The notes beneath the pieces are model-generated. The model saw only the letters and a list, made by a program, of their open reading frames with translations. It did not search any database and was not told where the DNA came from. DNA of 64,000 nt from Opitutaceae bacterium (lineage in GTDB: Bacteria > Verrucomicrobiota > Verrucomicrobiia > Opitutales > Opitutaceae): positions 62,001-126,000 of the forward strand of contig JAIXWF010000008.1 of the NCBI GenBank assembly GCA_027482185.1, written 5' to 3'. Every line of letters begins with the position of its first letter. Positions within the stretch are counted from its first letter, which is position 1. Shown here one piece after another: positions 1 through 64,000 of this stretch. The translations under genes and the position numbers were made by a program.

Positions 1-2663
1 GTAAGCTTGGCCGCACGACGTGTCATCACCTGCAGCTCCGCCAGCGGCGGCCGCAGCCCGGGCGGAAAATCCCGCTCCTCCGCCATGAGCTGCAGGTTGA
101 GCATGATGGCGGTGAGGATATTGTTGAAATCGTGGGCGACGCCGCCGGCGAGCTGGCCCACGACTTCCATCTTCTGCGCCTGGCGCACCTGATCCTGCAG
201 CGCGCGGCTCGCCGTGATGTCGGCAAAGCTGCTCACCACCAGCCGCTCGCCGTCCCGCGGGTCGCGCAGCGGCTCGGCGTTCACCGAGATCCACGTGAGC
301 GCCCCGTCCGGCTTGTGCACGCCCATCACCACGTCGCGGACCGGCAGACCGGTGCGCAGGGCCACGGCCGCGGGATGGTTTTCGCCGGCAAAGGGCCGCC
401 CGTCCTCGTGCACCGACCGCCAACGCGGATCCAACGACGTGCGGCCGGCCATCTGGTCCGCCGTGAGGCCGAGGATCCGCTCGGCCGTCGCGTTGCACTG
501 CACGATGCGGAGCGCCTGGTCCTGCACGACGACGCCGTCGGCCACGGCGCTGAAGATGAGCTTCAGCTGCCCCTCGCTGCGGCGCAGGGCGCGCTCGGAA
601 TGGCGCAGTTCGGTCACGTCGCGGGTCAACCCCACCAACCGCTGCGGGCGGCCCTCCGCGTCGCGCTGCAGGAATCCGCTCGCCTCGATTTCGCGCCGCG
701 CGCCGTCCGCCGCCCGGATCACGGCGAGTTCGAACCGTTCGACGGCGCGGCCTTCGCGGAGCCCGGCGAAACGCCGGTCCAGCTCAGCCCGGGAATCAGG
801 ATGGACAAACCGCCGCCAGGCTTCGGCCGTGCCGCCGAAGTGCGCGCGGTCCACGCCGTGGATCCCGTGCATGCGGTCGTCCCAGCGGACGGCGCCGCTC
901 TCCAGATCGTACTCCCACACGCCGTAACCTGCGCCGCGCACGGCGAGTTCGAGCCGGCGGTTGAGGCCGAGGATCCGCTGTTCGGCCGCAAGCTGTTCGG
1001 TGATGTCCTGCACGAAGGCGCACGCCAGTTCCGTTTCGCCGACGCGCAGGTGGTGCGTGCCGATGACGACGTCGAGCAGCGTCCCGTCCTTCCGCCGCTG
1101 CCGGCTGCCGAACGTCACCGACTCGCGGCCGCGGATTTCCTCCCAGTGGCGCGGCCAGCGTTCGGCGTCGAACTCGATGTCGATGTCCGCCACCCCGAGC
1201 CGCAGCATTTCCGCGCGGGTGTAGCCGAGCTGCGCGCACGCCGCCGCGTTGGCATCGCGGATCCGCGCGTCGCGATCCACCCAGACGATCGCGAGGTGCG
1301 CGCGATCGACACTGAAACGCGCGATGGTCAGCGCCTCCTCGGCCTGCCGCCGCGCGGTCACGTCGCGCGTCACGCCGAGCAGGCCGGTCACGGCTCCGTC
1401 GGCGTCGCGCAGCGCCGTGGCGTGCAGGTCGAGCCACCGGACGCCGCCGCGGCGGCCCCGGACCGGCAGCAGGGCCGAGTCGTGCCCGCCGGCGAGCACG
1501 CGCTGCAAAAGGGCCGCGAACTCCGCCCGGTGCCCTGCCAGAATCGCCTCGCGCCAACCCCCGGGGCCGATGTCGGCCAGCGTTTCCGCATCCAGGGACG
1601 CGAGCGCGGCGCGGTTGATCTGCAGCAGTTCGCCGGCCCGGCCGAGGACGAGCATGCCCTCGGGACCATGGTCGAAAATCGCGCGGTGGAAGCTCCGCTG
1701 CGTCAGCAACTCGCGCTCCTTGCGGCGCAACGCCTCGATGGTGATGGCAGGGATGAGACCGAAGAACGCCACCAACGAAAGCCCGAGCTGCAGTTCCACG
1801 TTGCGCTCGTGCGACGTGGGCGAATCCGAGTGCTCAAGTCCGTGCCCGTGCAGCGCGAACCAACCGGCCAAGAGCGCAACCACCAGACTCACGACGGTGA
1901 CTCCGCGCGGCCCGAAGCGGATCGCGGCCCAGACGACAAACGGCACGACCACGTAGCGGGCCGCCGGTGCCTGCAGCCAGTCGAGCGTGATGGCCAGCGA
2001 GCAGCAGACACAGACGCCGGACACGAGGGCGATCGCTTCCAGGCGCCGCATCGAACTGAGCGGGACGGCATCCGCCCGGGGCCGGCGCCAGATCAAGATC
2101 AGGGGCGCGACCAGAACCACGCCGAGCAGATCGCTGAAAAACCACGACGCCCAGATTTCGCCGAACGACGACAGACCGCCGAGCTTGTGGATCGTCCACG
2201 CGCCGATCGTGGATGTGACGACGAGGCTCAGCGCGGCCGCCAGCATCAGGCCGACGAGTTCCCGCACCGTTTCCAGCGCCGGTTCGCGCGCCACCCAGCG
2301 CCGCACGAGCAGGGCGCCGATGAGGGCGGAGACGGCGTTGCCCACCGTGACCCAGAACCAGTCGACCCAGGGCCAGGCCGCGCCGGTGGCGTTGTAGAGC
2401 GCGTCGCCGGCAAACATCGCCGCGATCGGCAACGCCCAGTGGCGGCGCTCCGTCGTGAGCAGGACGCCCAGCATCAGGCCGCTGGGCAGCCAGAAACTGG
2501 CCTCGAGCGCCGGGTTTTCGGTGAGCTCCCGCGACAGCATCGCGCAGGCCGCGTAGACGCAGGCCAGGGCCGCGAAGCGCAAAGCGTGCTCACGGGGGGA
2601 ACCGGATGTTCCGGAAGCCGGCCGCGAGGCTCCGCCTGAGGGAATGGGTGGGGTCGCGGTCAT
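1..2663 (-). CDS. MASE1 / multi-PAS sensor histidine kinase (3' end outside window)
   Basis: Membrane sensor kinase running off the left edge; 887 codons are visible. The first ~300 residues are hydrophobic with repeated transmembrane stretches and match a MASE1-type integral membrane sensor ([10 protein letters not shown] near the start). Four PAS/PAC modules follow, beginning near residues 322, 448, 567 and 691. The phosphoacceptor segment [15 protein letters not shown] puts the histidine at residue 844 and is typical of PAS kinases whose receiver may be fused further downstream. The ATPase domain is beyond the window. I chose the ATG at 2663: it is in frame with the H-box, and the ORF is open from there to the edge. 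The ligand is unknown; no partner regulator is adjacent on this side. Confidence 0.85.
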
Positions 2664-2741
2664 GGAACCGGCGGACGACCCACAACAGAAAGCCGCGGCG
2701 GATACAAGCTGCCCCCCGCCGGAGGGTCCGGCCGTCGCGCC

Positions 2742-3956
2742 TCAGAAACGCACGTTTAACTGCGAGGCGGCGTGCCACGCGGTCCCGGCCGGTTCGCCCG
2801 CGGCCCGTTCCGCGCTCACCTGGAACTTCAGTTCCACGTGCGGCCCGAAGCGGTAGCCGACGGCGGTGTCGATCCGGTTCCGGTCCGCGCCCCAGGGCCG
2901 GCGCCCGAGCCCGGGCAACGCGAGCGCGGAAAACGTCTGCCGGTTCCAGCGCCACGCGCCGTACACCTGCGGGGAAAAGCGGTACTTCGTCTCGACGTAG
3001 CCGGCCGTGGTCCGCACCGCGCCGAAAACCGGCACCTCGAAACGCGCGCGGAATACCTCGGCCCAGATCTGGAGATGGCGCCAAGCGAAACCCGCGTCGG
3101 CCCCGAACACTGTCTCCCGGTAATCGCGCCAACTCCGCCCCGCCGGGAGCGTCGGCCCGGCCGCGGTCAGGAAGTACGCGCTCTCCGCCGCGGAAACGCC
3201 GACGTTCCAACGCAGGTCGGGCCGGAAGCCGACGCGGGCCCCGAAGGCCGGCCGGCTGAAATTCCGCCGGTGCACGGACCATGATTCCGGACGCGAAGAA
3301 AGCCCCGCGTTCTTCACCTCCGCCGCCGCCTCCCAGCGACCCCAGCGGCCGGAAACGGCGGCGCCCGAGGCATAGCTCGGACCCCAGATCACGGGGTTGT
3401 ATTCGTAGCGTTCGTCCGGCTCGATTTCGAGCAACGGGTGCGGCGTCGCCGGCGCCGCCGAATCGTTGATGCCCGTCAGGTTTTCGTACGGCAGCGGCGC
3501 ATTGACGAAAGGGTTGTCCCAGGAATCGTGCCGCGCGACCCAAGTTCCGACCACCGTCGCAAATTGCCCGACCTGCACGTTGATCTTCCGGTCGGCCCAC
3601 GGAATGAACAGCAGGGCGTATTCGTCCAGGCGCAGCTCCAAGGGGCCGTCGCCCGGATCGAAACCCCGGTCGAGCCGCGCCTGCACGAAGCCGGTGACGC
3701 GCCCGCCCCATTGCCCCTGCAGGAGGAGCATCAGCCGGGGATTGAAGAGGCGTTCGCCGTCGGCGAACACCAGTCCGGGCGGCGGCGTGTCCACCGCGTA
3801 ACCCTCGAGCGACAGCACGCCCGTGAGCCGGGCCCGCAGCCGATCCTCGCACGCGGAGAACGTCAGGGCGCGCTCCACGCGATCGAACCACGCCTCGCTG
3901 GCGGCCGCCGGCGCGGCCGCGCAGATCGCAAGCAGCCATGCGAGCCACGGTTTCAT
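2742..3956 (-). CDS. Outer-membrane porin-like beta-barrel protein
   Basis: 404 residues. The protein opens with a signal peptide (MKPWLAWLLAICAAAPAAAS). The rest has alternating aromatic and charged residues without transmembrane helices and ends in Phe (LNVRF), as expected for an outer-membrane barrel. I cannot assign a substrate; the closest impression is an alginate/phosphate-type porin of the DUF1302 or OprO/P kind. The ATG overlaps the TGA of the upstream kinase gene as ATGA, so it is the last gene of the regulator-cupredoxin-kinase operon and is probably what that system controls. A longer reading frame extends upstream but would swallow the kinase; the signal peptide fixes the start. 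Confidence 0.6.
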   Translation of the reverse strand: MKPWLAWLLAICAAAPAAASEAWFDRVERALTFSACEDRLRARLTGVLSLEGYAVDTPPPGLVFADGERLFNPRLMLLLQGQWGGRVTGFVQARLDRGFDPGDGPLELRLDEYALLFIPWADRKINVQVGQFATVVGTWVARHDSWDNPFVNAPLPYENLTGINDSAAPATPHPLLEIEPDERYEYNPVIWGPSYASGAAVSGRWGRWEAAAEVKNAGLSSRPESWSVHRRNFSRPAFGARVGFRPDLRWNVGVSAAESAYFLTAAGPTLPAGRSWRDYRETVFGADAGFAWRHLQIWAEVFRARFEVPVFGAVRTTAGYVETKYRFSPQVYGAWRWNRQTFSALALPGLGRRPWGADRNRIDTAVGYRFGPHVELKFQVSAERAAGEPAGTAWHAASQLNVRF

Positions 3957-5734
3957 GCGGGGCCGGCGGCGGCCGGCACGCCCGCCGGGGCGAGCCGGAA
4001 GGTGGCTTCGAACTCGGTCCAATCGTCGGCCGACGTCGTCAGTTTCAGCTCCCCGCCGTGCAGCCGCGCCAATTCCCGCGCGAGATTCAGGCCGAGGCCG
4101 TGGCCCGGCACGGTCTCCGCCGCGGTGCCGCGATGGAAGCGGTCGAAAATGTAGGGCTGCGCCGCCGGCGGGATCGGGCGGCCGTTGTTGCCGACCGTCA
4201 GGCGGACCGCGGCGCCCTCGAGGCACGCCGCCACGGCGATCCGGCCGCCGGGGCGGTTGTACTTGCGGGCGTTCTCGAGCAGGTTCTGCAGAATCATCGC
4301 GAGGTAGCGCCGCTCGCCCAGGACCATGAGGGTCGGCGGCAGGTCGATCGCGATCGTCGGCGGATCCGGTTGTTCGGAAACCGTCTGGTCGTCGAGCCAC
4401 GAGGCCACCAGATGCGCGAGATCGACGGGCCGGGGGTCGAGCTGCAGCCGGCCTTCGTCGAGCCGCGACAGCAGCAGGAGGTCCTCGATCATGCCGGTGA
4501 ACCGATAGGTTTGGCCCACGAGCGCCATCAATTCGCGGCGCACGCCGTCGGGCAGGTCGTCGCGCGCGAGCAATTCCTCCACGCCGGCGCGGAAGACCGA
4601 GACCGGGGTCTTCAGCTGGTGCGAGGCGTCGGACGAAAACCGCGCGGCGCGTTGCAACTCCGCCTGCGTCAGTTCCAGCGCCGCCTCCGCGCGCACACGG
4701 TCGAGGGCGTTGCGGGCGGAGTCGGCGGCGAGTTTTTCCACCGGCGCGGACAGCCGCGTGGCTGCGAGCCGGCTGGCCGCGAGGCCCGCCACCATGAGGC
4801 CGAACCCGAGCCCGACGATGCGCCAGCGCAGCTCCCGCTGTTTCTCGCGCGTCGCCGCCAGCGGATACAGGCAGACCTCGAACGCCGGCGGATACGCCGA
4901 ACCCGCGTTGAGGGTCTGGAAAACGAGCAGGTTCGCCTCCCCGCCCCACTCGCCCGCCAGCGGGCGGCCGGCGTTTTCCGGCGCCGCCGCCAGCCGCGGC
5001 AATTCCCGCACGAGGGCGTCGCGCACAGCGCCGCCTATCCCCGGCAAGTCCAGGGTCCCGTCCACCCACACGCCGCGCCGGATCTGCGGGCCGGCCGCCG
5101 CGCGGTACTCCGTGGTCGAGAAACCCACCGCGAGCGCCGCGATCCGCCGGCCGGTGACGGTCGATATGATCGGCGTCACGATCACCTGGTCGACGGCCGG
5201 CGTGCCCGCCCCGCTCCCCTCGCGCGGCAGGAAACCCAGCTGCGCCGCCGCGGGCAGCTGGCGCAGCCCCAGCCGGGCGGCTTCGCCCGCGGTCAGCCGG
5301 CCGGTGTCGCGCGTGGCTTCAACCGGGATCACCGCTCCGGCCGGGTCGAGAAAACGCCAGAATGTGGCCTGCAGGCCGCGCCCCGCCGGATTGTCCGGAC
5401 CTTCGACCAGGTCGGCGAGCTCGTCTCGGGCACTTGGATACAGCAGGTCGAGCGCGTCGTCTTCCAGCGCCGCGTGGATCCGCGCCTTCTGCACGAGGCT
5501 GCGGCAGCGCTGGGCGAGGGCCGCGGTCCGGGCCCCGCGGGCCGCTTCGATCAGCTCGAGGGCCGCGGCGAAGTCGCGGCGCACCTCGTCCTCCGCCTCG
5601 CGCGCGGCGTGGCGCTCGGCCAAGAACAGCCCGCCCGCGGTCAGCGCCGCGACCACGAGCATCATCGCGGTGACCAAACGCGCCCGGAAACTCCGGAAGC
5701 GCTGCGGGGCGGAAACCGAGGGCGCCGTGTTCAA
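3953..5734 (-). CDS. Two-component sensor histidine kinase
   Basis: 593 residues from a TTG start. One N-terminal transmembrane helix (about 15-35), a large extracytoplasmic sensor region, a second helix (VGLGFGLMVAGLAASRLAA), then HisKA with FSSDASHQLKTP (His near residue 372), an N box NLLENARKYN and a G box GHGLGLNLA. This is the OmpR-partner type of kinase. The start codon TTG at 5734 shares two bases with the TGA of the cupredoxin gene (TTGA) and has a GAGGTGG upstream, so translation is probably coupled. It pairs with the response regulator two genes upstream. The signal is unknown; the neighbouring cupredoxin suggests metal or redox, but that is inference. Confidence 0.88.
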   Translation of the reverse strand: MNTAPSVSAPQRFRSFRARLVTAMMLVVAALTAGGLFLAERHAAREAEDEVRRDFAAALELIEAARGARTAALAQRCRSLVQKARIHAALEDDALDLLYPSARDELADLVEGPDNPAGRGLQATFWRFLDPAGAVIPVEATRDTGRLTAGEAARLGLRQLPAAAQLGFLPREGSGAGTPAVDQVIVTPIISTVTGRRIAALAVGFSTTEYRAAAGPQIRRGVWVDGTLDLPGIGGAVRDALVRELPRLAAAPENAGRPLAGEWGGEANLLVFQTLNAGSAYPPAFEVCLYPLAATREKQRELRWRIVGLGFGLMVAGLAASRLAATRLSAPVEKLAADSARNALDRVRAEAALELTQAELQRAARFSSDASHQLKTPVSVFRAGVEELLARDDLPDGVRRELMALVGQTYRFTGMIEDLLLLSRLDEGRLQLDPRPVDLAHLVASWLDDQTVSEQPDPPTIAIDLPPTLMVLGERRYLAMILQNLLENARKYNRPGGRIAVAACLEGAAVRLTVGNNGRPIPPAAQPYIFDRFHRGTAAETVPGHGLGLNLARELARLHGGELKLTTSADDWTEFEATFRLAPAGVPAAAGPA

Positions 5735-6378
5735 GGCAGGTCCACCTCGAGGCGGCTGCCGGCCGCCAACGCCACCGGCTTGGCCCGCGTCTCGGTGCTG
5801 TCGATCCACGCCTTCAGCGTGTAGTTGCCCGGCGGCAGCCCGTTCAGCCGGAAATTCCCCGCCTCGTCCGTCACCGTGAAATACGGCGTCGCCAGCACGA
5901 GCACGATGGCGCGCATGTGGACGTGGATGTCGCAGCGCAGCGTCACGACGCCCGGTCGGTCGAACACCTGCGACGGGATGGGGCGGTCCTCGGGCCGGTA
6001 CCGCCCCAGGTCGAAGCGCTTCGCCGGCGAGAACGAGAAGATGTTGTGGTAGATCTCGTCGAGGTTGGGAAACTCGACGCGCGTGCCGGCCTGCACCGGC
6101 AGCAGCGCGGGCAAAAAGGTCTGGTCCTTCTGGATCATCCGCGCCGGGGCCGGCGGCGGGCCGGGCGGAAACTCGCCTTCGAGGTAGACCACCGCGAGCG
6201 CCGGGCTCAGCGCCACCTTGCCGCCCGACGTCACTACCTCGTAACGCTGCTGCTTGACCGGCGCCGGGGGCGGTTTCGGCAAAGCAATGCGGCCGCGGAT
6301 TTCGGCTTCGGCCGCCGCCGCCCGGCCGCCCAGCGCCACCAGCAGGGGCAGCAGGAGTAAGCGGAAGAGGCGCAGCAT
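5731..6378 (-). CDS. Secreted cupredoxin-like / carboxypeptidase-regulatory-like protein
   Basis: 215 residues with a signal peptide (MLRLFRLLLLPLLVALGG, then AAA). The central part looks like a cupredoxin of the 'methylamine utilization protein' kind: a His in EIYHNIF (111) and a CDIHVHM cluster (Cys149, His152/154, Met155) are candidate type-1 copper ligands. The C-terminal ~50 residues (FRLNGLPPGNYTLKAW) resemble a carboxypeptidase-regulatory/transthyretin-like fold. It sits between the response regulator (13-nt gap) and the kinase (overlapping start), so it could be the copper-binding sensor partner of the kinase. That role is inferred only. Confidence 0.7.
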   Translation of the reverse strand: MLRLFRLLLLPLLVALGGRAAAAEAEIRGRIALPKPPPAPVKQQRYEVVTSGGKVALSPALAVVYLEGEFPPGPPPAPARMIQKDQTFLPALLPVQAGTRVEFPNLDEIYHNIFSFSPAKRFDLGRYRPEDRPIPSQVFDRPGVVTLRCDIHVHMRAIVLVLATPYFTVTDEAGNFRLNGLPPGNYTLKAWIDSTETRAKPVALAAGSRLEVDLP

Positions 6379-6391
6379 CAGGAAACGGAGT

Positions 6392-7069
6392 TCAGGCCGG
6401 CGGCTGGATCAGGTATCCGACCTGCCGACGGGTATGCAGCAGCGGCGGATCGAAGCCAACGTCGATCTTCCGGCGCAGGCGCGTGATGAACATGTCGATG
6501 ATCCGCGCGTCGAAATCGTGCTCCCCTTGCCAGACCCGGTCGCGCAATTCCGTCCGCGCAAACACCCGCCCCGGCTCCTGCATCAGCACCTGCAGCAAAT
6601 CGAATTCGCGCGGCGACAGCGCGATCGTCCGGCCCGCGCGCACCACGAGCCGCTGCGGCACGTTCACGTGCAGATCCGCCACCTGCAGGCCGGTCCCGGT
6701 CTGCGGCCCGCCGCCCCGCCGGCCCAGCGCCTCGACGCGCGCCACGAGTTCGTCGAGCGCGAAGGGCTTCGCGAGGTAGTCGTCCGCGCCGGCCTTCAGG
6801 CCCTTGATGCGGTCGTTCACCTCGCCGCGGGCGGTCAGCATGAGCACGAGGGCCGGGCACCGCTCCTGCCGCAGGCCGGCCAGCACCTCGAAGCCGTTGC
6901 GGGTCGGCAGATTGATATCGAGCAGCACGAGGTCGGGTTGGCCCCGCAGCGCCGCCTGCAGGGCCGCGGCGCCGTCTGCCTCCACCTCGGCCGTATGGCC
7001 TTGGCGCAGCAAGGCCGCCCGGATGTGCCGGGCCAGCTCGGGTTCGTCTTCGACAATCAAGATGCGCAT
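6392..7069 (-). CDS. OmpR/PhoB-family response regulator
   Basis: 225 residues. The receiver domain has the acidic pair EDE near the N-terminus, phosphoacceptor Asp51 in LVLLDINLP and the conserved Lys in YLAKPF. The C-terminal winged helix is of the OmpR type (LSPREFDLLQVLM, RRQVGYLI). It is the first gene of an operon with a cupredoxin, the cognate kinase and a porin-like protein, and so probably controls that operon and its own expression. The ORF is open further upstream, but the receiver domain begins exactly at this ATG. The spacer 7070-7173 before it is free of genes and must hold the promoter; no clear -35/-10 pair stands out. Confidence 0.92.
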   Translation of the reverse strand: MRILIVEDEPELARHIRAALLRQGHTAEVEADGAAALQAALRGQPDLVLLDINLPTRNGFEVLAGLRQERCPALVLMLTARGEVNDRIKGLKAGADDYLAKPFALDELVARVEALGRRGGGPQTGTGLQVADLHVNVPQRLVVRAGRTIALSPREFDLLQVLMQEPGRVFARTELRDRVWQGEHDFDARIIDMFITRLRRKIDVGFDPPLLHTRRQVGYLIQPPA

Positions 7070-7173
7070 GGACGGGCCTGCGGGGGCCAACCCGCCAGCG
7101 TGCCGGCGGAAACGGCGGCCATAAGCCGAAATTCGTAACGATCCGGATACACGGCGGCCGGCCGGCCGGCGGT

Positions 7174-8379
7174 TCAGCGCAATGGAAAACCGGCCCGCCG
7201 CAGCGCCCGGCGCAAGGCTGCGACGTGGCCGCGGTCCCGCGTTTCCACCGTGCACACGGCGTGCACCGCGCTCACGTCCGGCCCGCTGAACGCGCGGTCG
7301 TGCGCGATGTCCTTGATGCTCGCCCCCGCCGCCGCGATCACGCGGCACAACTCGGCCAAGCCGCCCGGCCGGTCGCTGATCACGGCCGTGAAGCGCGTCA
7401 GCCGGCCGTCGTGCACGAGGCCCTTTTCGATCACGCGGCTCAGAATCGCGGGGTCGATGTTGCCGCCGCAGACGACGAGCGCCACGCGTTTGCCGGCGAG
7501 GTGCGGCAGCCGGCCCGCCATCATCGCCGCGAGCGGCGCCGCGGCCGCGCCTTCGACGACGGTTTTTTCCAGTTCGAGCATGCGCAGAATCGCCAGCGCG
7601 ATCGCCGCCTCCGGCACGCGCACCACGGCATCCGTGCGCTCGCGCGCGAGGGCAAACGCGTTGGTCCCGACCGTCAGCGTCGCAAGTCCGTCCGCCAGCG
7701 TCGCCCGCCGCGCCACGCGCACCGGCCGGCCCGCCCGCAACGCCGCCGTGAAGTTGCCCGTCGCCTCGCTCTCGACGCCGATGACTTCGATTCGCGGGCG
7801 CAACGCCTTCACCGCCACGGCCACACCCGCGAGCAGGCCGCCGCCGCCCACCGGGCAGACGATCGCGTCGAGGTCCGGCACCTGCCGCAGCACCTCGAGC
7901 GCGAGCGTGCCCTGCCCGGCGATGATGTGCGGATCGTCGAAACCGTGGATGTAGGTCAGGCCTTCGGCCGCCGTGAGCGCGTCGGCCTCCGCCCGCGCCG
8001 CCGCAAAATCCGCGCCGCGGACCAACACGCGCGCCCCGAGTTTTTCGCAGGTCGTGATTTTGATCAGCGGCGCGTAGTCCGGCATCACGACCGTCACCGG
8101 AATGCCGAGCAGCTTGCCGTGGTAGGCGAGACCGAGGGCGTGGTTGCCCGCGCTGGCGGCGACGACCCCGCGGCGGCGCTGCGCGGCGGGCAGACGCAGC
8201 AACGCGTTCCGGGCCCCGCGTTCCTTGAACGACCCCGTGCGCTGGAAGTTGTCGAGTTTGCAGAAGATCCGCGCGCCGGTGATTTCGGAAAGCGGGATCG
8301 ATTCCGGGCAGGGCGTGACGATTACGCCGCCGGCGATGCGGCGGTGCGCGGCCCGGATATCAGCCAGGGAAACGGCCAT
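7174..8379 (-). CDS. ilvA: Threonine ammonia-lyase (threonine dehydratase) with ACT domain
   Basis: 401 residues. Fold-type II PLP enzyme converting L-threonine to 2-oxobutanoate and ammonia. Lys52 in RTGSFKERGA is the PLP lysine; SAGNHALGLAYH and the glycine-rich loop GGGGLLAG bind substrate and phosphate. The last ~75 residues form a single ACT-like domain (FTAVISDRPGGLAELCR), the short catabolic/anabolic form rather than the two-ACT E. coli IlvA. No other isoleucine-pathway gene is nearby, so catabolic (tdcB-like) and biosynthetic roles cannot be separated. The ATG at 8379 was chosen because the conserved N-terminus starts there; an upstream in-frame extension has no similarity to the family. 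Confidence 0.9.
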   Translation of the reverse strand: MAVSLADIRAAHRRIAGGVIVTPCPESIPLSEITGARIFCKLDNFQRTGSFKERGARNALLRLPAAQRRRGVVAASAGNHALGLAYHGKLLGIPVTVVMPDYAPLIKITTCEKLGARVLVRGADFAAARAEADALTAAEGLTYIHGFDDPHIIAGQGTLALEVLRQVPDLDAIVCPVGGGGLLAGVAVAVKALRPRIEVIGVESEATGNFTAALRAGRPVRVARRATLADGLATLTVGTNAFALARERTDAVVRVPEAAIALAILRMLELEKTVVEGAAAAPLAAMMAGRLPHLAGKRVALVVCGGNIDPAILSRVIEKGLVHDGRLTRFTAVISDRPGGLAELCRVIAAAGASIKDIAHDRAFSGPDVSAVHAVCTVETRDRGHVAALRRALRRAGFPLR

Positions 8380-8461
8380 GCGCCGAGCATGCGCAAACGG
8401 CGCGCGTTGCAAAGCCCGCAGCGCAAGCCCGCGCCCTCGGCTTCGCGGGCGCGCCGGCCGG

Positions 8462-9298
8462 CTACTTGGTTTCTTCGCCGCGGAAACGCCGGCGCTGTTC
8501 CTCGCGCGCGGCCGTCCATTCGGTGTCGTCGATCTTGCCGTCGGCGTTGGCATCCCAGCGCCGCAAAAACCCGGGGTGCGTCGACCATTCGGTCCGCAGG
8601 GTCGTTTCCAAGGTCTCGCGCTCCGTCGCGTCGATGCGGCCGTCCGCATTGCGGTCGAAGCGCTTGAGCAACTCCGCCCGCGACAGCAGCGGCGCCTCCG
8701 CGCCGGCCAACGGCTTGGCCGCAACCGGCGCCGGTGCGGAAGTCGGCGCGTCGGTCACAACGGCCGGGGCCGACGGTTCGGCCGCCGCGGCGCGGCGCGC
8801 GGCGAGGAATTCGCGCACGGCGGTGCGTTCCTCGGGTTCGAGGCGGCCGTTGGCGTTGGCGTCGAACCGTTTCAGCAATTCCTCCCGCAGCAACGCCACG
8901 GGCGCGGCCGGATCGGCGGCGCGTTCGGCCGCGGCCTTTTCCGCGGTCGCGCGTTCCGCTTCGTCGAGCCGGCCGTCGCGATCCGCATCGAAGAGTTCGA
9001 GGACGCGTTGGCGCAGTTGCTCCGGCGAGGCTTGGGCGAGGGCCTGGCGCGCCATCTGCCGGTCGACCTGTTCCTTGATCATGGCCTCCTTGGCATCGGC
9101 GCGTTCGTCTTCGTCGATCTTGCCGTCGCCGTTCTTGTCGAAGCGCTGCAGCAGCTCCGCGGCGCGGGCCGCGGCCTTGGCGGCGGGCGTCATCGGCGCG
9201 GTCTTGGCCGGGGCCATCATCGCGTCCTGGGCGGAGGCCGACGCGGCAAGGAATAGCGTTGCCGACACGAGGAGCGGGGATAGACCGGGACGTTTCAT
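8462..9298 (-). CDS. Secreted EF-hand repeat protein
   Basis: 278 residues. The signal peptide (MKRPGLSPLLVSATLFLAASASA) is followed by five calcium-binding loops of EF-hand type: RFDKNGDGKIDEDE, LFDADRDGRLDEAE, RFDANANGRLEPEE, RFDRNADGRIDATE and RWDANADGKIDDTE. Between loops two and five lie Ala/Pro/Arg-rich helices. The third loop has Asn where the others have Asp. No catalytic domain is present. A periplasmic or surface calcium-binding role is likely, but its partner is unknown. It is divergent from the RelE-like/pssA pair; 9299-9386 is the shared promoter region. The longer upstream reading frame was not used because the signal peptide sets the start. Confidence 0.85.
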   Translation of the reverse strand: MKRPGLSPLLVSATLFLAASASAQDAMMAPAKTAPMTPAAKAAARAAELLQRFDKNGDGKIDEDERADAKEAMIKEQVDRQMARQALAQASPEQLRQRVLELFDADRDGRLDEAERATAEKAAAERAADPAAPVALLREELLKRFDANANGRLEPEERTAVREFLAARRAAAAEPSAPAVVTDAPTSAPAPVAAKPLAGAEAPLLSRAELLKRFDRNADGRIDATERETLETTLRTEWSTHPGFLRRWDANADGKIDDTEWTAAREEQRRRFRGEETK

Positions 9299-9386
9299 GC
9301 AAAAACCGTTTGAGCGTCGGGGGAGCAGGGGGGTGCGGGCATGACGCCCGCAGTCACGGACGGTTACCCGACGAAAGCGCCGCACC

Positions 9387-9737
9387 ATGTATCAGGTTAA
9401 TTTCTCCGAGCAAGCCATGCACGAGCTCAACCGGCTCGACAAACTGGCCCAGCTCGACGCCATCGATCCGATCAGCAGCCTCAAACCCGCCGACCTCGCC
9501 CACCCGCGCGAGCCGCTCGGCCAATTCCGCCGCGGCCAGAAGACGCTTTACCGCCTCCGCGCCGGCGATTTCCGGTTCTACTTCGAGGTCCACGGCGAGA
9601 CGCTCCACGTCGACTACATCCTGCACCGCAATTCGCTCGAGGACTTTTTGCTCCGCAACAAATTGCCGGTTTCGGAACAGCAATTGGTGGAACAGCATTC
9701 GAAGTTCTGGAAGTACCTCGAAAGCCTGACGAAATGA
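9387..9737 (+). CDS. RelE/ParE-fold protein, translationally coupled to pssA
   Basis: 116 residues. The pattern YQVNFSEQAMHELNRL ... GQKTLYRLRAGDFRFYF ... LHVDYILHRN is that of the RelE/ParE toxin fold (cytotoxic translational repressor), including the basic strand and the aromatic RLRAGDFRFYF. No antitoxin gene lies next to it; instead its TGA overlaps the ATG of pssA (ATGA). It is longer than most RelE proteins through a C-terminal helical tail rich in Leu and Lys (QLVEQHSKFWKYLESL). I would treat it as a domesticated RelE-fold protein, not a proven toxin. Confidence 0.65.
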   Translation: MYQVNFSEQAMHELNRLDKLAQLDAIDPISSLKPADLAHPREPLGQFRRGQKTLYRLRAGDFRFYFEVHGETLHVDYILHRNSLEDFLLRNKLPVSEQQLVEQHSKFWKYLESLTK

Positions 9738-10639
9738 GCGAGCCGAAACCCCCTTCGAAGCAGGACCAAGGCGCCGTCGCCAGCGACCTCGCGCGCCGCG
9801 AGGACCCGTACAACGTCACCCAGGCCAGCCGCATCTACTTTCTGCCCAACCTGATGACCGCGGGCAATTTGTTCTGCGGGTTCATGGCGATCACGCATTG
9901 CATCCAGGCGCGCCTGGCCGAGACCTCGCTCACGGGCGAGTACCGCGGACTCACGAATTACGAGCACTACAAGTACGCCGTCTGGTTCATTTTCGGCGCC
10001 GCGGCCTTCGACACGCTCGACGGCCGGCTGGCGCGCATGGGCGGACGCGAATCGCTGTTCGGCGCGGAGTTCGATTCCTTGGCCGACGTCATTTCCTTCG
10101 GCATGGCGCCGGCGTTGCTGATGTTCTACCTCATCCTCGCGCCCACCACCGGCAGCTACGAGTGGTTCCGCAACATCGGCTGGGCCATCGGTTTCATCTA
10201 TTTGCTCTGCGCCGCGATGCGGCTCGCGCGCTTCAACGTCATCACCAATCCCCTGCTCCGGCCCGGCACCAAGGATTCGAACAAAGACTTCGTCGGCCTC
10301 CCCGTCCCCGCCGCCGCCCTGACAGTTGCGGCCACGGTGCTGTTTCTCCTGAAATTGGCGGAAACGGATCGGTCGCTCAAAGCCTGGGCTCTCCTGCTGC
10401 CGCCGCTGATGCTGTTGGTCGCGTTTCTGATGGTCAGCACCGTGCGTTACCCCAGCGGCAAGGGCGTCGACATGCAGACGCAGACGCGGCTCCAGCCCTT
10501 TGTGCTGCTGATGTGCGCGATCGGTCTCGTCGTTTTCTACAAGGAATTCGCCGTGCTCGGCCTCTGCCTCGCGTACCTGTTCTTCGGCCTGTTCCGGTAC
10601 TTCCGGCGGGGCCGGCCCGGCGTGTTTGCCAAGACCTGA
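9734..10639 (+). CDS. pssA: CDP-diacylglycerol-serine O-phosphatidyltransferase
   Basis: 301 residues. Integral membrane enzyme that makes phosphatidylserine from CDP-diacylglycerol and serine, the entry to phosphatidylethanolamine. The CDP-alcohol phosphotransferase signature is present: DTLDGRLAR, eight residues, then G-AEF-DSLAD. About six to eight hydrophobic helices fit the family, and the family motif FLPNLMTAGNLFCGF is at the N-terminus. The start ATG overlaps the stop of the RelE-like gene, so the two are one transcription unit. No psd gene is in the window. Confidence 0.92.
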   Translation: MSEPKPPSKQDQGAVASDLARREDPYNVTQASRIYFLPNLMTAGNLFCGFMAITHCIQARLAETSLTGEYRGLTNYEHYKYAVWFIFGAAAFDTLDGRLARMGGRESLFGAEFDSLADVISFGMAPALLMFYLILAPTTGSYEWFRNIGWAIGFIYLLCAAMRLARFNVITNPLLRPGTKDSNKDFVGLPVPAAALTVAATVLFLLKLAETDRSLKAWALLLPPLMLLVAFLMVSTVRYPSGKGVDMQTQTRLQPFVLLMCAIGLVVFYKEFAVLGLCLAYLFFGLFRYFRRGRPGVFAKT

Positions 10640-10945
10640 ACCGCGCGATGGCCGTACCGGCAAACTCCTCGGAACGCGGCATCCGGGGAGGCGCGCGGCG
10701 GCGTTGCGAATCGCGTGTCAGGAACCTGCGTGCGACTTCGGAACAACTCCGGCGTTGCGAACAACCGCCCGGTTGCGCGCGGTTGCCGGAAAGTTATTCG
10801 GCCGGTTTCCGGAGCCGATTTTCAGAGGAGAAAACCCAAGTTGCTCCGGTTGTTCGCAGCCCATACTGATACGGATAGAATTCCTTATTGAACACCTATT
10901 CTTTTAGCCTTTGTTAGCTTCCACCTTTTACCCGGCCGCCCCCGC
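10640..10945. other. Intergenic region upstream of dnaN
   Basis: 306 bases without a gene. It is AT-richer than its surroundings in the last 100 bases, where the dnaN promoter must lie; TTGCTC (10841) and TACTGAT (10864) have 17-base spacing but are a weak match. An 11-base direct repeat GGCGTTGCGAA occurs at 10700-10710 and 10751-10761. I see no convincing DnaA boxes, so there is no evidence that this is the replication origin. Confidence 0.4.
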
Positions 10946-12070
10946 ATGAAATTCAAAATCAACCGCGATCACTTCGCCAACGGACTTGCCCAGGTCCTCA
11001 ACGTGGTCGGTTCCAAAGCGACCATGCCGATTTTGAGCAACGTGCTGATCGAGGCGGAAAAGGACCAGATCTCGCTCACGACCACGAATCTCGATCTCGG
11101 CATCCGCTGCAAAATCAAGGCCGAGGTGAAGGAAACGGGCGCCGTCACCCTCCCCGTCAAACGTTTGGCCGGTATCGTCCGCGAATTGCCCAACGTCGAC
11201 GTCGCGTTCGACGCCACGCCCAACCACCAGGTCAAACTCACGTCCGGCGGCTCGACCTTCAAGATCATGGGCATCGGCAAAGAGGAATTCCCGCCGCTGC
11301 CCGAATTCGGCGAGGAAAAGGCCTACTCCCTCGAGCAGGGCGAACTCGCCGGCATGCTCAAGAGCGTCGCCTACGCGCAGTCCACCGACGAGACCCGCTA
11401 CATCCTCAACGGCGTGTATTTCAATTTCCGCGACGGCAAACTCTCGCTCGTCGCCACCGACGGCCGCCGCCTCGCCCTTATCGCCAAGGAAATGGATGTT
11501 CCCGCCGCCAGCGCCGGCGCGATCATTCTCCCGGCCAAGACGGTCAGCGAGCTCACCCGCCTCCTCGACAAGGGCGAAAAGGTCCGGATCAACTTCAGCG
11601 ACCGCCGCGCGACTTTCCAGATCGCGACCGACAAGGACACCAGCGGCCTGATCGACCACGTCTACCTCTACTCCAAGGTCGTCGAGGGAAATTATCCCAA
11701 TTACCAACAGGTTATTCCCAAGGAAACGCACCAGCGCATCAAGCTCGAGCGCGAGCTCCTGCTCCAGTGCGTGCACCGCGCGGCGCTGGTCTGTTCCGAA
11801 AAGGCCAATTCGGTGAAACTGAAGCTCTCCAGCAACCTGCTCGAGCTCACGGCCCAGAGTCCCGATTTCGGCGAGGCCCACGAGTCGATGGCCATCGGCT
11901 ACAGCGGCCCCGACCTCCAGGTCGCCTTCAACCCGACCTTCATCATGGATCCGCTCAAAGCCCTCGCGAAGGACGAGGTGTTCTTCGAAGTGAAGGACGA
12001 GGTCAGCCCCGGCGTTTTCAAGACGCTGGAAAACTTCGTCTGCGTGATCATGCCCGTCCGGCTGAGCTGA
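10946..12070 (+). CDS. dnaN: DNA polymerase III beta subunit (sliding clamp)
   Basis: 374 residues, the usual clamp length. The ring-forming processivity factor that tethers polymerase III and other DNA enzymes. The N-terminus [17 protein letters not shown], the segment [28 protein letters not shown] and the C-terminal [10 protein letters not shown] are all characteristic. It stands alone: neither dnaA nor recF is adjacent, unlike the classical dnaA-dnaN-recF order. The ATG follows a pyrimidine-rich leader with no strong Shine-Dalgarno sequence. Confidence 0.96.
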
Positions 12071-12161
12071 GCCGCCTTCCGGCCCCGGCCGCGTCCGTGC
12101 CGGCCGATCGAACGCTTTCCGCCGCCGCGGCGTCCAAGTCCGCATCCCTTCCTTCCCCGAG

Positions 12162-13040
12162 GTGCAGACCACTTACCTCATTCTCGGCGCGATTCTGCTG
12201 TCCCTGATTTTGATGCAGGTGAACCAGCGGCTGGCCTCGCCGCTTGTGTCCATCGCCGACCGCTGGCTGCGCTGGTTCGTCTTCGCCTTCGGCGCCGCCC
12301 AACTCTGCGTCGACTTCAAGCTGATCGACCGGCCGTACTGGGTGCTCGTGACGGTGTTCTTCCTCGTCTGGTTCATGGGCGAAACGCTGTACAACTGGCT
12401 CGCGATCACCGCCCACAGCCTCAGCCCGCTGCCGCTGTTTCCGCGCTATGCGATCAACACCAGCGGCGAGGAATGGCCCGTGCAGCCGCGCCTGCTGCAG
12501 ATGCGCGAATGGCTCCGCAACCAGGGCTTCCGCCAGGTCCAGGCCCTCAAGGCCGAGATCGGCGGCGGGATCTATTTGCGCGTATCCGTTTACCAGGACG
12601 CCCAGGCCGTGATCCGCGTGCAGGTCACGTTCATCCCGCAGGCCAACGGCGCGATCTCCGTGTGCTTCGCCGTGAGCTCCGTGGCGACCGACGGCAGCCG
12701 CTACCTCACCGACAACCTCTACATCCCCTTCGCCGGTTTCTATCCGGAAAACTGGTACGTGGAGCGCGCCCCGTGGCGGCGTTCGCTGCCGGCTTTGCTC
12801 GCGCGGCACCGCGCGCGCATCGCCCGCGCCGGGCTCACGCTGAAACCGTTCGAACAGGAACCGCTCGCCGACCTCAACCTCGGCCAGCACGAGCTCGACC
12901 GCCTCAACACCGAGCTCGGTTTCCTGCACCCGCACGCCGAACGCGAGGACCTCGGCAAGTTCACCCAGGAAGGACGCTACCGCGTCTGGAAAGAGATCTG
13001 GATGCTGAACTATCTCGGCCGTTCCGCGCGGTACGAGTGA
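12162..13040 (+). CDS. Membrane protein of unknown function
   Basis: 292 residues from a GTG. Three transmembrane helices in the first ~80 residues (about 4-22, 36-53, 58-78) are followed by a soluble domain with no motif I recognise. It contains MREWLRNQGF, a beta-rich stretch and a C-terminal helical region with many Arg and Glu. It lies 91 bases after dnaN and 22 bases before the FkbM gene on the same strand, so it may be co-transcribed with either. The GTG at 12162 was chosen because the first helix begins immediately after it. Confidence 0.7.
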   Translation: MQTTYLILGAILLSLILMQVNQRLASPLVSIADRWLRWFVFAFGAAQLCVDFKLIDRPYWVLVTVFFLVWFMGETLYNWLAITAHSLSPLPLFPRYAINTSGEEWPVQPRLLQMREWLRNQGFRQVQALKAEIGGGIYLRVSVYQDAQAVIRVQVTFIPQANGAISVCFAVSSVATDGSRYLTDNLYIPFAGFYPENWYVERAPWRRSLPALLARHRARIARAGLTLKPFEQEPLADLNLGQHELDRLNTELGFLHPHAEREDLGKFTQEGRYRVWKEIWMLNYLGRSARYE

Positions 13041-13062
13041 AGCCGCCGGCGACGGATCCCGC

Positions 13063-13881
13063 TTGGAAACCCTCGCCCGTTTTTTCCGCCGCCTGCGGCA
13101 CGGCCCGCTCGGCGCTTTGCCCGCGCCCGTCCGCGACACCGCGCGCGCCGCGGCCCTCGCTTCGCTCCAGGCGGTTTCGCTCGGCCGCGGCCGCGGCGTA
13201 CGCGTCGCGGGCCGGTATCCGCTGCGGGTCGAATGGTCCCGCGCGGCCGTCGACTTCACCGTCTGGGAAGCGGAGTTCACCCGCGAATTCGGCGCCGCGC
13301 TCGCGTCCCGGCCGGTGGTGTTCGATGTCGGTGCCAGCCTCGGCGAATGGAGCGCGCTGGCCGCGACGCTGGCCGGCCCGGAGCGGGTCCATGTGTTCGA
13401 GCCCGACGCCCCGTCGTGGAACCGCATCCGCCGGATCTTCGCCCTCAACCGGCTCGCCCCGCCCGCCGGCATCGTGCCGGCCTTCTGCGGCGCCGCCACG
13501 CGGGCGGAGGCGGCGTGGTGGGACGCCGTCGCGCGCCGTCGCTTTCCCGCGTCGGCCGACGGCGATGCCACGTTCCAGGATCTGCGGCGTCGGCCCGACT
13601 TGCCCGTGGTCGCGCTCGACGACTACGCGGAACGCACCGGCGCCGTGCCCGGCGTCGTGAAGATCGACGTCGAAGGGGCCGAGGGCGAAGTCCTGCGCGG
13701 CGCCCGCCGGCTGCTCGCAACGGCCGGACCGCGCCTGTTCCTCAGCTTGCACCCGCAAGCCCTGCCGGACTTCGGCGATTCGCGGGAATCCATCCTGCGC
13801 GACTTGGCCGATCTCGGCTACCGCTCCCGCCTCCTCGCCGTCGACCACGAGGAACACTGGAGCTGCGAACGCCCGAGCTGA
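13063..13881 (+). CDS. FkbM-family SAM-dependent methyltransferase
   Basis: 272 residues from a TTG. The Rossmann motif VVFDVGASLGEWS, the acidic loop VHVFEPDAPSW and the family hallmark VVKIDVEGAEGEVLRGA mark the FkbM family, which usually methylates a hydroxyl on a sugar or polyketide. The acceptor here is unknown; no glycan cluster is adjacent. The N-terminal ~85 residues are Arg/Ala-rich and little conserved, so the exact start is uncertain. The stop codon TGA is the first codon of a large palindromic repeat (13878-14036). Confidence 0.85.
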   Translation: METLARFFRRLRHGPLGALPAPVRDTARAAALASLQAVSLGRGRGVRVAGRYPLRVEWSRAAVDFTVWEAEFTREFGAALASRPVVFDVGASLGEWSALAATLAGPERVHVFEPDAPSWNRIRRIFALNRLAPPAGIVPAFCGAATRAEAAWWDAVARRRFPASADGDATFQDLRRRPDLPVVALDDYAERTGAVPGVVKIDVEGAEGEVLRGARRLLATAGPRLFLSLHPQALPDFGDSRESILRDLADLGYRSRLLAVDHEEHWSCERPS

Positions 13882-14036
13882 GCCGGGATCATGCAGTTGA
13901 GAGCCGGGAGTTGAGGGTTGAGAGATGGATCCGCCAAGGATTCGGAAAACGTCGCCGCCGCACGCCATCGGGAACCGAACGGTTTTGCTCTTAACTCTCA
14001 GCCAAGCTCTCCCAACTGCATGAGTCCGGCTGAGCC
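13878..14036. repeat. Palindromic repeat A, copy 1 (starts in the FkbM stop codon)
   Basis: About 160 bases with near-perfect inverted ends: TGAGCCGG..TCATGCAGTTGAGAG on the left, and its complement CTCTC-CCAACTGCATGAG..CCGGCTGAGCC on the right. The left arm contains short tandem words (GTTGAG). The core ATCCGCC-AAGGA-TCGGAAAACG is shared with copies at 49480 and 62127. The first three bases are the stop codon of the FkbM gene. A 3' transcript hairpin or REP-like element is likely; no transposase is present. Confidence 0.8.
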
Positions 14037-14056
14037 GCGCCGGCGGCCGCAGCTCC

Positions 14057-14100
14057 GACCGTTTCCAGCTGATCGCTGATCGCTGAAAGCCGACGGCTCC
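14057..14100. repeat. Word repeat F, short copy
   Basis: CAGCTGATCGCTGATCGCTGAAAG followed by a GC-rich arm. The same CTGA-based words appear at 36807-36881. It lies between the palindrome at 13878 and the 3' end of moaA, two convergent genes, and may help terminate both. Confidence 0.5.
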
Positions 14101-14106
14101 GAACCC

Positions 14107-15123
14107 TCATCCCCCGATATAACTCATCTCCACCTTCGCCCGCGGCTCGCCGCTCGCCAGCACCTCGGCGCGTTCGTCGCTGTAGCGGTCCATGCGGCCC
14201 TGCCAGATGCGGCGGAGAAAATGCTCGAGGCCGGCGTCGTCCGCGCCCGCGCGCAGCGCGCCGAGCACGTCCCAACCGAGCGAGGCAAACAGGCACGTGA
14301 ACAGTTTCCCGTCGGCGCTCAGCCGCGCGCGGTGGCAATCGCGGCAAAACGGTTCCGTCACCGAACTGATCAAACCGATTTCGCCGCGGCCGTCGAGGTA
14401 GCGGTAGCGCGCCGCCACTTCGCCGCGGTACGCGGGCCCGATCGGCTCGAGCGGCCAGATCGCCCCGATGCGTTCCACCAATTCCTTCGCCGGCACCACG
14501 CGCGCGCGGTCCCAGTGGTTGGTGTTGCCGACATCCATGAACTCGATGAACCGCAGCGCATGCCCGCGCGCGCGGAAATAGTCGCAGAGCTGCGGCAGTT
14601 CCGCGTCGTTCACGCCGCGCTGCACCACGCAGTTGATCTTCACCGGCAGGCCGAGGGCAGCCGCCGCGTCGATTCCGCGCAGCACGCGCTCCACCTTGAA
14701 TCCGAGGCCGTTGAGTTTGCCGGCGGTGGTGTCGTCGAGCGAATCGACCGACACGTTGAGCCGGTCGAGCCCCGCCGCGTGCAACGCCGGCGCGAGTTTC
14801 TCCAGCAGCCAGCCGTTCGTCGTCAGCGCCACGTCGCGCACGCCGAGCTCGTTTTTCAAAGTCCGGATCAGGTCCGGCACGTCCGCGCGCAGCAGCGGTT
14901 CGCCGCCGGTCAGCCGCACTTTCTCGACGCCGAGCGCACGGAACGCCTTCACGATGCGCGTCAGTTCCCCGAGCGTCATCAGCTGCGGATCGCGCAGAAA
15001 CGCATGCCCCGGCCCGAAGATTTCCTTCGGCATGCAGTAGGGGCAGCGGAAATTGCAGCGGTCGGTGACCGAGATGCGCAGGTCCCGCAGCGCGCGATTG
15101 AATTGGTCGGTGGGTTGGCCCAT
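14107..15123 (-). CDS. moaA: GTP 3',8-cyclase (molybdenum cofactor step 1)
   Basis: 338 residues. Radical-SAM enzyme that converts GTP to 3',8-cyclo-GTP, the first step of molybdopterin synthesis. The N-terminal cluster motif is C-NFR-C-PY-C (Cys23, 27, 30). The second iron-sulfur cluster uses Cys260, Cys263 and Cys277 (CX2CX13C). The protein ends in the conserved Gly-Gly (YIGG) that MoaA needs for activity. It is divergent from moeA across 78 bases, and the partner MoaC is encoded further along the other strand. The ATG at 15123 is where homology begins; the in-frame extension through moeA is spurious. Confidence 0.95.
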   Translation of the reverse strand: MGQPTDQFNRALRDLRISVTDRCNFRCPYCMPKEIFGPGHAFLRDPQLMTLGELTRIVKAFRALGVEKVRLTGGEPLLRADVPDLIRTLKNELGVRDVALTTNGWLLEKLAPALHAAGLDRLNVSVDSLDDTTAGKLNGLGFKVERVLRGIDAAAALGLPVKINCVVQRGVNDAELPQLCDYFRARGHALRFIEFMDVGNTNHWDRARVVPAKELVERIGAIWPLEPIGPAYRGEVAARYRYLDGRGEIGLISSVTEPFCRDCHRARLSADGKLFTCLFASLGWDVLGALRAGADDAGLEHFLRRIWQGRMDRYSDERAEVLASGEPRAKVEMSYIGG

Positions 15124-15201
15124 GCAGGTGCGGCTTGCGCCGGGAAAGGGGGAGATGAAGCTCGTTTCCCCGCGGCGTAAAGCCGCACCTGTCTTTTCCC
15201 C
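15124..15201. promoter_or_regulatory. Divergent moaA/moeA promoter region with a perfect inverted repeat
   Basis: The 78 bases between the two start codons hold both promoters. A 12-base perfect inverted repeat, CAGGTGCGGCTT at 15125-15136 and AAGCCGCACCTG at 15180-15191, flanks the region, with each arm beside one start codon. It could be a regulator site, a leader hairpin, or one of the genome's dispersed repeats. No classical Moco riboswitch was recognised. Confidence 0.4.
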
Positions 15202-16410
15202 ATGCTCACCCCCGCCGAGGCCGAAAAGCTCATCCGCGCCAGCATCGCCCCTTTCCACCGCGAAGATTGCCCCCTCGCCTCCGCGCACCGCCGGGTCCTG
15301 CGCGCCGACCTGCGCGCCGACCGCGATCTGCCGCCCTTCGACCGCGTCACCATGGACGGATACGCCCTGCGCGCCGCCGCCCTCGCCGCCGGCGAACGCG
15401 TTTTCCGCGTCGAGGCCGTGCAGGCCGCGGGCATGCGCGCCTTCAAACTTGGTCCTGCGGCCGATGCCTGCATCGAGATCATGACGGGGGCCGTGCTGCC
15501 CGAGGGCGCCGATTGCATCGTGCCCTACGAGGAAACCGCGCGCGAGGGCACCGCCATGCGCGTGACGGGCGACGTCGCGGCCTTGGTCGCCGGCCACGCC
15601 GTGCATCGCCGCGGCAGCGACCATCGCGCCGGCGACATCATGGTCCGCGCCGGCACGCGGCTCACCGGCCGCGAGATCGCCGTCGCCGCCGCCTGCGGCC
15701 ACGCCGGCCTTACGGTCAGCCAGGTGCCGAAAATCGCCGTCGTCACGTCGGGCGACGAACTCGTCGAGGTCGACGCCCCTGTCGGCCCGCACCAGATCCG
15801 CCGGAGCAACGACCACGCCCTCCGCGCCGCGCTGCAGTGCGCCGGCTACCCGCACGTTTCCCGTTTCCATTTCCGCGACGTGCGCCAGGAGATCGAGCAC
15901 CTGCTCTGGCACATCTTGGCGGAGTTCGACGTCGTCCTGCTCACCGGCGGCGTGTCGAAGGGCAAATTCGACTACCTGCCCGAGGAACTCGACCGCCAAG
16001 GCGTGAAAAAGATTTTCCAGGGCGTCGCGCAGCGCCCGGGCAAACCGCTCTGGTACGGCCAAAGTTCCCGCGGCACGCCCGTCTTCGCGCTGCCGGGCAA
16101 TCCCGTCTCCGCGTACACCTGCCTGCACCGCTACGTCTTGCCCGCGCTGGCCCACGCCAGCGGCGCCGCGCCCGCGCCCGTGCGCCTCACGGCGCTCGCG
16201 CGCGACGTCGCGTTCAAGCCGAAGGTCACGTGGTTTTTGCCCGTGAAACTCGAGAGCGGCCCGCGCGGCGAACTGCTCGCCGTGCCCGACCCAAGCAATA
16301 CCTCGGGCGATTTCGCCGGCTTGGTCGGCACCGACGGTTTCGTCGAGCTCGCACCGGGCAACGGCGTCTTCCCCGCCGGCACCGTCGCGCCGTTTTACGC
16401 GTGGGTTTAG
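15202..16410 (+). CDS. moeA: Molybdopterin molybdotransferase
   Basis: 402 residues. Inserts molybdate into adenylylated molybdopterin, the last general step of Moco synthesis. The N-terminal motif FDRVTMDGYA, the MoeA/MogA-like domain with TSGDELVE and LLTGGVSKGKFDY, the LPGNPVSAYTC loop and the C-terminal beta-barrel domain are in the usual order and length. It starts a plus-strand run with moaC, moaD and moaE, but a 390-base repeat-filled gap separates it from moaC. The stop codon is followed within six bases by a T-run and a CACAGAGG palindrome. Confidence 0.94.
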   Translation: MLTPAEAEKLIRASIAPFHREDCPLASAHRRVLRADLRADRDLPPFDRVTMDGYALRAAALAAGERVFRVEAVQAAGMRAFKLGPAADACIEIMTGAVLPEGADCIVPYEETAREGTAMRVTGDVAALVAGHAVHRRGSDHRAGDIMVRAGTRLTGREIAVAAACGHAGLTVSQVPKIAVVTSGDELVEVDAPVGPHQIRRSNDHALRAALQCAGYPHVSRFHFRDVRQEIEHLLWHILAEFDVVLLTGGVSKGKFDYLPEELDRQGVKKIFQGVAQRPGKPLWYGQSSRGTPVFALPGNPVSAYTCLHRYVLPALAHASGAAPAPVRLTALARDVAFKPKVTWFLPVKLESGPRGELLAVPDPSNTSGDFAGLVGTDGFVELAPGNGVFPAGTVAPFYAWV

Positions 16411-16416
16411 TTTTTT

Positions 16417-16566
16417 GTCACAGAGGACACGGAGGAAAACCGGAGGGCCACGGAGGAGAAAGCCGAAGTTTGGATCCGCGGGAGCGCCTACCGGCCCGAA
16501 TTCCCGATCTGAATTTGCTCCGTGCCCTCCGTGTCTCCCTCAGTGACCTCCGTGACGACGTGTGAC
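16417..16566. repeat. CACAGAGG palindrome C, copy 1
   Basis: Left arm GTCACAGAGGACACGGAGG; right arm carries the complements CTCCGTGCCCTCCGTGTCTCC and CCTCCGTGACG, ending TGTGAC. About 150 bases, directly after moeA. A second copy of similar design starts 22 bases later, and a third is at 35381. Confidence 0.75.
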
Positions 16567-16588
16567 AGGATTCGAGTTTCCGACCCGA

Positions 16589-16731
16589 CCACAGAGGACA
16601 CGGAGTCGATCCGGAGGGGCACAGAGGGAAACCCTGAAGGTTGGGATTTCCAATCGCCCGCTCCGGGCAGAATTCTCCGCGCGCCTTTGCTCCGTGACCT
16701 CCGTGCCTCCCTCCGTGCCCTCTGTGACCCA
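16589..16731. repeat. CACAGAGG palindrome C, copy 2
   Basis: Left arm CCACAGAGGACACGGAG, right arm GCTCCGTGACCTCCGTG through CCCTCTGTGACC. The core shares GAAG-TTGGGATTT and TTTGCTCCGTG with copy 1. The two copies in direct order nearly fill the moeA-moaC gap. The rest of the gap (16732-16798) has only a fragment of GTTGAAGGTTGAG words. Confidence 0.75.
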
Positions 16732-16798
16732 TCTGCTCCGCATCCCCGCCAAAGTTGAAGGTTGAGCCGCACGGGCCGCAGGTTGAGGTTTCGCGCCG

Positions 16799-17275
16799 AT
16801 GTTCTCCCACCTCGACGCGCAGAACCGGCCCGCGATGGTCAACGTCGGCGCCAAGCCCGTCACGCGCCGCACCGCGCACGCGATCGCCGTCGTGAGTCTG
16901 CCGGACGAACTCGCCGCCCTGCTCCGCGACGGCGAGATCGCCACGAAGAAGGGACCGATTTTCCAGACCGCCGCGCTCGCCGGCGTGATGGGCGCCAAGA
17001 AGACCGGCGAACTCATCCCGCTCTGCCACCCGCTCGGCCTCGACGATTGCCAAATCGAAATCAAGGCGCACCCCGACCGCCGCGAAATCGAGATCCATTG
17101 CCGCGTCGAGGTGCACGCCAAGACCGGCGTCGAAATGGAAGCGCTCACGGGCGCGACGGTGGCGGCGCTGACGTTTTACGACATGGCCAAGGCCGTGACC
17201 CACGGCATCGTCATCAAAGAGGTGCGCCTGCTGGAAAAAACCGGCGGCAAGCGCGACTATCGCGCGACCGCATGA
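16799..17275 (+). CDS. moaC: Cyclic pyranopterin monophosphate synthase
   Basis: 158 residues. Converts 3',8-cyclo-GTP to cyclic pyranopterin monophosphate with MoaA. Conserved MVNVGAKPVTRRTA, KKTGELIPLCHPL and the C-terminal MEALTGATVAALTFYDM-KA carrying the catalytic Asp/Lys are present. Its TGA overlaps the ATG of moaD (ATGA), indicating translational coupling. Confidence 0.95.
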   Translation: MFSHLDAQNRPAMVNVGAKPVTRRTAHAIAVVSLPDELAALLRDGEIATKKGPIFQTAALAGVMGAKKTGELIPLCHPLGLDDCQIEIKAHPDRREIEIHCRVEVHAKTGVEMEALTGATVAALTFYDMAKAVTHGIVIKEVRLLEKTGGKRDYRATA

Positions 17276-17514
17276 TCAACGTCCGCATCCAGTACTTCGC
17301 CATCTTGCGCGAGCAGCGCGGGCAGAACGAGGAGGCTCTCGCCACTGCCGCCGCCACGCCGACCGCGCTCTACGAGGAATTGCGCGCGCGCCACGGCTTC
17401 ACGCTGCCCGCCGACCGCATCCGCGCCGCCGTCAACGAAACCTTCGTCGCGGCCGATGCCCCGCTGCGCGACGGCGACCGCATCGTGTTCATCCCGCCGG
17501 TGGCCGGCGGTTGA
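17272..17514 (+). CDS. moaD: Molybdopterin synthase sulfur-carrier subunit
   Basis: 80 residues of the ubiquitin-like beta-grasp fold ending in the obligatory Gly-Gly (FIPPVAGG). The thiocarboxylate formed on it donates sulfur to precursor Z in the MoaD-MoaE complex. It starts inside the moaC stop (ATGA) and is followed 29 bases later by moaE. A MoaD-activating enzyme (MoeB) is not in the window. Confidence 0.93.
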   Translation: MINVRIQYFAILREQRGQNEEALATAAATPTALYEELRARHGFTLPADRIRAAVNETFVAADAPLRDGDRIVFIPPVAGG

Positions 17515-17543
17515 CGCCGCGGAATTCTGTTTTTCCAAGTCCG

Positions 17544-17999
17544 ATGTTTTCGATTTCCGCCGTTCCGATCGATCCCGCCGCGTTGCAACGTCGCCTGGCC
17601 GATGCCCGCGCCGGCGCTTGCGTGACCTTCGAGGGCTGGGTGCGAAATCTCAACGAAGGCCAGACCGTGGGCGCGTTGGAGTACGAGGCCTTCGTGCCGC
17701 TCGCCGAATCCGAAGGCACCAAGATCCTCGCCGAGGCCCGCGCGAAATTCGATTTGCTCGGCGCCATTTGCGTGCACCGCACGGGCCTCCTGCAGCTCGG
17801 CGACATGGCCGTCTGGGTGGGCGTGACCGCCGCCCACCGCGGCGCCGCCTTCGACGCTTGCCGCTACGTGATCGACGAAGCCAAGGCCCGCCTGCCGATC
17901 TGGAAAAAAGAACACTACGCCGCCGGCACCACCGCCTGGATCAACTGTGCCACGCGCGGCGAAGCCGCCGGCGCGCCGGCGGCTCCGCCGCAGTTTTGA
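17544..17999 (+). CDS. moaE: Molybdopterin synthase catalytic subunit
   Basis: 151 residues. Forms the dithiolene of molybdopterin with MoaD. Family features include GACVTFEGWVRN near the N-terminus, LEYEAFVPLAESE, the VGVTAAHRGAAFDACRY region and the lysine-containing active-site motif PIWKKEHY. The ATG at 17544 fits the family start; an upstream TTG would add 11 unrelated residues. The final codons run straight into an inverted repeat that begins at the TGA. Confidence 0.94.
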   Translation: MFSISAVPIDPAALQRRLADARAGACVTFEGWVRNLNEGQTVGALEYEAFVPLAESEGTKILAEARAKFDLLGAICVHRTGLLQLGDMAVWVGVTAAHRGAAFDACRYVIDEAKARLPIWKKEHYAAGTTAWINCATRGEAAGAPAAPPQF

Positions 18000-18117
18000 G
18001 TTCGGGGTTCGGAGTTTGGAGTTGGGCAATCCGCCGGTTGGATCTTCGTTCGGCCTTTGGCACTTCCGCCTGCCGGAACCCCAAACCCCAAACCCCAAAC
18101 TCCGAACTCCGAACCCA
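17997..18117. repeat. Palindromic repeat B, copy 1 (starts in the moaE stop codon)
   Basis: Left arm TGAGTTCGGGGTTCGGAG plus TTTGGAGTTGGG; right arm of ACCCCAAACC and CTCCGAACTCCGAACCC words, separated by ~45 bases. The arms are imperfect tandem words that pair with each other. The first base triplet is the moaE stop codon. Confidence 0.75.
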
Positions 18118-18118
18118 T

Positions 18119-18148
18119 AAAAACCGGCCGTATCCCCGGCCGGTTTTT
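18119..18148 (+). terminator. Rho-independent terminator after the moa genes
   Basis: AAAAACCGGCCG, a short loop, then CCGGCCGGTTTTT: GC stem followed by a T-run, and the complementary A-run in front makes it work in either direction. It separates moaE from gnd. Confidence 0.85.
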
Positions 18149-18219
18149 ATGACGCCCGGCCAGAATGGGGTTGGTTTTCCGGTCCGTTCGCCTAGGGCTT
18201 GCGTTCCTTTATTTCAGCC

Positions 18220-19725
18220 ATGGCCAAAACGCATTCCGACATCGGACTCATCGGGCTCGCCGTGATGGGTCAGAACCTCGCCCTCAACATCGCCGATCAC
18301 GGCTTCCAGATCTCGGTTTACAACCGCACGACGGAGAAGACCGACCAGTTCGTCGCCGAAAATCCGAACACGCCCGGCGGCCTCGTCGGCACCAAGACGC
18401 TTCAGGAATTCGCCGCGTCCCTCGCCAAGCCCCGCAAGGCCATCATCCTCGTCCAGGCCGGCAAGGCCACGGACGCCGTGATCGACGGCCTCGTCGGCGT
18501 GTTCGAGCCGGGCGACATCATCATCGACGGCGGCAACGCTCTCTGGACCGACACGATCCGCCGCGAAAAGGCGCTCAAGGAAAAAGGCTTCCGCTTCATC
18601 GGCTCCGGCGTGTCCGGCGGCGAAGAAGGCGCGCGTTTCGGCCCGGCCCTCATGCCCGGCGGCGATCCGGCCGCCTACAAGGAACTCGAGCCGATCTGGA
18701 ACGCCGTCGCCGCCAAGGTCGACGCCAAGACCGGCGTGCCGCTCACCGGCGCCGCCCCCGGCAAGCCCATCGTCGGCGGTGTGCCCTGCGCCACCTACAT
18801 CGGTGAAAACGGCGCCGGCCACTACGTGAAGATGGTTCACAACGGCATCGAGTACGGCGACATGCAGATGATCTGCGAGGCCTACGCGTTGATGCAGGGC
18901 CTGCTGAAGATGAAGGCGCCGGAAATGGGCGCGATCTTCTCCGAATGGAACCAGGGCATGCTCGGTTCCTTCCTCATCGAGATCACGGCCGACATTCTGA
19001 AGCAGAAGGATCCGATGACGAAGAAGCCCATTGTCGACGTCATCCTCGACACCGCCGGCCAGAAGGGCACGGGCAAATGGACCTCGGTCAACGCCCTCGA
19101 CATGGGTGTGCCGGCTCCGACGATCGCCGAGTCCGTCTTCGCGCGCTGCATCAGCGCCGTGAAGGAAGAGCGCGTCGCCGCCTCCAAGATCCTCAAGGGT
19201 CCCTCGAAGAAGTACAAAGGCTCCAAGAAGGCGCTGATCGCCGCGATCCACGACGCGCTGTATTGCTCGAAGATCTGCTCGTACGCGCAGGGCTTCCAGC
19301 TGATGCGCGAGGCGCAGAAGGAGTACAAGTGGAAGCTCAACTTCGGCGAGATCGCGCAGATCTGGCGGGGCGGTTGCATCATCCGCGCCGTGTTCCTGCA
19401 GAAGATCACCGAGGCCTACCAGCGGAACCCGAACCTCGCGAACCTCCTCCTCGATCCGTATTTCAACAAGACGGTCAAGAAGGCCCAGGAGAACTGGCGC
19501 AAGGTCGTCGCCCTCGCCGCCGAATGCGGCGTGCCGGCCCCGACGTTCAGCTCCGCGCTGGCGTACTACGACAGCTACCGCAGCGCCCGCCTCCCGGCCA
19601 ACCTGCTCCAGGGCCAGCGCGACTTCTTCGGCGCGCACACCTACGAGCGCACCGACAAGCCCCGCGGCAAGTTCTTCCACATCGACTGGCCCGAGAAGGG
19701 CCGCCCGCAGCTCGAGATCAAGTAA
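18220..19725 (+). CDS. gnd: 6-phosphogluconate dehydrogenase (decarboxylating)
   Basis: 501 residues, the long form. Oxidises 6-phosphogluconate to ribulose 5-phosphate and CO2 with NADP+. The nucleotide-binding motif is [17 protein letters not shown]. The active-site segment [21 protein letters not shown] (18 of its residues are conserved in the family) and the C-terminal [11 protein letters not shown] are also present. It is monocistronic, with terminators on both sides. The ATG at 18220 matches the family N-terminus; an upstream TTG would add seven residues. Confidence 0.95.
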
Positions 19726-19795
19726 GCGCCCGGGCCGTTTCGGACCAACCCATTCCCGCGGCTCGGGTGACGATCCGTCGGGTTGATGTCCTCCC

Positions 19796-19829
19796 ACACC
19801 GCAAAGATTCGTCTTTGCGGTGTTTTTTT
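19796..19829 (+). terminator. Rho-independent terminator of gnd with UUCG tetraloop
   Basis: Perfect 12-base stem ACACCGCAAAGA / TCTTTGCGGTGT closed by a TTCG tetraloop, followed by a run of T. A textbook intrinsic terminator about 70 bases after the gnd stop. Confidence 0.92.
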
Positions 19830-19986
19830 CGCCGCCGGCAGGCGCGCGGAAGTGCCCTTGGTTCGCTCGCCCCGAGGTCGCCGGAGGGAAGACAGGGCTT
19901 TCGAAAAACGGTTTGGGCCCGGTTCCGGGTCTCCTTTGTTTGCCTTGAGACGTTGACCTGCGGGGCAGTGCGCCGAGGCTCGGGAG

Positions 19987-22032
19987 GTGCGCCGGCTTGC
20001 CCTACTCTGTTGCACTCTCGCGGTGTTTTGCGCCGGAGCGGAGCCGGCGAGTGATTTCGAAAAAGTGTTTGCGGCCCCGGATGGCGGCCCGGCGAGTCTC
20101 TCCACCGACGGTCGTCTGCTGGCGACCGTCGTCCGGGAACAGGGCGAGCTGGCCATCTGCATCACCGACACCGGATCGACCAAACTCACGATGCGGGCGG
20201 TGGTCGGAAAGGACGATGCCCGCTGGGTGGGCGGCACCCGGATGGTTGAACCGGCGACGGTCGGGTTCATTCGCTGGACCGGCCCGACGCGGCTCGTGGC
20301 GCTGGTCGGCAACAGTGTTCTGGTGGGCATCGATCATGCGGCGAAACGGGTCCGCCAACTCATCAGTTTCCAGGGAGAGGAACACATCCTGGGCGGCGAT
20401 TTCGGAGTTCTGGGCGGTCAGGCCGCGATCGTCGGTCGCCGTACGGTCAGCGTCCTGGCCATGCCGCCCGGGGAACCGGAGACGGTCTATCTCGGCGCGG
20501 CAAAGACGCTCGCTGGCACCAACGGCCGGCAGGAGCACCTGGTCTTCCGGATCAACGCGGCGACCGGGGAAGCGACGCAGGTGATGGTGCAGGAAACAAT
20601 GGGCCGCCTGGTGTTCGATCCGGCGGGCCGGCTGCGCGCCAGCCAGCAGGTTGGCATCGGTTCCGGCCCGATCTTCTACCGTGTCTCCGACGCTGCCAAG
20701 AACTGGGAGCAAATGGACCGGCTGTTTCCCGAGGCATGCTCACCCGCGTGGCCGTTGGACCCCGAAGCGTTCTTTGGCCGCCGGGCGATCCCCCTCGCCT
20801 TCGATTACGACCCCGACGTCCTCTACTTCGTCTCCAATGTCGGCCGAGACACCTTCGGCATCTACAGCCTGGATCTGACCACGGGCCGGCGCGGACCCGT
20901 CGCGTTCGAGAACGACCGCGAAGATCTCGGCAATATCTGGCCGACCCTGGGCGAGGCCAATGTGGTCGTGGACCGTTACCGGCAGCGGACCGTAGGCTTT
21001 CGCGCCGTGGGGATGAAGCCCACGACCCTGTGGCTCGATCCCGCTTTGCAGGAGATCCAGACCCAGTTGGAAAAACGGGCGCCGGCGCATGCCGTCCGCA
21101 TCGTGGAGTGGGCCGAGTCGCGCGAGGTCTTTTTGGTCCAGATGCACCATCGCTCCGACCCCGGAGCCTATTATCTCTTCCGCCCCAAGGAGGGAAAACT
21201 GCACCGTGTGCTGAGCCAAAACACGGCCGTCGCCGCCCTGGGGCGGGTCTCCACGATCGGCTGGTCCACACTGGCCGCCGGATCGAGATCCCTCTGCGGG
21301 CAGATCACCCTGCCCGAGCATCCGGCCGCAGTGCCGGTGCCGGTGATCCTGCGTTTTCAAGCCGGTCCGTGGCAGCGGGCGACGGCGTATTATTCCGCCG
21401 AAGTCCGCGCTTTGGCCCACATGGGCTTTGCGGTGCTCGAGGTGAACCATCGCGGCGGCAGCGGCTACGGCATCGCTCACTGGCGCGGGGCCAGGGGCGA
21501 TCCCGACCGCGTGGTGCTGCAGGATGCGATCGCGGCGCTCGACGCCGTGGCCGCAAAGTACCCGCTCGACCCCAAACGCGTCGTGCTTTGGGGGGAGGAT
21601 TTCGGCGGCTACCTCGCCCTGCGGTGCGCACAGCAGGATCTGCGCTTCGCCGGCGTGGTCGCGATCGATCCGGTGGTCGACCTCAACGACTGGCTGCGTC
21701 CGGGCCAATTCGACTCGGCTCATTTCCGTTTCGAGCTCGCCACCCGGCGCTGGTTTTTCGGCTCCGACCGGAAGCAACTCGAACGCCAGTCGCCGATTTC
21801 GTATTCGGGTGCGCCGATCGCTCCGGCGCTGCTGGTGGGATTCGAAACCGAGCGGGGACGGCTGCCGGACCTGAAATCTTTCCACCGGAAATTGACGGCG
21901 GCCGGACAGGTCGGCGCCGTCTTGAGTGTTTCCGAGGGAGCGCGCGTTCCGGGCCAGGAGCGCGGGGCTCTGTTCCAGAGCATCCAGGCCTTCCTGAACC
22001 GGCAGCTCGCGGTCTCGCCGAGGTCGAAGTAA
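19987..22032 (+). CDS. S9 prolyl-oligopeptidase-like protein lacking the catalytic triad
   Basis: 681 residues from a GTG with an Ala-rich signal peptide (MRRLALLCCTLAVFCAGA). Residues ~30-430 look like the beta-propeller and ~440-675 like the alpha/beta-hydrolase of S9 peptidases (FAVLEVNHRGGSGYG, RVVLWGEDFGGYLALRCA). The nucleophile elbow, normally G-x-S-x-G-G, reads GEDFGG with Asp at residue 538. The later HG-D-VP motif is replaced by VGFETERGRLP, and the expected His near the end is absent (VSEGARVPG). It is therefore unlikely to be an active serine peptidase. It could be a binding protein or have a changed chemistry. A signal peptide suggests periplasmic location. Confidence 0.8.
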   Translation: MRRLALLCCTLAVFCAGAEPASDFEKVFAAPDGGPASLSTDGRLLATVVREQGELAICITDTGSTKLTMRAVVGKDDARWVGGTRMVEPATVGFIRWTGPTRLVALVGNSVLVGIDHAAKRVRQLISFQGEEHILGGDFGVLGGQAAIVGRRTVSVLAMPPGEPETVYLGAAKTLAGTNGRQEHLVFRINAATGEATQVMVQETMGRLVFDPAGRLRASQQVGIGSGPIFYRVSDAAKNWEQMDRLFPEACSPAWPLDPEAFFGRRAIPLAFDYDPDVLYFVSNVGRDTFGIYSLDLTTGRRGPVAFENDREDLGNIWPTLGEANVVVDRYRQRTVGFRAVGMKPTTLWLDPALQEIQTQLEKRAPAHAVRIVEWAESREVFLVQMHHRSDPGAYYLFRPKEGKLHRVLSQNTAVAALGRVSTIGWSTLAAGSRSLCGQITLPEHPAAVPVPVILRFQAGPWQRATAYYSAEVRALAHMGFAVLEVNHRGGSGYGIAHWRGARGDPDRVVLQDAIAALDAVAAKYPLDPKRVVLWGEDFGGYLALRCAQQDLRFAGVVAIDPVVDLNDWLRPGQFDSAHFRFELATRRWFFGSDRKQLERQSPISYSGAPIAPALLVGFETERGRLPDLKSFHRKLTAAGQVGAVLSVSEGARVPGQERGALFQSIQAFLNRQLAVSPRSK

Positions 22033-22154
22033 TGTTTGGCCCCGGCGAACTTTGCGATTCGGTCCGACCGGCGGGACCGCACGCTTCGCGCCGTGAGTTT
22101 TGTTTTTCGACATTGGGCCGCGCCGCCGACGGAGTGGCGGGCAACGTTTTCCCG

Positions 22155-22865
22155 ATGCCCGAATTCCCAGATCCCGCGGCCCATCCGCGCGTCCGTTTTG
22201 TCGACAGCTTCGCCGCGTTGGTGGCGGCGCCTTGGGCCGACGGCGTCAACGCCTACTGCTGGCGCCGCACGCTGCCCGGCGATTTCGGCGAGGTCGTGGC
22301 GCGGCTCGGGCAACGCGAGGGATTGACCGATCTCGACGCCGACATCCTCCGTGCGCTGCCGTTGTCCCCGGCCGGGCGCGCCGCCGCCGAAGTCCTCTGC
22401 TCCGATCTGCATTTGTTGCAGGAGCAGGGACTCGAGCCGCTGCTCGATTGCTTCGACGCGTATCCGCGCGACGAAGCCGCGGGCGCCGTCGCCACGGATG
22501 TGTATTCGTTCCACGCCGACCGCGCGCCCGTGCCGGCGGCGACGTTTCTCTGCACGTATTTCGGCGCGCCGAGCGAGGGCGTGGACAACGCGCAGGTGCG
22601 CCGGCACGTCGAGATTCCCGAAACGCGCGCGGCCCTGCGGCGCGAATTCGGCGGTCCCGAGGGGCCGGAGTTCGAGGCGTTTCTCACCGAGCATTGCTAC
22701 GACCTGCACTACGCGCCGTTGCCCGAGGCGCGGCCGTATTCGTTCGGCCTCGGCCATCTCTGGCGCATCGCGATCGCGCACCCGGGCTGTCCCGTCCCGC
22801 CCTGCGTCCACCGCGCGCCGCCGACCGTGCCCGGGCAGACGCGGCGGTTGCTGCTCATTAGCTGA
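22155..22865 (+). CDS. DUF1826-like protein
   Basis: 236 residues. Features that recall DUF1826 are GVNAYCWRRTLPGDF near the N-terminus, CSDLHLLQEQGLEPLL, a histidine in YSFHADRAPVP and a following TFLCTYFG. That family is annotated as putative hydroxylase but has no proven function. No signal peptide or membrane segment. The ATG at 22155 was chosen because the sequence upstream in the same frame looks non-coding. 122 bases separate it from the S9-like gene. The assignment is tentative. Confidence 0.55.
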   Translation: MPEFPDPAAHPRVRFVDSFAALVAAPWADGVNAYCWRRTLPGDFGEVVARLGQREGLTDLDADILRALPLSPAGRAAAEVLCSDLHLLQEQGLEPLLDCFDAYPRDEAAGAVATDVYSFHADRAPVPAATFLCTYFGAPSEGVDNAQVRRHVEIPETRAALRREFGGPEGPEFEAFLTEHCYDLHYAPLPEARPYSFGLGHLWRIAIAHPGCPVPPCVHRAPPTVPGQTRRLLLIS

Positions 22866-22885
22866 GGACGTGCGGGGGACGATTT

Positions 22886-23046
22886 GGTGAACCACTGATG
22901 TTCACTGATCCGCACTGATCCCAGAACGCTGAGGGGTTCCGTCGGTGGACGGCGCTGCAGTTGAAGGTTGAGGAGAAAAGGTGCCACGGACTAGGCGCAT
23001 CGTCAGGTCCATCATCAGTGTGAATCAGTGAATATCAGTGGTTCAC
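22886..23046. repeat. ACTGAT palindrome D
   Basis: Left arm GGTGAACCACTGATGTTCAC continuing with ACTGAT words; right arm at 23014-23046 is its complement (ATCAGTGAATATCAGTGG ending TTCACC). Arms of ~34 bases differ at only a few positions. The loop of ~90 bases includes GTTGAAGGTTGAGG words typical of repeat A. It fills the space between the DUF1826-like gene and the next operon. Confidence 0.8.
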
Positions 23047-23104
23047 CTGATCGGCCGGCCCACCCTTGCGGCCGGCGGGCGCTTTGGTCCACGCTCGCGG
23101 CCCG

Positions 23105-24724
23105 TTGAAGACCCTACCCCGCTTCCGATGGCTCACGGCGCCGCTCGGCGCCCTCGTGTTCGTTTTGTCCGTGGCCGCCGCCGCCACGCCGCCGGTCCAA
23201 CTCGGCGTTTACCCGCAGAAGGTGCGCACGTTTTTCGCGCCTGAAGATCCCGCGGTGCCGGCCGCGCTGCGCACGGACGACATCCCGTTGCCCGTCGGCC
23301 AGATCGCGGCCACGGCGCGCGCGACCGACGGCGCCGTTTGGCTCGGCACGGCCCAGGGCCTCGTGCGCCTTGACGATGGCGCGGCCCCCGCGGACCGGCG
23401 CCAGTACTTCGGCGGCAAACGCTACCTCCCCGACGACGACGTGCGTCGCCTCGTGCCGGCCGAGGCCGGCGGCATGTGGGTGCGCACGCGCACCGGCGTG
23501 GCCAAAATCGAACTGCGGCCGATGACCCTCGCGCAGAAGGCGGCGCACTTCGAAGCGATCGTCGCCGCGCGCCACGACCGCTACGGCCTCACCGCCGATT
23601 CGCACCTTGGAGCGCCGGGCGACACGGCGCAGAACATCCCCGTCGACAACGACAACGACGGCCTCTGGACCGCGATCTATGCGGCGGCGGAGTGTTTCCG
23701 CTTCGCCGTCACGGGCGCGCCCGAAGCGCAGGCCCGCGCCCGCAAGGCGATCGAGGCGATGCTGTTTCTCGAAGAGGTCGCGGGTGGCCGCGGTTTTCCC
23801 GCGCGTTCCTTCATTCGCAAGGGCGACCGCCTGCCGCGCGACGGGGAGTGGCATTGGACGCCGGACGGGCAGTACTACTGGAAGGCGGACACGAGTTCCG
23901 ACGAGATTGTCGGGCACTACGTCGCCTTCGGCATCGCCTACGACCTGCTGCCCGACGCCGACCTCAAGGCCAAGATCGTCGCGACCACGCGCCGCATCAC
24001 CGACCACATCATCGCGAACGGTTACACGCTGGTGGACCTCGACGGGAAACCGACGAAGTGGGGCTGGTGGTCGAAGGCGCGGTTCGCAGAGGACCCGGAG
24101 GAAACCGCGTTGAACAGCCTGCAGCTGCTGAGCTTTTTGCTCACTGCCGCGCACATCACCGGCGACGAGCGTTACGCGGCCGAATACCGCAAGGTCGCAC
24201 ACGAGCTCGGCTACCTCGACCTGATTCTGAAACTGAAACAGGTGCGCACGGAGCTGAATTTCTCCGACGAGGAACTCGCGATGCTGCCGTTCTACGGCGT
24301 GTTCCGGTACGAGCGGGACCCGGCGCGGCTGGCCGTTTACCGCCGCGCGCTCGACGACTGGTGGGAGAACATGGCGCGGGAAAAGAATCCTCTGTGGACC
24401 CTCATTTATCTCGTCGCGAAGCCCGACGCCGACGTCGACCTGCCCGGGGCGGTGCGCACGCTCGCGCGCATGCCGCTCGATGTGATCCACTGGGACGTGA
24501 AGAACTCGCACCGCGCCGACATTGTGTGGGCGGAAAAACCGGACCGCTTCGGCAAACGCGAGGCCGTGACGCTGCTGCCGCCGGACGAACGTCCGACGAT
24601 GCGCTGGAATGCCAACCCCTTCGTCGTCGACGGCGGTCGCGGCGGGCGCGCGGAGGACGACGGCGCCGCCTACCTGCTACCGTATTGGCTGGGCCGATAC
24701 CACAAGCGGCTGCTCGGCGAATGA
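23105..24724 (+). CDS. Secreted protein with propeller-like and alpha-helical (GH-like) regions
   Basis: About 539 residues from a TTG; a second TTG at 23066 is possible. The hydrophobic N-terminus ends AAAAT and looks like a signal peptide. Residues ~70-130 contain ATDGAVWLGTAQGLVRLD and EAGGMWVRTRTGVAKIE, like two-component-regulator propeller repeats. The rest (AECFRFAVTG, DGQYYWKADTSSDEIVGHY, WGWWSKARF) is alpha-helical and resembles the (alpha/alpha) barrel of secreted glycosidases or polysaccharide lyases, without a family I can name. It leads the operon with the GH84 hydrolase 10 bases downstream, which supports a role in glycan use. Confidence 0.6.
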   Translation: MKTLPRFRWLTAPLGALVFVLSVAAAATPPVQLGVYPQKVRTFFAPEDPAVPAALRTDDIPLPVGQIAATARATDGAVWLGTAQGLVRLDDGAAPADRRQYFGGKRYLPDDDVRRLVPAEAGGMWVRTRTGVAKIELRPMTLAQKAAHFEAIVAARHDRYGLTADSHLGAPGDTAQNIPVDNDNDGLWTAIYAAAECFRFAVTGAPEAQARARKAIEAMLFLEEVAGGRGFPARSFIRKGDRLPRDGEWHWTPDGQYYWKADTSSDEIVGHYVAFGIAYDLLPDADLKAKIVATTRRITDHIIANGYTLVDLDGKPTKWGWWSKARFAEDPEETALNSLQLLSFLLTAAHITGDERYAAEYRKVAHELGYLDLILKLKQVRTELNFSDEELAMLPFYGVFRYERDPARLAVYRRALDDWWENMAREKNPLWTLIYLVAKPDADVDLPGAVRTLARMPLDVIHWDVKNSHRADIVWAEKPDRFGKREAVTLLPPDERPTMRWNANPFVVDGGRGGRAEDDGAAYLLPYWLGRYHKRLLGE

Positions 24725-24734
24725 GCGTGCGGCG

Positions 24735-26051
24735 ATGAACGGCGTCATCGAGGGATTCTACGGCCCGCCGTGGAGCGCCGCCGAGCGGCGCGAGCTGCTG
24801 GCCGCGCTGCAGGCGGGCGGCCTCGACACCTACGTCTACGCGCCGAAGGACGACCTGCGGCACCGGGCGGCGTGGCGGGAACTTTATCCGGAGCGCGAGG
24901 CGGCGGAACTGGGGGCGCTCGCGGCGGCGGCGCGGGCCGCCGGGATCGCGTTCGTGTACGCCTTGGCGCCGGGCCTCGACCTGCGTTACGGGGATGCCGC
25001 CGATGCGCGTTGCCTCGAAGCGAAGGCGGCGCAGCTGCAGGCGCTGGGCGTGACGGATTTCGCGCTGCTCTTCGACGATTTGCCGGAGCTGACGCCGCCG
25101 GCGGGTACGACGTGGGCGACGTTGCACGCGGCGGCAGCGAATGCGTTTTTCCGATTTTTGCGCGCGGATCGACCCACTGCGCGGCTGCTGTTGTGTCCGG
25201 CGCCGTACTGCGGCCGCATGGCCGCGGCGGGACTCGGCGGCGCGGACTACCTCGATGTTCTCGGCCGCGAGCTCGCGTCGGAAATCGACGTGTGCTGGAC
25301 GGGACCGGAGATCATCGCGGAGGAAATCACGCCGGCGCACATCGCCGCGGTGTCCGCCCGGCTGCGGCGCGCGCCGGTGATTTGGGACAACCTCTTCGCG
25401 AACGACTACGACGTCCGCCGCTTTTTCTGCGGTCCGTACGCGGGCCGGCCCCCGGAGCTCCGGGCCGCGGTGCGCGGCCTGTTGGTCAACCCGAACTGCG
25501 AATGGCCGCTGAACGCCGTGCCGCTGCTGACCTTCGGCCGTTATGTGAATCACCCGCCGGGAATGCCGTGGAACGAACGCGCTGAGTTTCTCGCCGCGCT
25601 GGCGGCGTGGCGCCCGCGGTTCGAACGGTTGGGCGGGCCGGCGGACGAGGCGCTGCTGCGGCGCTTCGCCGACTGCTTCTATTTGCCGTATGCCGAAGGG
25701 CCGGAGGCGGACGGATTTTTCCGGCGCTTGGAACGCGCGCTGGCGCCCGCGGCGGTGCCGGCGGACGCGGTGCGTGCGGTGCTCGGGGAGACGTTGGCGC
25801 TGCGGGATTTTTGCGGGCGGCTGGCGGAGCTGAAGGACCGGGCGCTGTTCACCGCGCTGCACCGGCGCGTCTGGGAGCTGCGGGAGGAACTCGACCTGGC
25901 CGCGCGCGGGCTGCAGGCGCGGTTGGAACGCGGCCCGGGTGCGGCGGCGCAGTCGGACTTCCATCGGCCGGGCACGTTCCGCGGCGGACCGATGCCGCGG
26001 TTGCAACGCCTGCTCGCGGCGCGGGCGGACGGGAGTTTCGCCCCGCCATGA
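24735..26051 (+). CDS. GH84 beta-N-acetylglucosaminidase (O-GlcNAcase type)
   Basis: 438 residues. Motifs match the catalytic domain of O-GlcNAcases: GVIEGFYGPPW at the start, YAPKDDLRHRAAWRELY, LAPGLDL, the paired catalytic aspartates Asp114-Asp115 in ALLFDDL, IWDNLFANDYD and LVNPNCEWPLN. The enzyme removes N-acetylglucosamine by substrate assistance from the 2-acetamido group. There is no signal peptide, so it should act in the cytoplasm. The C-terminal ~90 residues are a helical region similar to the stalk of OGA. Its TGA overlaps the ATG of a GNAT gene (ATGA). Human OGA carries a GNAT-like domain at its C-terminus, so here the two parts are separate genes. Confidence 0.9.
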   Translation: MNGVIEGFYGPPWSAAERRELLAALQAGGLDTYVYAPKDDLRHRAAWRELYPEREAAELGALAAAARAAGIAFVYALAPGLDLRYGDAADARCLEAKAAQLQALGVTDFALLFDDLPELTPPAGTTWATLHAAAANAFFRFLRADRPTARLLLCPAPYCGRMAAAGLGGADYLDVLGRELASEIDVCWTGPEIIAEEITPAHIAAVSARLRRAPVIWDNLFANDYDVRRFFCGPYAGRPPELRAAVRGLLVNPNCEWPLNAVPLLTFGRYVNHPPGMPWNERAEFLAALAAWRPRFERLGGPADEALLRRFADCFYLPYAEGPEADGFFRRLERALAPAAVPADAVRAVLGETLALRDFCGRLAELKDRALFTALHRRVWELREELDLAARGLQARLERGPGAAAQSDFHRPGTFRGGPMPRLQRLLAARADGSFAPP

Positions 26052-26677
26052 ACGGCGCAGCCCACCTGCGTCCGGCCCGGCCCGCCGATTCGGCGGCGCT
26101 GTATGATATTTGCCTGCGCACCGGGGACACGGGTCGCGACGCCACGGCGTTTTACCCCGAGGATCCGGACGCGCTCGGCCGGATTTTCACGGAGCCGTAC
26201 CTGCGGTTCGAACCGGAGCTGGCGACGGTGTTGGAGGATGCGGACGGCGTGTGCGGCTACGTGCTGGGCGCGCAGGATTCGCGGGCGTTCTACGCGCGTT
26301 ACGAGGCGGAGTGGCGGCCGGGACTGGCCGCGCGTTTCCCGGCGCCCGGCGGCGACCCGGCAGGGTGGACGCGCGCGCAGCAGATCCACCACTTGTATCA
26401 TCATCCCGACTACACCTGTCCGGAGCCCTACGCGGACTATCCGTCGCACCTGCACATCGACCTCTTGCCGCGGGCGCAGGGCCGCGGCTGGGGCCGGCGG
26501 ATGCTGGAGCTGACGCTGGCGCGGCTCGCGGAGCGCGGTTCGCCGGGGGCGCACCTCGGCGTGGCCGTGGCGAACGTCCCGGCGCTGGGCTTCTACGCGC
26601 GTTTGGGTTTCCGCGAACTGCTGCGCACGGGCGGGCCGGCGGACGGCTGCGTTTACCTCGGGAGGAGCTGCCGATGA
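26048..26677 (+). CDS. GNAT acetyltransferase similar to the C-terminal domain of animal OGA
   Basis: 209 residues. Segments align by eye with the pseudo-acetyltransferase domain of animal O-GlcNAcase: LYDICLRTGDTG, FVLED-like ATVLEDADGVCGYVLG, YPSHLHIDLLP, AERGSPGAHLGV, ALGFYARLGFREL and a terminal VYLGRS. Unlike the animal domain, the acetyl-CoA loop is intact (QGRGWG, 144-149), so it could be an active acetyltransferase. The substrate may be an amino sugar released by the GH84 enzyme; that is inference. Both ends overlap neighbours as ATGA, so it is tightly coupled to the hydrolase and the permease. Confidence 0.85.
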   Translation: MNGAAHLRPARPADSAALYDICLRTGDTGRDATAFYPEDPDALGRIFTEPYLRFEPELATVLEDADGVCGYVLGAQDSRAFYARYEAEWRPGLAARFPAPGGDPAGWTRAQQIHHLYHHPDYTCPEPYADYPSHLHIDLLPRAQGRGWGRRMLELTLARLAERGSPGAHLGVAVANVPALGFYARLGFRELLRTGGPADGCVYLGRSCR

Positions 26678-27933
26678 AGCCCGAAGGCACGTGGGTGGCG
26701 CGGCGGCTGGCGCCGGCGCTGACGGCCCTGAGCGACGTCACGCTGCTGGCCGCGATCCGCAACGCGATGGTCGCGGTGGTGCCGCTGACGATCATCGGCG
26801 GGCTGTTCATGGTGGTCTCGTTTTTGCCCGTGCCGGGATGGGACAGGATCGTCGCGCCCTGGCTGCCGCTGCTGCAGTTGCCGGTGGCGGCGACCTTCGG
26901 GTTGCTGGCGGTGTTCGTGTGCGTGGCGCTGGGTTACGACCTCGGCAAACGGCTCGGACAGGAGGCGATCGTGAGTGCGGCGATGGCGTTGACGGTGTTC
27001 CTGCTGCTGGCGCTGAAGCCGGAGGATGCGACGCTGGCGATGGATCGGCTGGGTTCGAAGGGGATGTTCACCGCGCTGCTGGTGGCGACGCTGACGGTTT
27101 ACGCGCAGGCGTTCTTCACGGCGCGGCGATGGGTGATCCGGCTGCCGGCGAGCGTGCCGCCGGCGGTGGTCGAGTCGTTTGCGGCGCTGGTGCCGCTGGC
27201 GGTGCTCGTGACGGGATTTTGGGCGCTGCGGTTCGGGTTGGGTTTCGACCTGGATGCGGCGGTGCAGGCGGCGTTTGCGCCGCTGGTCTTCGCGCTGAAC
27301 ACGTTGCCCGGCATTTTGGTTTACGCGCTGGCGGTGACGCTCCTCTGGTCCGTGGGCATCAACGGCGACAACGTCCTCGATGCCGTCGTCGGCCCGATCT
27401 TCCTGCAATTCCTCGCGGCCAACGTCGAGGCGATGGCCGCGGGCCGGCCTTTGCCCTACGTGACGGCGAACGGATTCACGTCGGCCTTCGTGAACGTGGG
27501 CGGCACGGGGGCGACGTTGGCGTTGGCGCTGCTGATGGTGCGGTCGAAGGATCCGGCGTACCGGAAGATCGCGCGGCTGTCGTTGCCGACGCAGGTGTTC
27601 CAGATCAACGAGCCGATCTTCTTCGGGTTTCCGATCGTGCTGAACCCGATCTTCATGGTGCCGTACGTGCTGAGTGCGTTGCTGCTGACCGGCTCGACCT
27701 ACCTGTTGATGGACTGGGGTTGGATCGGGCGGCCGTTTGTGAACGTGCCGTGGACCACCCCGCCGATCATCGGGCACTACCTCGTCACGGGCGGCGATTG
27801 GCGGGCGGCGGTGTGGGGCGTGGTGTCGTTGGGCCTGGCGATGCTGGTGTATTGGCCTTTCGCGCGGGCGGCCGAGCGCCGCCGGCTCGAAACCGCGCCG
27901 AATCTCGCGCCGCCGGTACCGGCGCCAAAGTAA
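26674..27933 (+). CDS. PTS EIIC-like sugar permease (lactose/cellobiose/chitobiose family)
   Basis: 419 residues with about ten transmembrane helices. The EIIC signature NEPIFFGFPIVLNP and the segment VNVGGTGATLALALL place it in the Lac/Cel/Chb family, which includes transporters for diacetylchitobiose. No EIIA or EIIB domain is fused or adjacent, and no HPr or EI gene is visible, so it may work as a non-phosphorylating carrier. It begins in the stop of the GNAT gene (ATGA) after a good GGGAGGAG site. With the GH84 and GNAT genes this suggests uptake of N-acetylglucosamine-containing sugar. Confidence 0.85.
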   Translation: MKPEGTWVARRLAPALTALSDVTLLAAIRNAMVAVVPLTIIGGLFMVVSFLPVPGWDRIVAPWLPLLQLPVAATFGLLAVFVCVALGYDLGKRLGQEAIVSAAMALTVFLLLALKPEDATLAMDRLGSKGMFTALLVATLTVYAQAFFTARRWVIRLPASVPPAVVESFAALVPLAVLVTGFWALRFGLGFDLDAAVQAAFAPLVFALNTLPGILVYALAVTLLWSVGINGDNVLDAVVGPIFLQFLAANVEAMAAGRPLPYVTANGFTSAFVNVGGTGATLALALLMVRSKDPAYRKIARLSLPTQVFQINEPIFFGFPIVLNPIFMVPYVLSALLLTGSTYLLMDWGWIGRPFVNVPWTTPPIIGHYLVTGGDWRAAVWGVVSLGLAMLVYWPFARAAERRRLETAPNLAPPVPAPK

Positions 27934-28091
27934 ACCACTAGGTTGCTTGGCAGTTTGGAGAGATGCCGGCCAACGCCGGTTCCGGGGCGGCGAGCGGCGG
28001 CGCGGGGCGACGGGAGCCATGACGGAGGCGGGCGGTTGTTACCCAGACAACATGGTTGGCAAGGTTGGGCCGGGTGTTCATGCCTGAGAAC

Positions 28092-30149
28092 ATGAAGTGC
28101 GCTCGTCTTGCCGGACTCTTGGTTCTCAGTGTCGTCCCTGCGGTGCTTTCGCTGGCGCAGACCGGGTTGCCGACGCTGTCGCGGCCGATCGGCGCCCAGA
28201 TCCTGAATCGCGGACCCGTGCAGATCGACCTCACGAACTGTTTCGGCGTGCCCGGCGTGACGGGCCAAGTCGTGCAATTCAACACCACGCTCGGCCGCGT
28301 GAACGTCGAGCTCCAGGCGACCGAAGCCCCGCGCAACGTGGCCAACTTTCTCGGCTACGTGGCCAAGACCTCGTATGACAACACCTTGATCCACCGGGTA
28401 GATACGTTGAGCGCGGTGGTGCCTTCGATCGTCCATGGCGGCGGCTTCGCGGCCACGACGATCCCGCCGGCGCCGGTCTCGATCGCGCGCAATCCGGCGG
28501 TGCCGCTCGAGTACCGCCTCCCCCATGCGCGGGGCACGCTGGCGGCTTTCCATGCGCCGAACGATCCGAACGGCGCGACGAGCGAGTGGTTTTTCAACGT
28601 GCTCGACAATTCCGCGGCCCTCGGGCCGACGACGGACGGCGGCTACACGGTGTTCGGCCGCGTGATCGGCACCGGCATGGCGGTGGTCGACCAGATCGCG
28701 CAGGTGCCGACGTTTTCCGTGGGCGGCACGAATTTCACCAAGTTTCCCGTGCGCAATTTCGCCGCCACGCTGACGCAGCTGACCGCCGCGAATTTCGTGA
28801 CCGTCAACACCGTCCGCGTGATCCCGATCTATCCGCCGGCGCTCGGCGATCCGACGGCCGTGCTTGCGTTCGCCGTGACGCCTCCGGCCGCCGCGGGCAT
28901 CGTGGCGGTGGGCACCGCGGGCTCGACGCTGACGCTGACGCCGCTGGCCGTCGGTTCGGTGAGCGTGACGGTCCGGGCGGTCGATTCGAACGGCAACGCG
29001 TCGCTGCCGGCGACGTTCACCGTGACGGTGCCGACGGAGTCCCTGCTCGCGCCGGTCTTCACGTCCCATCCCGTTTCGCAGACGGCCGCCCAGGGCACCA
29101 CGGTGGTGCTCAACGCCTCGGCGACGGGCGGCGACACGTCGGTGTTTCCGCTGACCTTCCAGTGGTTCAAGGACGGCCAGCCGCTGGCGGCGCCGTCGAG
29201 CCAATATCTCGTTTTGCGGAACGTGGGCGCGGCGAGCTCCGGCGTCTACACCTGCCGTGCGTCGAATGCGATCGGGCCGACGGTGAGCCTGCCGGCGACG
29301 CTGACGGTCGTGCCGACGCTGCCGATCGAGACCGGCCGTCTGGTGAACCTGGCGATCCGCACGGAGGCCAACGCGATCGACGACGCGCTGATCGTGGGCT
29401 TTGCGGTCGGCGACAACCGCACCAACGGCGACAAGCCGCTGCTCCTGCGCGGCGTCGGTCCTTCCCTCTCCCAGTTCGGCGTGCGCGACGTGCTGCCGGA
29501 TCCGCAAATCGAGATTTTCCGCGGTTCCACCCTGATCGGCCGGAACGACAACTGGCTCGGCGACGCCGAAATCGCGGCCCGCTCCGCGCGCGTCGGCGCC
29601 TTTGCCCTCGCCGGGGCCGCTTCCCTTGACGCCGCGGTCGCCACCACGACGGGAATCGGCGCCTACACGGTGCAGATCCGCGACCGCGAGGCCCGGCTCG
29701 GCATGATGTTGGCGGAGGTCTACGATGCCACGCCGGCCGCGCAGATCGGCGAACGCTCGCCGCGTCTCGTCAACCTCTCGGCCCGTGCGCGCGTCGAGCC
29801 CAACGGGATCCTGATCGCCGGCTTCGTGATCGGCGGCTCGACGCCCGTGACCGTGCTCGTCCGGGCCGTCGGCCCGGCCCTCGGTAGCTTCGGCGTGGAG
29901 AACGTGCTGGAGGATCCCCGGCTGCAGCTTTACCGCGGCACGACGTTGCTCAGCGAGAACGACGACTGGGACGGCGACGCCCAGGTCGCCGCGCTGGCCG
30001 GGTCGGTCGGGGCCTTCGCCCTGCCCGCCGGCCCGAGCAAGGACTCCGTGCTGCTCGCCACGCTGGCTCCCGGCGCCTACACGGCGCAGGTCAGCGCGCC
30101 CAATCTCCTCGGCGGCAACGCCCTGATCGAAGTCTACGAGATCCGCTGA
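28092..30149 (+). CDS. Secreted cyclophilin-type PPIase with Ig-like and C-terminal repeat modules
   Basis: 685 residues from the ATG at 28092; an ATG 12 bases upstream would add MPEN. A signal peptide comes first, then a cyclophilin domain (about 45-215: VNVELQATEAPRNVANFLGY, TLIHRV, AAFHAPNDPNGATSEWFFN). A linker with Ig-like segments (QPLAAPSSQYLVLRNVGAASSGVY) follows. The last ~260 residues hold two copies of a ~125-residue module with the motifs GFAVG or GFVIGG, L(L/V)R(G/A)VGP(S/A)L and NDNW or NDDW. The same module ends the next gene. It could be a surface folding factor; the PPIase active-site residues are only partly conserved. Confidence 0.8.
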   Translation: MKCARLAGLLVLSVVPAVLSLAQTGLPTLSRPIGAQILNRGPVQIDLTNCFGVPGVTGQVVQFNTTLGRVNVELQATEAPRNVANFLGYVAKTSYDNTLIHRVDTLSAVVPSIVHGGGFAATTIPPAPVSIARNPAVPLEYRLPHARGTLAAFHAPNDPNGATSEWFFNVLDNSAALGPTTDGGYTVFGRVIGTGMAVVDQIAQVPTFSVGGTNFTKFPVRNFAATLTQLTAANFVTVNTVRVIPIYPPALGDPTAVLAFAVTPPAAAGIVAVGTAGSTLTLTPLAVGSVSVTVRAVDSNGNASLPATFTVTVPTESLLAPVFTSHPVSQTAAQGTTVVLNASATGGDTSVFPLTFQWFKDGQPLAAPSSQYLVLRNVGAASSGVYTCRASNAIGPTVSLPATLTVVPTLPIETGRLVNLAIRTEANAIDDALIVGFAVGDNRTNGDKPLLLRGVGPSLSQFGVRDVLPDPQIEIFRGSTLIGRNDNWLGDAEIAARSARVGAFALAGAASLDAAVATTTGIGAYTVQIRDREARLGMMLAEVYDATPAAQIGERSPRLVNLSARARVEPNGILIAGFVIGGSTPVTVLVRAVGPALGSFGVENVLEDPRLQLYRGTTLLSENDDWDGDAQVAALAGSVGAFALPAGPSKDSVLLATLAPGAYTAQVSAPNLLGGNALIEVYEIR

Positions 30150-30160
30150 ACCCACCGACC

Positions 30161-32566
30161 ATGAAGACCCCGCAGGCCATGTTTACGTTCAGCCGTCAGT
30201 TCCGTCGTCTTTGCCAGATCGGCGGCGCGCTCGCCGCCGCGGCCTTGGCGCAGGCCCAGGCGCCCGACGCCTTCGAGGAGGACGATACGCCGGCGACCGC
30301 GAAGGTGATCCTCAACGGCGTGACGCAGAGCCGTTCCATCCATCTCGGCGACACCGATTGGGCGACGTTCACGATCGGCGGCACCGGCGCCACCGCGCTC
30401 CGGATCGAGACCGCGGCGCCGGTCGGCGGCGGCTCCGGGGACACGGAAATCTGGCTCTACAACGCGACCAACCTGACGAAGGAACTGCTGTACGCGGACG
30501 ACGGCGCACTCGGGAAGTTTTCGTTGATCACGTTGGCCAACGTCGTGCCCGGCACGTATTTCATCCGCGTCGGTTCGGTGGTGGTGGCCGGCACGCAGAC
30601 CCCGATCGCGGCGTACACCCTGCGGGCCACGTGGACCGATCGCGCCGACAACTTCGAAACCGACAATACCGCGGCCACCGCCAAGGCGATCGCGAACGGC
30701 GAGACCCAGGAGCGGTCGATCCACGTCGCGAACGACGAGGACTGGGCCACGTTCACCGTCGGCGGCTCCGGCGGCACCAATATCCAGATCGAGACCGCCG
30801 GTCCGGTCGGCGACACGGAACTCGCCCTCTTCGGTCCCGGCAACGGCACGACGCTGATCGCTTCCAACGACGATTTCGGCACCTCGAAGTTCTCCCGGAT
30901 CAACGTCGCGAATCTGGCGGTCGGGACCTATTTCATCCGCGTCACTTCTTTCGGCCAAAGCAACGCGATCAGCGCCTACACGCTGCGGGCGAGTTGGAGC
31001 GAGGGCACCGTGATCCAGCCGGGCGACAGCTTCGAGACCGACGACACGGCCGCCGCCGCCAAACCCATTGCCAACGGGGAAACGCAAAACCGCTCGATCC
31101 ACGTGGTCGGCGACGTCGACTTCGCCCGTTTCACCGTCGGGCCCAACGGCGCGACCAATCTCCGCATCCGCACGGCCGGCGTGACGGGCGACACCGAGCT
31201 GTTCCTGTTCGGACCGAACAGCACCACCGCGCAGCTCGACTACAACGACGACGCCGGCGGCTCCACGTTTTCCCAGATCGTGCGCGCTTCCGTCCCGGCC
31301 GGTACCTATTACATCAAGGTCGGCGAACTCGGCAACGACCGCACGATCACGGCGTACACGCTCGCCGTTTCCTGGACCGACAGCGTGCCGGTGCCGGCGG
31401 GCGACGGCTACGAAAGCGACAACACGCCGGCCACGGCCAAGGTCATCGTCAACGGCCAGACCAAGTCCAACTACTCCATCCACGTCGCCGGCGACGAAGA
31501 TTGGTCCACGTTCGTGATCGGGCCGAACGGCGCGTCCAACGTCCGGATCGAGACCGCCGGCGCGAGCGGCGACACGGAAATGTGGCTCTACGGCCCGAAC
31601 GAATCCACCGCGCTGCTGGCCTACGACGACGAAGGCGCCGCGCCCGGTTTCTCGCGCATCGTCATGCCCTACCTCGGGCCCGGCACCTACTTCGTGAAGG
31701 TCGCGGAATTCGGCAACAACGGCACCATCGGTTCGTATTCGTTGCGCGCCTCGTGGACCGACGGCGTGCCCGTCGCGACCACCGGCGGCCGCCTCGTCAA
31801 TCTCTCGATCCTCACCAGTACGACGCCCGAATCGCCGACCGTGATCGTCGGTTTCGTGACCGTCGGCACGGGCGCGAAATCGTTCTTGCTGCGCGGCGTG
31901 GGTCCGACGCTCACGACCCTCGGCGTCGGCGATGCGATGGCCGATCCGAAACTCCAACTTTTCCGCGGCTCCGTGCCGTTGGCGGACAACGACAACTGGG
32001 GCGCGGGCGGCGCGCTGCGCGATGCCGCGACGGCCGTCGGCGCGTTCCAATTGCCGGACAACAGCCGCGACGCGGCGATGATCCAGACGCTCGGCGCCGG
32101 TGCCTTCACCGTGCAGGTCAACGGCGGCAGCGGCGCCGTCCTCGTCGAGGCGTACGAAGCGAGCGCCAATCTGGCGACGCGCCTGGCCAACGTTTCCGCC
32201 CGCGCCTTCGTCGGTTCCGGCGGCGGCTTGCTCGCGGGCGGCTTCGTGATCGGCGGCCAAGGCCCGCGCACGCTGCTCATCCGCGCCGTCGGCCCCGGCC
32301 TCGCGCCCTTCGGCGTCACCGACTTCCTCGCCGATCCCAAACTCGACATCTATTCCGGCCGCACGGTCGTCCAATCCAACGACAACTGGGGCGGCACCGC
32401 CGCGCTGACCGCGACGTTTGCCCGGGTCGGTGCCTTCGGCCTGACGGGCACGTCGCGCGATTCCGTCGTGCTGGTGACGCTGCAGCCCGGCGCGTATTCC
32501 GCGCAGGTCTCGAGCGTCGGCGGCGCCGAGGGCAGCGTGCTGCTCGAGGTGTACGAAGTGCCCTGA
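30161..32566 (+). CDS. Secreted protein with four PPC-like domains and two C-terminal VRAVGP modules
   Basis: 801 residues with a signal peptide (GGALAAAALAQAQA). Four tandem ~125-residue units start at about residues 36, 163, 290 and 413, each opening with D-(F/Y)-E-x-D-(D/N)-T-x-A-x-A-K and then SIH-x(4)-D-x-D(W/F). This matches the bacterial pre-peptidase C-terminal (PPC) beta-sandwich. Two copies of the GF-V-G / VGP module (LVNLSILTST, FLLRGVGPTL; LANVSARAFVG, LLIRAVGPGL) follow and the protein ends in YEVP. No protease domain is attached. It sits 11 bases after a protein with the same C-terminal modules, so the pair is probably exported and displayed together. Confidence 0.82.
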   Translation: MKTPQAMFTFSRQFRRLCQIGGALAAAALAQAQAPDAFEEDDTPATAKVILNGVTQSRSIHLGDTDWATFTIGGTGATALRIETAAPVGGGSGDTEIWLYNATNLTKELLYADDGALGKFSLITLANVVPGTYFIRVGSVVVAGTQTPIAAYTLRATWTDRADNFETDNTAATAKAIANGETQERSIHVANDEDWATFTVGGSGGTNIQIETAGPVGDTELALFGPGNGTTLIASNDDFGTSKFSRINVANLAVGTYFIRVTSFGQSNAISAYTLRASWSEGTVIQPGDSFETDDTAAAAKPIANGETQNRSIHVVGDVDFARFTVGPNGATNLRIRTAGVTGDTELFLFGPNSTTAQLDYNDDAGGSTFSQIVRASVPAGTYYIKVGELGNDRTITAYTLAVSWTDSVPVPAGDGYESDNTPATAKVIVNGQTKSNYSIHVAGDEDWSTFVIGPNGASNVRIETAGASGDTEMWLYGPNESTALLAYDDEGAAPGFSRIVMPYLGPGTYFVKVAEFGNNGTIGSYSLRASWTDGVPVATTGGRLVNLSILTSTTPESPTVIVGFVTVGTGAKSFLLRGVGPTLTTLGVGDAMADPKLQLFRGSVPLADNDNWGAGGALRDAATAVGAFQLPDNSRDAAMIQTLGAGAFTVQVNGGSGAVLVEAYEASANLATRLANVSARAFVGSGGGLLAGGFVIGGQGPRTLLIRAVGPGLAPFGVTDFLADPKLDIYSGRTVVQSNDNWGGTAALTATFARVGAFGLTGTSRDSVVLVTLQPGAYSAQVSSVGGAEGSVLLEVYEVP

Positions 32567-32598
32567 AACCAACGCTCGGGACGAGCGTTGGTTTCAGG
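32562..32598 (+). terminator. Perfect 17-bp hairpin overlapping the stop codon
   Basis: CCTGAAACCAACGCTCG, three-base loop GGA, then the exact complement. The TGA stop of the PPC-like protein is inside the left arm. No T-run follows, so it is not a standard intrinsic terminator; it may protect the 3' end. The same design occurs at 57114-57158. Confidence 0.6.
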
Positions 32599-32600
32599 AG

Positions 32601-32690
32601 GTTTTGGGTTTTGGGTTCGGGGTTTTGGGTTGGGCGGAGACCAAAACCGAAAGTTCGGAGTTCGGAGTTTGGGGTTCGGAGTTGGGAAAA
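32601..32690. repeat. Repeat B words, left part of an interrupted pair
   Basis: GGTTTTGGGTTTTGGGTTCG and TTCGGAGTTCGGAGTTTGGG words. The complementary words (CAACCCAAAACTCCGAACTC) are found 270 bases away at 32967-33001, so the two arms bracket the RNA candidate at 32775. Confidence 0.65.
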
Positions 32691-32706
32691 CGCACCGCCT
32701 TCTCCT

Positions 32707-32760
32707 CCAATCCGCGATCCGCAATTTCCCCGTCCCCGGTTTCCGGTCTCCGCATTCCAG
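32707..32760. repeat. Repeat G and E words
   Basis: CAATCCGCGATCCGCAATTT then CCGGTTTCCGGTCTCCGCAT. These are the right-arm words of the elements at 54248 and 37974, here without their left arms. Probably a decayed or nested insertion between the B arms. Confidence 0.5.
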
Positions 32761-32774
32761 TTTTATCGAGAGGG

Positions 32775-32835
32775 TGGCAGCACGAGGATTCGAACCTCGG
32801 CGGGGCTATCATCCCGCGTCGCTCACGACGCTGCC
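32775..32835 (-). ncRNA. 61-nt cloverleaf, tRNA-like RNA candidate
   Basis: Read on the minus strand it folds as a complete small cloverleaf. A 7-bp acceptor stem pairs GGCAGCG with TGCTGCC. A 10-nt mini-arm (TCG-TGAG-CGA) stands in place of the D arm. An 18-nt arm GCGGG-ATGATAGC-CCCGC resembles an anticodon arm with an 8-base loop. A perfect T arm CGAGG-TTCGAAT-CCTCG follows, then a discriminator A. CCA is not encoded (the next bases are CCC). The D arm and variable loop are too short for a standard tRNA, so this is a tRNA pseudogene, a tRNA 3'-end remnant left by an integrating element, or an uncharacterised tRNA-like RNA. Confidence 0.4.
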
Positions 32836-32966
32836 GTGACCCTGGGAATTTCCCGGAACCGACGACCGTGCTGATCCGGGGACTACGAAACACTCTAGCC
32901 TCCCGGCCCGCCGCCCGCTGCGCACCCGTTGGCCGATTCCGCGCGCGGGTTGGCCTGCCGCGCCGG

Positions 32967-33001
32967 CGCCCAACCCAAAACTCCGAACTCCGAACTCCGA
33001 A
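32967..33001. repeat. Repeat B words, right part of an interrupted pair
   Basis: CCAACCCAAAACTCCGAACT followed by further CCGAACTC words, complementary to 32601-32690. Ends ten bases before the 3' end of the amidase gene. The stretch 32836-32966 between it and the RNA candidate has no gene that I can support. Confidence 0.65.
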
Positions 33002-33011
33002 CCGCGCGCGT

Positions 33012-34037
33012 TCAGCGCGCGGGCGGCAGGTCGAGCAGTTGGCGCGCGCCGCCGATGACGCGGTCCCAATCGAAGGCGGGGCCGGGGTCGATCTTGTTGG
33101 CCTGGACGTGGAAGTGGCCGAGCACGCCGGCGTAGGCCTTGAGTTGGTCGTCGGGCAATTTCTTCGTGATCAATTTCCCGTCCGCGTCGCGCGGGTAGTC
33201 GCATTTGAGCTTCGGGAAAACTTTGCACAACGCGGCGGTCAGCTTGGTCAGCGCGGCGTACTGCTGCGGCGTGAGGTCGTACTGCAGGAGGTCCGTGCCC
33301 TGGATGTTGCCGCGGACGAGGTCGGCGCGCGCGGGCCGGCCGACGAAGTCTTTGGTGAAGATCATCGGATCGCCGAAGCGCTCCGGCACCTTGATGTACG
33401 GACCTTTGGCGTCCTTCGGATACCATTCGTCGAGGGTCTTGTGCGCGCCGGGCGGATACGCGCCCATGTTGGCGATCTCGATGCCGATGGAGCGGCCGTT
33501 CGACGTCGTGGCGTGCCAGGTGCGTTCCTTCAAGTCGACCGTCTGGTAGATCGTGCCGTCGATATCGATCATGAAGTGCACGCTCAGGCCGCGCAGGTCG
33601 TGGAGGATCTTGAAGCACTGCTTGCTGATGCCGGCGACGTCGTAGTGCATCACGAATTGGTCGACCGTGCGTTGCAGCAACGGCAAATCCCAGCCGCCGC
33701 CGCGCACGCGCTCGATTTCCTCGGGAGCCAGGCCGTCGGTGCGGAGATTGTAGCGGTTGGGCGTGCGCAGGTCTTTCACCGCTTCCTTGGTTTTTTCCCA
33801 GCTGCTTTCGGCGAGCGGGCTGAAACGGCGTTCGACGCGGTAGCCGTCGTAGCCCTGCGGGTCCATCCAGGTGACGACGCGCGTGCCGGTGTGGAAGAGT
33901 TGGCCGGCGACGACGATCTCGTCGCCCTTGCGCGGCATGAACGTGCGGGGCCGGGCGAGGTAGCAGCTGCTCTGGACGAGGCAGGCCGCGGCCAGCAGGG
34001 CGAGGCCGGCGGCGCGGAGGGGAAACGTCATCTTCAT
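33012..34037 (-). CDS. N-acetylmuramoyl-L-alanine amidase (AmpD/AmiD type), exported
   Basis: 341 residues. An N-terminal hydrophobic segment ends near a cysteine (LVQSSCYLA), so it is either a lipoprotein or Sec-exported. The Amidase_2 domain spans about 150-330. Zinc ligands are the His in QFVMHYDV, the His in RTWHATT and the Asp in KIDPGPAFDWDRV; the IGIEIANMG segment is also typical. It cleaves the lactyl-peptide bond of muropeptides. It is convergent with the plus-strand PPC-like gene and divergent from the NamZ gene 88 bases away, and is part of a wall-recycling island. Confidence 0.85.
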   Translation of the reverse strand: MKMTFPLRAAGLALLAAACLVQSSCYLARPRTFMPRKGDEIVVAGQLFHTGTRVVTWMDPQGYDGYRVERRFSPLAESSWEKTKEAVKDLRTPNRYNLRTDGLAPEEIERVRGGGWDLPLLQRTVDQFVMHYDVAGISKQCFKILHDLRGLSVHFMIDIDGTIYQTVDLKERTWHATTSNGRSIGIEIANMGAYPPGAHKTLDEWYPKDAKGPYIKVPERFGDPMIFTKDFVGRPARADLVRGNIQGTDLLQYDLTPQQYAALTKLTAALCKVFPKLKCDYPRDADGKLITKKLPDDQLKAYAGVLGHFHVQANKIDPGPAFDWDRVIGGARQLLDLPPAR

Positions 34038-34125
34038 CGCGCCAGCTGAGCCGGCCGCGGGGCCGGGCTCAATCGCGAAGGCGGAAACGGCTGGCCTCGC
34101 CCGCGCGGCCGCGCTGACCTGCGGG

Positions 34126-35364
34126 ATGCGCACGTTTTTCGGATTTCTCCTGTTGCTGGCAACCGGTTTGGCCGCCGTCCGCGCCGCGGCGCCCGCGGTG
34201 CAGCTGGGCAACGAGGTGCTGGCGGCGGGCGGTTTCAAGGAGCTGCAGGGCAAGCGCGTCGGGTTGATCACCAATCCCTCCGGCGTGAACCGCGGACTCG
34301 TTTCCACGATCGACGTGCTGCGGGCGGCGCCCGGCGTGAAACTCGTCGCGCTGTTCGGGCCGGAGCACGGGATTTACGGCGATGTGCCGGCGGGCGACAA
34401 GATCGAGAGCCGCACCGACACGCGCACGGGTCTGCCCGTGCATTCGCTCTACGGCGCCACGCGCAAGCCGACGCCCCAGATGCTCGAGGGCCTCGATGTG
34501 CTGGTGTATGATCTTCAGGATACGGGCGCGCGGTCGTACACGTTCATCAGCACGATGGGGCTCGCGATGGAGGCCTGCGGCGCGGCGGGCGTGGAATTCA
34601 TGGTGCTCGACCGGCCGAATCCGCTCGGCGGCGAGCGCATCGAGGGCCCGCGGCTGGAGCAGGAGGCGCTGCGCTCGTTCGTGAGCCAATGGGACGTGCC
34701 GTACGTTTACGGGATGACCTGCGGCGAAGTCGCGCGGATGATCAACGGCCACGGCTGGATCAAGACGCCGTGCAAACTCACCGTGATTCCGTTGCGCGGC
34801 TGGCGGCGCGAGATGCTGTGGCGCGACACGGGGCTGCCGTGGGTGCCGGCCTCGCCGCACATCCCGCACGGCGAATCGCCGCTTTTCCAGGTCGCGACGG
34901 GCATGCTCGGCGAGATCGGCAACGTGAACGTCGGCGTCGGCTATCCCCTGCCCTTCCAGTGCCTCGGCATGCCGAAGGTCGACCCGCATGCGTTGGCCGC
35001 GAAGCTCAACGGCTACGGCCTGCCCGGCGTGGTGTTCCGGCCTCTGACCTACAAGCCGTACTACGCCACCTACAAGGACGAGATCATCGGCGGCGTGCAG
35101 CTGCATTTCACGGACGCGCGCCGCGCGCCGCTGACGGCGATCAACTACTACGCGCTCGAGGCGCTGAAGGCGGTGGCGGACCGCGACGTCTTCGCCGAAG
35201 CGATGAAGGCGGGGAAGAAATTCGACATGTTCGACAAGGTGAACGGCACGGATGCCACGCGCCTCGCGTTGCAGGCGGGGAAATCGGCGGCGGAGATCGT
35301 CGCGGGGTGGAAGGCCGGCGAGGAGAAATTCCGCGCGGAGCGGAAGGCGTATTTGCTTTATTGA
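34126..35364 (+). CDS. namZ: Exo-beta-N-acetylmuramidase (DUF1343 / NamZ, GH171)
   Basis: 412 residues with a signal peptide (LLLATGLAAVRAAA). DUF1343 is the NamZ family, which releases terminal MurNAc from peptidoglycan chains. Diagnostic motifs are RVGLITNPSGV, ALFGPEHGIYG with the likely catalytic Glu80, LPVHSLYG, LVYDLQDTGARSYT and DRPNPLGG. The amidase, AmpG-like permease and NagZ next to it provide the other muropeptide-trimming steps. Its stop is followed by a CACAGAGG palindrome that separates it from the convergent permease gene. Confidence 0.9.
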   Translation: MRTFFGFLLLLATGLAAVRAAAPAVQLGNEVLAAGGFKELQGKRVGLITNPSGVNRGLVSTIDVLRAAPGVKLVALFGPEHGIYGDVPAGDKIESRTDTRTGLPVHSLYGATRKPTPQMLEGLDVLVYDLQDTGARSYTFISTMGLAMEACGAAGVEFMVLDRPNPLGGERIEGPRLEQEALRSFVSQWDVPYVYGMTCGEVARMINGHGWIKTPCKLTVIPLRGWRREMLWRDTGLPWVPASPHIPHGESPLFQVATGMLGEIGNVNVGVGYPLPFQCLGMPKVDPHALAAKLNGYGLPGVVFRPLTYKPYYATYKDEIIGGVQLHFTDARRAPLTAINYYALEALKAVADRDVFAEAMKAGKKFDMFDKVNGTDATRLALQAGKSAAEIVAGWKAGEEKFRAERKAYLLY

Positions 35365-35380
35365 AACCGGAAAAGGATTC

Positions 35381-35475
35381 GGGTCACAGAGGACACAGAG
35401 CCGGAAGGAGGGGCACGGAGCGGAAGCGGATTGGCTCCGTGGACTCCGGGATTTCCTCTGTGCCCTCTGTGACCC
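35381..35475. repeat. CACAGAGG palindrome C, copy 3
   Basis: GGGTCACAGAGGACACAGAG on the left and CCTCTGTGCCCTCTGTGACC on the right, with a GCTCCGTGGACTCC segment in the core. Compact form (95 bases) of the copies at 16417 and 16589. It lies exactly between two convergent genes and could act as a bidirectional terminator. Confidence 0.8.
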
Positions 35476-35481
35476 AGTGGC

Positions 35482-36762
35482 TCAAGCCGCCGGTTGTTTC
35501 TTGCCGAAGGCGGGGTCGATCTTGAGGCGGGCGATGACGATGAAGGACGGGATCGTGCAGACGAGGACCCAGATGAAGAAGTTGACGTAGCCGATGTGGT
35601 CCTGGATCCAGCCGGCGGCCATGCCCGGCAGCATCATGCCGAGGGCCATGAAGCCGGTGCAGATCGCGTAGTGCGCGGTTTTGTGCGGGCCGTCGGCGAC
35701 GAGCATCATGTAGACCATGTAGGCGGTGAAACCGAAGCCGTAGCCGAATTGCTCGACGGCGAGCGCGGAGCCGACGATCCAGAGGCTTGACGGCTGCGCG
35801 AAGGCGAGGAGCAAGAACGCGACGTTGGGCGCGTGCATCGCGAGGATCATCGGCCAGAGCATGCGTTTCAGGCCGAAGCGGGAGATGATCCAGCCGCCGA
35901 CGAGGCCGCCGAGCGTGAGCGCGATGATGCCGACGGTGCCGTAGACAATGCCGACCTGCTGCGTGGTGAGGCCGAGCCCGCCGACGTCGCGTTTGTCGAG
36001 GAGGAAGGGCGACATCAGTTTCAGCGCCTGCGATTCGGCGAGCCGATAGAGGAGCAGAAACGCGAGCGTGGTGAGGATGCCGGGTTTGCGGAGGAAGTCG
36101 GCGAAGACGGCGAAGAAATCGCGGATCGGGTTGTCGCCGCTGGCGGTGGCGTGGTCGGCGGCGGGCTTCGGCAGGGAGAAGAAGTGGCAGGTGCCGACGA
36201 TCAGAAACACGACGGCGAGCAGGCCGAAGACGAGGGTCCAGGCCTCCGTGACGCTGCCGGTGGACTCGGTCCACATGCCCGCAAGGTAAACGAGCCCGCC
36301 CTGCGCAGTGAGCGAGGCGAGGCGGTAGAACGTGCTGCGCACGCCGACGAAGGCGGCCTGTTGGCCCGCGGGCATCGCGAGCAGATAGAAACCGTCGGCG
36401 GCGATGTCGTGCGTGGCGGAGGCGAAGGCCATGAGCCAGAACACGGCGAGCGAGAGCTGGAAGAATTTCGGTCCCGGCAAGGTCAGCGCGACGAGGGCGA
36501 AGGCGAGGCCGATGAGAAATTGGAGCGAGACGATCCAGAAGCGCTTCGTGCGGAAGAGATCCACGAGGGGCGACCAGAGCGGTTTGATGACCCAGGGCAG
36601 GTAGAGCCAGCTCGTGTAGAGGGCGATGTCGGTGTTGGAGACGCCGAGGTTTTTGTAGAGCACCGTCGAGAGCGTCATGACGACGACGTACGGGATGCCC
36701 TGCGCGAAATAGAGCGTGGGAATCCAGGCCCAGGGGGAGCGGCCGGCGGGGGCGGAAGACAT
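35482..36762 (-). CDS. AmpG-like MFS muropeptide permease
   Basis: 426 residues with twelve predicted transmembrane helices. The N-terminus with LYFAQGIPYVVV and the segment NLGVSNTDIALYTSWLYLPW are typical of AmpG permeases, which import GlcNAc-anhydroMurNAc peptides. The central cytoplasmic loop and GSALAVEQFGYGFGFTAYM also fit. It is between namZ (convergent) and nagZ (117 bases downstream on the same strand reading), which supports the muropeptide role over a general MFS transporter. Confidence 0.85.
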   Translation of the reverse strand: MSSAPAGRSPWAWIPTLYFAQGIPYVVVMTLSTVLYKNLGVSNTDIALYTSWLYLPWVIKPLWSPLVDLFRTKRFWIVSLQFLIGLAFALVALTLPGPKFFQLSLAVFWLMAFASATHDIAADGFYLLAMPAGQQAAFVGVRSTFYRLASLTAQGGLVYLAGMWTESTGSVTEAWTLVFGLLAVVFLIVGTCHFFSLPKPAADHATASGDNPIRDFFAVFADFLRKPGILTTLAFLLLYRLAESQALKLMSPFLLDKRDVGGLGLTTQQVGIVYGTVGIIALTLGGLVGGWIISRFGLKRMLWPMILAMHAPNVAFLLLAFAQPSSLWIVGSALAVEQFGYGFGFTAYMVYMMLVADGPHKTAHYAICTGFMALGMMLPGMAAGWIQDHIGYVNFFIWVLVCTIPSFIVIARLKIDPAFGKKQPAA

Positions 36763-36776
36763 GGGGGGAAAAGATA

Positions 36777-36879
36777 AAACCGGAATGCGGAGACCGGAAA
36801 CCGGAGGGCTGATGGCTGAACGCTGAACGCTGGGAGCTGAAGGCTGCTGGCTTCGAGCTTTCAGCTTAAAGCTTACGGC
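36777..36879. repeat. Repeat E and F words between the AmpG-like gene and nagZ
   Basis: CCGGAATGCGGAGACCGGAA words (E), then GGCTGATGGCTGAACGCTGA words (F) with the complementary GCTTTCAGCTTAAAGC further on. It fills the entire 117-base spacer. Promoter elements for the permease gene must lie inside or overlap it. Confidence 0.6.
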
Positions 36880-37941
36880 TTACCGCCCCGCGATTTTTTC
36901 CTTCAACGCCAACACGCGGGTGCAGGATTCGTCGATGCGGGATTCGGGAATGCGGCCGGAGGCGACGGCGCGTTCGATGATCGCGATGGCCTTGGGGGCG
37001 ATGTCGGGGTCGTAGCTGAGGTTGTTGCCGAAGCAGAGGACGTCGATGCCGGCCTCGAGGGCGAGGGGCACGGAGTTCTCGAGGCCGTACTGGCTCGAGA
37101 TCGCTTTCATTTCCATGTCGTCGCTGGTGATCAGGCCTTGGAAACCGAGTTGGCGGCGAAGGATTCCGGTGATGACGGCGGGCGAGAGCGTGGCGGGGCG
37201 CGCGGGGTCGAGGCGGGCGTTGAAGACGTGCGCGCTCATGATGACGTCGATCGCGCCGGCTTCGATGAGACGGCGGAACGGGAGCAATTCGCGTTCGTGC
37301 CAGGTGGCGGTGACGTCGACGAGGCCGAGGTGGGTGTCGCCCTTCGCGCTGCCGTGGCCGGGGAAGTGTTTGGCGCAGGCGAGGACGCCGGTGTCGCGGT
37401 GGGCGCGGGCGAAGGCGAGGGCGTGGCGGGCGACGGCTTCGGGATCGGCGGCGAAGCTGCGGCGTTTGCCCTTGATGATCGGGTTGTCGGGGTTGGCGTC
37501 GAGGTCGACGACGGGGGCGAGGTTGAGATTGAAGCCGGCTTCCTTGAGCGTGCGCGCGGTGGCGGCGGCGTGGCGGTAGGTTTCCGCGGGGTCGTCGATC
37601 CGGCCGAGTTCCTCGTGGGAAATGCTGTCGGGGAAACCGTAGACGGCTTTGAGCCGGTTGACGCGGCCGCCCTCCTGGTCGACGGAGGTCAGAAGCGGGA
37701 TTTTCGCGTGGGATTGGAAGTGCGCGAGGAGGGCTTTGACCTGGGCGGGGGACTCGACGTTGCGGCGGCCGGCGGTGCCGTTGGCCATTTCCTGGTCGAA
37801 GAAAATTACGCCGCCGACGCCGAGGTCGCGGATATCGCGGACGGCGAGTTCGCATTCCGCGGGATGGCAGCCGCGGAAGCCGACGTTGAGCAATTGGCCG
37901 ATTTTCGCGCGCAGCGAAAGGCCGGCGAGCAGGGAGGACAT
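36880..37941 (-). CDS. nagZ: GH3 beta-N-acetylhexosaminidase
   Basis: 353 residues, the short single-domain GH3 form. Removes GlcNAc from muropeptides. The NagZ signature KHFPGHGSAKGDTH, the catalytic nucleophile in ITSDDMEMKAI and the substrate loop SVDQEGGRVNRL are all present. No signal peptide from the ATG at 37941, so it is cytoplasmic; an upstream ATG at 37992 would add 17 unrelated residues. Confidence 0.93.
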   Translation of the reverse strand: MSSLLAGLSLRAKIGQLLNVGFRGCHPAECELAVRDIRDLGVGGVIFFDQEMANGTAGRRNVESPAQVKALLAHFQSHAKIPLLTSVDQEGGRVNRLKAVYGFPDSISHEELGRIDDPAETYRHAAATARTLKEAGFNLNLAPVVDLDANPDNPIIKGKRRSFAADPEAVARHALAFARAHRDTGVLACAKHFPGHGSAKGDTHLGLVDVTATWHERELLPFRRLIEAGAIDVIMSAHVFNARLDPARPATLSPAVITGILRRQLGFQGLITSDDMEMKAISSQYGLENSVPLALEAGIDVLCFGNNLSYDPDIAPKAIAIIERAVASGRIPESRIDESCTRVLALKEKIAGR

Positions 37942-37973
37942 GGGGCGAGGAAAACCCCGAATGGCGAGCGGGG

Positions 37974-38110
37974 CAAAACCGGAATCTCCCAAAACCGGAA
38001 TGCGGAAACCGGAGACCGGACACAGGCAGCGATGCCGGCGGATTCGGGCGGTGGATCGCTCCGCTATTCAGACGGTTTCCGGTCTCCGGTTTCCGAGTTC
38101 CGGTTTCTCA
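37974..38110. repeat. Palindromic repeat E
   Basis: Left arm AAAACCGGAATCTCCC and GCGGAAACCGGAGACCGGA; right arm at 38073-38110 CGGTTTCCGGTCTCCGGTTT then CCGAGTTCCGGTTT. Pairing arms of ~38 bases with a ~50-base loop. It separates nagZ from the 3' end of the TonB-dependent receptor and reaches the receptor's last codon. Confidence 0.75.
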
Positions 38111-41100
38111 AAATTCAAACGTGTTCGTGATCGTCCACTTGTTCGGCTGGGGGATGCGGGCGCTGGCGATCTGGCCGTTGGGTTGGGCGGTGACGGCGAG
38201 GAGGTCTTCGTCGGCGAGGAGGTCGCGGACGTTGAGCTGGATGCTCCAGCGGATCTTGTCGCCGAAGACGCGTTTGCCGTAGCGGATCCAGGCGTCGAAC
38301 TTGAGATCGTCGCTGCCGTAGTAGGGACGGGTGACATCGTAGACCCAGGCGCCGATTTCGTTGCGTTTGACGGGGAAGCCGACGGCGACCTTGCCCTGCC
38401 AGCGGGCGGCGCCGCCGACGCTGAAGCCGCGGAGCTTGCCGGAACGGAAATCGTAATTGGTGACGTAGTTGAAACGCCACTTGCGCAGTTCCTGGACGGG
38501 CGAGCCGTTGGCGGCGACGGCGTTGAGGTACGGCACGTACATGTTGTTGATCGCGAGGATGCCGAGGTGGGAGGTGCCGAAGGAGTTGAAATAATGGATG
38601 TCCTCGAAGCCTTCCATTTCGCGGATGTTGGTCGCGATGCGGCCGTTGCCGTCGGTCCAGAGCGGGAGATTGCGTTCGATGAATTCCTTCATGTCGGCGC
38701 CGACGTTGGAGCGCTGGGCCTGCTGGCGGGCGGCGTTGAAGGTCATGCGCCAGTTGGGCGTGGCGTTCCAGGTGCCCTCGAATTCCCAGCCTTCGGAGAC
38801 GGTGTCGGCGATGTTGCCGACGTTGGGCGGGCGGGTGGCGGACCAATTGCCGCCGTTGGGCAGCTGGCTGAAGTTCCAGGATTGGACGAGGAGCGGGTCG
38901 ACGGGGCGGAGCCATTCCTCGCGGGTGCGCTGGGTGAACCACTGGTTGCGGAACGTGGTCTCGGCGGGCGTGAGCGCGGGGTTGAGCACGTTGGCCTGGG
39001 CGGGATTGGTGAGGCTGGCGCGGAGCGGGAGGTAGCGCGGATCGCTCGGGGAGAAGCCGAACCACTTGTTGATGACGACCTCGCTTGTATTCGAACCGCG
39101 GAGACCGTTCATGGCGCGGACGACGTCGTTGCCGGGCCAGAACGTGTTGTAGAACGTGGCGCCGTCGTTGGCCTGCGTGGTGCGGTAGCGGTTCACGCGG
39201 AGGGTGAATTTGCGGTCGAGAAACGAGAGGGTGCCGCCGATGTCCTTGGTCTGGCCGGAGGGCGGCGCGAAGGGACGGCCGTACACGTCGGCGAGGGTGG
39301 AATTGGGGCGGAAGTTTTTCGATTCGTTCCAAGAGAGGCTGACGTCCATGCCGCGGGGGAGGCGGCGTTTGACGGCATCGGGCGCGTGGAGGACGGCGCT
39401 CCAGCTGACAGTGGTGTCCTTGGCGTAGATCGTGGGCGTGGACGGGTAGACCCAGGCGGGGTTGTAGGGATCGGTCTCGCCGGTGCCGGACGCGAGGCGG
39501 GCGGGGCCGGCGTCGCGGAGGGCGAATTCGTCCTGGCGCCAGCCGACGAGGCCGACGACCTTGTCGTCGAGGAAGTAGCTTTGCCAGATGCCGGACCAGC
39601 TCTTGGTGCGGTTGCGGTTTTTCGAGGCGCCGGAGTAGAGCTTGGAGATGTCGCGGTCGCTGGCGGAGATGACGGTGACGGGGACGCGGGCCATCTGGTT
39701 GGTGCGGGCGTCGAAGACGAGGGCGGTGCCGGAGGCCTGGGGCGTATGGTCGGCGGTGATACCGGGGATGTTGGCGCCGGCGGGGGAGTTGAGGCCGGCG
39801 ATGGAGTTGCCGAGGTAGTGGAGGCCGGCGTACGACGGGTAGGTGGTGGCGGCGGGGTTGTTGGCGTAGACGTTGAGGTCGAGGCCGTAGGAGTAGCCGT
39901 TGATGGAGCGGTTGAAGTTTTCGCTGCGCTGGTCGGTCCAGGTGCCGGTGAAAACATGGCGGCCGAAGTGGCGGCGGAGGCCGCGGTCGCGGCGGAAGTC
40001 GAGGGTGGCGTAGGCGGTGCCGCGGTAGGCTTCGCGGACGGTGTCGGCGAAGTTGTTGCCGATGGAATCGGAGGCGACGAAGGGGCGGCCGAAGTTGGGA
40101 TTCGGGGTGCCGTCCACGAGCTTGCTCTGCATGTCGACGAAGAGCGTGTAGGCGTCGAAGCCGAACATGCCGAAGTTGTCGCGGTTGTAGGTCTGCTTGT
40201 CGTAGGCGAACTCGAAGCCGACGAGATCGCGGAGGAAGGTCTGGCGGACGGTGGCGTTGACGGCGCGGAGGCCGGACTGTTCGCGTTTGTTGGGGCCGTC
40301 GAGGAGCTGGTCGTAGAAGTTGAAGACGGAGGGATCGCGGAGTTCCTGGTAGCGCCAGAGGCCGGTGTAGGCCTGGCCGGCGGGGGCGAATTGGCGGTTG
40401 AGGAAGAAATTCGGGTTGTTGCCCTGGGCGGTGTAGGCGCCGACGGCGAACCACTGGGTGAACGGGGTGCCGCCGCGGCCGATCATGAAGGGCGGGACGT
40501 TGCCGCCGCCCTGGGCGGCGCTGGCGTGGTCGGTGAAGACGGCGGCGACTTGGCCGAACCAGCGGCCGGGGGCGCCGAGGTGGGCGAAGAGGAGCGGGTT
40601 GGAAGTGACGGCGGTGGGGTTGGTGGGATCGACGGAGGCCTTGTTGAGGACGTTGTACCAGACGCTGAGACCGTCGTGGGGGGGAGTGGGCCGCGGGCGG
40701 TTGGAATTCTGGCGGCCGCCCTCGTAGCTGACTTGGATCTGGGTGAGGCCGTGGCGGACGAGCTTGGGCTCGAATTTCAGCGCGGCGAAGATGCGGCGGT
40801 CCTGCTCGAAGGCGGGGCGCTGGCGGTATTCCTCGCGTTTGTTGAGGGCGATGAAGCGGAGGGCGAGGAGGTCTTTGGCGAGGGGGGTGTTGACGTCGAG
40901 GACCTCGCGGTGGGAGTCGAAGCGGCCGAAGCTCTGGGTGATCGAGTAGGACGGTTTCCGGAGGTTCGCGGTCTTGAGCTGGTTGTTGATGATGCCGGCG
41001 GGGGATCCGAGACCGAAGAGGATGGCGTTGGCGCCGCGGGAAATGTCGATGCGCTCGGTGTTGTAGGAATCGAGCGGGATCGAGGTGAGGAAGAAGTCGC

Positions 41101-41560
41101 GGGTGAGGTCGGCGCCGGCGAGGCCGCGGACGCGCGTGGCGGTGCTGGGGCTCTGGAGCGTGCCTTCGGCGCTGGAGAAACCGTTGCCGGTGGCCACGCC
41201 GGAGAAGTTGCCCTCGAAGCCGCCGATTTCGGTGTTGGTGGTGTAGATGAGGATGTCGCGGGCGTTGGTCGACGCGGTGTCGGCGAGCAATTGCGCGGTG
41301 ACGACGGAGATGGCGGCGCCGACATCGCGGAGGTCGGTGCGCAGGCGGGTGCCGGCGAGCGTGGAGGTGGCGGCGTAGCCGCGGTCCTCGGATTCGACGA
41401 CGACGAAAGGCGTGAGCGAAAGCGGTTCCTCGGCCGCGGCGGTGCCGACAGCGGCGGCGGGTTTGGCGGCGACGGCGGTCTGGGCGCGGAGCGCGGGGAC
41501 GGCGAGGAGGGCCAGGCCGGCGGCCAGCACCGGGAGACGGAGCAGGGAGGAGTTGGGCAT
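38108..41560 (-). CDS. TonB-dependent outer-membrane receptor
   Basis: 1150 residues. Signal peptide (LPVLAAGLALLAVPALRAQ), a plug domain at about 50-200 (GTRLRTDLRDVGAAISVVT, TRVRGLAGADLTRDFF, RIDISRGANAILFGLGSPAG) and a large barrel ending in the canonical terminal Phe (ITNTFEF). It is of the long Opitutus-type group without the SusC N-terminal extension. A SusD partner is absent. The substrate is unknown; the neighbouring nagZ/AmpG genes suggest wall fragments or amino sugars, but siderophore or glycan uptake is equally possible. Confidence 0.9.
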   Translation of the reverse strand: MPNSSLLRLPVLAAGLALLAVPALRAQTAVAAKPAAAVGTAAAEEPLSLTPFVVVESEDRGYAATSTLAGTRLRTDLRDVGAAISVVTAQLLADTASTNARDILIYTTNTEIGGFEGNFSGVATGNGFSSAEGTLQSPSTATRVRGLAGADLTRDFFLTSIPLDSYNTERIDISRGANAILFGLGSPAGIINNQLKTANLRKPSYSITQSFGRFDSHREVLDVNTPLAKDLLALRFIALNKREEYRQRPAFEQDRRIFAALKFEPKLVRHGLTQIQVSYEGGRQNSNRPRPTPPHDGLSVWYNVLNKASVDPTNPTAVTSNPLLFAHLGAPGRWFGQVAAVFTDHASAAQGGGNVPPFMIGRGGTPFTQWFAVGAYTAQGNNPNFFLNRQFAPAGQAYTGLWRYQELRDPSVFNFYDQLLDGPNKREQSGLRAVNATVRQTFLRDLVGFEFAYDKQTYNRDNFGMFGFDAYTLFVDMQSKLVDGTPNPNFGRPFVASDSIGNNFADTVREAYRGTAYATLDFRRDRGLRRHFGRHVFTGTWTDQRSENFNRSINGYSYGLDLNVYANNPAATTYPSYAGLHYLGNSIAGLNSPAGANIPGITADHTPQASGTALVFDARTNQMARVPVTVISASDRDISKLYSGASKNRNRTKSWSGIWQSYFLDDKVVGLVGWRQDEFALRDAGPARLASGTGETDPYNPAWVYPSTPTIYAKDTTVSWSAVLHAPDAVKRRLPRGMDVSLSWNESKNFRPNSTLADVYGRPFAPPSGQTKDIGGTLSFLDRKFTLRVNRYRTTQANDGATFYNTFWPGNDVVRAMNGLRGSNTSEVVINKWFGFSPSDPRYLPLRASLTNPAQANVLNPALTPAETTFRNQWFTQRTREEWLRPVDPLLVQSWNFSQLPNGGNWSATRPPNVGNIADTVSEGWEFEGTWNATPNWRMTFNAARQQAQRSNVGADMKEFIERNLPLWTDGNGRIATNIREMEGFEDIHYFNSFGTSHLGILAINNMYVPYLNAVAANGSPVQELRKWRFNYVTNYDFRSGKLRGFSVGGAARWQGKVAVGFPVKRNEIGAWVYDVTRPYYGSDDLKFDAWIRYGKRVFGDKIRWSIQLNVRDLLADEDLLAVTAQPNGQIASARIPQPNKWTITNTFEF

Positions 41561-41736
41561 GAGGGCGGAGGTGAACCGCCGGCGCAGCGACGACGTCGCG
41601 GGGTTTTGCCGGCGGAGGACCGAAACAGGAACAATCCCGGCCCGCTTTGGCTACACCGATTATCCGGGCGGTTACCTTTTGCGGGGCCGCCGTCCGCGGC
41701 AGGCGGGATCCGAAACCCGGATACGCCCGAATCCGG

Positions 41737-42297
41737 TCATTCCGCCTGGGGCAGGAAATTCAGGGCGAGGAAATCGACCGCGGAGCGGAGGTCCGAAGTG
41801 AGGGCGCCGATTTCGTGCTGGAGCGGATTTTCGGCGACTGCGGCGGCGGCGCGGGGGACGACGGCGCCGACCATGCGGCTGGAGAATTCCTGCGCGGCGG
41901 CCGCCATCGCGACCGTTTCCGCCGGGGTGATCCGCGGGGCCGGCACAGCGGCGGGGCGGCCGACGTAGACGGCGAGGGCCAGCGTGACGGCGAAGGCGGC
42001 GGCGGTCGCGGCGCCGAACCAGGCGCGTTCGCCGGCGGCGGCGCGCGCGGAAGCGGGGGCGCGGGCGGCGCGGACGGAACGCAGGAGGCGGGCCTCGAAA
42101 TCGTCGGCGGGGGCGGGCCGCGCGGCGGGGGCGGCGCGGCGCAGACCGAGGTCGAGGGCGGCGACGGCGCGGAAGTGGCGTTGGCAATCGGGGCAGCCGG
42201 CGACGTGGGCGGACGAGGCGGGACCGGCGCCGAGGGCGCAGTGGAAACGGGCGACGCGGCAGGCGAGACGGACGGCGGTCGGGGCGGCGGAGTTCAT
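41737..42297 (-). CDS. ZAS-type anti-sigma factor, membrane anchored
   Basis: 186 residues. The N-terminal HVAGCPDC is the HxxxCxxC core of zinc-binding anti-sigma (ZAS) domains. One transmembrane helix follows at about 95-115 (ATAAAFAVTLALAVYVG), then a ~70-residue extracytoplasmic part. Its ATG overlaps the TGA of the ECF sigma gene (ATGA), the usual sigma/anti-sigma pairing. The 176 bases between it and the TonB receptor hold no gene. Confidence 0.8.
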   Translation of the reverse strand: MNSAAPTAVRLACRVARFHCALGAGPASSAHVAGCPDCQRHFRAVAALDLGLRRAAPAARPAPADDFEARLLRSVRAARAPASARAAAGERAWFGAATAAAFAVTLALAVYVGRPAAVPAPRITPAETVAMAAAAQEFSSRMVGAVVPRAAAAVAENPLQHEIGALTSDLRSAVDFLALNFLPQAE

Positions 42298-42884
42298 GCG
42301 GGCGTTCCGGTTTTCAGCAGTTTCTGGCGGGCGCGGTGGACGAGGACCTTCACGTGGATTTGCGTGAGGCCCATGAGGCGGGCGGTTTCGTCGAGCGGGA
42401 GTTCCTCGGCGCAGCGCAGCCAGAGGGCCTCGAATTCGCGGGCGGACAACGTGCGGCGGGCGCGGGCCCAGAGCGCGTCGGCCTGGTCGCGCAATTCGGT
42501 CTCGCCCGCGGGGGACATTTCGCCGCCGGCGAGATCGAAGGGCAGTTCGTCCCAGCGCGGGCCGTCGCGGAAATGGTTCAGCGCGGTGCGCCGCGCGATG
42601 GTGAGCAGCCAGGGAATCAGGGGGCGCGCGGGATCGGCGCGGTCGAGGGAGCGGAGGGCTTTGATGAACGTCTGCTGCGTGAGGTCTTCGGCGTCCGCGC
42701 GGTGGCGCGTCATCTGGCAGAGATAGCCGAAGACGCGGCGGTGGTGGAGGCGGACGAGGTCGTCGAGCGCGCGGGCGTCGCCGGCGACGGCGGCGCGGAG
42801 CAGCGCGCTTTCCTCGGGCGACGCAAGCGCCGCTTCCGGGAGGGAAGCGGCGGGGGCCGACGGGAGGGTGGCGACGTGGTCCAT
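42294..42884 (-). CDS. ECF-family RNA polymerase sigma factor
   Basis: 196 residues. Region 2 with RRVFGYLCQMTRHRADAEDLTQQTF and region 4 with LSAREFEALWLRCAEELPLDE (each motif shown is conserved across ECF sigmas) are separated by a short linker. It is encoded directly before the ZAS anti-sigma gene and nine bases after the hypothetical secreted protein, at the end of the ABC transporter gene run. It may control that run in response to envelope stress; this is inference from position. Confidence 0.9.
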   Translation of the reverse strand: MDHVATLPSAPAASLPEAALASPEESALLRAAVAGDARALDDLVRLHHRRVFGYLCQMTRHRADAEDLTQQTFIKALRSLDRADPARPLIPWLLTIARRTALNHFRDGPRWDELPFDLAGGEMSPAGETELRDQADALWARARRTLSAREFEALWLRCAEELPLDETARLMGLTQIHVKVLVHRARQKLLKTGTPA

Positions 42885-42893
42885 GGCCGCGGC

Positions 42894-44291
42894 TCAGCGC
42901 GTCGCCGGGGCCGCGGGGGCGGGCGGCTGCTTGCTCACGCTGACGGCGAAGCGGGCCTTGCGTTCGGCATCGTCGGCGTAGGCGACCCGGAGAGTGTAGG
43001 TGCCGTCGACGCCGGGGAATTGGACCTGCGACATCGTGCCGCGGACGTTGCGCATGGCCGCTTGGCGGAAGACGAGCGGCGACCCTTTGCCGTCGGCGGG
43101 CATGAGCTCGAGGCGGTCGAAGCGGGCGTTGCGTCCGCCGCCGGCCGTGCGGCCGAGGGTGATGGTGGCGCCGTTGTAAAGGGGGACGTTTTCGATCGTG
43201 CGCCAGTGCAGGCCGTCGACGGCGGCATCGGCGGGGACGTCGGCGGCGTTCCACTCGGCGAGGACGTTGCCGGCGACGATCGGGGAGGCGTTGCGGGCGG
43301 CGGCGGGTTTGGCCTCGGCGGTGGCCTGGAGGCTCTTGACCATGCTTGCGAGGCGGGCGCTCGAGTAGGCGAGGTCGAGGATCACGGTGTCGCCGGTGCG
43401 GCTGACGGCGGTGGAGTTGAGAAATTCGGCGAGCTGTTTGTCGGTGGTTTCGGCGAGGGAAAGCATCGCGGTCATGCCCTGGAGAATCTTCATGAGTTTC
43501 TCGGCGTTGGCGGCGGACGAGGCGACGAGTTCGGCGCGGGCGAAGGTATCGGAACCGCGTTCGCCGAGGGCGAGGGAGCCGGAGCCGGCGAGTTGGAGCA
43601 TGCGGGTCTGCGGGGCGTTGGGACCGAAGAAGGCGTCGGTCGGCACGACCGTGGCGGTGAAGAGGTAGGCGTCGGCGGCCTTGGCGGCGAGGCGGCCGAG
43701 GGCGGAGTCGGCGGCTTTGGCGAGCGAAGGAGCGGCGCCACGGATCACGGCGTGGGCCTGCAGGAGGCGTTCTTTCGATTTGCTGACGAGGACGACGGGC
43801 TCGGGCGGGAAGGCGACGAGCACGTGGGGCTTGGCGCCGGGGGCGGCCTTGGCGTCGGAAATCGAGTAGACGGGAAACGGATACCCGGCGGCTTCGGCGA
43901 AGACCTTCGGTTCCGCGAGGGTGCCTTGGAGCAGGACGCTCTCGGCGATCTTGCGGAGTTCGGCGGTGCCTTGGGCGACGAGGACGCCGTCGATCGCGGC
44001 GGGATCCTTCTCGAGGTTGGTGCCGTAGGCGGTGAGGGCGCCGACGGTCTTGAGGACGCGGGGGATATCGAGGCCGATGGTGCCGCCCGTGGCTTCGGCC
44101 TGGGACTTTTCGATGGCGGCGACGAGTTCCTTGCCGAGTTCGCTGGCGCGGAGGCGGTCGAAGTCGGCGTGGACGACCCAGCGGGCGTCGGCGGCGACGA
44201 CGGCGGGGTTGTAGGCGGCGGCCGCGTCGGCGGCGGCGAGGGCGAGGAGCGGGAGCGCGAGGAGCGCGCGGCGGAGGGAGCGGAGATACAT
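42894..44291 (-). CDS. Secreted protein of unknown function
   Basis: 465 residues with a signal peptide (LRRALLALPLLALAAADAAAA). No catalytic motif recognised. Internal features are ADARWVVHADFDRLRASELG near the start, FPPEPVVLVSKSKERLLQ in the middle and a C-terminal ~120-residue beta-rich region (GSPLVFRQAAMRNVRG, GTYTLRVAYADDAERKARF). It shares some patterns with uncharacterised DUF3352-like periplasmic proteins. It lies between the ABC permease and the sigma factor, nine bases before the latter, so it is probably part of the same envelope-related operon. Confidence 0.7.
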   Translation of the reverse strand: MYLRSLRRALLALPLLALAAADAAAAYNPAVVAADARWVVHADFDRLRASELGKELVAAIEKSQAEATGGTIGLDIPRVLKTVGALTAYGTNLEKDPAAIDGVLVAQGTAELRKIAESVLLQGTLAEPKVFAEAAGYPFPVYSISDAKAAPGAKPHVLVAFPPEPVVLVSKSKERLLQAHAVIRGAAPSLAKAADSALGRLAAKAADAYLFTATVVPTDAFFGPNAPQTRMLQLAGSGSLALGERGSDTFARAELVASSAANAEKLMKILQGMTAMLSLAETTDKQLAEFLNSTAVSRTGDTVILDLAYSSARLASMVKSLQATAEAKPAAARNASPIVAGNVLAEWNAADVPADAAVDGLHWRTIENVPLYNGATITLGRTAGGGRNARFDRLELMPADGKGSPLVFRQAAMRNVRGTMSQVQFPGVDGTYTLRVAYADDAERKARFAVSVSKQPPAPAAPATR

Positions 44292-44346
44292 GCGGGAGGA
44301 GGTTGCCGGGAGTACCCCGGACCGGGGCCGGCGGTTACGGAAAACT

Positions 44347-45146
44347 TCAGGCTTCGCGCGCGCCGCTGCCGGCGAATTCGCGGCGCGCGAAGAGCGCAGC
44401 GGCGACGGCGAGCAGCGCGGCGGCGGCCGCGAGCAGGAGCGCGAAGGCGCCGGCCGCGCCGAGGTGGCCCGGGGCGGTTTCGCCGGCGCGGAGCAGCAGC
44501 GGATCGAGCAGGCCGCGCAGGTGGCGCACGAGCGAGAGCCAGCCGAGCTGGGTGGGGACATTGCCGAGGCCGACCTCGATGGCGCCGCCGTAGACGAGGC
44601 CGACGATGACGTAGCGCGACGTGAGCAACCCGCAGAGAAACCCGAGGGCGCCGTAGACGACGATCGCGAGCACCTGCGCGAGCAACAGGAGCGGCAGGGC
44701 GGCGGCGAACGCGTCGTCGCCGCGCCAGACGGCGACGCCGGCGAGCACGCCGAGGGCGGGCAGAAATTCGAGTTGCGCGCAGGCGGTGTGCGCGAGGTAA
44801 CGGAAAAACAGATACACGGGGCGCCGCACCGGGCGGGTGAAGACGTAGTCGACGGCGTCGGCCCGCAGGTCGTCGCGCATCGCGCCGGCGGCGGAGACGA
44901 AGGCGAGCACGGGCACGAGGAAACAGGCGTGGAAGCCGGCGGCCCAGGCGGCGAGGCGGTCGGCGTCGGACGTGCGCGCGGTGGCGGCGACGGCGAGCAC
45001 GGCGAGGAGCGCGAGCAGGCCGGCGACGGTGAGCAAGTGGCGCGGGGAGATCAGCCGGCGCGCGGTCAGGCGCCAGATGCCGCCGAAGACGGCGCCGGCG
45101 GCGGGGGCCGGGCGGGGCGCGGAGCGGGAAATGGCGGCGGGCGGGT

Positions 45147-45150
<4 letters not shown>
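44347..45150 (-). CDS. ABC-2 type transporter permease (system 2)
   Basis: 267 residues with six predicted transmembrane helices. ABC-2 permease features are the early amphipathic region DYVFTRPVRRPVYLFFRY and the LVYGGAIEVGLG segment. Its ATG overlaps the TGA of the ATPase gene (ATGA), so the two form one exporter. The transported molecule is unknown. Confidence 0.8.
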
Positions 45151-46108
<958 letters not shown>

Positions 46109-46112
<4 letters not shown>

Positions 46113-47081
46113 TCGGGGCGGAGGCGGCGAAGGAAGACGAAACAGGCCGCAACGACGAAGGCGGCGAGGCTGGCGAGGGCGCCGGGGAAATCGGCGGCTT
46201 CGGCGCGGCGGCCGGCGCCGGCGAAATTCTGTTTCGTGCGCTGGTCGAGGATGGGCAGCGTGTCGGCGGCGAGGGTGAGCGCGCGGTCGAGTTTGAAAAT
46301 GCCTTGGCGGGCCTCGGCGAGGTTTTGGGTGAAGCTCGCGCGCTTGATCCAGACGGGGGCCTGGGGCGGCTGGGCCATGGCGCCGAAGACGAGCCAGAGG
46401 CCGATCCACGCCATGGTGGCGGTGCGGCTGGTGCGGCTGAGGGCGGAGACGCCGAGGGCGATGGCGGAGAGCGCGACGAGGGCGACGGCGTGGAACGCGA
46501 GGGCGCGCAGCAGCGGGCCGAACGAAAAGACGATGAAGTCGGTGCCCGGCGCGAAGGCGACGCTGAGCAGCCAGCCGAAGAGCAGCGGGCCGGTCCAGAG
46601 CAGCGCGAGCACGCCGGCGATGAGCCCGAGTTTGCCGAGCAGGTAGTCGCCGGAAGTAAGCGGGCGCGAGAGGTAGACGGTGAGCGCGTGGGTGGCGCGG
46701 TCGAGGGCGATGAGGCGGGGGACCATCGCGGTGAGCGCGATGAGGCTGAGCGTGAGGCCGAGGTAGGAATGGCCCCAGAACACGGCGGTGAACCAGCCGT
46801 CGATGCAGATATCCGGATACAGGAGCACGAGGCCGGAGAGCACGGCGGCGAAGGCCTGGCCGCGGGGGCCGAAGTAGACGGCGAGGGATTCGACCCAGCC
46901 GCCGCTGGAAACGGATTGGCTGAAGACGAAGCCGAGGGCGGCGACGGCGAGGCCCGCGGACCAGGCGACCGAGATCAGCACCTTGAACAGCCGCAGCTGC
47001 AGCAGCTGGCGGAGGCCGGTGAAGATCATCACGCCGCGGCGGTAGCCGACGCCGCGGGGCGTTTGGCGCCAGCGGCTCAGG

Positions 47082-47098
<17 letters not shown>
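46109..47098 (-). CDS. ABC-2 type transporter permease (system 1)
   Basis: 329 residues with at least six transmembrane helices (SAGLAVAALGFVFSQS, VLALLWTGPLLFGWLLSVAF, AALASLAAFVVAACFVFL). It resembles the GldF/NosY group of ABC-2 permeases. The start lies 17 bases inside the upstream ATPase gene, and the stop overlaps the next ATPase. No substrate can be named. Confidence 0.8.
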
Positions 47099-48113
<1,015 letters not shown>

Positions 48114-48240
48114 AGCAGGAAACCGCGGGTGGGCGGGCGAAGTACACCGCGGCGGACCTCCGGGTTACAGAAATCATTCACGGGGGCGAAGGCACAATTT
48201 CCGTGCCTCGGGCGGGAGGGCCCGGCAACCTGCGCGCCGC

Positions 48241-49482
48241 GTGACTCCCGCCGACTTCATCGACCGCCATCCCGCCGAATTGCTCGGCCGCCTGCAGCAG
48301 CTGGTCGGGGTTTCCACGGTGAATCCCCCGGGCGAAAACTACGACCAGATCACCCGCTGGCTCGTGGCCGAACTCGAGGCCCTCGGGCTGGCGACGAAAC
48401 GCTACCCGATCCCGGCCGCGATGATGAAACGGGAATTGCCGCCGGAGCAGCAGGATTACCCGCGTTTCAACGTGCTCGCCAAGTGGCCGGTGCGCGGGGC
48501 GAAGAAGACCGTCCATTTCAACGCCCACTACGACGTCGTGCCGGTTTCCGGCCGCTGGAAGCACGGTTCGCCGTTCAGCGGGTCGGTCGACGGCGGTTGG
48601 ATCTTCGGCCGCGGCACGGCGGACATGAAGGGTTCGATCGCGAGCCTGCTGACGGCCCTGCGCGCGCTGCGCACGGCGGGCGTGACGCCGAAAATGAACG
48701 TCGAGGTCTCGTTCACGGCGGACGAGGAAACGGATTCCGCGCTCGGCACCGGCTGGCTGGTGGCGAACGCCCCGATCAAGCCCGACTACGCCGTCGTGAT
48801 GGAAGGCGGCGAAGGCCCGGCCGTCTGCTGCGGCCACAACGGCACCCTTTGGTACGAGGTGATCGTGCACGGCCGCGCGGCGCACGGCTCGTTGCCGGAG
48901 AAGGGCATCAATGCCCTCGAGAAAATGTCGGCGTTGGTCGGCGAGCTGCAGGAGTACCGGCGCGTCTTGGACCAACGCACCTGGCGCACGCCGGAAGGCC
49001 GGTTGATGCGGCCGACGATCAATCTCGGCGGCGTGTTCCACTGCGGCGAAGGTGCCAAGATCAACACCGTGCCGGCGCACGCGAGCTTCACGATCGACCG
49101 GCGCGTGCTGGCGACGGAGACCCATCCCGCGGCGGAGCGCGAGCTCCGGGCCATGGTGACGGCGGCGGCGCGCCGGGTTCCGCAATGCCGCATCACGCTG
49201 CGGAAAATCTCGGAAAACTATTCCTGTTTCTCGGAACCGACGCATCCGTTCTTCGCCAAGATGGCGGAGTGCGTCGCCGGCGTGCGCCGCAAGCCCGCCG
49301 TGTTCAACGTGTCGACGGGTTTCAACGACATGCATTTCTTCTCCCACCACCTGAAGATCCCGACTTTGGGCTACGGCCCCGGCGGCGTGGATTACCACGG
49401 CGTCAACGAGCGCGCCCAGGTGAAGGAATTGCTCGCGAGCGCCAAGATCTACGCGCGGCTGTTGGCGGAGTTCGCCGGCTGA
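48241..49482 (+). CDS. M20-family metallopeptidase (ArgE/DapE/CPG2 type)
   Basis: 413 residues from a GTG. Zinc-binding and catalytic motifs are FNAHYDVVPVSG, IFGRGTADMKG and FTADEETDS, and the C-terminal metal ligand is in VDYHGVNE. The dimerisation domain (HGRAAHGSLPEKG) is present. The reaction could be deacetylation of an amino acid or hydrolysis of a dipeptide. No biosynthetic neighbours help, so I do not assign ArgE or DapE. The stop codon begins repeat A copy 2. Confidence 0.85.
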   Translation: MTPADFIDRHPAELLGRLQQLVGVSTVNPPGENYDQITRWLVAELEALGLATKRYPIPAAMMKRELPPEQQDYPRFNVLAKWPVRGAKKTVHFNAHYDVVPVSGRWKHGSPFSGSVDGGWIFGRGTADMKGSIASLLTALRALRTAGVTPKMNVEVSFTADEETDSALGTGWLVANAPIKPDYAVVMEGGEGPAVCCGHNGTLWYEVIVHGRAAHGSLPEKGINALEKMSALVGELQEYRRVLDQRTWRTPEGRLMRPTINLGGVFHCGEGAKINTVPAHASFTIDRRVLATETHPAAERELRAMVTAAARRVPQCRITLRKISENYSCFSEPTHPFFAKMAECVAGVRRKPAVFNVSTGFNDMHFFSHHLKIPTLGYGPGGVDYHGVNERAQVKELLASAKIYARLLAEFAG

Positions 49483-49600
49483 GGCGGACGCCTGCAGCTG
49501 AGAGTTGAGCGTTGAAAGTCGAGGGTTGAGAGATCGATCCGCCGAAGGACCGGAAACGCAGTCGCATCACCGGCCGGGTTTGCGTTTTGCCGGGGCCGGC
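49480..49600. repeat. Palindromic repeat A, copy 2 (half element)
   Basis: Begins in the TGA of the M20 gene. Left-arm words CTGAGAGTTGAGCGTTGAAAG and the core GATCGATCCGCCGAAGGACC are shared with copies at 13878 and 62127, but the terminal right arm is missing; it ends with CCGGGTTTGCGTTTTGCCGG. It lies just ahead of the small membrane protein gene. Confidence 0.7.
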
Positions 49601-49617
49601 TACTGTGCCCCTTTCCG

Positions 49618-49935
49618 ATGTTCGCGAACCTGCACCAACTCATCCACGGCCGGCCGCCGCCGCCCGAGGTCGAGAAATCGGCGTTCATCGAAGAGGTGCG
49701 GGTGTCGGGCGGCGGGCCCGAGCGGCGCAATCCGCGCGTGGAGCGCACGATCTTGGTTTGCTGGGTGCTCATCGCGGTGAAGCACGCGGCGATCATTTGG
49801 GTCTGCCATCGCTACCCGGTGCCGTACCACCAGCTCTGGATCAATTTCCCCACCTGGTTGCTCGGGGCGCTCGCCACCGGCGTTTATTTTCTCGGTTCGC
49901 GCCGCGGCGCCGGTCCGCGCGCCGCGGGGCGCTGA
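49618..49935 (+). CDS. Small membrane protein of unknown function
   Basis: 105 residues with two predicted transmembrane helices (TILVCWVLIAVKHAAIIWV and TWLLGALATGVYFLG) joined by a short loop. The N-terminal half (HQLIHGRPPPPEVEKSAF) is polar. Coding bias fits its neighbours, and a downstream gene starts 48 bases later on the same strand. No family recognised. Confidence 0.55.
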   Translation: MFANLHQLIHGRPPPPEVEKSAFIEEVRVSGGGPERRNPRVERTILVCWVLIAVKHAAIIWVCHRYPVPYHQLWINFPTWLLGALATGVYFLGSRRGAGPRAAGR

Positions 49936-49982
49936 CGGATTTTGGGCTTTGGCGGCCGCCGGCCGCCCCCCACTCTGGCCCG

Positions 49983-50924
49983 ATGCCCAACGTTCCCGGA
50001 CTCCGCAGTCCCTACGCCGTCGTCGGCCGGCTCGTCTATTTCGGCCGCATGCTCGACAAGATCCGTCTGCACGCCGCCGGCGCCCTGCCCGCCGACTACA
50101 CGGCCAATTTGGGCACGGGTTTCGACGGCCGCTGCTGCAATTTCCTCCGCGTGAAGTACGACGAGCTCAAGGCGCGCGCGCTGGCCGGCGACCTCGACGA
50201 TACCGCTTTGCTGACGTGGTGCGAGGAACGCGGCGGCCGCCGCACCGATGAGGAATGCGAAGTCTGGTGCGGCTTCATGATGAAGCGCGGCTTCCGTGAC
50301 GCCGGCGCCGAGATTTTGGCGAAACGCCTCCGCGAGAGCGGTCTCGAGGGCAAGCCGGCCCTCACGTTGTTCGACTACCTCGATTTCGACGAAGGCCGCG
50401 ACCCCGTCGCGGCGCGCGCGTGGGAACTGCGGCCGCCGACCGTCGTGCTGATCATGGGCGTTTCCGGCAGCGGCAAGACCACCGTCGGACTGCGCCTCGC
50501 GGGCGAACTCGGCTGGGTGTTCCGCGACGCCGACGATTTCCACCCCGCGGCCAACGTCGCGAAAATGAGCGCCGGCCAGCCGCTCACCGATGCGGACCGC
50601 GCCCCTTGGCTCGCGGCGATCCGCGCATTCATCGTCGCGGCCCTCGCGCGCGGGGAAAGCGCCGTCGTGACCTGCTCCGCGTTGAAGGAAGCGTACCGCC
50701 AGGCCGCGATTCCGGATCCTGCCCGCGTGAAACTCGTCCACCTCGCCGGCGACTACGGCCTCATCCTCGAGCGCATGCAGCGCCGCCAAGGCCACTTCAT
50801 GAAGGCGGAAATGCTGCAGTCGCAATTCGCCGCGCTCGAGGCGCCGACCGGTGCCCTCGCGGTCGACATCGGCCGCACGCCCGAGGAAATCGTCGCCGAA
50901 ATCCGGCGTCGCGCCGGGATTTGA
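49983..50924 (+). CDS. DUF5069-gluconokinase fusion
   Basis: 313 residues in two parts. Residues 1-150 are a DUF5069 domain (LRSPYAVVGRLVYFGRMLDK, GFDGRCCNFLRVKYDEL). Residues 153-313 are a GntK-type gluconokinase with Walker A GVSGSGKTT (159-167), RDADDFHPAANVAKMSAG, ALKEAYR and LQSQFAALEAP. The kinase phosphorylates D-gluconate to 6-phosphogluconate, the substrate of gnd (18 kb). The DUF5069 part is of unknown function but is usually a stand-alone protein in this phylum. The fused ORF is open with no frameshift. Confidence 0.85.
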   Translation: MPNVPGLRSPYAVVGRLVYFGRMLDKIRLHAAGALPADYTANLGTGFDGRCCNFLRVKYDELKARALAGDLDDTALLTWCEERGGRRTDEECEVWCGFMMKRGFRDAGAEILAKRLRESGLEGKPALTLFDYLDFDEGRDPVAARAWELRPPTVVLIMGVSGSGKTTVGLRLAGELGWVFRDADDFHPAANVAKMSAGQPLTDADRAPWLAAIRAFIVAALARGESAVVTCSALKEAYRQAAIPDPARVKLVHLAGDYGLILERMQRRQGHFMKAEMLQSQFAALEAPTGALAVDIGRTPEEIVAEIRRRAGI

Positions 50925-50983
50925 CCGCCGCGCCGCCAAGTCGCGGCTCGCGCCGGCCGGAACCTTTCCGCTAAGGAGCAGCT

Positions 50984-53428
50984 GTGTCCCCGGCCGCCGC
51001 CCAACGTCTTCGTCTCCTCGCCAGCTCCGTCAGCGTGCTGCTGCTCGTCGCTATTTTGGCGGCGGGTTGGTTCTACTGGCGGGTGCGGGCCAGCCTGCCG
51101 CAGCTCGACGGCACCGTCCGCGTCGAGGGCCTCGGCGCCGGCGTCACCGTGACGCGCGACGCCCTCGGCGTGCCGACCGTGCGCGGCGCGGATCGCCGGG
51201 ACGTCACGCGCGCCCTCGGCTGGCTGCACGCGCAGGACCGCTTTTTCCAAATGGACCTGCTGCGGCGTTCCGCCGCGGGCGAATTGTCCGCGCTGTTCGG
51301 CGAACGGGCGCTGGCCCGCGACCGCGCGGTGCGGCGCCACGGTTTCCGGGCGGTTGCCCGCGAGAGCGTTGCCCGCGCGACGCCGGAGGAACGCGCGTTG
51401 CTCGAGGCGTTTTCCGCGGGCGTGAACGCCGGCCTCGCGGCCCTCGGCGCCAAGCCCTTCGAGTACTACATCCTGCGGACCGAACCCCAGCCGTGGCGGC
51501 CCGAGGATTCGCTGCTGATCGTCCATGCGATGACGCTCGATCTGCAGGACGATTCCGGCGGCTACGAGCAGACGCTCATGACGCTGCGCGATGTCCTCGG
51601 GCGGGATATGTACGCGTTCCTTACGCCGCTGCTGACGCCGGGCGACGCCGCGCTCGACGGCACCAAGGGCGAGGTCGGCCCGATCCCCGGGCCCAAGGTC
51701 TTCAATCTGCGCAACCGCAAGGTCGGCGCCGCCGCGCCGCCGCCTGCGGAGACTCGCTTGGCCGGCACCGATCTCTTTGCCCGGCCCGACGGCGAATTCC
51801 GCGTCGGGTCCAACGCGTTTGCCGTCTCCGGCGCGCACACGGCCGACGGCACCGGCCTGCTCGCGAACGACATGCACCTCGGCCACAGCGCGCCGAACAT
51901 CTGGTACCGCGCCGTCATCGAGTACGGCGGCCGCCGCATCGCCGGCGTGATGGCGCCCGGGGCGCCGGCGATCGTCGCCGGCAGCAACGGCCACGTGGCC
52001 TGGGGCGTGACCAATTCCGGGATCGATGTCGCCGACCTCGTCGAGGTCGACGTCAACAGCATCGCCAAGACCCTGTACCGGGCGCCCGGATACGAACGCC
52101 TGATCGAGATCGGCACGCGCACGGAAACGATCGAAGTGAAGGGCGGCGACCCGGTGAAACTGGAAGTGCCGTACACCGTCTGGGGGCCGATCGTCGGCCA
52201 GACCGAGAGCGAACGCCCGCTGGCGATGCGCTGGACGGCGCACGATCCGGAGGCGGCCAACATCAAACTGGTCGAGCTCGAAGCCGCGCAGACCGTGGCG
52301 GAGGCCGTGCGCGTCGCGCACCGCGCGGGCGTGCCGTCCTTGAATTTCATCGCCGCCGACCGCGCCGGCGACGTGGCGTGGACGATCGCGGGGAAAGTTC
52401 CGAAGCGCGTCGGCTTCGACGGCCGGTTGCCGGTGTCGTGGACCTTCGGCGACCGCCGCTGGGACGGTTATCTGAGTTCCGGGGAAACGCCGGTCGTGAC
52501 GACGGCGGCGAAAGATTTTCCGGGCGCCCTCCCCGCCCCCGCCGGGCGCGTCTGGTCCGGCAACCAGCGCCAGATCGGCGGCGCGGCGCTGGCGTTGCTC
52601 GGCGACGGCGCCTATGCCCGCGGCGCGCGGGCGGCGCAGATCCGCGACGGCCTCGAGGCCGTGCCGAAGGCGACGCCGGCGGACCTGTTCGCCGTGCAGC
52701 TCGACCACCGCGCGCTCTTTCTTGCGCGCTGGCACGCGCTGATGCTCGAGGCCCTTTCCCCGGCGGCGATCGAGGGCAAGCCGGAGCGTGCGGCGCTGCG
52801 GACGGCGGTGGAAAAGTGGGACGGCGCCGCGACAACAGACAGTGTGAGTTATCGGCTCGTGCGCGAGTTCCGGCTCGCGGTGCTGCGCAAGGTGTTCACG
52901 CCGGTGTTCGCCGGCTGCCGCGAGCTTTATCCCGAGTTCACGCTGGAGCGGCTGCCGCTCGAGGCCGTGTTTTGGAAACTGTGGGCGGAGAAACCGCTGC
53001 ACTGGCTCAATCCGGATTTCGGCACCTGGGAGGAACTGGCCGCCGCCGCGGGCGACGACGTGCTCCGGAATCTTGAAAAGCAGAAACTCGCGCCCGCGGC
53101 CGCGACCTGGGGCAAGCTCAACACCGCGCGCATCGCGCATCCCTTCGCGGGGAGCATGGCGTGGTTCGCCCGCTGGCTCGCGTTGCCGGCGGATCCGTTG
53201 CCCGGCGGCGACGACATGCCCCGCTCCCAGCGGCAGGGCCACGGCGTGAGCCAGCGGCTCGTGGTCGCGCCCGGCCGCGAGGAAGCGGGCCTCTTCCATA
53301 TGCCCGCGGGACAGAGCGGACACCCGCTGTCGCCGTACTTCCGCGCCGGCCACGAGCTTTGGGTGAAAGCCGAGTCCGCGCCGCTGCTGGCCGGGCCCAC
53401 CGTGCATACGCTGACGTTCCAGCCGTAG
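50984..53428 (+). CDS. Penicillin-acylase-family Ntn hydrolase (S45)
   Basis: 814 residues from a GTG preceded by AAGGAG. An N-terminal transmembrane/signal segment (SVSVLLLVAILAAGWFYW) is followed by the alpha chain and, after self-cleavage, a beta chain beginning at Ser276 in FRVGSNAFAVSG. Other family motifs are RGADRRDVTRALGWLHAQDR and LLANDMHLGHSAPNIWYR. S45 enzymes hydrolyse amides such as penicillins and N-acyl homoserine lactones. The natural substrate cannot be told from sequence. Export to the periplasm is expected. Confidence 0.88.
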   Translation: MSPAAAQRLRLLASSVSVLLLVAILAAGWFYWRVRASLPQLDGTVRVEGLGAGVTVTRDALGVPTVRGADRRDVTRALGWLHAQDRFFQMDLLRRSAAGELSALFGERALARDRAVRRHGFRAVARESVARATPEERALLEAFSAGVNAGLAALGAKPFEYYILRTEPQPWRPEDSLLIVHAMTLDLQDDSGGYEQTLMTLRDVLGRDMYAFLTPLLTPGDAALDGTKGEVGPIPGPKVFNLRNRKVGAAAPPPAETRLAGTDLFARPDGEFRVGSNAFAVSGAHTADGTGLLANDMHLGHSAPNIWYRAVIEYGGRRIAGVMAPGAPAIVAGSNGHVAWGVTNSGIDVADLVEVDVNSIAKTLYRAPGYERLIEIGTRTETIEVKGGDPVKLEVPYTVWGPIVGQTESERPLAMRWTAHDPEAANIKLVELEAAQTVAEAVRVAHRAGVPSLNFIAADRAGDVAWTIAGKVPKRVGFDGRLPVSWTFGDRRWDGYLSSGETPVVTTAAKDFPGALPAPAGRVWSGNQRQIGGAALALLGDGAYARGARAAQIRDGLEAVPKATPADLFAVQLDHRALFLARWHALMLEALSPAAIEGKPERAALRTAVEKWDGAATTDSVSYRLVREFRLAVLRKVFTPVFAGCRELYPEFTLERLPLEAVFWKLWAEKPLHWLNPDFGTWEELAAAAGDDVLRNLEKQKLAPAAATWGKLNTARIAHPFAGSMAWFARWLALPADPLPGGDDMPRSQRQGHGVSQRLVVAPGREEAGLFHMPAGQSGHPLSPYFRAGHELWVKAESAPLLAGPTVHTLTFQP

Positions 53429-53437
53429 CGGAACGGG

Positions 53438-53512
53438 AAGTTGAAGGTTGAAAGGTGAAGGTTGAAAGATCGGCCCCGGCAACTCGGAGGCCGGCGGGTT
53501 TTGCGTTGAGCC
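53438..53512. repeat. Repeat A words, copy 4 (partial)
   Basis: AAGTTGAAGGTTGAAAGGTG words followed by GAAAGATCGGCCCC and a core ending CGGGTTTTGCGTTGAGCC, like the tail of copy 2. It fills the space between the acylase gene and the next gene. Confidence 0.6.
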
Positions 53513-53547
53513 GAAGGCGGCGGCGGCGCTTGTTGGCGGCGCGCCGG

Positions 53548-54249
53548 ATGAAGAAAAAGCAACGCAGCTACACGGTCTACCTCGGCGGCGAGCTCTTCGC
53601 GCTGAAGCACCTCGTCGGCAACGCCTGGCTCGCGGAAGCGATCTACGAGAAATCGCACGGCCGTTTCCGCTGCGTGCTGCCGCAGGACCTGCCCGAGGAC
53701 GGCGGCCGCAGCGCGCGCGCCACGCGCGACCGGAACTTCCGCGCCCTCGTCGCCTGCGACCTCGCGCTGCTGAAGTTCGACGGCGCCGAATTGGACAGCG
53801 GGACGGTGATCGAATTCCTCTACGCCAAGACGGCGGACATGCCCGCCGTGCTGCTGCGCACGGATGTGCGCAACGGCGGCGACTACCGCGACGAGCCGTG
53901 GAACCTGATGGCGAGTTACTTTCCGCGGACGCTGTCGGTCTTCGTGCCGAGTCTCGACGATTACCGCGCGCGCCTGCGCCGCCGGAGCCGCGCCGGCGTC
54001 GACCACGCGCTGCACTTGGCCGGGCAGCACAGCTCCGCCGCGGCGCAGCTCGCGTGCGACCACACCGCCGCGCTTTGCGTGCGCGCCCTCGAGCGCGTCC
54101 TCGCGGTCGAGCCGGTGATGCCGAAGCACCTCCGCGAGGAAGTTTACCAATGGCTCGCGCTCATGCCCGGCTTGCGCGGCAAGGAGAAAGCCCTCCGCCG
54201 CGAATTCGAAGGCCACCTCGAACGCAAGGTGGAGCGGGACCTGCTATAA
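53548..54249 (+). CDS. Nucleoside 2-deoxyribosyltransferase-like protein
   Basis: 233 residues. The first part YTVYLGGELFALKHLVGNAW and the motif LVACDLALLKFDGAELDSGT followed by VIEFLYAK correspond to the catalytic core of the nucleoside 2-deoxyribosyltransferase family, with a Glu in the expected position after DSGT. The C-terminal ~90 residues are helical and unlike the family. The neighbouring upp gene supports a role in nucleobase or nucleoside salvage. The ATG at 53548 was chosen because the homology begins just after it; a start at 53455 lies within repeat words. Confidence 0.65.
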   Translation: MKKKQRSYTVYLGGELFALKHLVGNAWLAEAIYEKSHGRFRCVLPQDLPEDGGRSARATRDRNFRALVACDLALLKFDGAELDSGTVIEFLYAKTADMPAVLLRTDVRNGGDYRDEPWNLMASYFPRTLSVFVPSLDDYRARLRRRSRAGVDHALHLAGQHSSAAAQLACDHTAALCVRALERVLAVEPVMPKHLREEVYQWLALMPGLRGKEKALRREFEGHLERKVERDLL

Positions 54250-54362
54250 ATGCGGAATGCGGATTGGGGAATGCGGAATGAACACTGATGCGCTTCCCGC
54301 CGGCTGAATCCGTTTCGCTTTCTTCAATCCGCAACCCGCACTCCGCGATCCCCGATTATCCG
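54248..54362. repeat. Palindromic repeat G (starts in the stop codon)
   Basis: Left arm AAATGCGGAATGCGGATTGG then GGGAATGCGGAATG; right arm TCAATCCGCAACCCGCACTC with CCGCGATCCCCGATTATCC. It begins in the TAA of the upstream gene and ends two bases before the upp ATG, so it is the whole spacer and would sit in the upp 5' leader. Confidence 0.65.
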
Positions 54363-54364
54363 CC

Positions 54365-54985
54365 ATGCCCGTCCACGTCCTCGATCATCCGCTCGCGTCG
54401 CACATCCTCACGCACCTGCGCGACCGCACCACGAAACCGGCGACGTTCCGCACCCTCGCCTACCAGCTGAGCCTGCTGCTCGCGATCGAGTCGACGGGCG
54501 ACATCGAAACCGAGATCAAGGACATCGAAACGCCGCTCGAGCCCGTCAAGGGCCGGGTGCTCGCCCACCAGCCCCTTGTCGTCGTTCCGATTCTGCGCGC
54601 CGGCCTCGGCATGGTGCAGCCGTTCACCGACATCTTCCCGGACGTCAGCGTCGGCTACATCGGTCTCGAGCGCGACCACGAGACGGCGCGGGCCCGCAGC
54701 TACTACTGCAAACTGCCGCCGTTGCGCGGCCGCCATGTGTTCATCGTCGACCCGATGCTGGCGACCGGCGGCTCGGCGGTGAAGGCGCTGTCGGTCGTGA
54801 AACAGCAGGCGCCGGCCGACGTGCGGCTCGTCTGCATCGTGAGCGCGCCCGAAGGCGTGGCCGAGGTGGAACAACACCATCCCGGCACCGTGATCCACAC
54901 CGCCGCGCTCGACCGGCAGCTCAACGACCGGAAATACATTTTGCCCGGGCTCGGCGATTTCGGCGACCGGCTTTACGGGACCTGA
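54365..54985 (+). CDS. upp: Uracil phosphoribosyltransferase
   Basis: 206 residues. Makes UMP from uracil and PRPP. The PRPP-binding loop FIVDPMLATGGSAVKAL, the LRAGLGMVQPF segment and the C-terminal uracil-binding GDFGDRLYGT are canonical. It sits downstream of the deoxyribosyltransferase-like gene; the two may form a salvage unit. The spacer between them is entirely repeat G. Confidence 0.95.
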   Translation: MPVHVLDHPLASHILTHLRDRTTKPATFRTLAYQLSLLLAIESTGDIETEIKDIETPLEPVKGRVLAHQPLVVVPILRAGLGMVQPFTDIFPDVSVGYIGLERDHETARARSYYCKLPPLRGRHVFIVDPMLATGGSAVKALSVVKQQAPADVRLVCIVSAPEGVAEVEQHHPGTVIHTAALDRQLNDRKYILPGLGDFGDRLYGT

Positions 54986-55005
54986 GCGCGGCGCGGGCGC
55001 GCCGC

Positions 55006-55096
55006 GGTTGAAAGGTGAACGTTTCCAGTTGAAAGCACGGCAGCGCCCGCTGCCGAAGCTCCGTGCTTTCAACCTTCACCTTTCAACTTTCAACTC
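55006..55096. repeat. Repeat A words, copy 5 (complete hairpin)
   Basis: GGTTGAAAGGTGAACG and CAGTTGAAAGCACGG on the left; CCGTGCTTTCAACCTTCACC and TTTCAACTTTCAACTCC on the right. The arms pair closely around a short GC-rich loop. It is just after upp and next to a copy of repeat H. Confidence 0.75.
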
Positions 55097-55120
55097 CGCC
55101 GCCGCAGGCGCGGGCGGACC

Positions 55121-55149
55121 GGCCCGGGCTGAAGCTCCGGGCTACGGCC
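55121..55149. repeat. Repeat H, copy 1 (overlaps a stop codon)
   Basis: 29 bases; the complement reads GGCCGTAGCCCGGAGCTTCA then GCCCGGGCC. It differs by one base from 62302-62329. The TAG stop of the minus-strand TPR protein gene is inside it. Both copies lie beside a repeat A element. Confidence 0.75.
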
Positions 55150-56872
55150 GGGCGGCGGCGTGTTTGGCGGCGAGGGCGGCGAATTGTTCGCGCCAAGTGT
55201 CGTCGGTGGCGGTCTGGCGGCGGCCGATGGCGATGAGCGAGGCGGCGTAGTCGTGGAAGCCGTAGAGCAAATTGAGCTCCGCGGCGCGGTAGATGAGCGG
55301 CAGGCGCCGCGGGAACAGACGCACGCCTTCGTCGAGCACGGCGAGGTGGCCGCGGTTCGGCCGCGCGGCGCCGGTGGCCCAGACTTCGGCGACCAAGTCG
55401 TAGACTTCGGGCAACGGCGGGGCGTGCCGGCGCGCGTTGAAGAGCGGTCGGAGCACGTCGGCGGCCTGGTTGACCCCGAGGCGGCCGTCCGCGCCTTCGG
55501 GCGCGGCCTTCGCGGCGGCGAAGCGCAGGCGCGCCAGTTCGTACCAGGCGCGAGGCCGGAGGTCGCCGAGGTTGGCGGCGGATTCGAGCCATTCGCGGGC
55601 GCCGGCGTCGTTGCCCGCGTCGACTTCGGTCAACCCGAGCACGGCGAGCAGGTCGGGCTCACGCGCGCCGCGGTCGTAGGCGCGGCGCAGGGTGCGGCGG
55701 GCCTGCTCGAGGTATTTTTCCGCGAGGTCGGGCGAGATTTGGCGCACGTAAGGCACCTCGAGGCGTTCCCAGTCGCCCTTGATGCGGCCGAGTTGGCCGT
55801 CGGTGGCGTTGCTGAAGGCAAGGGGCGGCAACTTGGCGAATTTCGCCGGTTTGTAGCGTGCGGTCTTGCGCGTCGCGACCGGCAGAAACGCGCGCAGCTC
55901 CGCCTGCACGGCGGCGTAGTCGCGGCCGAAGCAGGCGCGGAAAACGGTTTCGTCGCCGCCGTCCACCGCGGCGCGCTCCGTGAATTTCCAGAACGCCTGC
56001 TTCCGGTCCGCCCCGCCCGCGGGGTCGAGGCCCCAGCGCACGAAGAGCGCGGCCTGGGCCTGCCACCACGTCGCGGGATCGAAGGGCGCCTTTTCCCGCG
56101 CGGGCAATTGCGCGCCGAACAGGTCCGCGAGCGGGAAAAGCACGGGCGGCGCCGCGGGATCGGCGGGGGCGTCCGCGGCCGGGAGCGGCGGCACCGGCCC
56201 CGGCCAGTCCAGCGGCTCGGCTTCGAGGGCGGAGCCGGTGTAACTGATCTGCCGATACAGCGACATGAACCCGGCGATGAACCACGGCGGCAGCGCGGGC
56301 AGGCGGTGTTTCACCAGCGTCGAGACGTAGTCCGGCGTCAGGGCCAGGCGGTCGGTGTCGAAACGGTCGCGCCGCACGATCATGAAGACGGCCATGACGT
56401 CGCGGTCCTGCAGGCGCAGGTTGGGCAGAAAACTCACGGGTCGCGGCGGCGCGACGGGGCGGAGCGTGCGGCCGGGACCGGGCAGGTCGAGCTCGACGGC
56501 GGGGATTTCGGGCCGCGGCTGCAGCAGGCGCGCGATCACCTCCCGCGAGGCGGCGGGCTGCAGTTCCTCGTCGTAGAGAATCAGCGTGCGCGGGACGCTG
56601 AGCTTGAGTTGCAGGGACGGCGGCAGGATCTCGGCGAGCAGTTGATGGAGGCGGTCGTGGGCCTCGACGACGTTGCGGGTGATGCCGTCGTTGCAACGCG
56701 AGAGGACCTCGTAGGGCGGGGCGACAGTGTAGCGCCACGGCGGGCCTTTGCTGGCTTCCTCGACGATGAACGGCGGGAGCGGGACGGCGTTGTCCGGCGC
56801 TTCTGCGGCCCGGCCCCAGACGACGAGGAGCAGGAGCAGGCCGATTCGCAAATTGGCGGCGGACGAAGCCAA
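55142..56872 (-). CDS. Secreted TPR protein with degenerate peptidase-MA-like region
   Basis: About 576 residues from a TTG at 56872; a TTG at 56851 would shorten it by seven. N-terminal signal-like segment (IGLLLLLVVWGRAAEA). Residues ~200-300 contain YVSTLVKHRLPALPPWFIAG followed by FMSLYR, which resembles the helix after the HExxH site of DUF1570 / gluzincin proteins (usually LP-WL-EG), but neither the HExxH nor the Glu is present. The last ~180 residues form TPR-like repeats (LLAVLGLTEVDAGNDAGARE, RAWYELARLRFAAAKA). Probably a periplasmic scaffold; no substrate known. Confidence 0.65.
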   Translation of the reverse strand: MASSAANLRIGLLLLLVVWGRAAEAPDNAVPLPPFIVEEASKGPPWRYTVAPPYEVLSRCNDGITRNVVEAHDRLHQLLAEILPPSLQLKLSVPRTLILYDEELQPAASREVIARLLQPRPEIPAVELDLPGPGRTLRPVAPPRPVSFLPNLRLQDRDVMAVFMIVRRDRFDTDRLALTPDYVSTLVKHRLPALPPWFIAGFMSLYRQISYTGSALEAEPLDWPGPVPPLPAADAPADPAAPPVLFPLADLFGAQLPAREKAPFDPATWWQAQAALFVRWGLDPAGGADRKQAFWKFTERAAVDGGDETVFRACFGRDYAAVQAELRAFLPVATRKTARYKPAKFAKLPPLAFSNATDGQLGRIKGDWERLEVPYVRQISPDLAEKYLEQARRTLRRAYDRGAREPDLLAVLGLTEVDAGNDAGAREWLESAANLGDLRPRAWYELARLRFAAAKAAPEGADGRLGVNQAADVLRPLFNARRHAPPLPEVYDLVAEVWATGAARPNRGHLAVLDEGVRLFPRRLPLIYRAAELNLLYGFHDYAASLIAIGRRQTATDDTWREQFAALAAKHAAARP

Positions 56873-56999
56873 AGGCAGGGGACAGGACGGACAGGACGAG
56901 ACGAGCGGATTGACAGGAAGGAAGTGGGCTGCGGCGCGGGAGGAGGAGAATCGGAGCGGCGGAAAAGAAGAAACTCCGGAAAAGAAGAAAGCAGAAGGC

Positions 57000-57113
57000 G
57001 GAGTTCGGAGTTCGGCCGCGTGCCTATAACCCAAAACTCAAAACCCAAAACTCGGGCCGCGCCGCCGCGGCGAGTTCCCAACTCCGAACTCCAAACCCCG
57101 AACTCCAAACTCG
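57000..57113. repeat. Palindromic repeat B, copy 3
   Basis: GGAGTTCGGAGTTCGG on the left, followed by ACCCAAAACTCAAAACCC and CAACTCCGAACTCCAAAC words. The left arm is short and the right arm long. It lies between the TPR gene and the end of the oxidoreductase gene. The stretch 56873-56999 has no gene I can support. Confidence 0.65.
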
Positions 57114-57158
57114 AAATCGCCAAGGTTTGAAGCGCCGCGCTTCAAACCTTGGCGATTT
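57114..57158 (-). terminator. Perfect 21-bp hairpin overlapping the oxidoreductase stop codon
   Basis: AAATCGCCAAGGTTTGAAGC plus G, loop CCG, then the exact complement. On the minus strand the right arm carries the last five codons and the TGA of the oxidoreductase; the left arm repeats them inverted after the stop. There is no T-run. Same design as 32562-32598. Confidence 0.65.
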
Positions 57159-58626
57159 TGGCTTCGAGCGACGGCACCACGAACGGGGCGCGGTAGTTGC
57201 GGGTGAGGAGCGGGTTCGCGACGGCGGCGAATTCGCCGGCGAAACGTTCGCGTTGCTTCGGGTCGAGCGTCAGCGGCACGCCGTAGGTGAGCGGGGTGCG
57301 CGCGAGATCGACGTCGTTGGCGGCGAGGTGCTCCGTCATGCGGCCGACGGCTTCGGCGAGGCCGGCGTTGCCCTTGATCCGGGCCTTGAGGTCGGCGGGC
57401 GCGGCGGCTTTGCCGAGCACGTGCGAGATGTTGCCGAGATGGCAGAGGGCGCTGGAGACGTGGCCTTCCTCGATCGGGCCGTAGAGGTCGGCCTGTTTCC
57501 GGCTGCGGACGGCGTCGACGAAGTTCTGCATATGGCGGTCGGAGCCCTTGAATTCCTTCACGACTTGGCCGGCCTTGTCGTAGGCGGTGGCGGTGAAGTA
57601 GGCGGTGGTCACGACGCTGCCGCCTTCGCAGTCGATCACGTTGCCCACGCCGACGCCGCGGTATTTGTCCATGGCGCCGTCGCCCTTCGCGCCGGTCTTC
57701 GACGGGAGGCCGCGGACTTCGAAGATGAGCGGAGCGGTGGCGTAGTCGTGGATCACGACCTGCGTGTTGGGCGTGTCGCCGTCGTCGACGTAGCCGAGGC
57801 GGCCGCCGACGCTGAGCGTGCCGCGGGGCAGACCCTTTTCGCCGAGGAACCAGCGGGCGACGTCCATCTGGTGGATGCCTTGGTTGCCGACGTCGCCGTT
57901 GCCGGTGACGTGGAGCCAATGCCAGTCGTAGTGGAGGCGGCGGCGACGGATCGGGTCGGCGGGAGCCGGGCCGGCCCAGAGGTCGTAGTTGACGGTGGCC
58001 GGGATGGGCGTGGGCGCGTCGACTTTGCCGATGGAGTCGCGGCGCTTGTAGCAGAAGCCGCGGGCGGCGGTGACCTTGCCGAGATTGCCGGCGCGGACCC
58101 AGGCGACGGCCTGCTGGAGACCTTCGCCGGAGCGGATCTGCGTGCCGCATTGGACAATGCGGTTGGTCAGCGCGGCGGCGGCGACGAGCTGGCGGCCTTC
58201 CCAGACGTTGTGGGAAACGGGTTTCTCGACGTACACGTCCTTCCCCGCTTGGCAGGCCCAGATGGCGTGGAGGGCGTGGATGTGGTTGGGGGTGGCGAGG
58301 GTGACGGCGTCGATGTCGGGCGACGCGAGCAGTTCGCGGATGTCGACGTAGGTTTTGACGGCGGCGTAGGGCTGCTTGCCGTCGACCGTGGTGGCGCGGG
58401 CGCGCTCGAGGACGGCGGTGTCGACGTCGCAGAACGCGGCGATGCGCACGCCCTTGATCTTGCCGAGGCTGGCGAGGTGGGCGCGGCCGCGGCCGTTGAG
58501 GCCGACGACGGCGACGCGGAGTTCGGAGTTGGCGCCGGCGACTTGGGCCCAGGAGCGGGCGGTGAAGGCGGTGAGTCCGGCCGCGGCGGACGTTTTGAGG
58601 AAGGAGCGGCGGGTGAACGGGGTCAT
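57142..58626 (-). CDS. Gfo/Idh/MocA-family oxidoreductase with Tat signal
   Basis: 494 residues. The twin-arginine signal TRRSFLKTSAAAGLTAF directs folded export. The NAD(P) fold follows (LRVAVVGLNGRGRAHLASL), with the catalytic EKP motif in VYVEKPVSHNVWEG and family features YDWHWLHVTGNGDVGNQGIH and HQMDVARWFLG. Enzymes of this type act on sugars or cyclitols, and in this phylum they commonly sit with DUF6807 proteins, as here. The substrate is unknown. Confidence 0.9.
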   Translation of the reverse strand: MTPFTRRSFLKTSAAAGLTAFTARSWAQVAGANSELRVAVVGLNGRGRAHLASLGKIKGVRIAAFCDVDTAVLERARATTVDGKQPYAAVKTYVDIRELLASPDIDAVTLATPNHIHALHAIWACQAGKDVYVEKPVSHNVWEGRQLVAAAALTNRIVQCGTQIRSGEGLQQAVAWVRAGNLGKVTAARGFCYKRRDSIGKVDAPTPIPATVNYDLWAGPAPADPIRRRRLHYDWHWLHVTGNGDVGNQGIHQMDVARWFLGEKGLPRGTLSVGGRLGYVDDGDTPNTQVVIHDYATAPLIFEVRGLPSKTGAKGDGAMDKYRGVGVGNVIDCEGGSVVTTAYFTATAYDKAGQVVKEFKGSDRHMQNFVDAVRSRKQADLYGPIEEGHVSSALCHLGNISHVLGKAAAPADLKARIKGNAGLAEAVGRMTEHLAANDVDLARTPLTYGVPLTLDPKQRERFAGEFAAVANPLLTRNYRAPFVVPSLEAKIAKV

Positions 58627-58704
58627 GGCGAGTTGGCTGCGATTGGGGTGAAAGCGGGGGCGGGACGAGAGGCGGGGCGGACGGCGTCCGCCCGAAGCGG
58701 ATAC

Positions 58705-58732
58705 AAAAAAAGGCAGGTCGTGCGACCTGCCT
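58705..58732 (-). terminator. Rho-independent terminator of the PmoA-like gene
   Basis: Read on the minus strand: AGGCAGGTCG/CACGACCTGCC-type stem (nine bases, very short loop) followed by seven T. Ten bases after the stop of the DUF6807 gene. It separates that gene from the oxidoreductase. Confidence 0.9.
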
Positions 58733-58741
58733 CGTGGCGAC

Positions 58742-59737
58742 TCACTTTCCGGCGGCGTAGGCCTGGAAGCGTTCGGCGATCTTGGCGGCTTTTTCGTCGC
58801 CGGGATGGAAGAGGAAGCGCCAGCGGAAGGTCACGCTGCTGCCGGCGGGGATGGTGAGGTCGCCGGCCTTGGGCTCGTTCTTGAGGTTTTCGAAATCGTG
58901 TTTGCCGAAGGGATTGGCGGCGAAGAGCGCGTAGTCGCGCACGTGCCACCAGGTCGGATGGCGGGGGTTCTTCGGGTGGTCGAACATCGCGACGCCGTAG
59001 ACCTTGCCGTTCTTCGGACCATGGTAGTCGACCCAGGCGGAACGCTTGCCCCAGGCGGCGGTGTTTTTGACGCCCTCGGCGTTGATGATCGTGCCGGTGC
59101 CTTCGTGCTTCGTCTTCTGTTTGTTGACGGAGTACGTGTGCGGCGGGGTCATCCACAGCGGCAGACGGATCGCCATCGAGCCTTCCTTGGTGTCGCCGAG
59201 GACGACGGGTTTGCCGGCCGGGGCCTTCAGCGTGACCTCGTAATCGAGGGTGCGCGTGGCGGCGTCGCCGCTGATGCGGACGACGGTGTCGTCGGTGCAA
59301 TGCACGGTGCCGTCCGGCCCGACCCATTTGTTGCTCGCGCGGATCTCGGCGACGCCGCCCTTGACGGAGGCGTCGACCTTTTCGCTGACGATCTTGCCCT
59401 TCTGGTCGTTGTTTTCGGCCCAGAAATCGACGCCGTTGACGGCGCCGTGGGTGAACCAGAGGGAGCGGTGGTGCGGGTGGTCTTCCACTTCGCCGGCCAC
59501 GCCCTTCTTCATCGGGAAGTGGCGCATCATCTCGGTGCCGTCGGCGGCGAGGACGGGATAGAAGTAGGGTTTCGGGCCGTCCTTGTAGACGTATTCCGTA
59601 AACAGTTGGCCGCCGATTTCGACGCGCACGCGGCCATCGCTGCGGGTAATCTTGGGGTCGTTGGCGGCGGCGCGCAGCGCGAACGTCGGCGCGAGCAAAC
59701 CGGCCAACACGAGGAGGGGCAGGACACGTGTCTTCAT
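58742..59737 (-). CDS. DUF6807 (PmoA-like) secreted protein
   Basis: 331 residues with a signal peptide (VLPLLVLAGLLAPTFALRAA). Family motifs are GEVEDHPHHRSLWFTHGAVN, SVNKQKTKHEGTGTI and GVAMFDHPKNPRHPTWWHVR. DUF6807 proteins were named after an apparent similarity to PmoA but are not methane monooxygenases; they occur beside Gfo/Idh/MocA genes and probably act on sugars. The ATG at 59737 opens the signal peptide; the longer frame upstream translates repeat words. Confidence 0.85.
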   Translation of the reverse strand: MKTRVLPLLVLAGLLAPTFALRAAANDPKITRSDGRVRVEIGGQLFTEYVYKDGPKPYFYPVLAADGTEMMRHFPMKKGVAGEVEDHPHHRSLWFTHGAVNGVDFWAENNDQKGKIVSEKVDASVKGGVAEIRASNKWVGPDGTVHCTDDTVVRISGDAATRTLDYEVTLKAPAGKPVVLGDTKEGSMAIRLPLWMTPPHTYSVNKQKTKHEGTGTIINAEGVKNTAAWGKRSAWVDYHGPKNGKVYGVAMFDHPKNPRHPTWWHVRDYALFAANPFGKHDFENLKNEPKAGDLTIPAGSSVTFRWRFLFHPGDEKAAKIAERFQAYAAGK

Positions 59738-59777
59738 GGGTAGTCCGAAGAGACGGACGAAAGCCGAAAAAGGCGCA

Positions 59778-60019
59778 ACCGGAAAGCGGAGGATCGGGAA
59801 CGCCGGAATGCGGAAACCGGAGACCGGAAACGGGAATGAAGACCGGAAACCGAAGACCGGAAACCGGAAACCCCGGCCCCGCGATCCCAACTCCCAACTC
59901 CAAACTCCGAATTCCGAATTCCAAATTCCGAACCCCAAACCCCGAACTTCCACCCCGTCCCGCCCTCCCCTTCCCGCCTAGCTCCAACCCAAAACCCAAA
60001 ACTCAGAACCCAGAACTCA
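59778..60019. repeat. Repeat E and B words upstream of recA
   Basis: Left block of ACCGGAAAGCGGAGGATCGG, AATGCGGAAACCGGAGACCG and related words (E), then a right block of CCCAACTCCCAACTCCAAAC and CCCAAAACCCAAAACTCAG words (B), 59885-60019. Neither block pairs with itself, but they are the complements of blocks found elsewhere in the window. It ends just before the recA promoter region. Confidence 0.6.
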
Positions 60020-60037
60020 TATATTATACCGCAGTCT

Positions 60038-60061
60038 TGACGTGTTCACCTGAACACGTCA
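60038..60061. promoter_or_regulatory. LexA-type operator in the recA promoter
   Basis: A perfect palindrome with 11-base arms around CC; its centre is TGTTC-ACCT-GAACA (60043-60056), matching the TGTTC-N4-GAACA LexA motif described for Verrucomicrobia. It is 113 bases before the recA start. A TATATTATA element at 60020-60028 could be the -10 region, placing the operator over the transcription start. Repression until DNA damage is the expected effect. Confidence 0.85.
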
Positions 60062-60173
60062 CGCGTTTTGGTACGGCTCCGTCCTTGCGAACCGAAACTC
60101 GCGCCGCACGCTGCCGAGCCGTTTTTCCCCTTTCATCAAAAACCACCCAACGTCCGACCAACCTCCGCCCGAC

Positions 60174-61274
60174 ATGTCCAAAGCCGCCCCCGCCGCCAAG
60201 TCCGCCGACGCCAAGCCGGCCGCCCCCGCCAACGCCGCGCTCGTCGCCGCCAGCGCCGCCCGCGACAAGAACATCGAGCTCGCCCTCTCCTCCATCACCA
60301 AGCAGTTCGGCGAAGGCTCCATCATGCGGCTCGGCAGCAATGCCAAGATGAAGGTCGAGACGCAGACCACCGGCTCCCTCGCGGTCGACCTCGCCCTCGG
60401 CGTCGGCGGCCTGCCCAAGGGCCGCATCATCGAGATCTACGGGCCGGAATCCTCCGGCAAGACGACGTTCTGCTTGAGCGTCATCGCCGAATCCCAGAAA
60501 CGCGGCGGCCTCGCCGCCTTCATCGACGTCGAGCACGCCCTCGACCCGAAGTACGCCCGCATCGTTGGCGTCAACCTCGACGACCTCCTCGTTTCCCAGC
60601 CCGATTCCGGCGAAGACGCGCTCAACATCATGGAGACGCTCATCCGCTCCAACTCGATCGACGTCATCGTCCTCGACTCCGTCGCCGCCCTCACCACCAA
60701 GGCCGAACTCGACGGCCAGATGGGCGACGCCACCGTCGGCGCCCAGGCCCGCCTGATGTCGCAGGCCATGCGCCGCCTCACCGCGGTTGTGAGCAAGACC
60801 AACTGCGTCTGCATCTTCACCAACCAGATCCGCGAGAAGATCGGCGTCATGTTCGGCAACCCGGAAACCACCTCCGGCGGCCGCGCGCTCAAGTTCTTCG
60901 CCTCCATCCGCATCGACATCCGCCGCAAGGACCAGATCAAGACCCCCGAGGGCAAGGTCATCGGCAACCGGACCAAGATCAAAGTCGTGAAGAACAAGGT
61001 CGCTCCGCCGTTCACCGAGGTCGAATTCGACATCATGTACGACGAAGGCATCTCCAAGATGGGTTCGCTCCTCGATCTCGGCCTCGAGCACAAGATCCTC
61101 GAAAAGAAGGGCGCCTGGATCGCCTACGAGGGCAACCTCGTCGGCCAAGGCCGCGATGCCGCCAAGCAGGCCCTCAAGGAAAAGCCCGAACTCGCGGAGA
61201 AGATCCACAAAGCCATCTTGGAGAAGGTGAACATCGTCGGCGGCGCCACCGTCACCGGCGAAAGCACCGAGTAA
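60174..61274 (+). CDS. recA: Recombinase RecA
   Basis: 366 residues. Homologous recombination and SOS co-protease. Walker [17 protein letters not shown], Walker [11 protein letters not shown], the loop L1/L2 region with [19 protein letters not shown] and INQ-equivalent [19 protein letters not shown] are present. The ~25-residue Ala/Lys-rich N-terminal extension before [10 protein letters not shown] is longer than in E. coli. A LexA operator lies upstream and an intrinsic terminator downstream; it appears monocistronic. Confidence 0.97.
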
Positions 61275-61331
61275 ACGGATTTCCGTTCCGGCAATTTCCG
61301 CTCTCCGCGGAGCCCCCGCCCCTTCCCCCTC

Positions 61332-61357
61332 GGGCCGGTCTCACGACCGGCCCTTTT
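61332..61357 (+). terminator. Rho-independent terminator of recA
   Basis: Perfect nine-base stem GGGCCGGTC / GACCGGCCC with loop TCAC, followed by TTTT. About 58 bases after the recA stop. Confidence 0.88.
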
Positions 61358-61566
61358 CATTTACCCAAGTTTGCCCGCGGCCGTGCCTGCGCCCGCCCCT
61401 GCGTGTTTCCGCCCGCGCGAAACGCATCCAGCCCCGCCCCGTCGTGCCGATTGCTTCCGTGGCATTCCGTATTCCCGATCATCGCCCTTCGCTTACCGCC
61501 ACGGCTGTTTGCCCTCTCCGTCCTTTCGCCTTTCCCCTTTCGCCTTTGGCTTTCCGCCTTCCCTTC

Positions 61567-62130
61567 ATGCTCCCCTGCCCTGCCCCGGCCCGCCGACTCA
61601 CGCGCCCTCGCCCATTCTTGCCCGGATGGGTTGCCCTGCTGCTCGCCGCGCTCGGTCTCGCCGGTTGCCAGGCCACGGCGCCTTCATCCGCCGCGCCCCG
61701 CGACCCAGCCGGCGCCCGCGCGGAAATCTCCGGGCGCATTGCCGGGATCCGCGATGCCATCCTCGCCCGTTCCGCCGCGGGCATCGTCGCGCCGGGCACA
61801 GCCGACTGGACCTTCACCGGGCCCGACGGCGCCACGCTCGATCGCACCGCGTTTGTCGCGCGTACCGAGGCGCTGTTCGCGCGCATCGTGAGCATCGAAT
61901 CTTTGGATACGGCCGTCGACCGCATCGCCTTCGTCGACGCTACGGCCGCCGACGTCGAGATCACGCAGACCATGGTCCGCACGGAACGCGGCGCCCCGGA
62001 CGCGCGCCTCTGGCTGCGCTACCGCGAACGCCACCGTTGGGTGAAGACCGACACCGGCTGGCGCGTGCGTTCCGTCGCCTTCATCGGCACACCGGAGCGC
62101 CGCCCCTTGGCCCCCGGCGAGAAGCCCTGA
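61567..62130 (+). CDS. Lipoprotein with SnoaL/NTF2-like domain
   Basis: 187 residues. Hydrophobic leader with a clear lipobox (LAALGLAGC), so the mature N-terminus is a lipid-modified Cys. The remaining ~130 residues have the pattern of a SnoaL-like/NTF2 fold used for ketosteroid-isomerase-type proteins (SAAGIVAPGTADWTFTGPDG, ERHRWVKTDTGWRVRSVAF). Function unknown. The ATG at 61567 was chosen because it opens the leader directly; upstream in-frame Met codons add a proline-rich, unconvincing segment. The stop codon opens repeat A copy 3. Confidence 0.7.
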   Translation: MLPCPAPARRLTRPRPFLPGWVALLLAALGLAGCQATAPSSAAPRDPAGARAEISGRIAGIRDAILARSAAGIVAPGTADWTFTGPDGATLDRTAFVARTEALFARIVSIESLDTAVDRIAFVDATAADVEITQTMVRTERGAPDARLWLRYRERHRWVKTDTGWRVRSVAFIGTPERRPLAPGEKP

Positions 62131-62293
62131 GCCAGATCATGGAGTTGAGAGTTGAAAGTTGAGGGTTGAGAGACCGATCCGTCGCAGGTCGGAAAACGCA
62201 GCTGCAACCTTTTGCCTGAGGGACCCAACCGTTCTGCTCTCAGCTCTCGACCGAACCCAAGCTCTCTCAACGGCATGAGTTCGACTGAGTCGG
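62127..62293. repeat. Palindromic repeat A, copy 3 (starts at the lipoprotein stop codon)
   Basis: Same structure and length as copy 1: TGAGCC..GATCATGGAGTTGAGAG on the left, GCTCTCTCAACGGCATGAG..CGACTGAGTCGG on the right, and core ATCCGTCGCAGGTCGGAAAA. The two full copies are similar along their whole length, so this is a true dispersed element. Followed at once by repeat H copy 2. Confidence 0.8.
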
Positions 62294-62301
62294 CACCGCT
62301 C

Positions 62302-62329
62302 GCCGTAGCCCGGCGCTTCAGCCCGGGCC
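62302..62329. repeat. Repeat H, copy 2
   Basis: GCCGTAGCCCGGCGCTTCAG then CCCGGGCC, differing by one base from the complement of 55121-55149. An ATCT microsatellite (ATCTATCTATCT) follows at 62331. The rest of 62330-62482 has no gene I can support. Confidence 0.7.
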
Positions 62330-62482
62330 TATCTATCTATCTCCGGCCCCACCCGCGCCGCCTCCCCTCGCGCGCACCGGTCTGTCCCCCGCCCCCTTAT
62401 CCCCGGCTTAAGCCGCGGCGCTAGTGTGCGTTTGCCCGTTGCCGCCCCCGGGAAATGCGGGTCTCCTGCGCTCCGTTTGTCC

Positions 62483-63241
62483 ATGCCCGACCCGCTCGCC
62501 TCCCCGCCCGCCCAACCCGGTCCTGCCGTGCCGGCCCGGCCGCCGGTTTTCCATGTGCGCGGGCTCGCCCGCCGCTACGGCGAAGGCGAAGCGGCCGTCA
62601 CCGCCCTCGCCGGCGTCGATCTCGATCTTTACGCCGGCGAATTGATCGTGCTGCTCGGCGCCTCCGGCAGCGGCAAGTCCACGTTGCTCAACCAGCTCGG
62701 CGGCCTCGATTCCCCCAGCGAGGGCGTGCTCGAATACCGCGGCGCCAACCTCGCCGCCTTCGATGAGGCGGAACTCACGGTGTTCCGCCGCGACGCCGTC
62801 GGCTTCGTTTTCCAGGCCTACAATCTCATCCCCAGCCTCACCGCCCGGGAAAACGTCGCCCTCATCACCGAGATCTGCCGCGCGCCCATGGTGCCCGAGG
62901 AAGCCCTCGCCCTCGTCGGCCTCGCCGACCGCATGAACCACTTCCCCGCCCAGCTCTCCGGCGGCGAACAGCAGCGCGTCGCCATCGCCCGCGCCATCGC
63001 CAAGCGCCCCGAGGTCCTGCTCTGCGACGAACCCACCGGCGCCCTCGATGTCCGCACCGGCATCACCGTCCTCGAGGCCATCGAGCGCATCAACCGCGAG
63101 CTCGGCACCCTCGCCGTCATCATCACGCACAACGCCGTGATGGCCGACATGGCCGATCGCATTTTCACGTTGTCCGACGGCCGCATCGTCAACGTCCGCG
63201 CCAACGCCCGCCGCGCCGCCGCCCGCGAACTGAAGTGGTAG
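62483..63241 (+). CDS. ABC transporter ATP-binding protein (LolD/MacB type)
   Basis: 252 residues. Walker [21 protein letters not shown], the family insertion [18 protein letters not shown], signature [14 protein letters not shown] and Walker [12 protein letters not shown] mark the LolD/MacB/FtsE group. It ends ten bases before an FtsX-like permease gene. Systems of this type move lipoproteins, peptides or macrolides, or act mechanically at the envelope. The ATG at 62483 matches the family start. Confidence 0.93.
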
Positions 63242-63251
63242 CCGCCGCGCC

Positions 63252-64000
63252 ATGAGCCACCTCGACCGCAAGCTGCTGCGCGATCTCCGCGGCCTCAAGT
63301 CGCAGGCCCTGGCCGTCGCCCTCGTCATGGCCTGCGGCCTCGCCATGATGATCACCACGCGCTCGCTCATGCTCTCGCTCGAGAGCACGCGCGACGCGTA
63401 CTACGAGCAGCACCGTTTCGCCGAGGTCTTCGCCCGCCTCAAACGCGCCCCGCTCGCCGTCCGCGACCAACTCGCCGCCATCCCCGGCGTCGCCGCGGTG
63501 CAGACCGGCATCTCGATGCAGGTCACGCTCGACGTCCCCGGTCTCGCCGAGCCCGCCGTCGGCCTGCTCAATTCCCTGCCCGAACGCGGCGAACCTGTCC
63601 TCAACCGGCCCTACGTCCGCACCGGCCGCCTCCCCGAAGGCCGCACCGCCGTCAGCGAACTCGCGGTGAGCGAGGCCTTCGCCGACGTGCACGGCCTCAA
63701 GCCCGGCGCCACGCTTGCCGCCATTCTCAACGGCACGAAACAGACCTTCCGCCTCTCCGGCATCGTGCTGTCGCCGGAGTTCGTTTTCGAGGCCCCGCCC
63801 GGTTCGGCCCTGCCGGACAACCGCACCTACGGCGTGTTCTGGATGCCGTACCGCGAACTCGCCACCGCGTTCCAGCTCTACGGCGCGTTCAACAGCGTCT
63901 CCATTTCCCTCGCCCCCGGCGCTTCCGAGGGCGAAGTCGTCGCCGCCGTCAACCGCGTCCTTGCCCCCTACGGCGGCCGCGGCGCCTACGGCCGCGAAAA
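63252..64000 (+). CDS. FtsX/MacB-like ABC permease (3' end outside window)
   Basis: The first ~249 codons are visible. Starts [20 protein letters not shown], with a transmembrane helix at about 20-40 ([19 protein letters not shown]), followed by a periplasmic core domain ([40 protein letters not shown]) as in MacB-type permeases. It is the partner of the ATPase gene ten bases upstream. The FtsX transmembrane block lies beyond the window. Confidence 0.88.

Follow-up and report, generated by a model that had tools for sequence, protein, structure and literature searches.

A recurrent bacterial gene pair related to the two halves of animal O-GlcNAcase, and its possible role in amino-sugar uptake

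What did the acetyltransferase half of animal O-GlcNAcase (OGA) do before it went dead? The question is raised by an operon in the window (the whole stretch of Opitutaceae DNA analysed here, 64,000 nucleotides), in which relatives of the two OGA halves, a GH84 glycosidase and a GNAT acetyltransferase, are encoded by overlapping genes. The arrangement gives a hint that the dead half of OGA may once have primed amino sugars for its GH84 half. Since the pair recurs with an intact acetyltransferase, with transporters and in fused form, it offers a concrete and cheap test of the original role of the OGA domain. The core idea of separate OGA halves is not new, having been published in 2013 for Oceanicola granulosus. 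What is new is the recurrence of the pair, the existence of planctomycete GH84-stalk-GNAT fusions with an intact acetyl-CoA loop, the sugar transporters beside the pair (mostly EIIC with Asn at the position of ChbC His250), and the location of some GNAT relatives beside GlcNAc-catabolism genes. In the accessible portions of the open-licence literature, we found no wider bacterial survey, no bacterial fusion and no function for the GH84-GNAT pair.

Overlapping genes for the two O-GlcNAcase halves

The GH84 gene (24735..26051, forward strand) encodes a predicted β-N-acetylglucosaminidase of 438 residues with a C-terminal stalk. Its PF07555 score of 243.7 bits and its catalytic Asp pair, D114-D115, place it in the family, and the NPNCEW and ANDYD motifs picked out in the initial annotation are also in place. 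Because the catalytic domain begins at residue 2-3 of the open reading frame, a signal peptide would not fit and the enzyme is predicted to be cytoplasmic. As had been read from the sequence, its stop codon and the start codon of the GNAT gene share an ATGA (26048..26051, forward strand). The GNAT gene (26048..26677, forward strand) encodes a 209-residue OGA-type acetyltransferase whose acetyl-CoA P-loop, [QR]xxGx[GA], is indeed intact (QGRGWG) and in which the equivalent of His135 is His136, the catalytic candidate; both are features of the bacterial members. A second ATGA (26674-26677) places the start of the next gene inside the end of the GNAT gene. This third gene (26674..27933, forward strand) encodes a 419-residue EIIC sugar permease of the lactose/cellobiose/chitobiose type (PF02378, 148.3 bits; TIGR00410, 289.1 bits; PDB entry 3qnq, 6.7e-59).

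On the 5' side, an open reading frame of the same strand (23066..24724) ends 10 bases before the GH84 gene. Its product, which combines propeller-like blades with a helical domain, is predicted to be exported and we infer that it is part of the operon. Relatives occur in nine of the best 80 of 586 GNAT loci; they were seen at L036, L040, L055, L059, L062, L066, L070, L088 and L093, and in Fidelibacterota too. The structural model of the protein, built with 7 sequences, has a pLDDT of 65 and gives weak fold matches. We gave up assigning an enzyme name, the matches being too weak for it: CelD (3.4e-04) alone fell below 0.001, followed by GH146, epimerases and GH9 glucosaminidases. The window also holds a large open reading frame (28056-30149), the start of which resembles a cyclophilin-type isomerase.

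As for the kinship with animal OGA, the closest relatives of the GNAT among PDB sequences are OgpAT (3zj0, 8.6e-48) and SsAT (4bmh, 3.3e-44), followed by five O-GlcNAcase sequences (6.8e-23 to 4.2e-21), whereas the best GNAT outside the OGA type reaches 0.0019. The protein is thus far nearer to OGA domains than to ordinary GNATs, and its alignment with OgpAT, which covers residues 7-194 of 209 with the insertion region included, places it among the OGA-type GNATs. The GH84 product is most similar to O. granulosus OGA (2xsa, 1.3e-78), with the best human OGA construct at 1.5e-73 and NagJ/BT_4395 at 9.4e-36 or worse. When the two products were joined, residues 307-645 aligned with residues 430-788 of the human enzyme (9qen) and residues 406-628 with residues 482-704 of the Trichoplax enzyme (9qep), the alignments running through the gene junction onto the human OGA stalk and pseudo-acetyltransferase. 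The gene boundary therefore sits between stalk and pseudo-acetyltransferase, which bears out the initial proposal that the two OGA halves are found here as separate, overlapping genes. The four GNAT segments proposed to be common to the animal C-terminal domain do align with human OGA, in which they read VLEDEDGICGYALG, GSRGAF, ILEFYSKLG and ILGRS.

The active site is strongly conserved in bacteria. Trp89, His136, Gly147 and Gly149 are invariant in 98 of 98 distinct bacterial GNAT rows, OgpAT and SsAT included, while Asn176 is found in 97, Thr25 in 96 and Gln144 in 93 of the 98. The human domain has K, S, A, D and T at these positions (listed in the order H136, G147, G149, N176, Q144) and the Trichoplax domain keeps 0 of the five. 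Both animal domains have lost the P-loop and the His, and both keep Trp89. Six outgroup GNATs show His136 and no Trp89; since they have it too, His136 is no hallmark of OGA-type GNATs.

Recurrence, linkage and fusion of the pair

That the two genes are chance neighbours is ruled out by the recurrence of the pair across many genomes. We inspected the best 80 of at least 586 confirmed GNAT relatives (genome_contigs), a set whose proportions lean to Verrucomicrobiota. GH84 lies immediately upstream in 46 of these 80 loci, four are at a contig edge and 30 have no GH84 in that position, so that the neighbourhood is not unique to the window's genome. By phylum, GH84 is upstream in 39/48 loci of Verrucomicrobiota, 2/2 labelled Acidobacteriota, 3/4 of Planctomycetota, 1/4 of Deinococcota (a short match), 1/3 unassigned, 0/5 of Fidelibacterota and 0/14 of Actinomycetota. 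Thirteen of the 14 Actinomycetota loci among these best 80 have none of the sought neighbour genes within 5 kb, which indicates that some members of the GNAT family stand alone and may act on another substrate.

The linkage is tight as well as frequent. In the 45 full-match pairs (the GH84 of L077, a short match, is counted in the 46 and left out here), the start codon lies at a 4-base overlap in 25, the genes are fused in two and 18 are otherwise spaced. GH84 and GNAT distances run parallel over 51 loci (r 0.88, against a maximum of 0.38 in 2000 permutations), a correlation that still includes species relatedness. This tight coupling, together with the parallel divergence, suggests a shared substrate.

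A similar picture emerged within the family. Out of 150 same-family genomes, 13 have a GNAT match and nine a PF07555 match. All seven with a close GNAT copy (62-100% identity) have GH84 directly upstream, and EIIC directly follows the GNAT in five; the other two have a contig end and an EIIC upstream of GH84, respectively. All six with a distant GNAT alone have no PF07555 match, and two of the 150 have a GH84 match (174.7 and 26.5 bits) and no GNAT. Neither gene turned up when four other genomes from the window's genus were searched with the GNAT and PF07555; the set is thus patchy, apparently being gained or lost as a unit. Sampling 288 genomes across the phylum turned up a close GNAT copy in the window's own genome alone and distant ones (30-35% identity) in five others.

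The survey of neighbours and fusions that the initial annotation called for thus showed a recurring pair, and it also brought two fusions to light. In L064 (a Planctomycetia MAG) and L078 (a Planctomycetaceae MAG), GH84, stalk and GNAT are encoded in one frame. The two fusions, from different records, are 73% identical; both keep the P-loop and the His and have EIIC after them, and the L078 frame reaches the contig edge, so that its start is not visible. We then sampled 392 genomes from the phylum to which G422, the L067 planctomycete and itself part of the sample, belongs. Seven of them have matches, none fused: in G625, G596 and G791 the two genes are neighbours but separate, G422 has the GNAT alone, and three have a GH84-type match alone. 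The length of the open frame had suggested a third fusion in G791, which was rejected on account of a stop and a 144-base gap between the genes.

Permease, neighbouring genes and proposed function

The only solved relative of the window EIIC is ChbC (3qnq). The two have Glu334 in common, but His250 of ChbC is Asn in the window protein. Across 43 EIIC rows (which hold at least three pairs from the same contig), this position is Asn in 42, with L061 keeping His, and 42 rows have Glu334, the other showing a gap. His is found at position 250 in six of six plasmid EIICs that adjoin an EIIB or EIIA gene. Unlike what would be expected for a phosphorylating PTS permease, the window's genome, which is 97.98% complete, has no lactose/cellobiose-type EIIA or EIIB match (PF02255, 0; PF02302, 0); control genomes match in both searches. 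Because of these missing matches and the His250-to-Asn change, the EIIC probably functions as a simple permease and looks like one that has left the phosphotransferase system. The accessible portion of PMC11321411 has nothing on an orphan EIIC in Verrucomicrobia. An EIIC is found at 37 of the 80 inspected loci, including 27 of the 46 that carry GH84 upstream. Other transporters beside the pair are ABC transporters (L071, L072, L079 and L140) and, at L066, an SSF symporter encoded three genes downstream of the GNAT.

How might these proteins work together? GH84 enzymes use a substrate-assisted mechanism that requires the 2-acetamido group of the substrate. A glucosaminide that has lost its N-acetyl group would thus resist cleavage until it is acetylated again, a logic that the fungal enzyme RmNag displays in vitro. 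We propose that the operon serves an acetylate-then-cleave uptake of amino sugars, a reading that, taken as a whole, we hold to have an even chance of being right, and in which we infer import, acetylation and cleavage from the genes. The exported protein may work on an extracytoplasmic glycan, and the EIIC would bring in a small β-glucosaminide, which the missing EIIA/EIIB and the Asn at position 250 suggest would stay unphosphorylated. In the cytoplasm, the GNAT would use acetyl-CoA to N-acetylate the 2-amino group on glucosamine residues, the genomic context suggesting a putative glucosamine(-ide) N-acetyltransferase activity (EC 2.3.1.3). GH84 would then release GlcNAc, to be degraded through a BadF/NagK-type kinase, NagA and NagB.

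In favour of this reading are the conserved GNAT active site, the three kinds of transporter, the two fusions, and the Falsirhodobacter and Duffyella plasmid relatives described below, which lie among genes of GlcNAc type. The last steps have some counterparts among neighbouring genes. A BadF-type kinase gene follows the GNAT at L066, L070 and L072, although the L066 kinase scores 51 bits against the NagK model, under the cut-off of 370. Elsewhere in the window's own genome there are two nagB genes that exceed the cut-off, a nagA-like/nagB-like pair that falls short of it and one BadF gene, all outside the window. BadF and nag genes being outside the window operon counts against the priming reading, as do the Actinomycetota GNATs with no GH84 next to them. 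A further caution is the large size of the BadF, ROK, ABC and amidohydrolase families, for which the neighbour counts are raw occurrences. Sulfatase genes are also seen near some operons (L040:9127-10785, the one scanned of a cluster in five loci, and L043:8995-11019); the L040 sulfatase also matches an N-sulphoglucosamine sulphohydrolase C-terminal model, just below cut-off.

A different reading, in which free glucosamine or some other small amine is what the GNAT acetylates, the GH84 substrate does not depend on it and both enzymes simply feed the GlcNAc pool, draws on GNATs found in GlcNAc-type operons that have no GH84. Six of 29 plasmid matches were inspected and no GH84 was found in these stretches. 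On the Falsirhodobacter plasmid (L133:1711-7202), the order BadF-ROK-DMT-GNAT-nagB-amidohydrolase puts an OGA-type GNAT in such an operon, and the Duffyella relative adjoins sugar-ABC, ROK and BadF genes. The Agrobacterium relative adjoins ROK and Gfo/Idh genes, an unannotated Microvirga stretch has ROK- and Gfo-like matches, and the Mesorhizobium and Streptomyces relatives have no amino-sugar-type neighbours. In the same vein, 10 of the 80 inspected loci have EIIC and GNAT but lack a neighbouring GH84, three of them at a contig edge, and nine of these 10 genomes have PF07555 elsewhere, one as a weaker partial match. Such a reading leaves aside the GH84-GNAT overlap (25/45), the fusions (2/45) and the parallel divergence, and we consider it unlikely.

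Could the GNAT instead act in biosynthesis, acetylating an amino sugar made by a DegT aminotransferase while GH84 trims a glycan? WecE/WecD-type pairs are a model for an aminotransferase and an acetyltransferase working on one amino sugar. DegT lies within 5 kb of the GNAT at 16 of 106 loci, and its presence at some loci is left unexplained by a purely catabolic route. It is absent from the window operon and from within 5 kb at the remaining loci of the 106, however, and the EIIC, ABC or SSF importers point toward uptake, which makes this option improbable. A DegT/DnrJ/EryC1 sugar aminotransferase gene was noted at L036:10555-11961 and at 14 further loci, lying between GNAT and EIIC in 10.

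Clostridium acetobutylicum reportedly has an acetyltransferase, GlmA, said to partner the GH3 enzyme NagZ. According to the accessible part of PMC4680927, citing Reith and Mayer 2011, the glucosamine/glucosaminide N-acetyltransferase of this species acts before the β-N-acetylglucosaminidase, the step proposed here for the GNAT. The same acetylate-before-cleave logic could speak for cell-wall recycling, with the pair recovering GlcNAc from peptidoglycan fragments bearing de-N-acetylated GlcN, as could the SIS-domain genes that flank some GH84-GNAT pairs. Yet the sole scanned SIS gene belongs to the generic sugar-isomerase-domain subfamily PRK02947 and no MurNAc gene was found among the scanned neighbours, which are a small part of all, so that we regard this role as more doubtful still. 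Finally, bacterial protein O-GlcNAc cycling, with GH84 stripping O-GlcNAc from proteins and the GNAT acetylating proteins, would suit an OGA-like GH84 predicted to be cytoplasmic, GT41 matches over cut-off in the same genome and an OGT/OGA pair in Thermobaculum, but is very improbable because the GT41 matches are on a contig other than the window's, co-oriented, overlapping transporter genes are left with no place, and the Thermobaculum OGA has no acetyltransferase domain in what is accessible of its description. The GT41 (O-GlcNAc-transferase type) matches are clustered at G000:C3:1191843-1209253.

Origin of the animal enzyme and comparison with known systems

The initial annotation suggested that the operon may preserve the state that preceded gene fusion. 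This view is compatible with the GH84 tree, in which animals group with the OGA-type bacterial GH84s, the window's among them and apart from the NagJ/secreted type, against 12 others (SH-aLRT 98), three of the 12 being long branches. By path length, the animal GH84s lie closest to L079/L072 and to X_L115 and X_L116, which come from two Fidelibacterota genomes. A nesting of animal GH84 within the bacterial OGA type was considered and dropped, since the AU test retains a tree with the animals outside the bacterial OGA-type GH84s, as sister group to all of them (p-AU 0.506). In the GNAT tree, animals fall within the family on very long branches. Both planctomycete fusions lie inside a 44-row bacterial GH84 clade (SH-aLRT 99); the tree favours their independence from the animal fusion, yet we do not claim it, one clade of planctomycete and animal fusions being 30.4 log-likelihood units worse and not rejected at 0.05 (p-AU 0.172). 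The trees use two animal sequences and omit repeat loci (L004, L147, L005, L007, L008 and L145), and the AU tests further omit L088, X_L124, X_L125 and three long-branch GH84s; in the GH84 tree, L140/L141 are in twice and L088 is labelled linked though its GH84 lies 10 kb from the GNAT.

Given the AU result, the long GNAT branches and the two animal sequences, the bacterial pair serves well as a model for the ancestral parts, and may plausibly be the direct ancestor of animal OGA. The animal enzyme, whether a fused descendant or a cousin, would have kept GH84 and lost the acetyl-CoA site of its acetyltransferase. In its boldest form, which we offer as possible though rather less probable than the uptake reading itself, animal OGA arose from a bacterial acetylate-then-cleave catabolic pair, its pseudo-acetyltransferase would be a relic of priming, and the planctomycete single chain, beside a PTS-free EIIC, would be active in both halves.

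Compared with animal OGA (human 5m7r/9qen, Trichoplax 9qep), the window has the same parts in the same order, GH84, stalk and GNAT fold, and both halves are related. It differs in that the animal enzyme is a single polypeptide with a pseudo-GNAT that has lost the P-loop and the His, whereas the window has two genes and a GNAT that keeps both. As for fungi, the accessible text on RmNag (4ZM6) describes a β-N-acetylglucosaminidase likewise tied to GNAT, which leaves (GlcN)2 uncleaved when acetyl-CoA is missing. Unlike the window pair, it combines GH3 with two GNAT domains, with no specific sequence kinship seen, and among the 60 listed of 80 GNAT-profile matches, 4zm6 is absent. The authors of Ngs1, another fungal protein (GH3-like and GNAT), liken its domain layout to that of OGA; from what is accessible of their account, it is the reverse of animal OGA, its GH dyad being divergent and its GNAT the working half. 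Ties between a β-N-acetylglucosaminidase and a GNAT are thus suggested more than once, with GH84 in bacteria and animals and, in fungi, with GH3. A single chemical cause may lie behind this, namely that cutting requires an N-acetyl group.

The closest precedent is that of O. granulosus. In the accessible parts of Rao et al. 2013 (PMC3814719), the gene for OgOGA (2xsa) has that for OgpAT (3zj0) directly downstream, the pair is likened to human OGA, acetyl-CoA is bound by OgpAT and not by human OGA-AT, and the biological functions of the bacterial proteins are stated as unknown; the structure of SsAT was solved by He et al. (PMC3919268, likewise seen in part). The window shares with this pair adjacent GH84 and GNAT genes, the latter of the same subfamily with an acetyl-CoA loop. 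It differs from the O. granulosus pair, as described in those parts, in its transporter partners, its wide recurrence and its fused forms.
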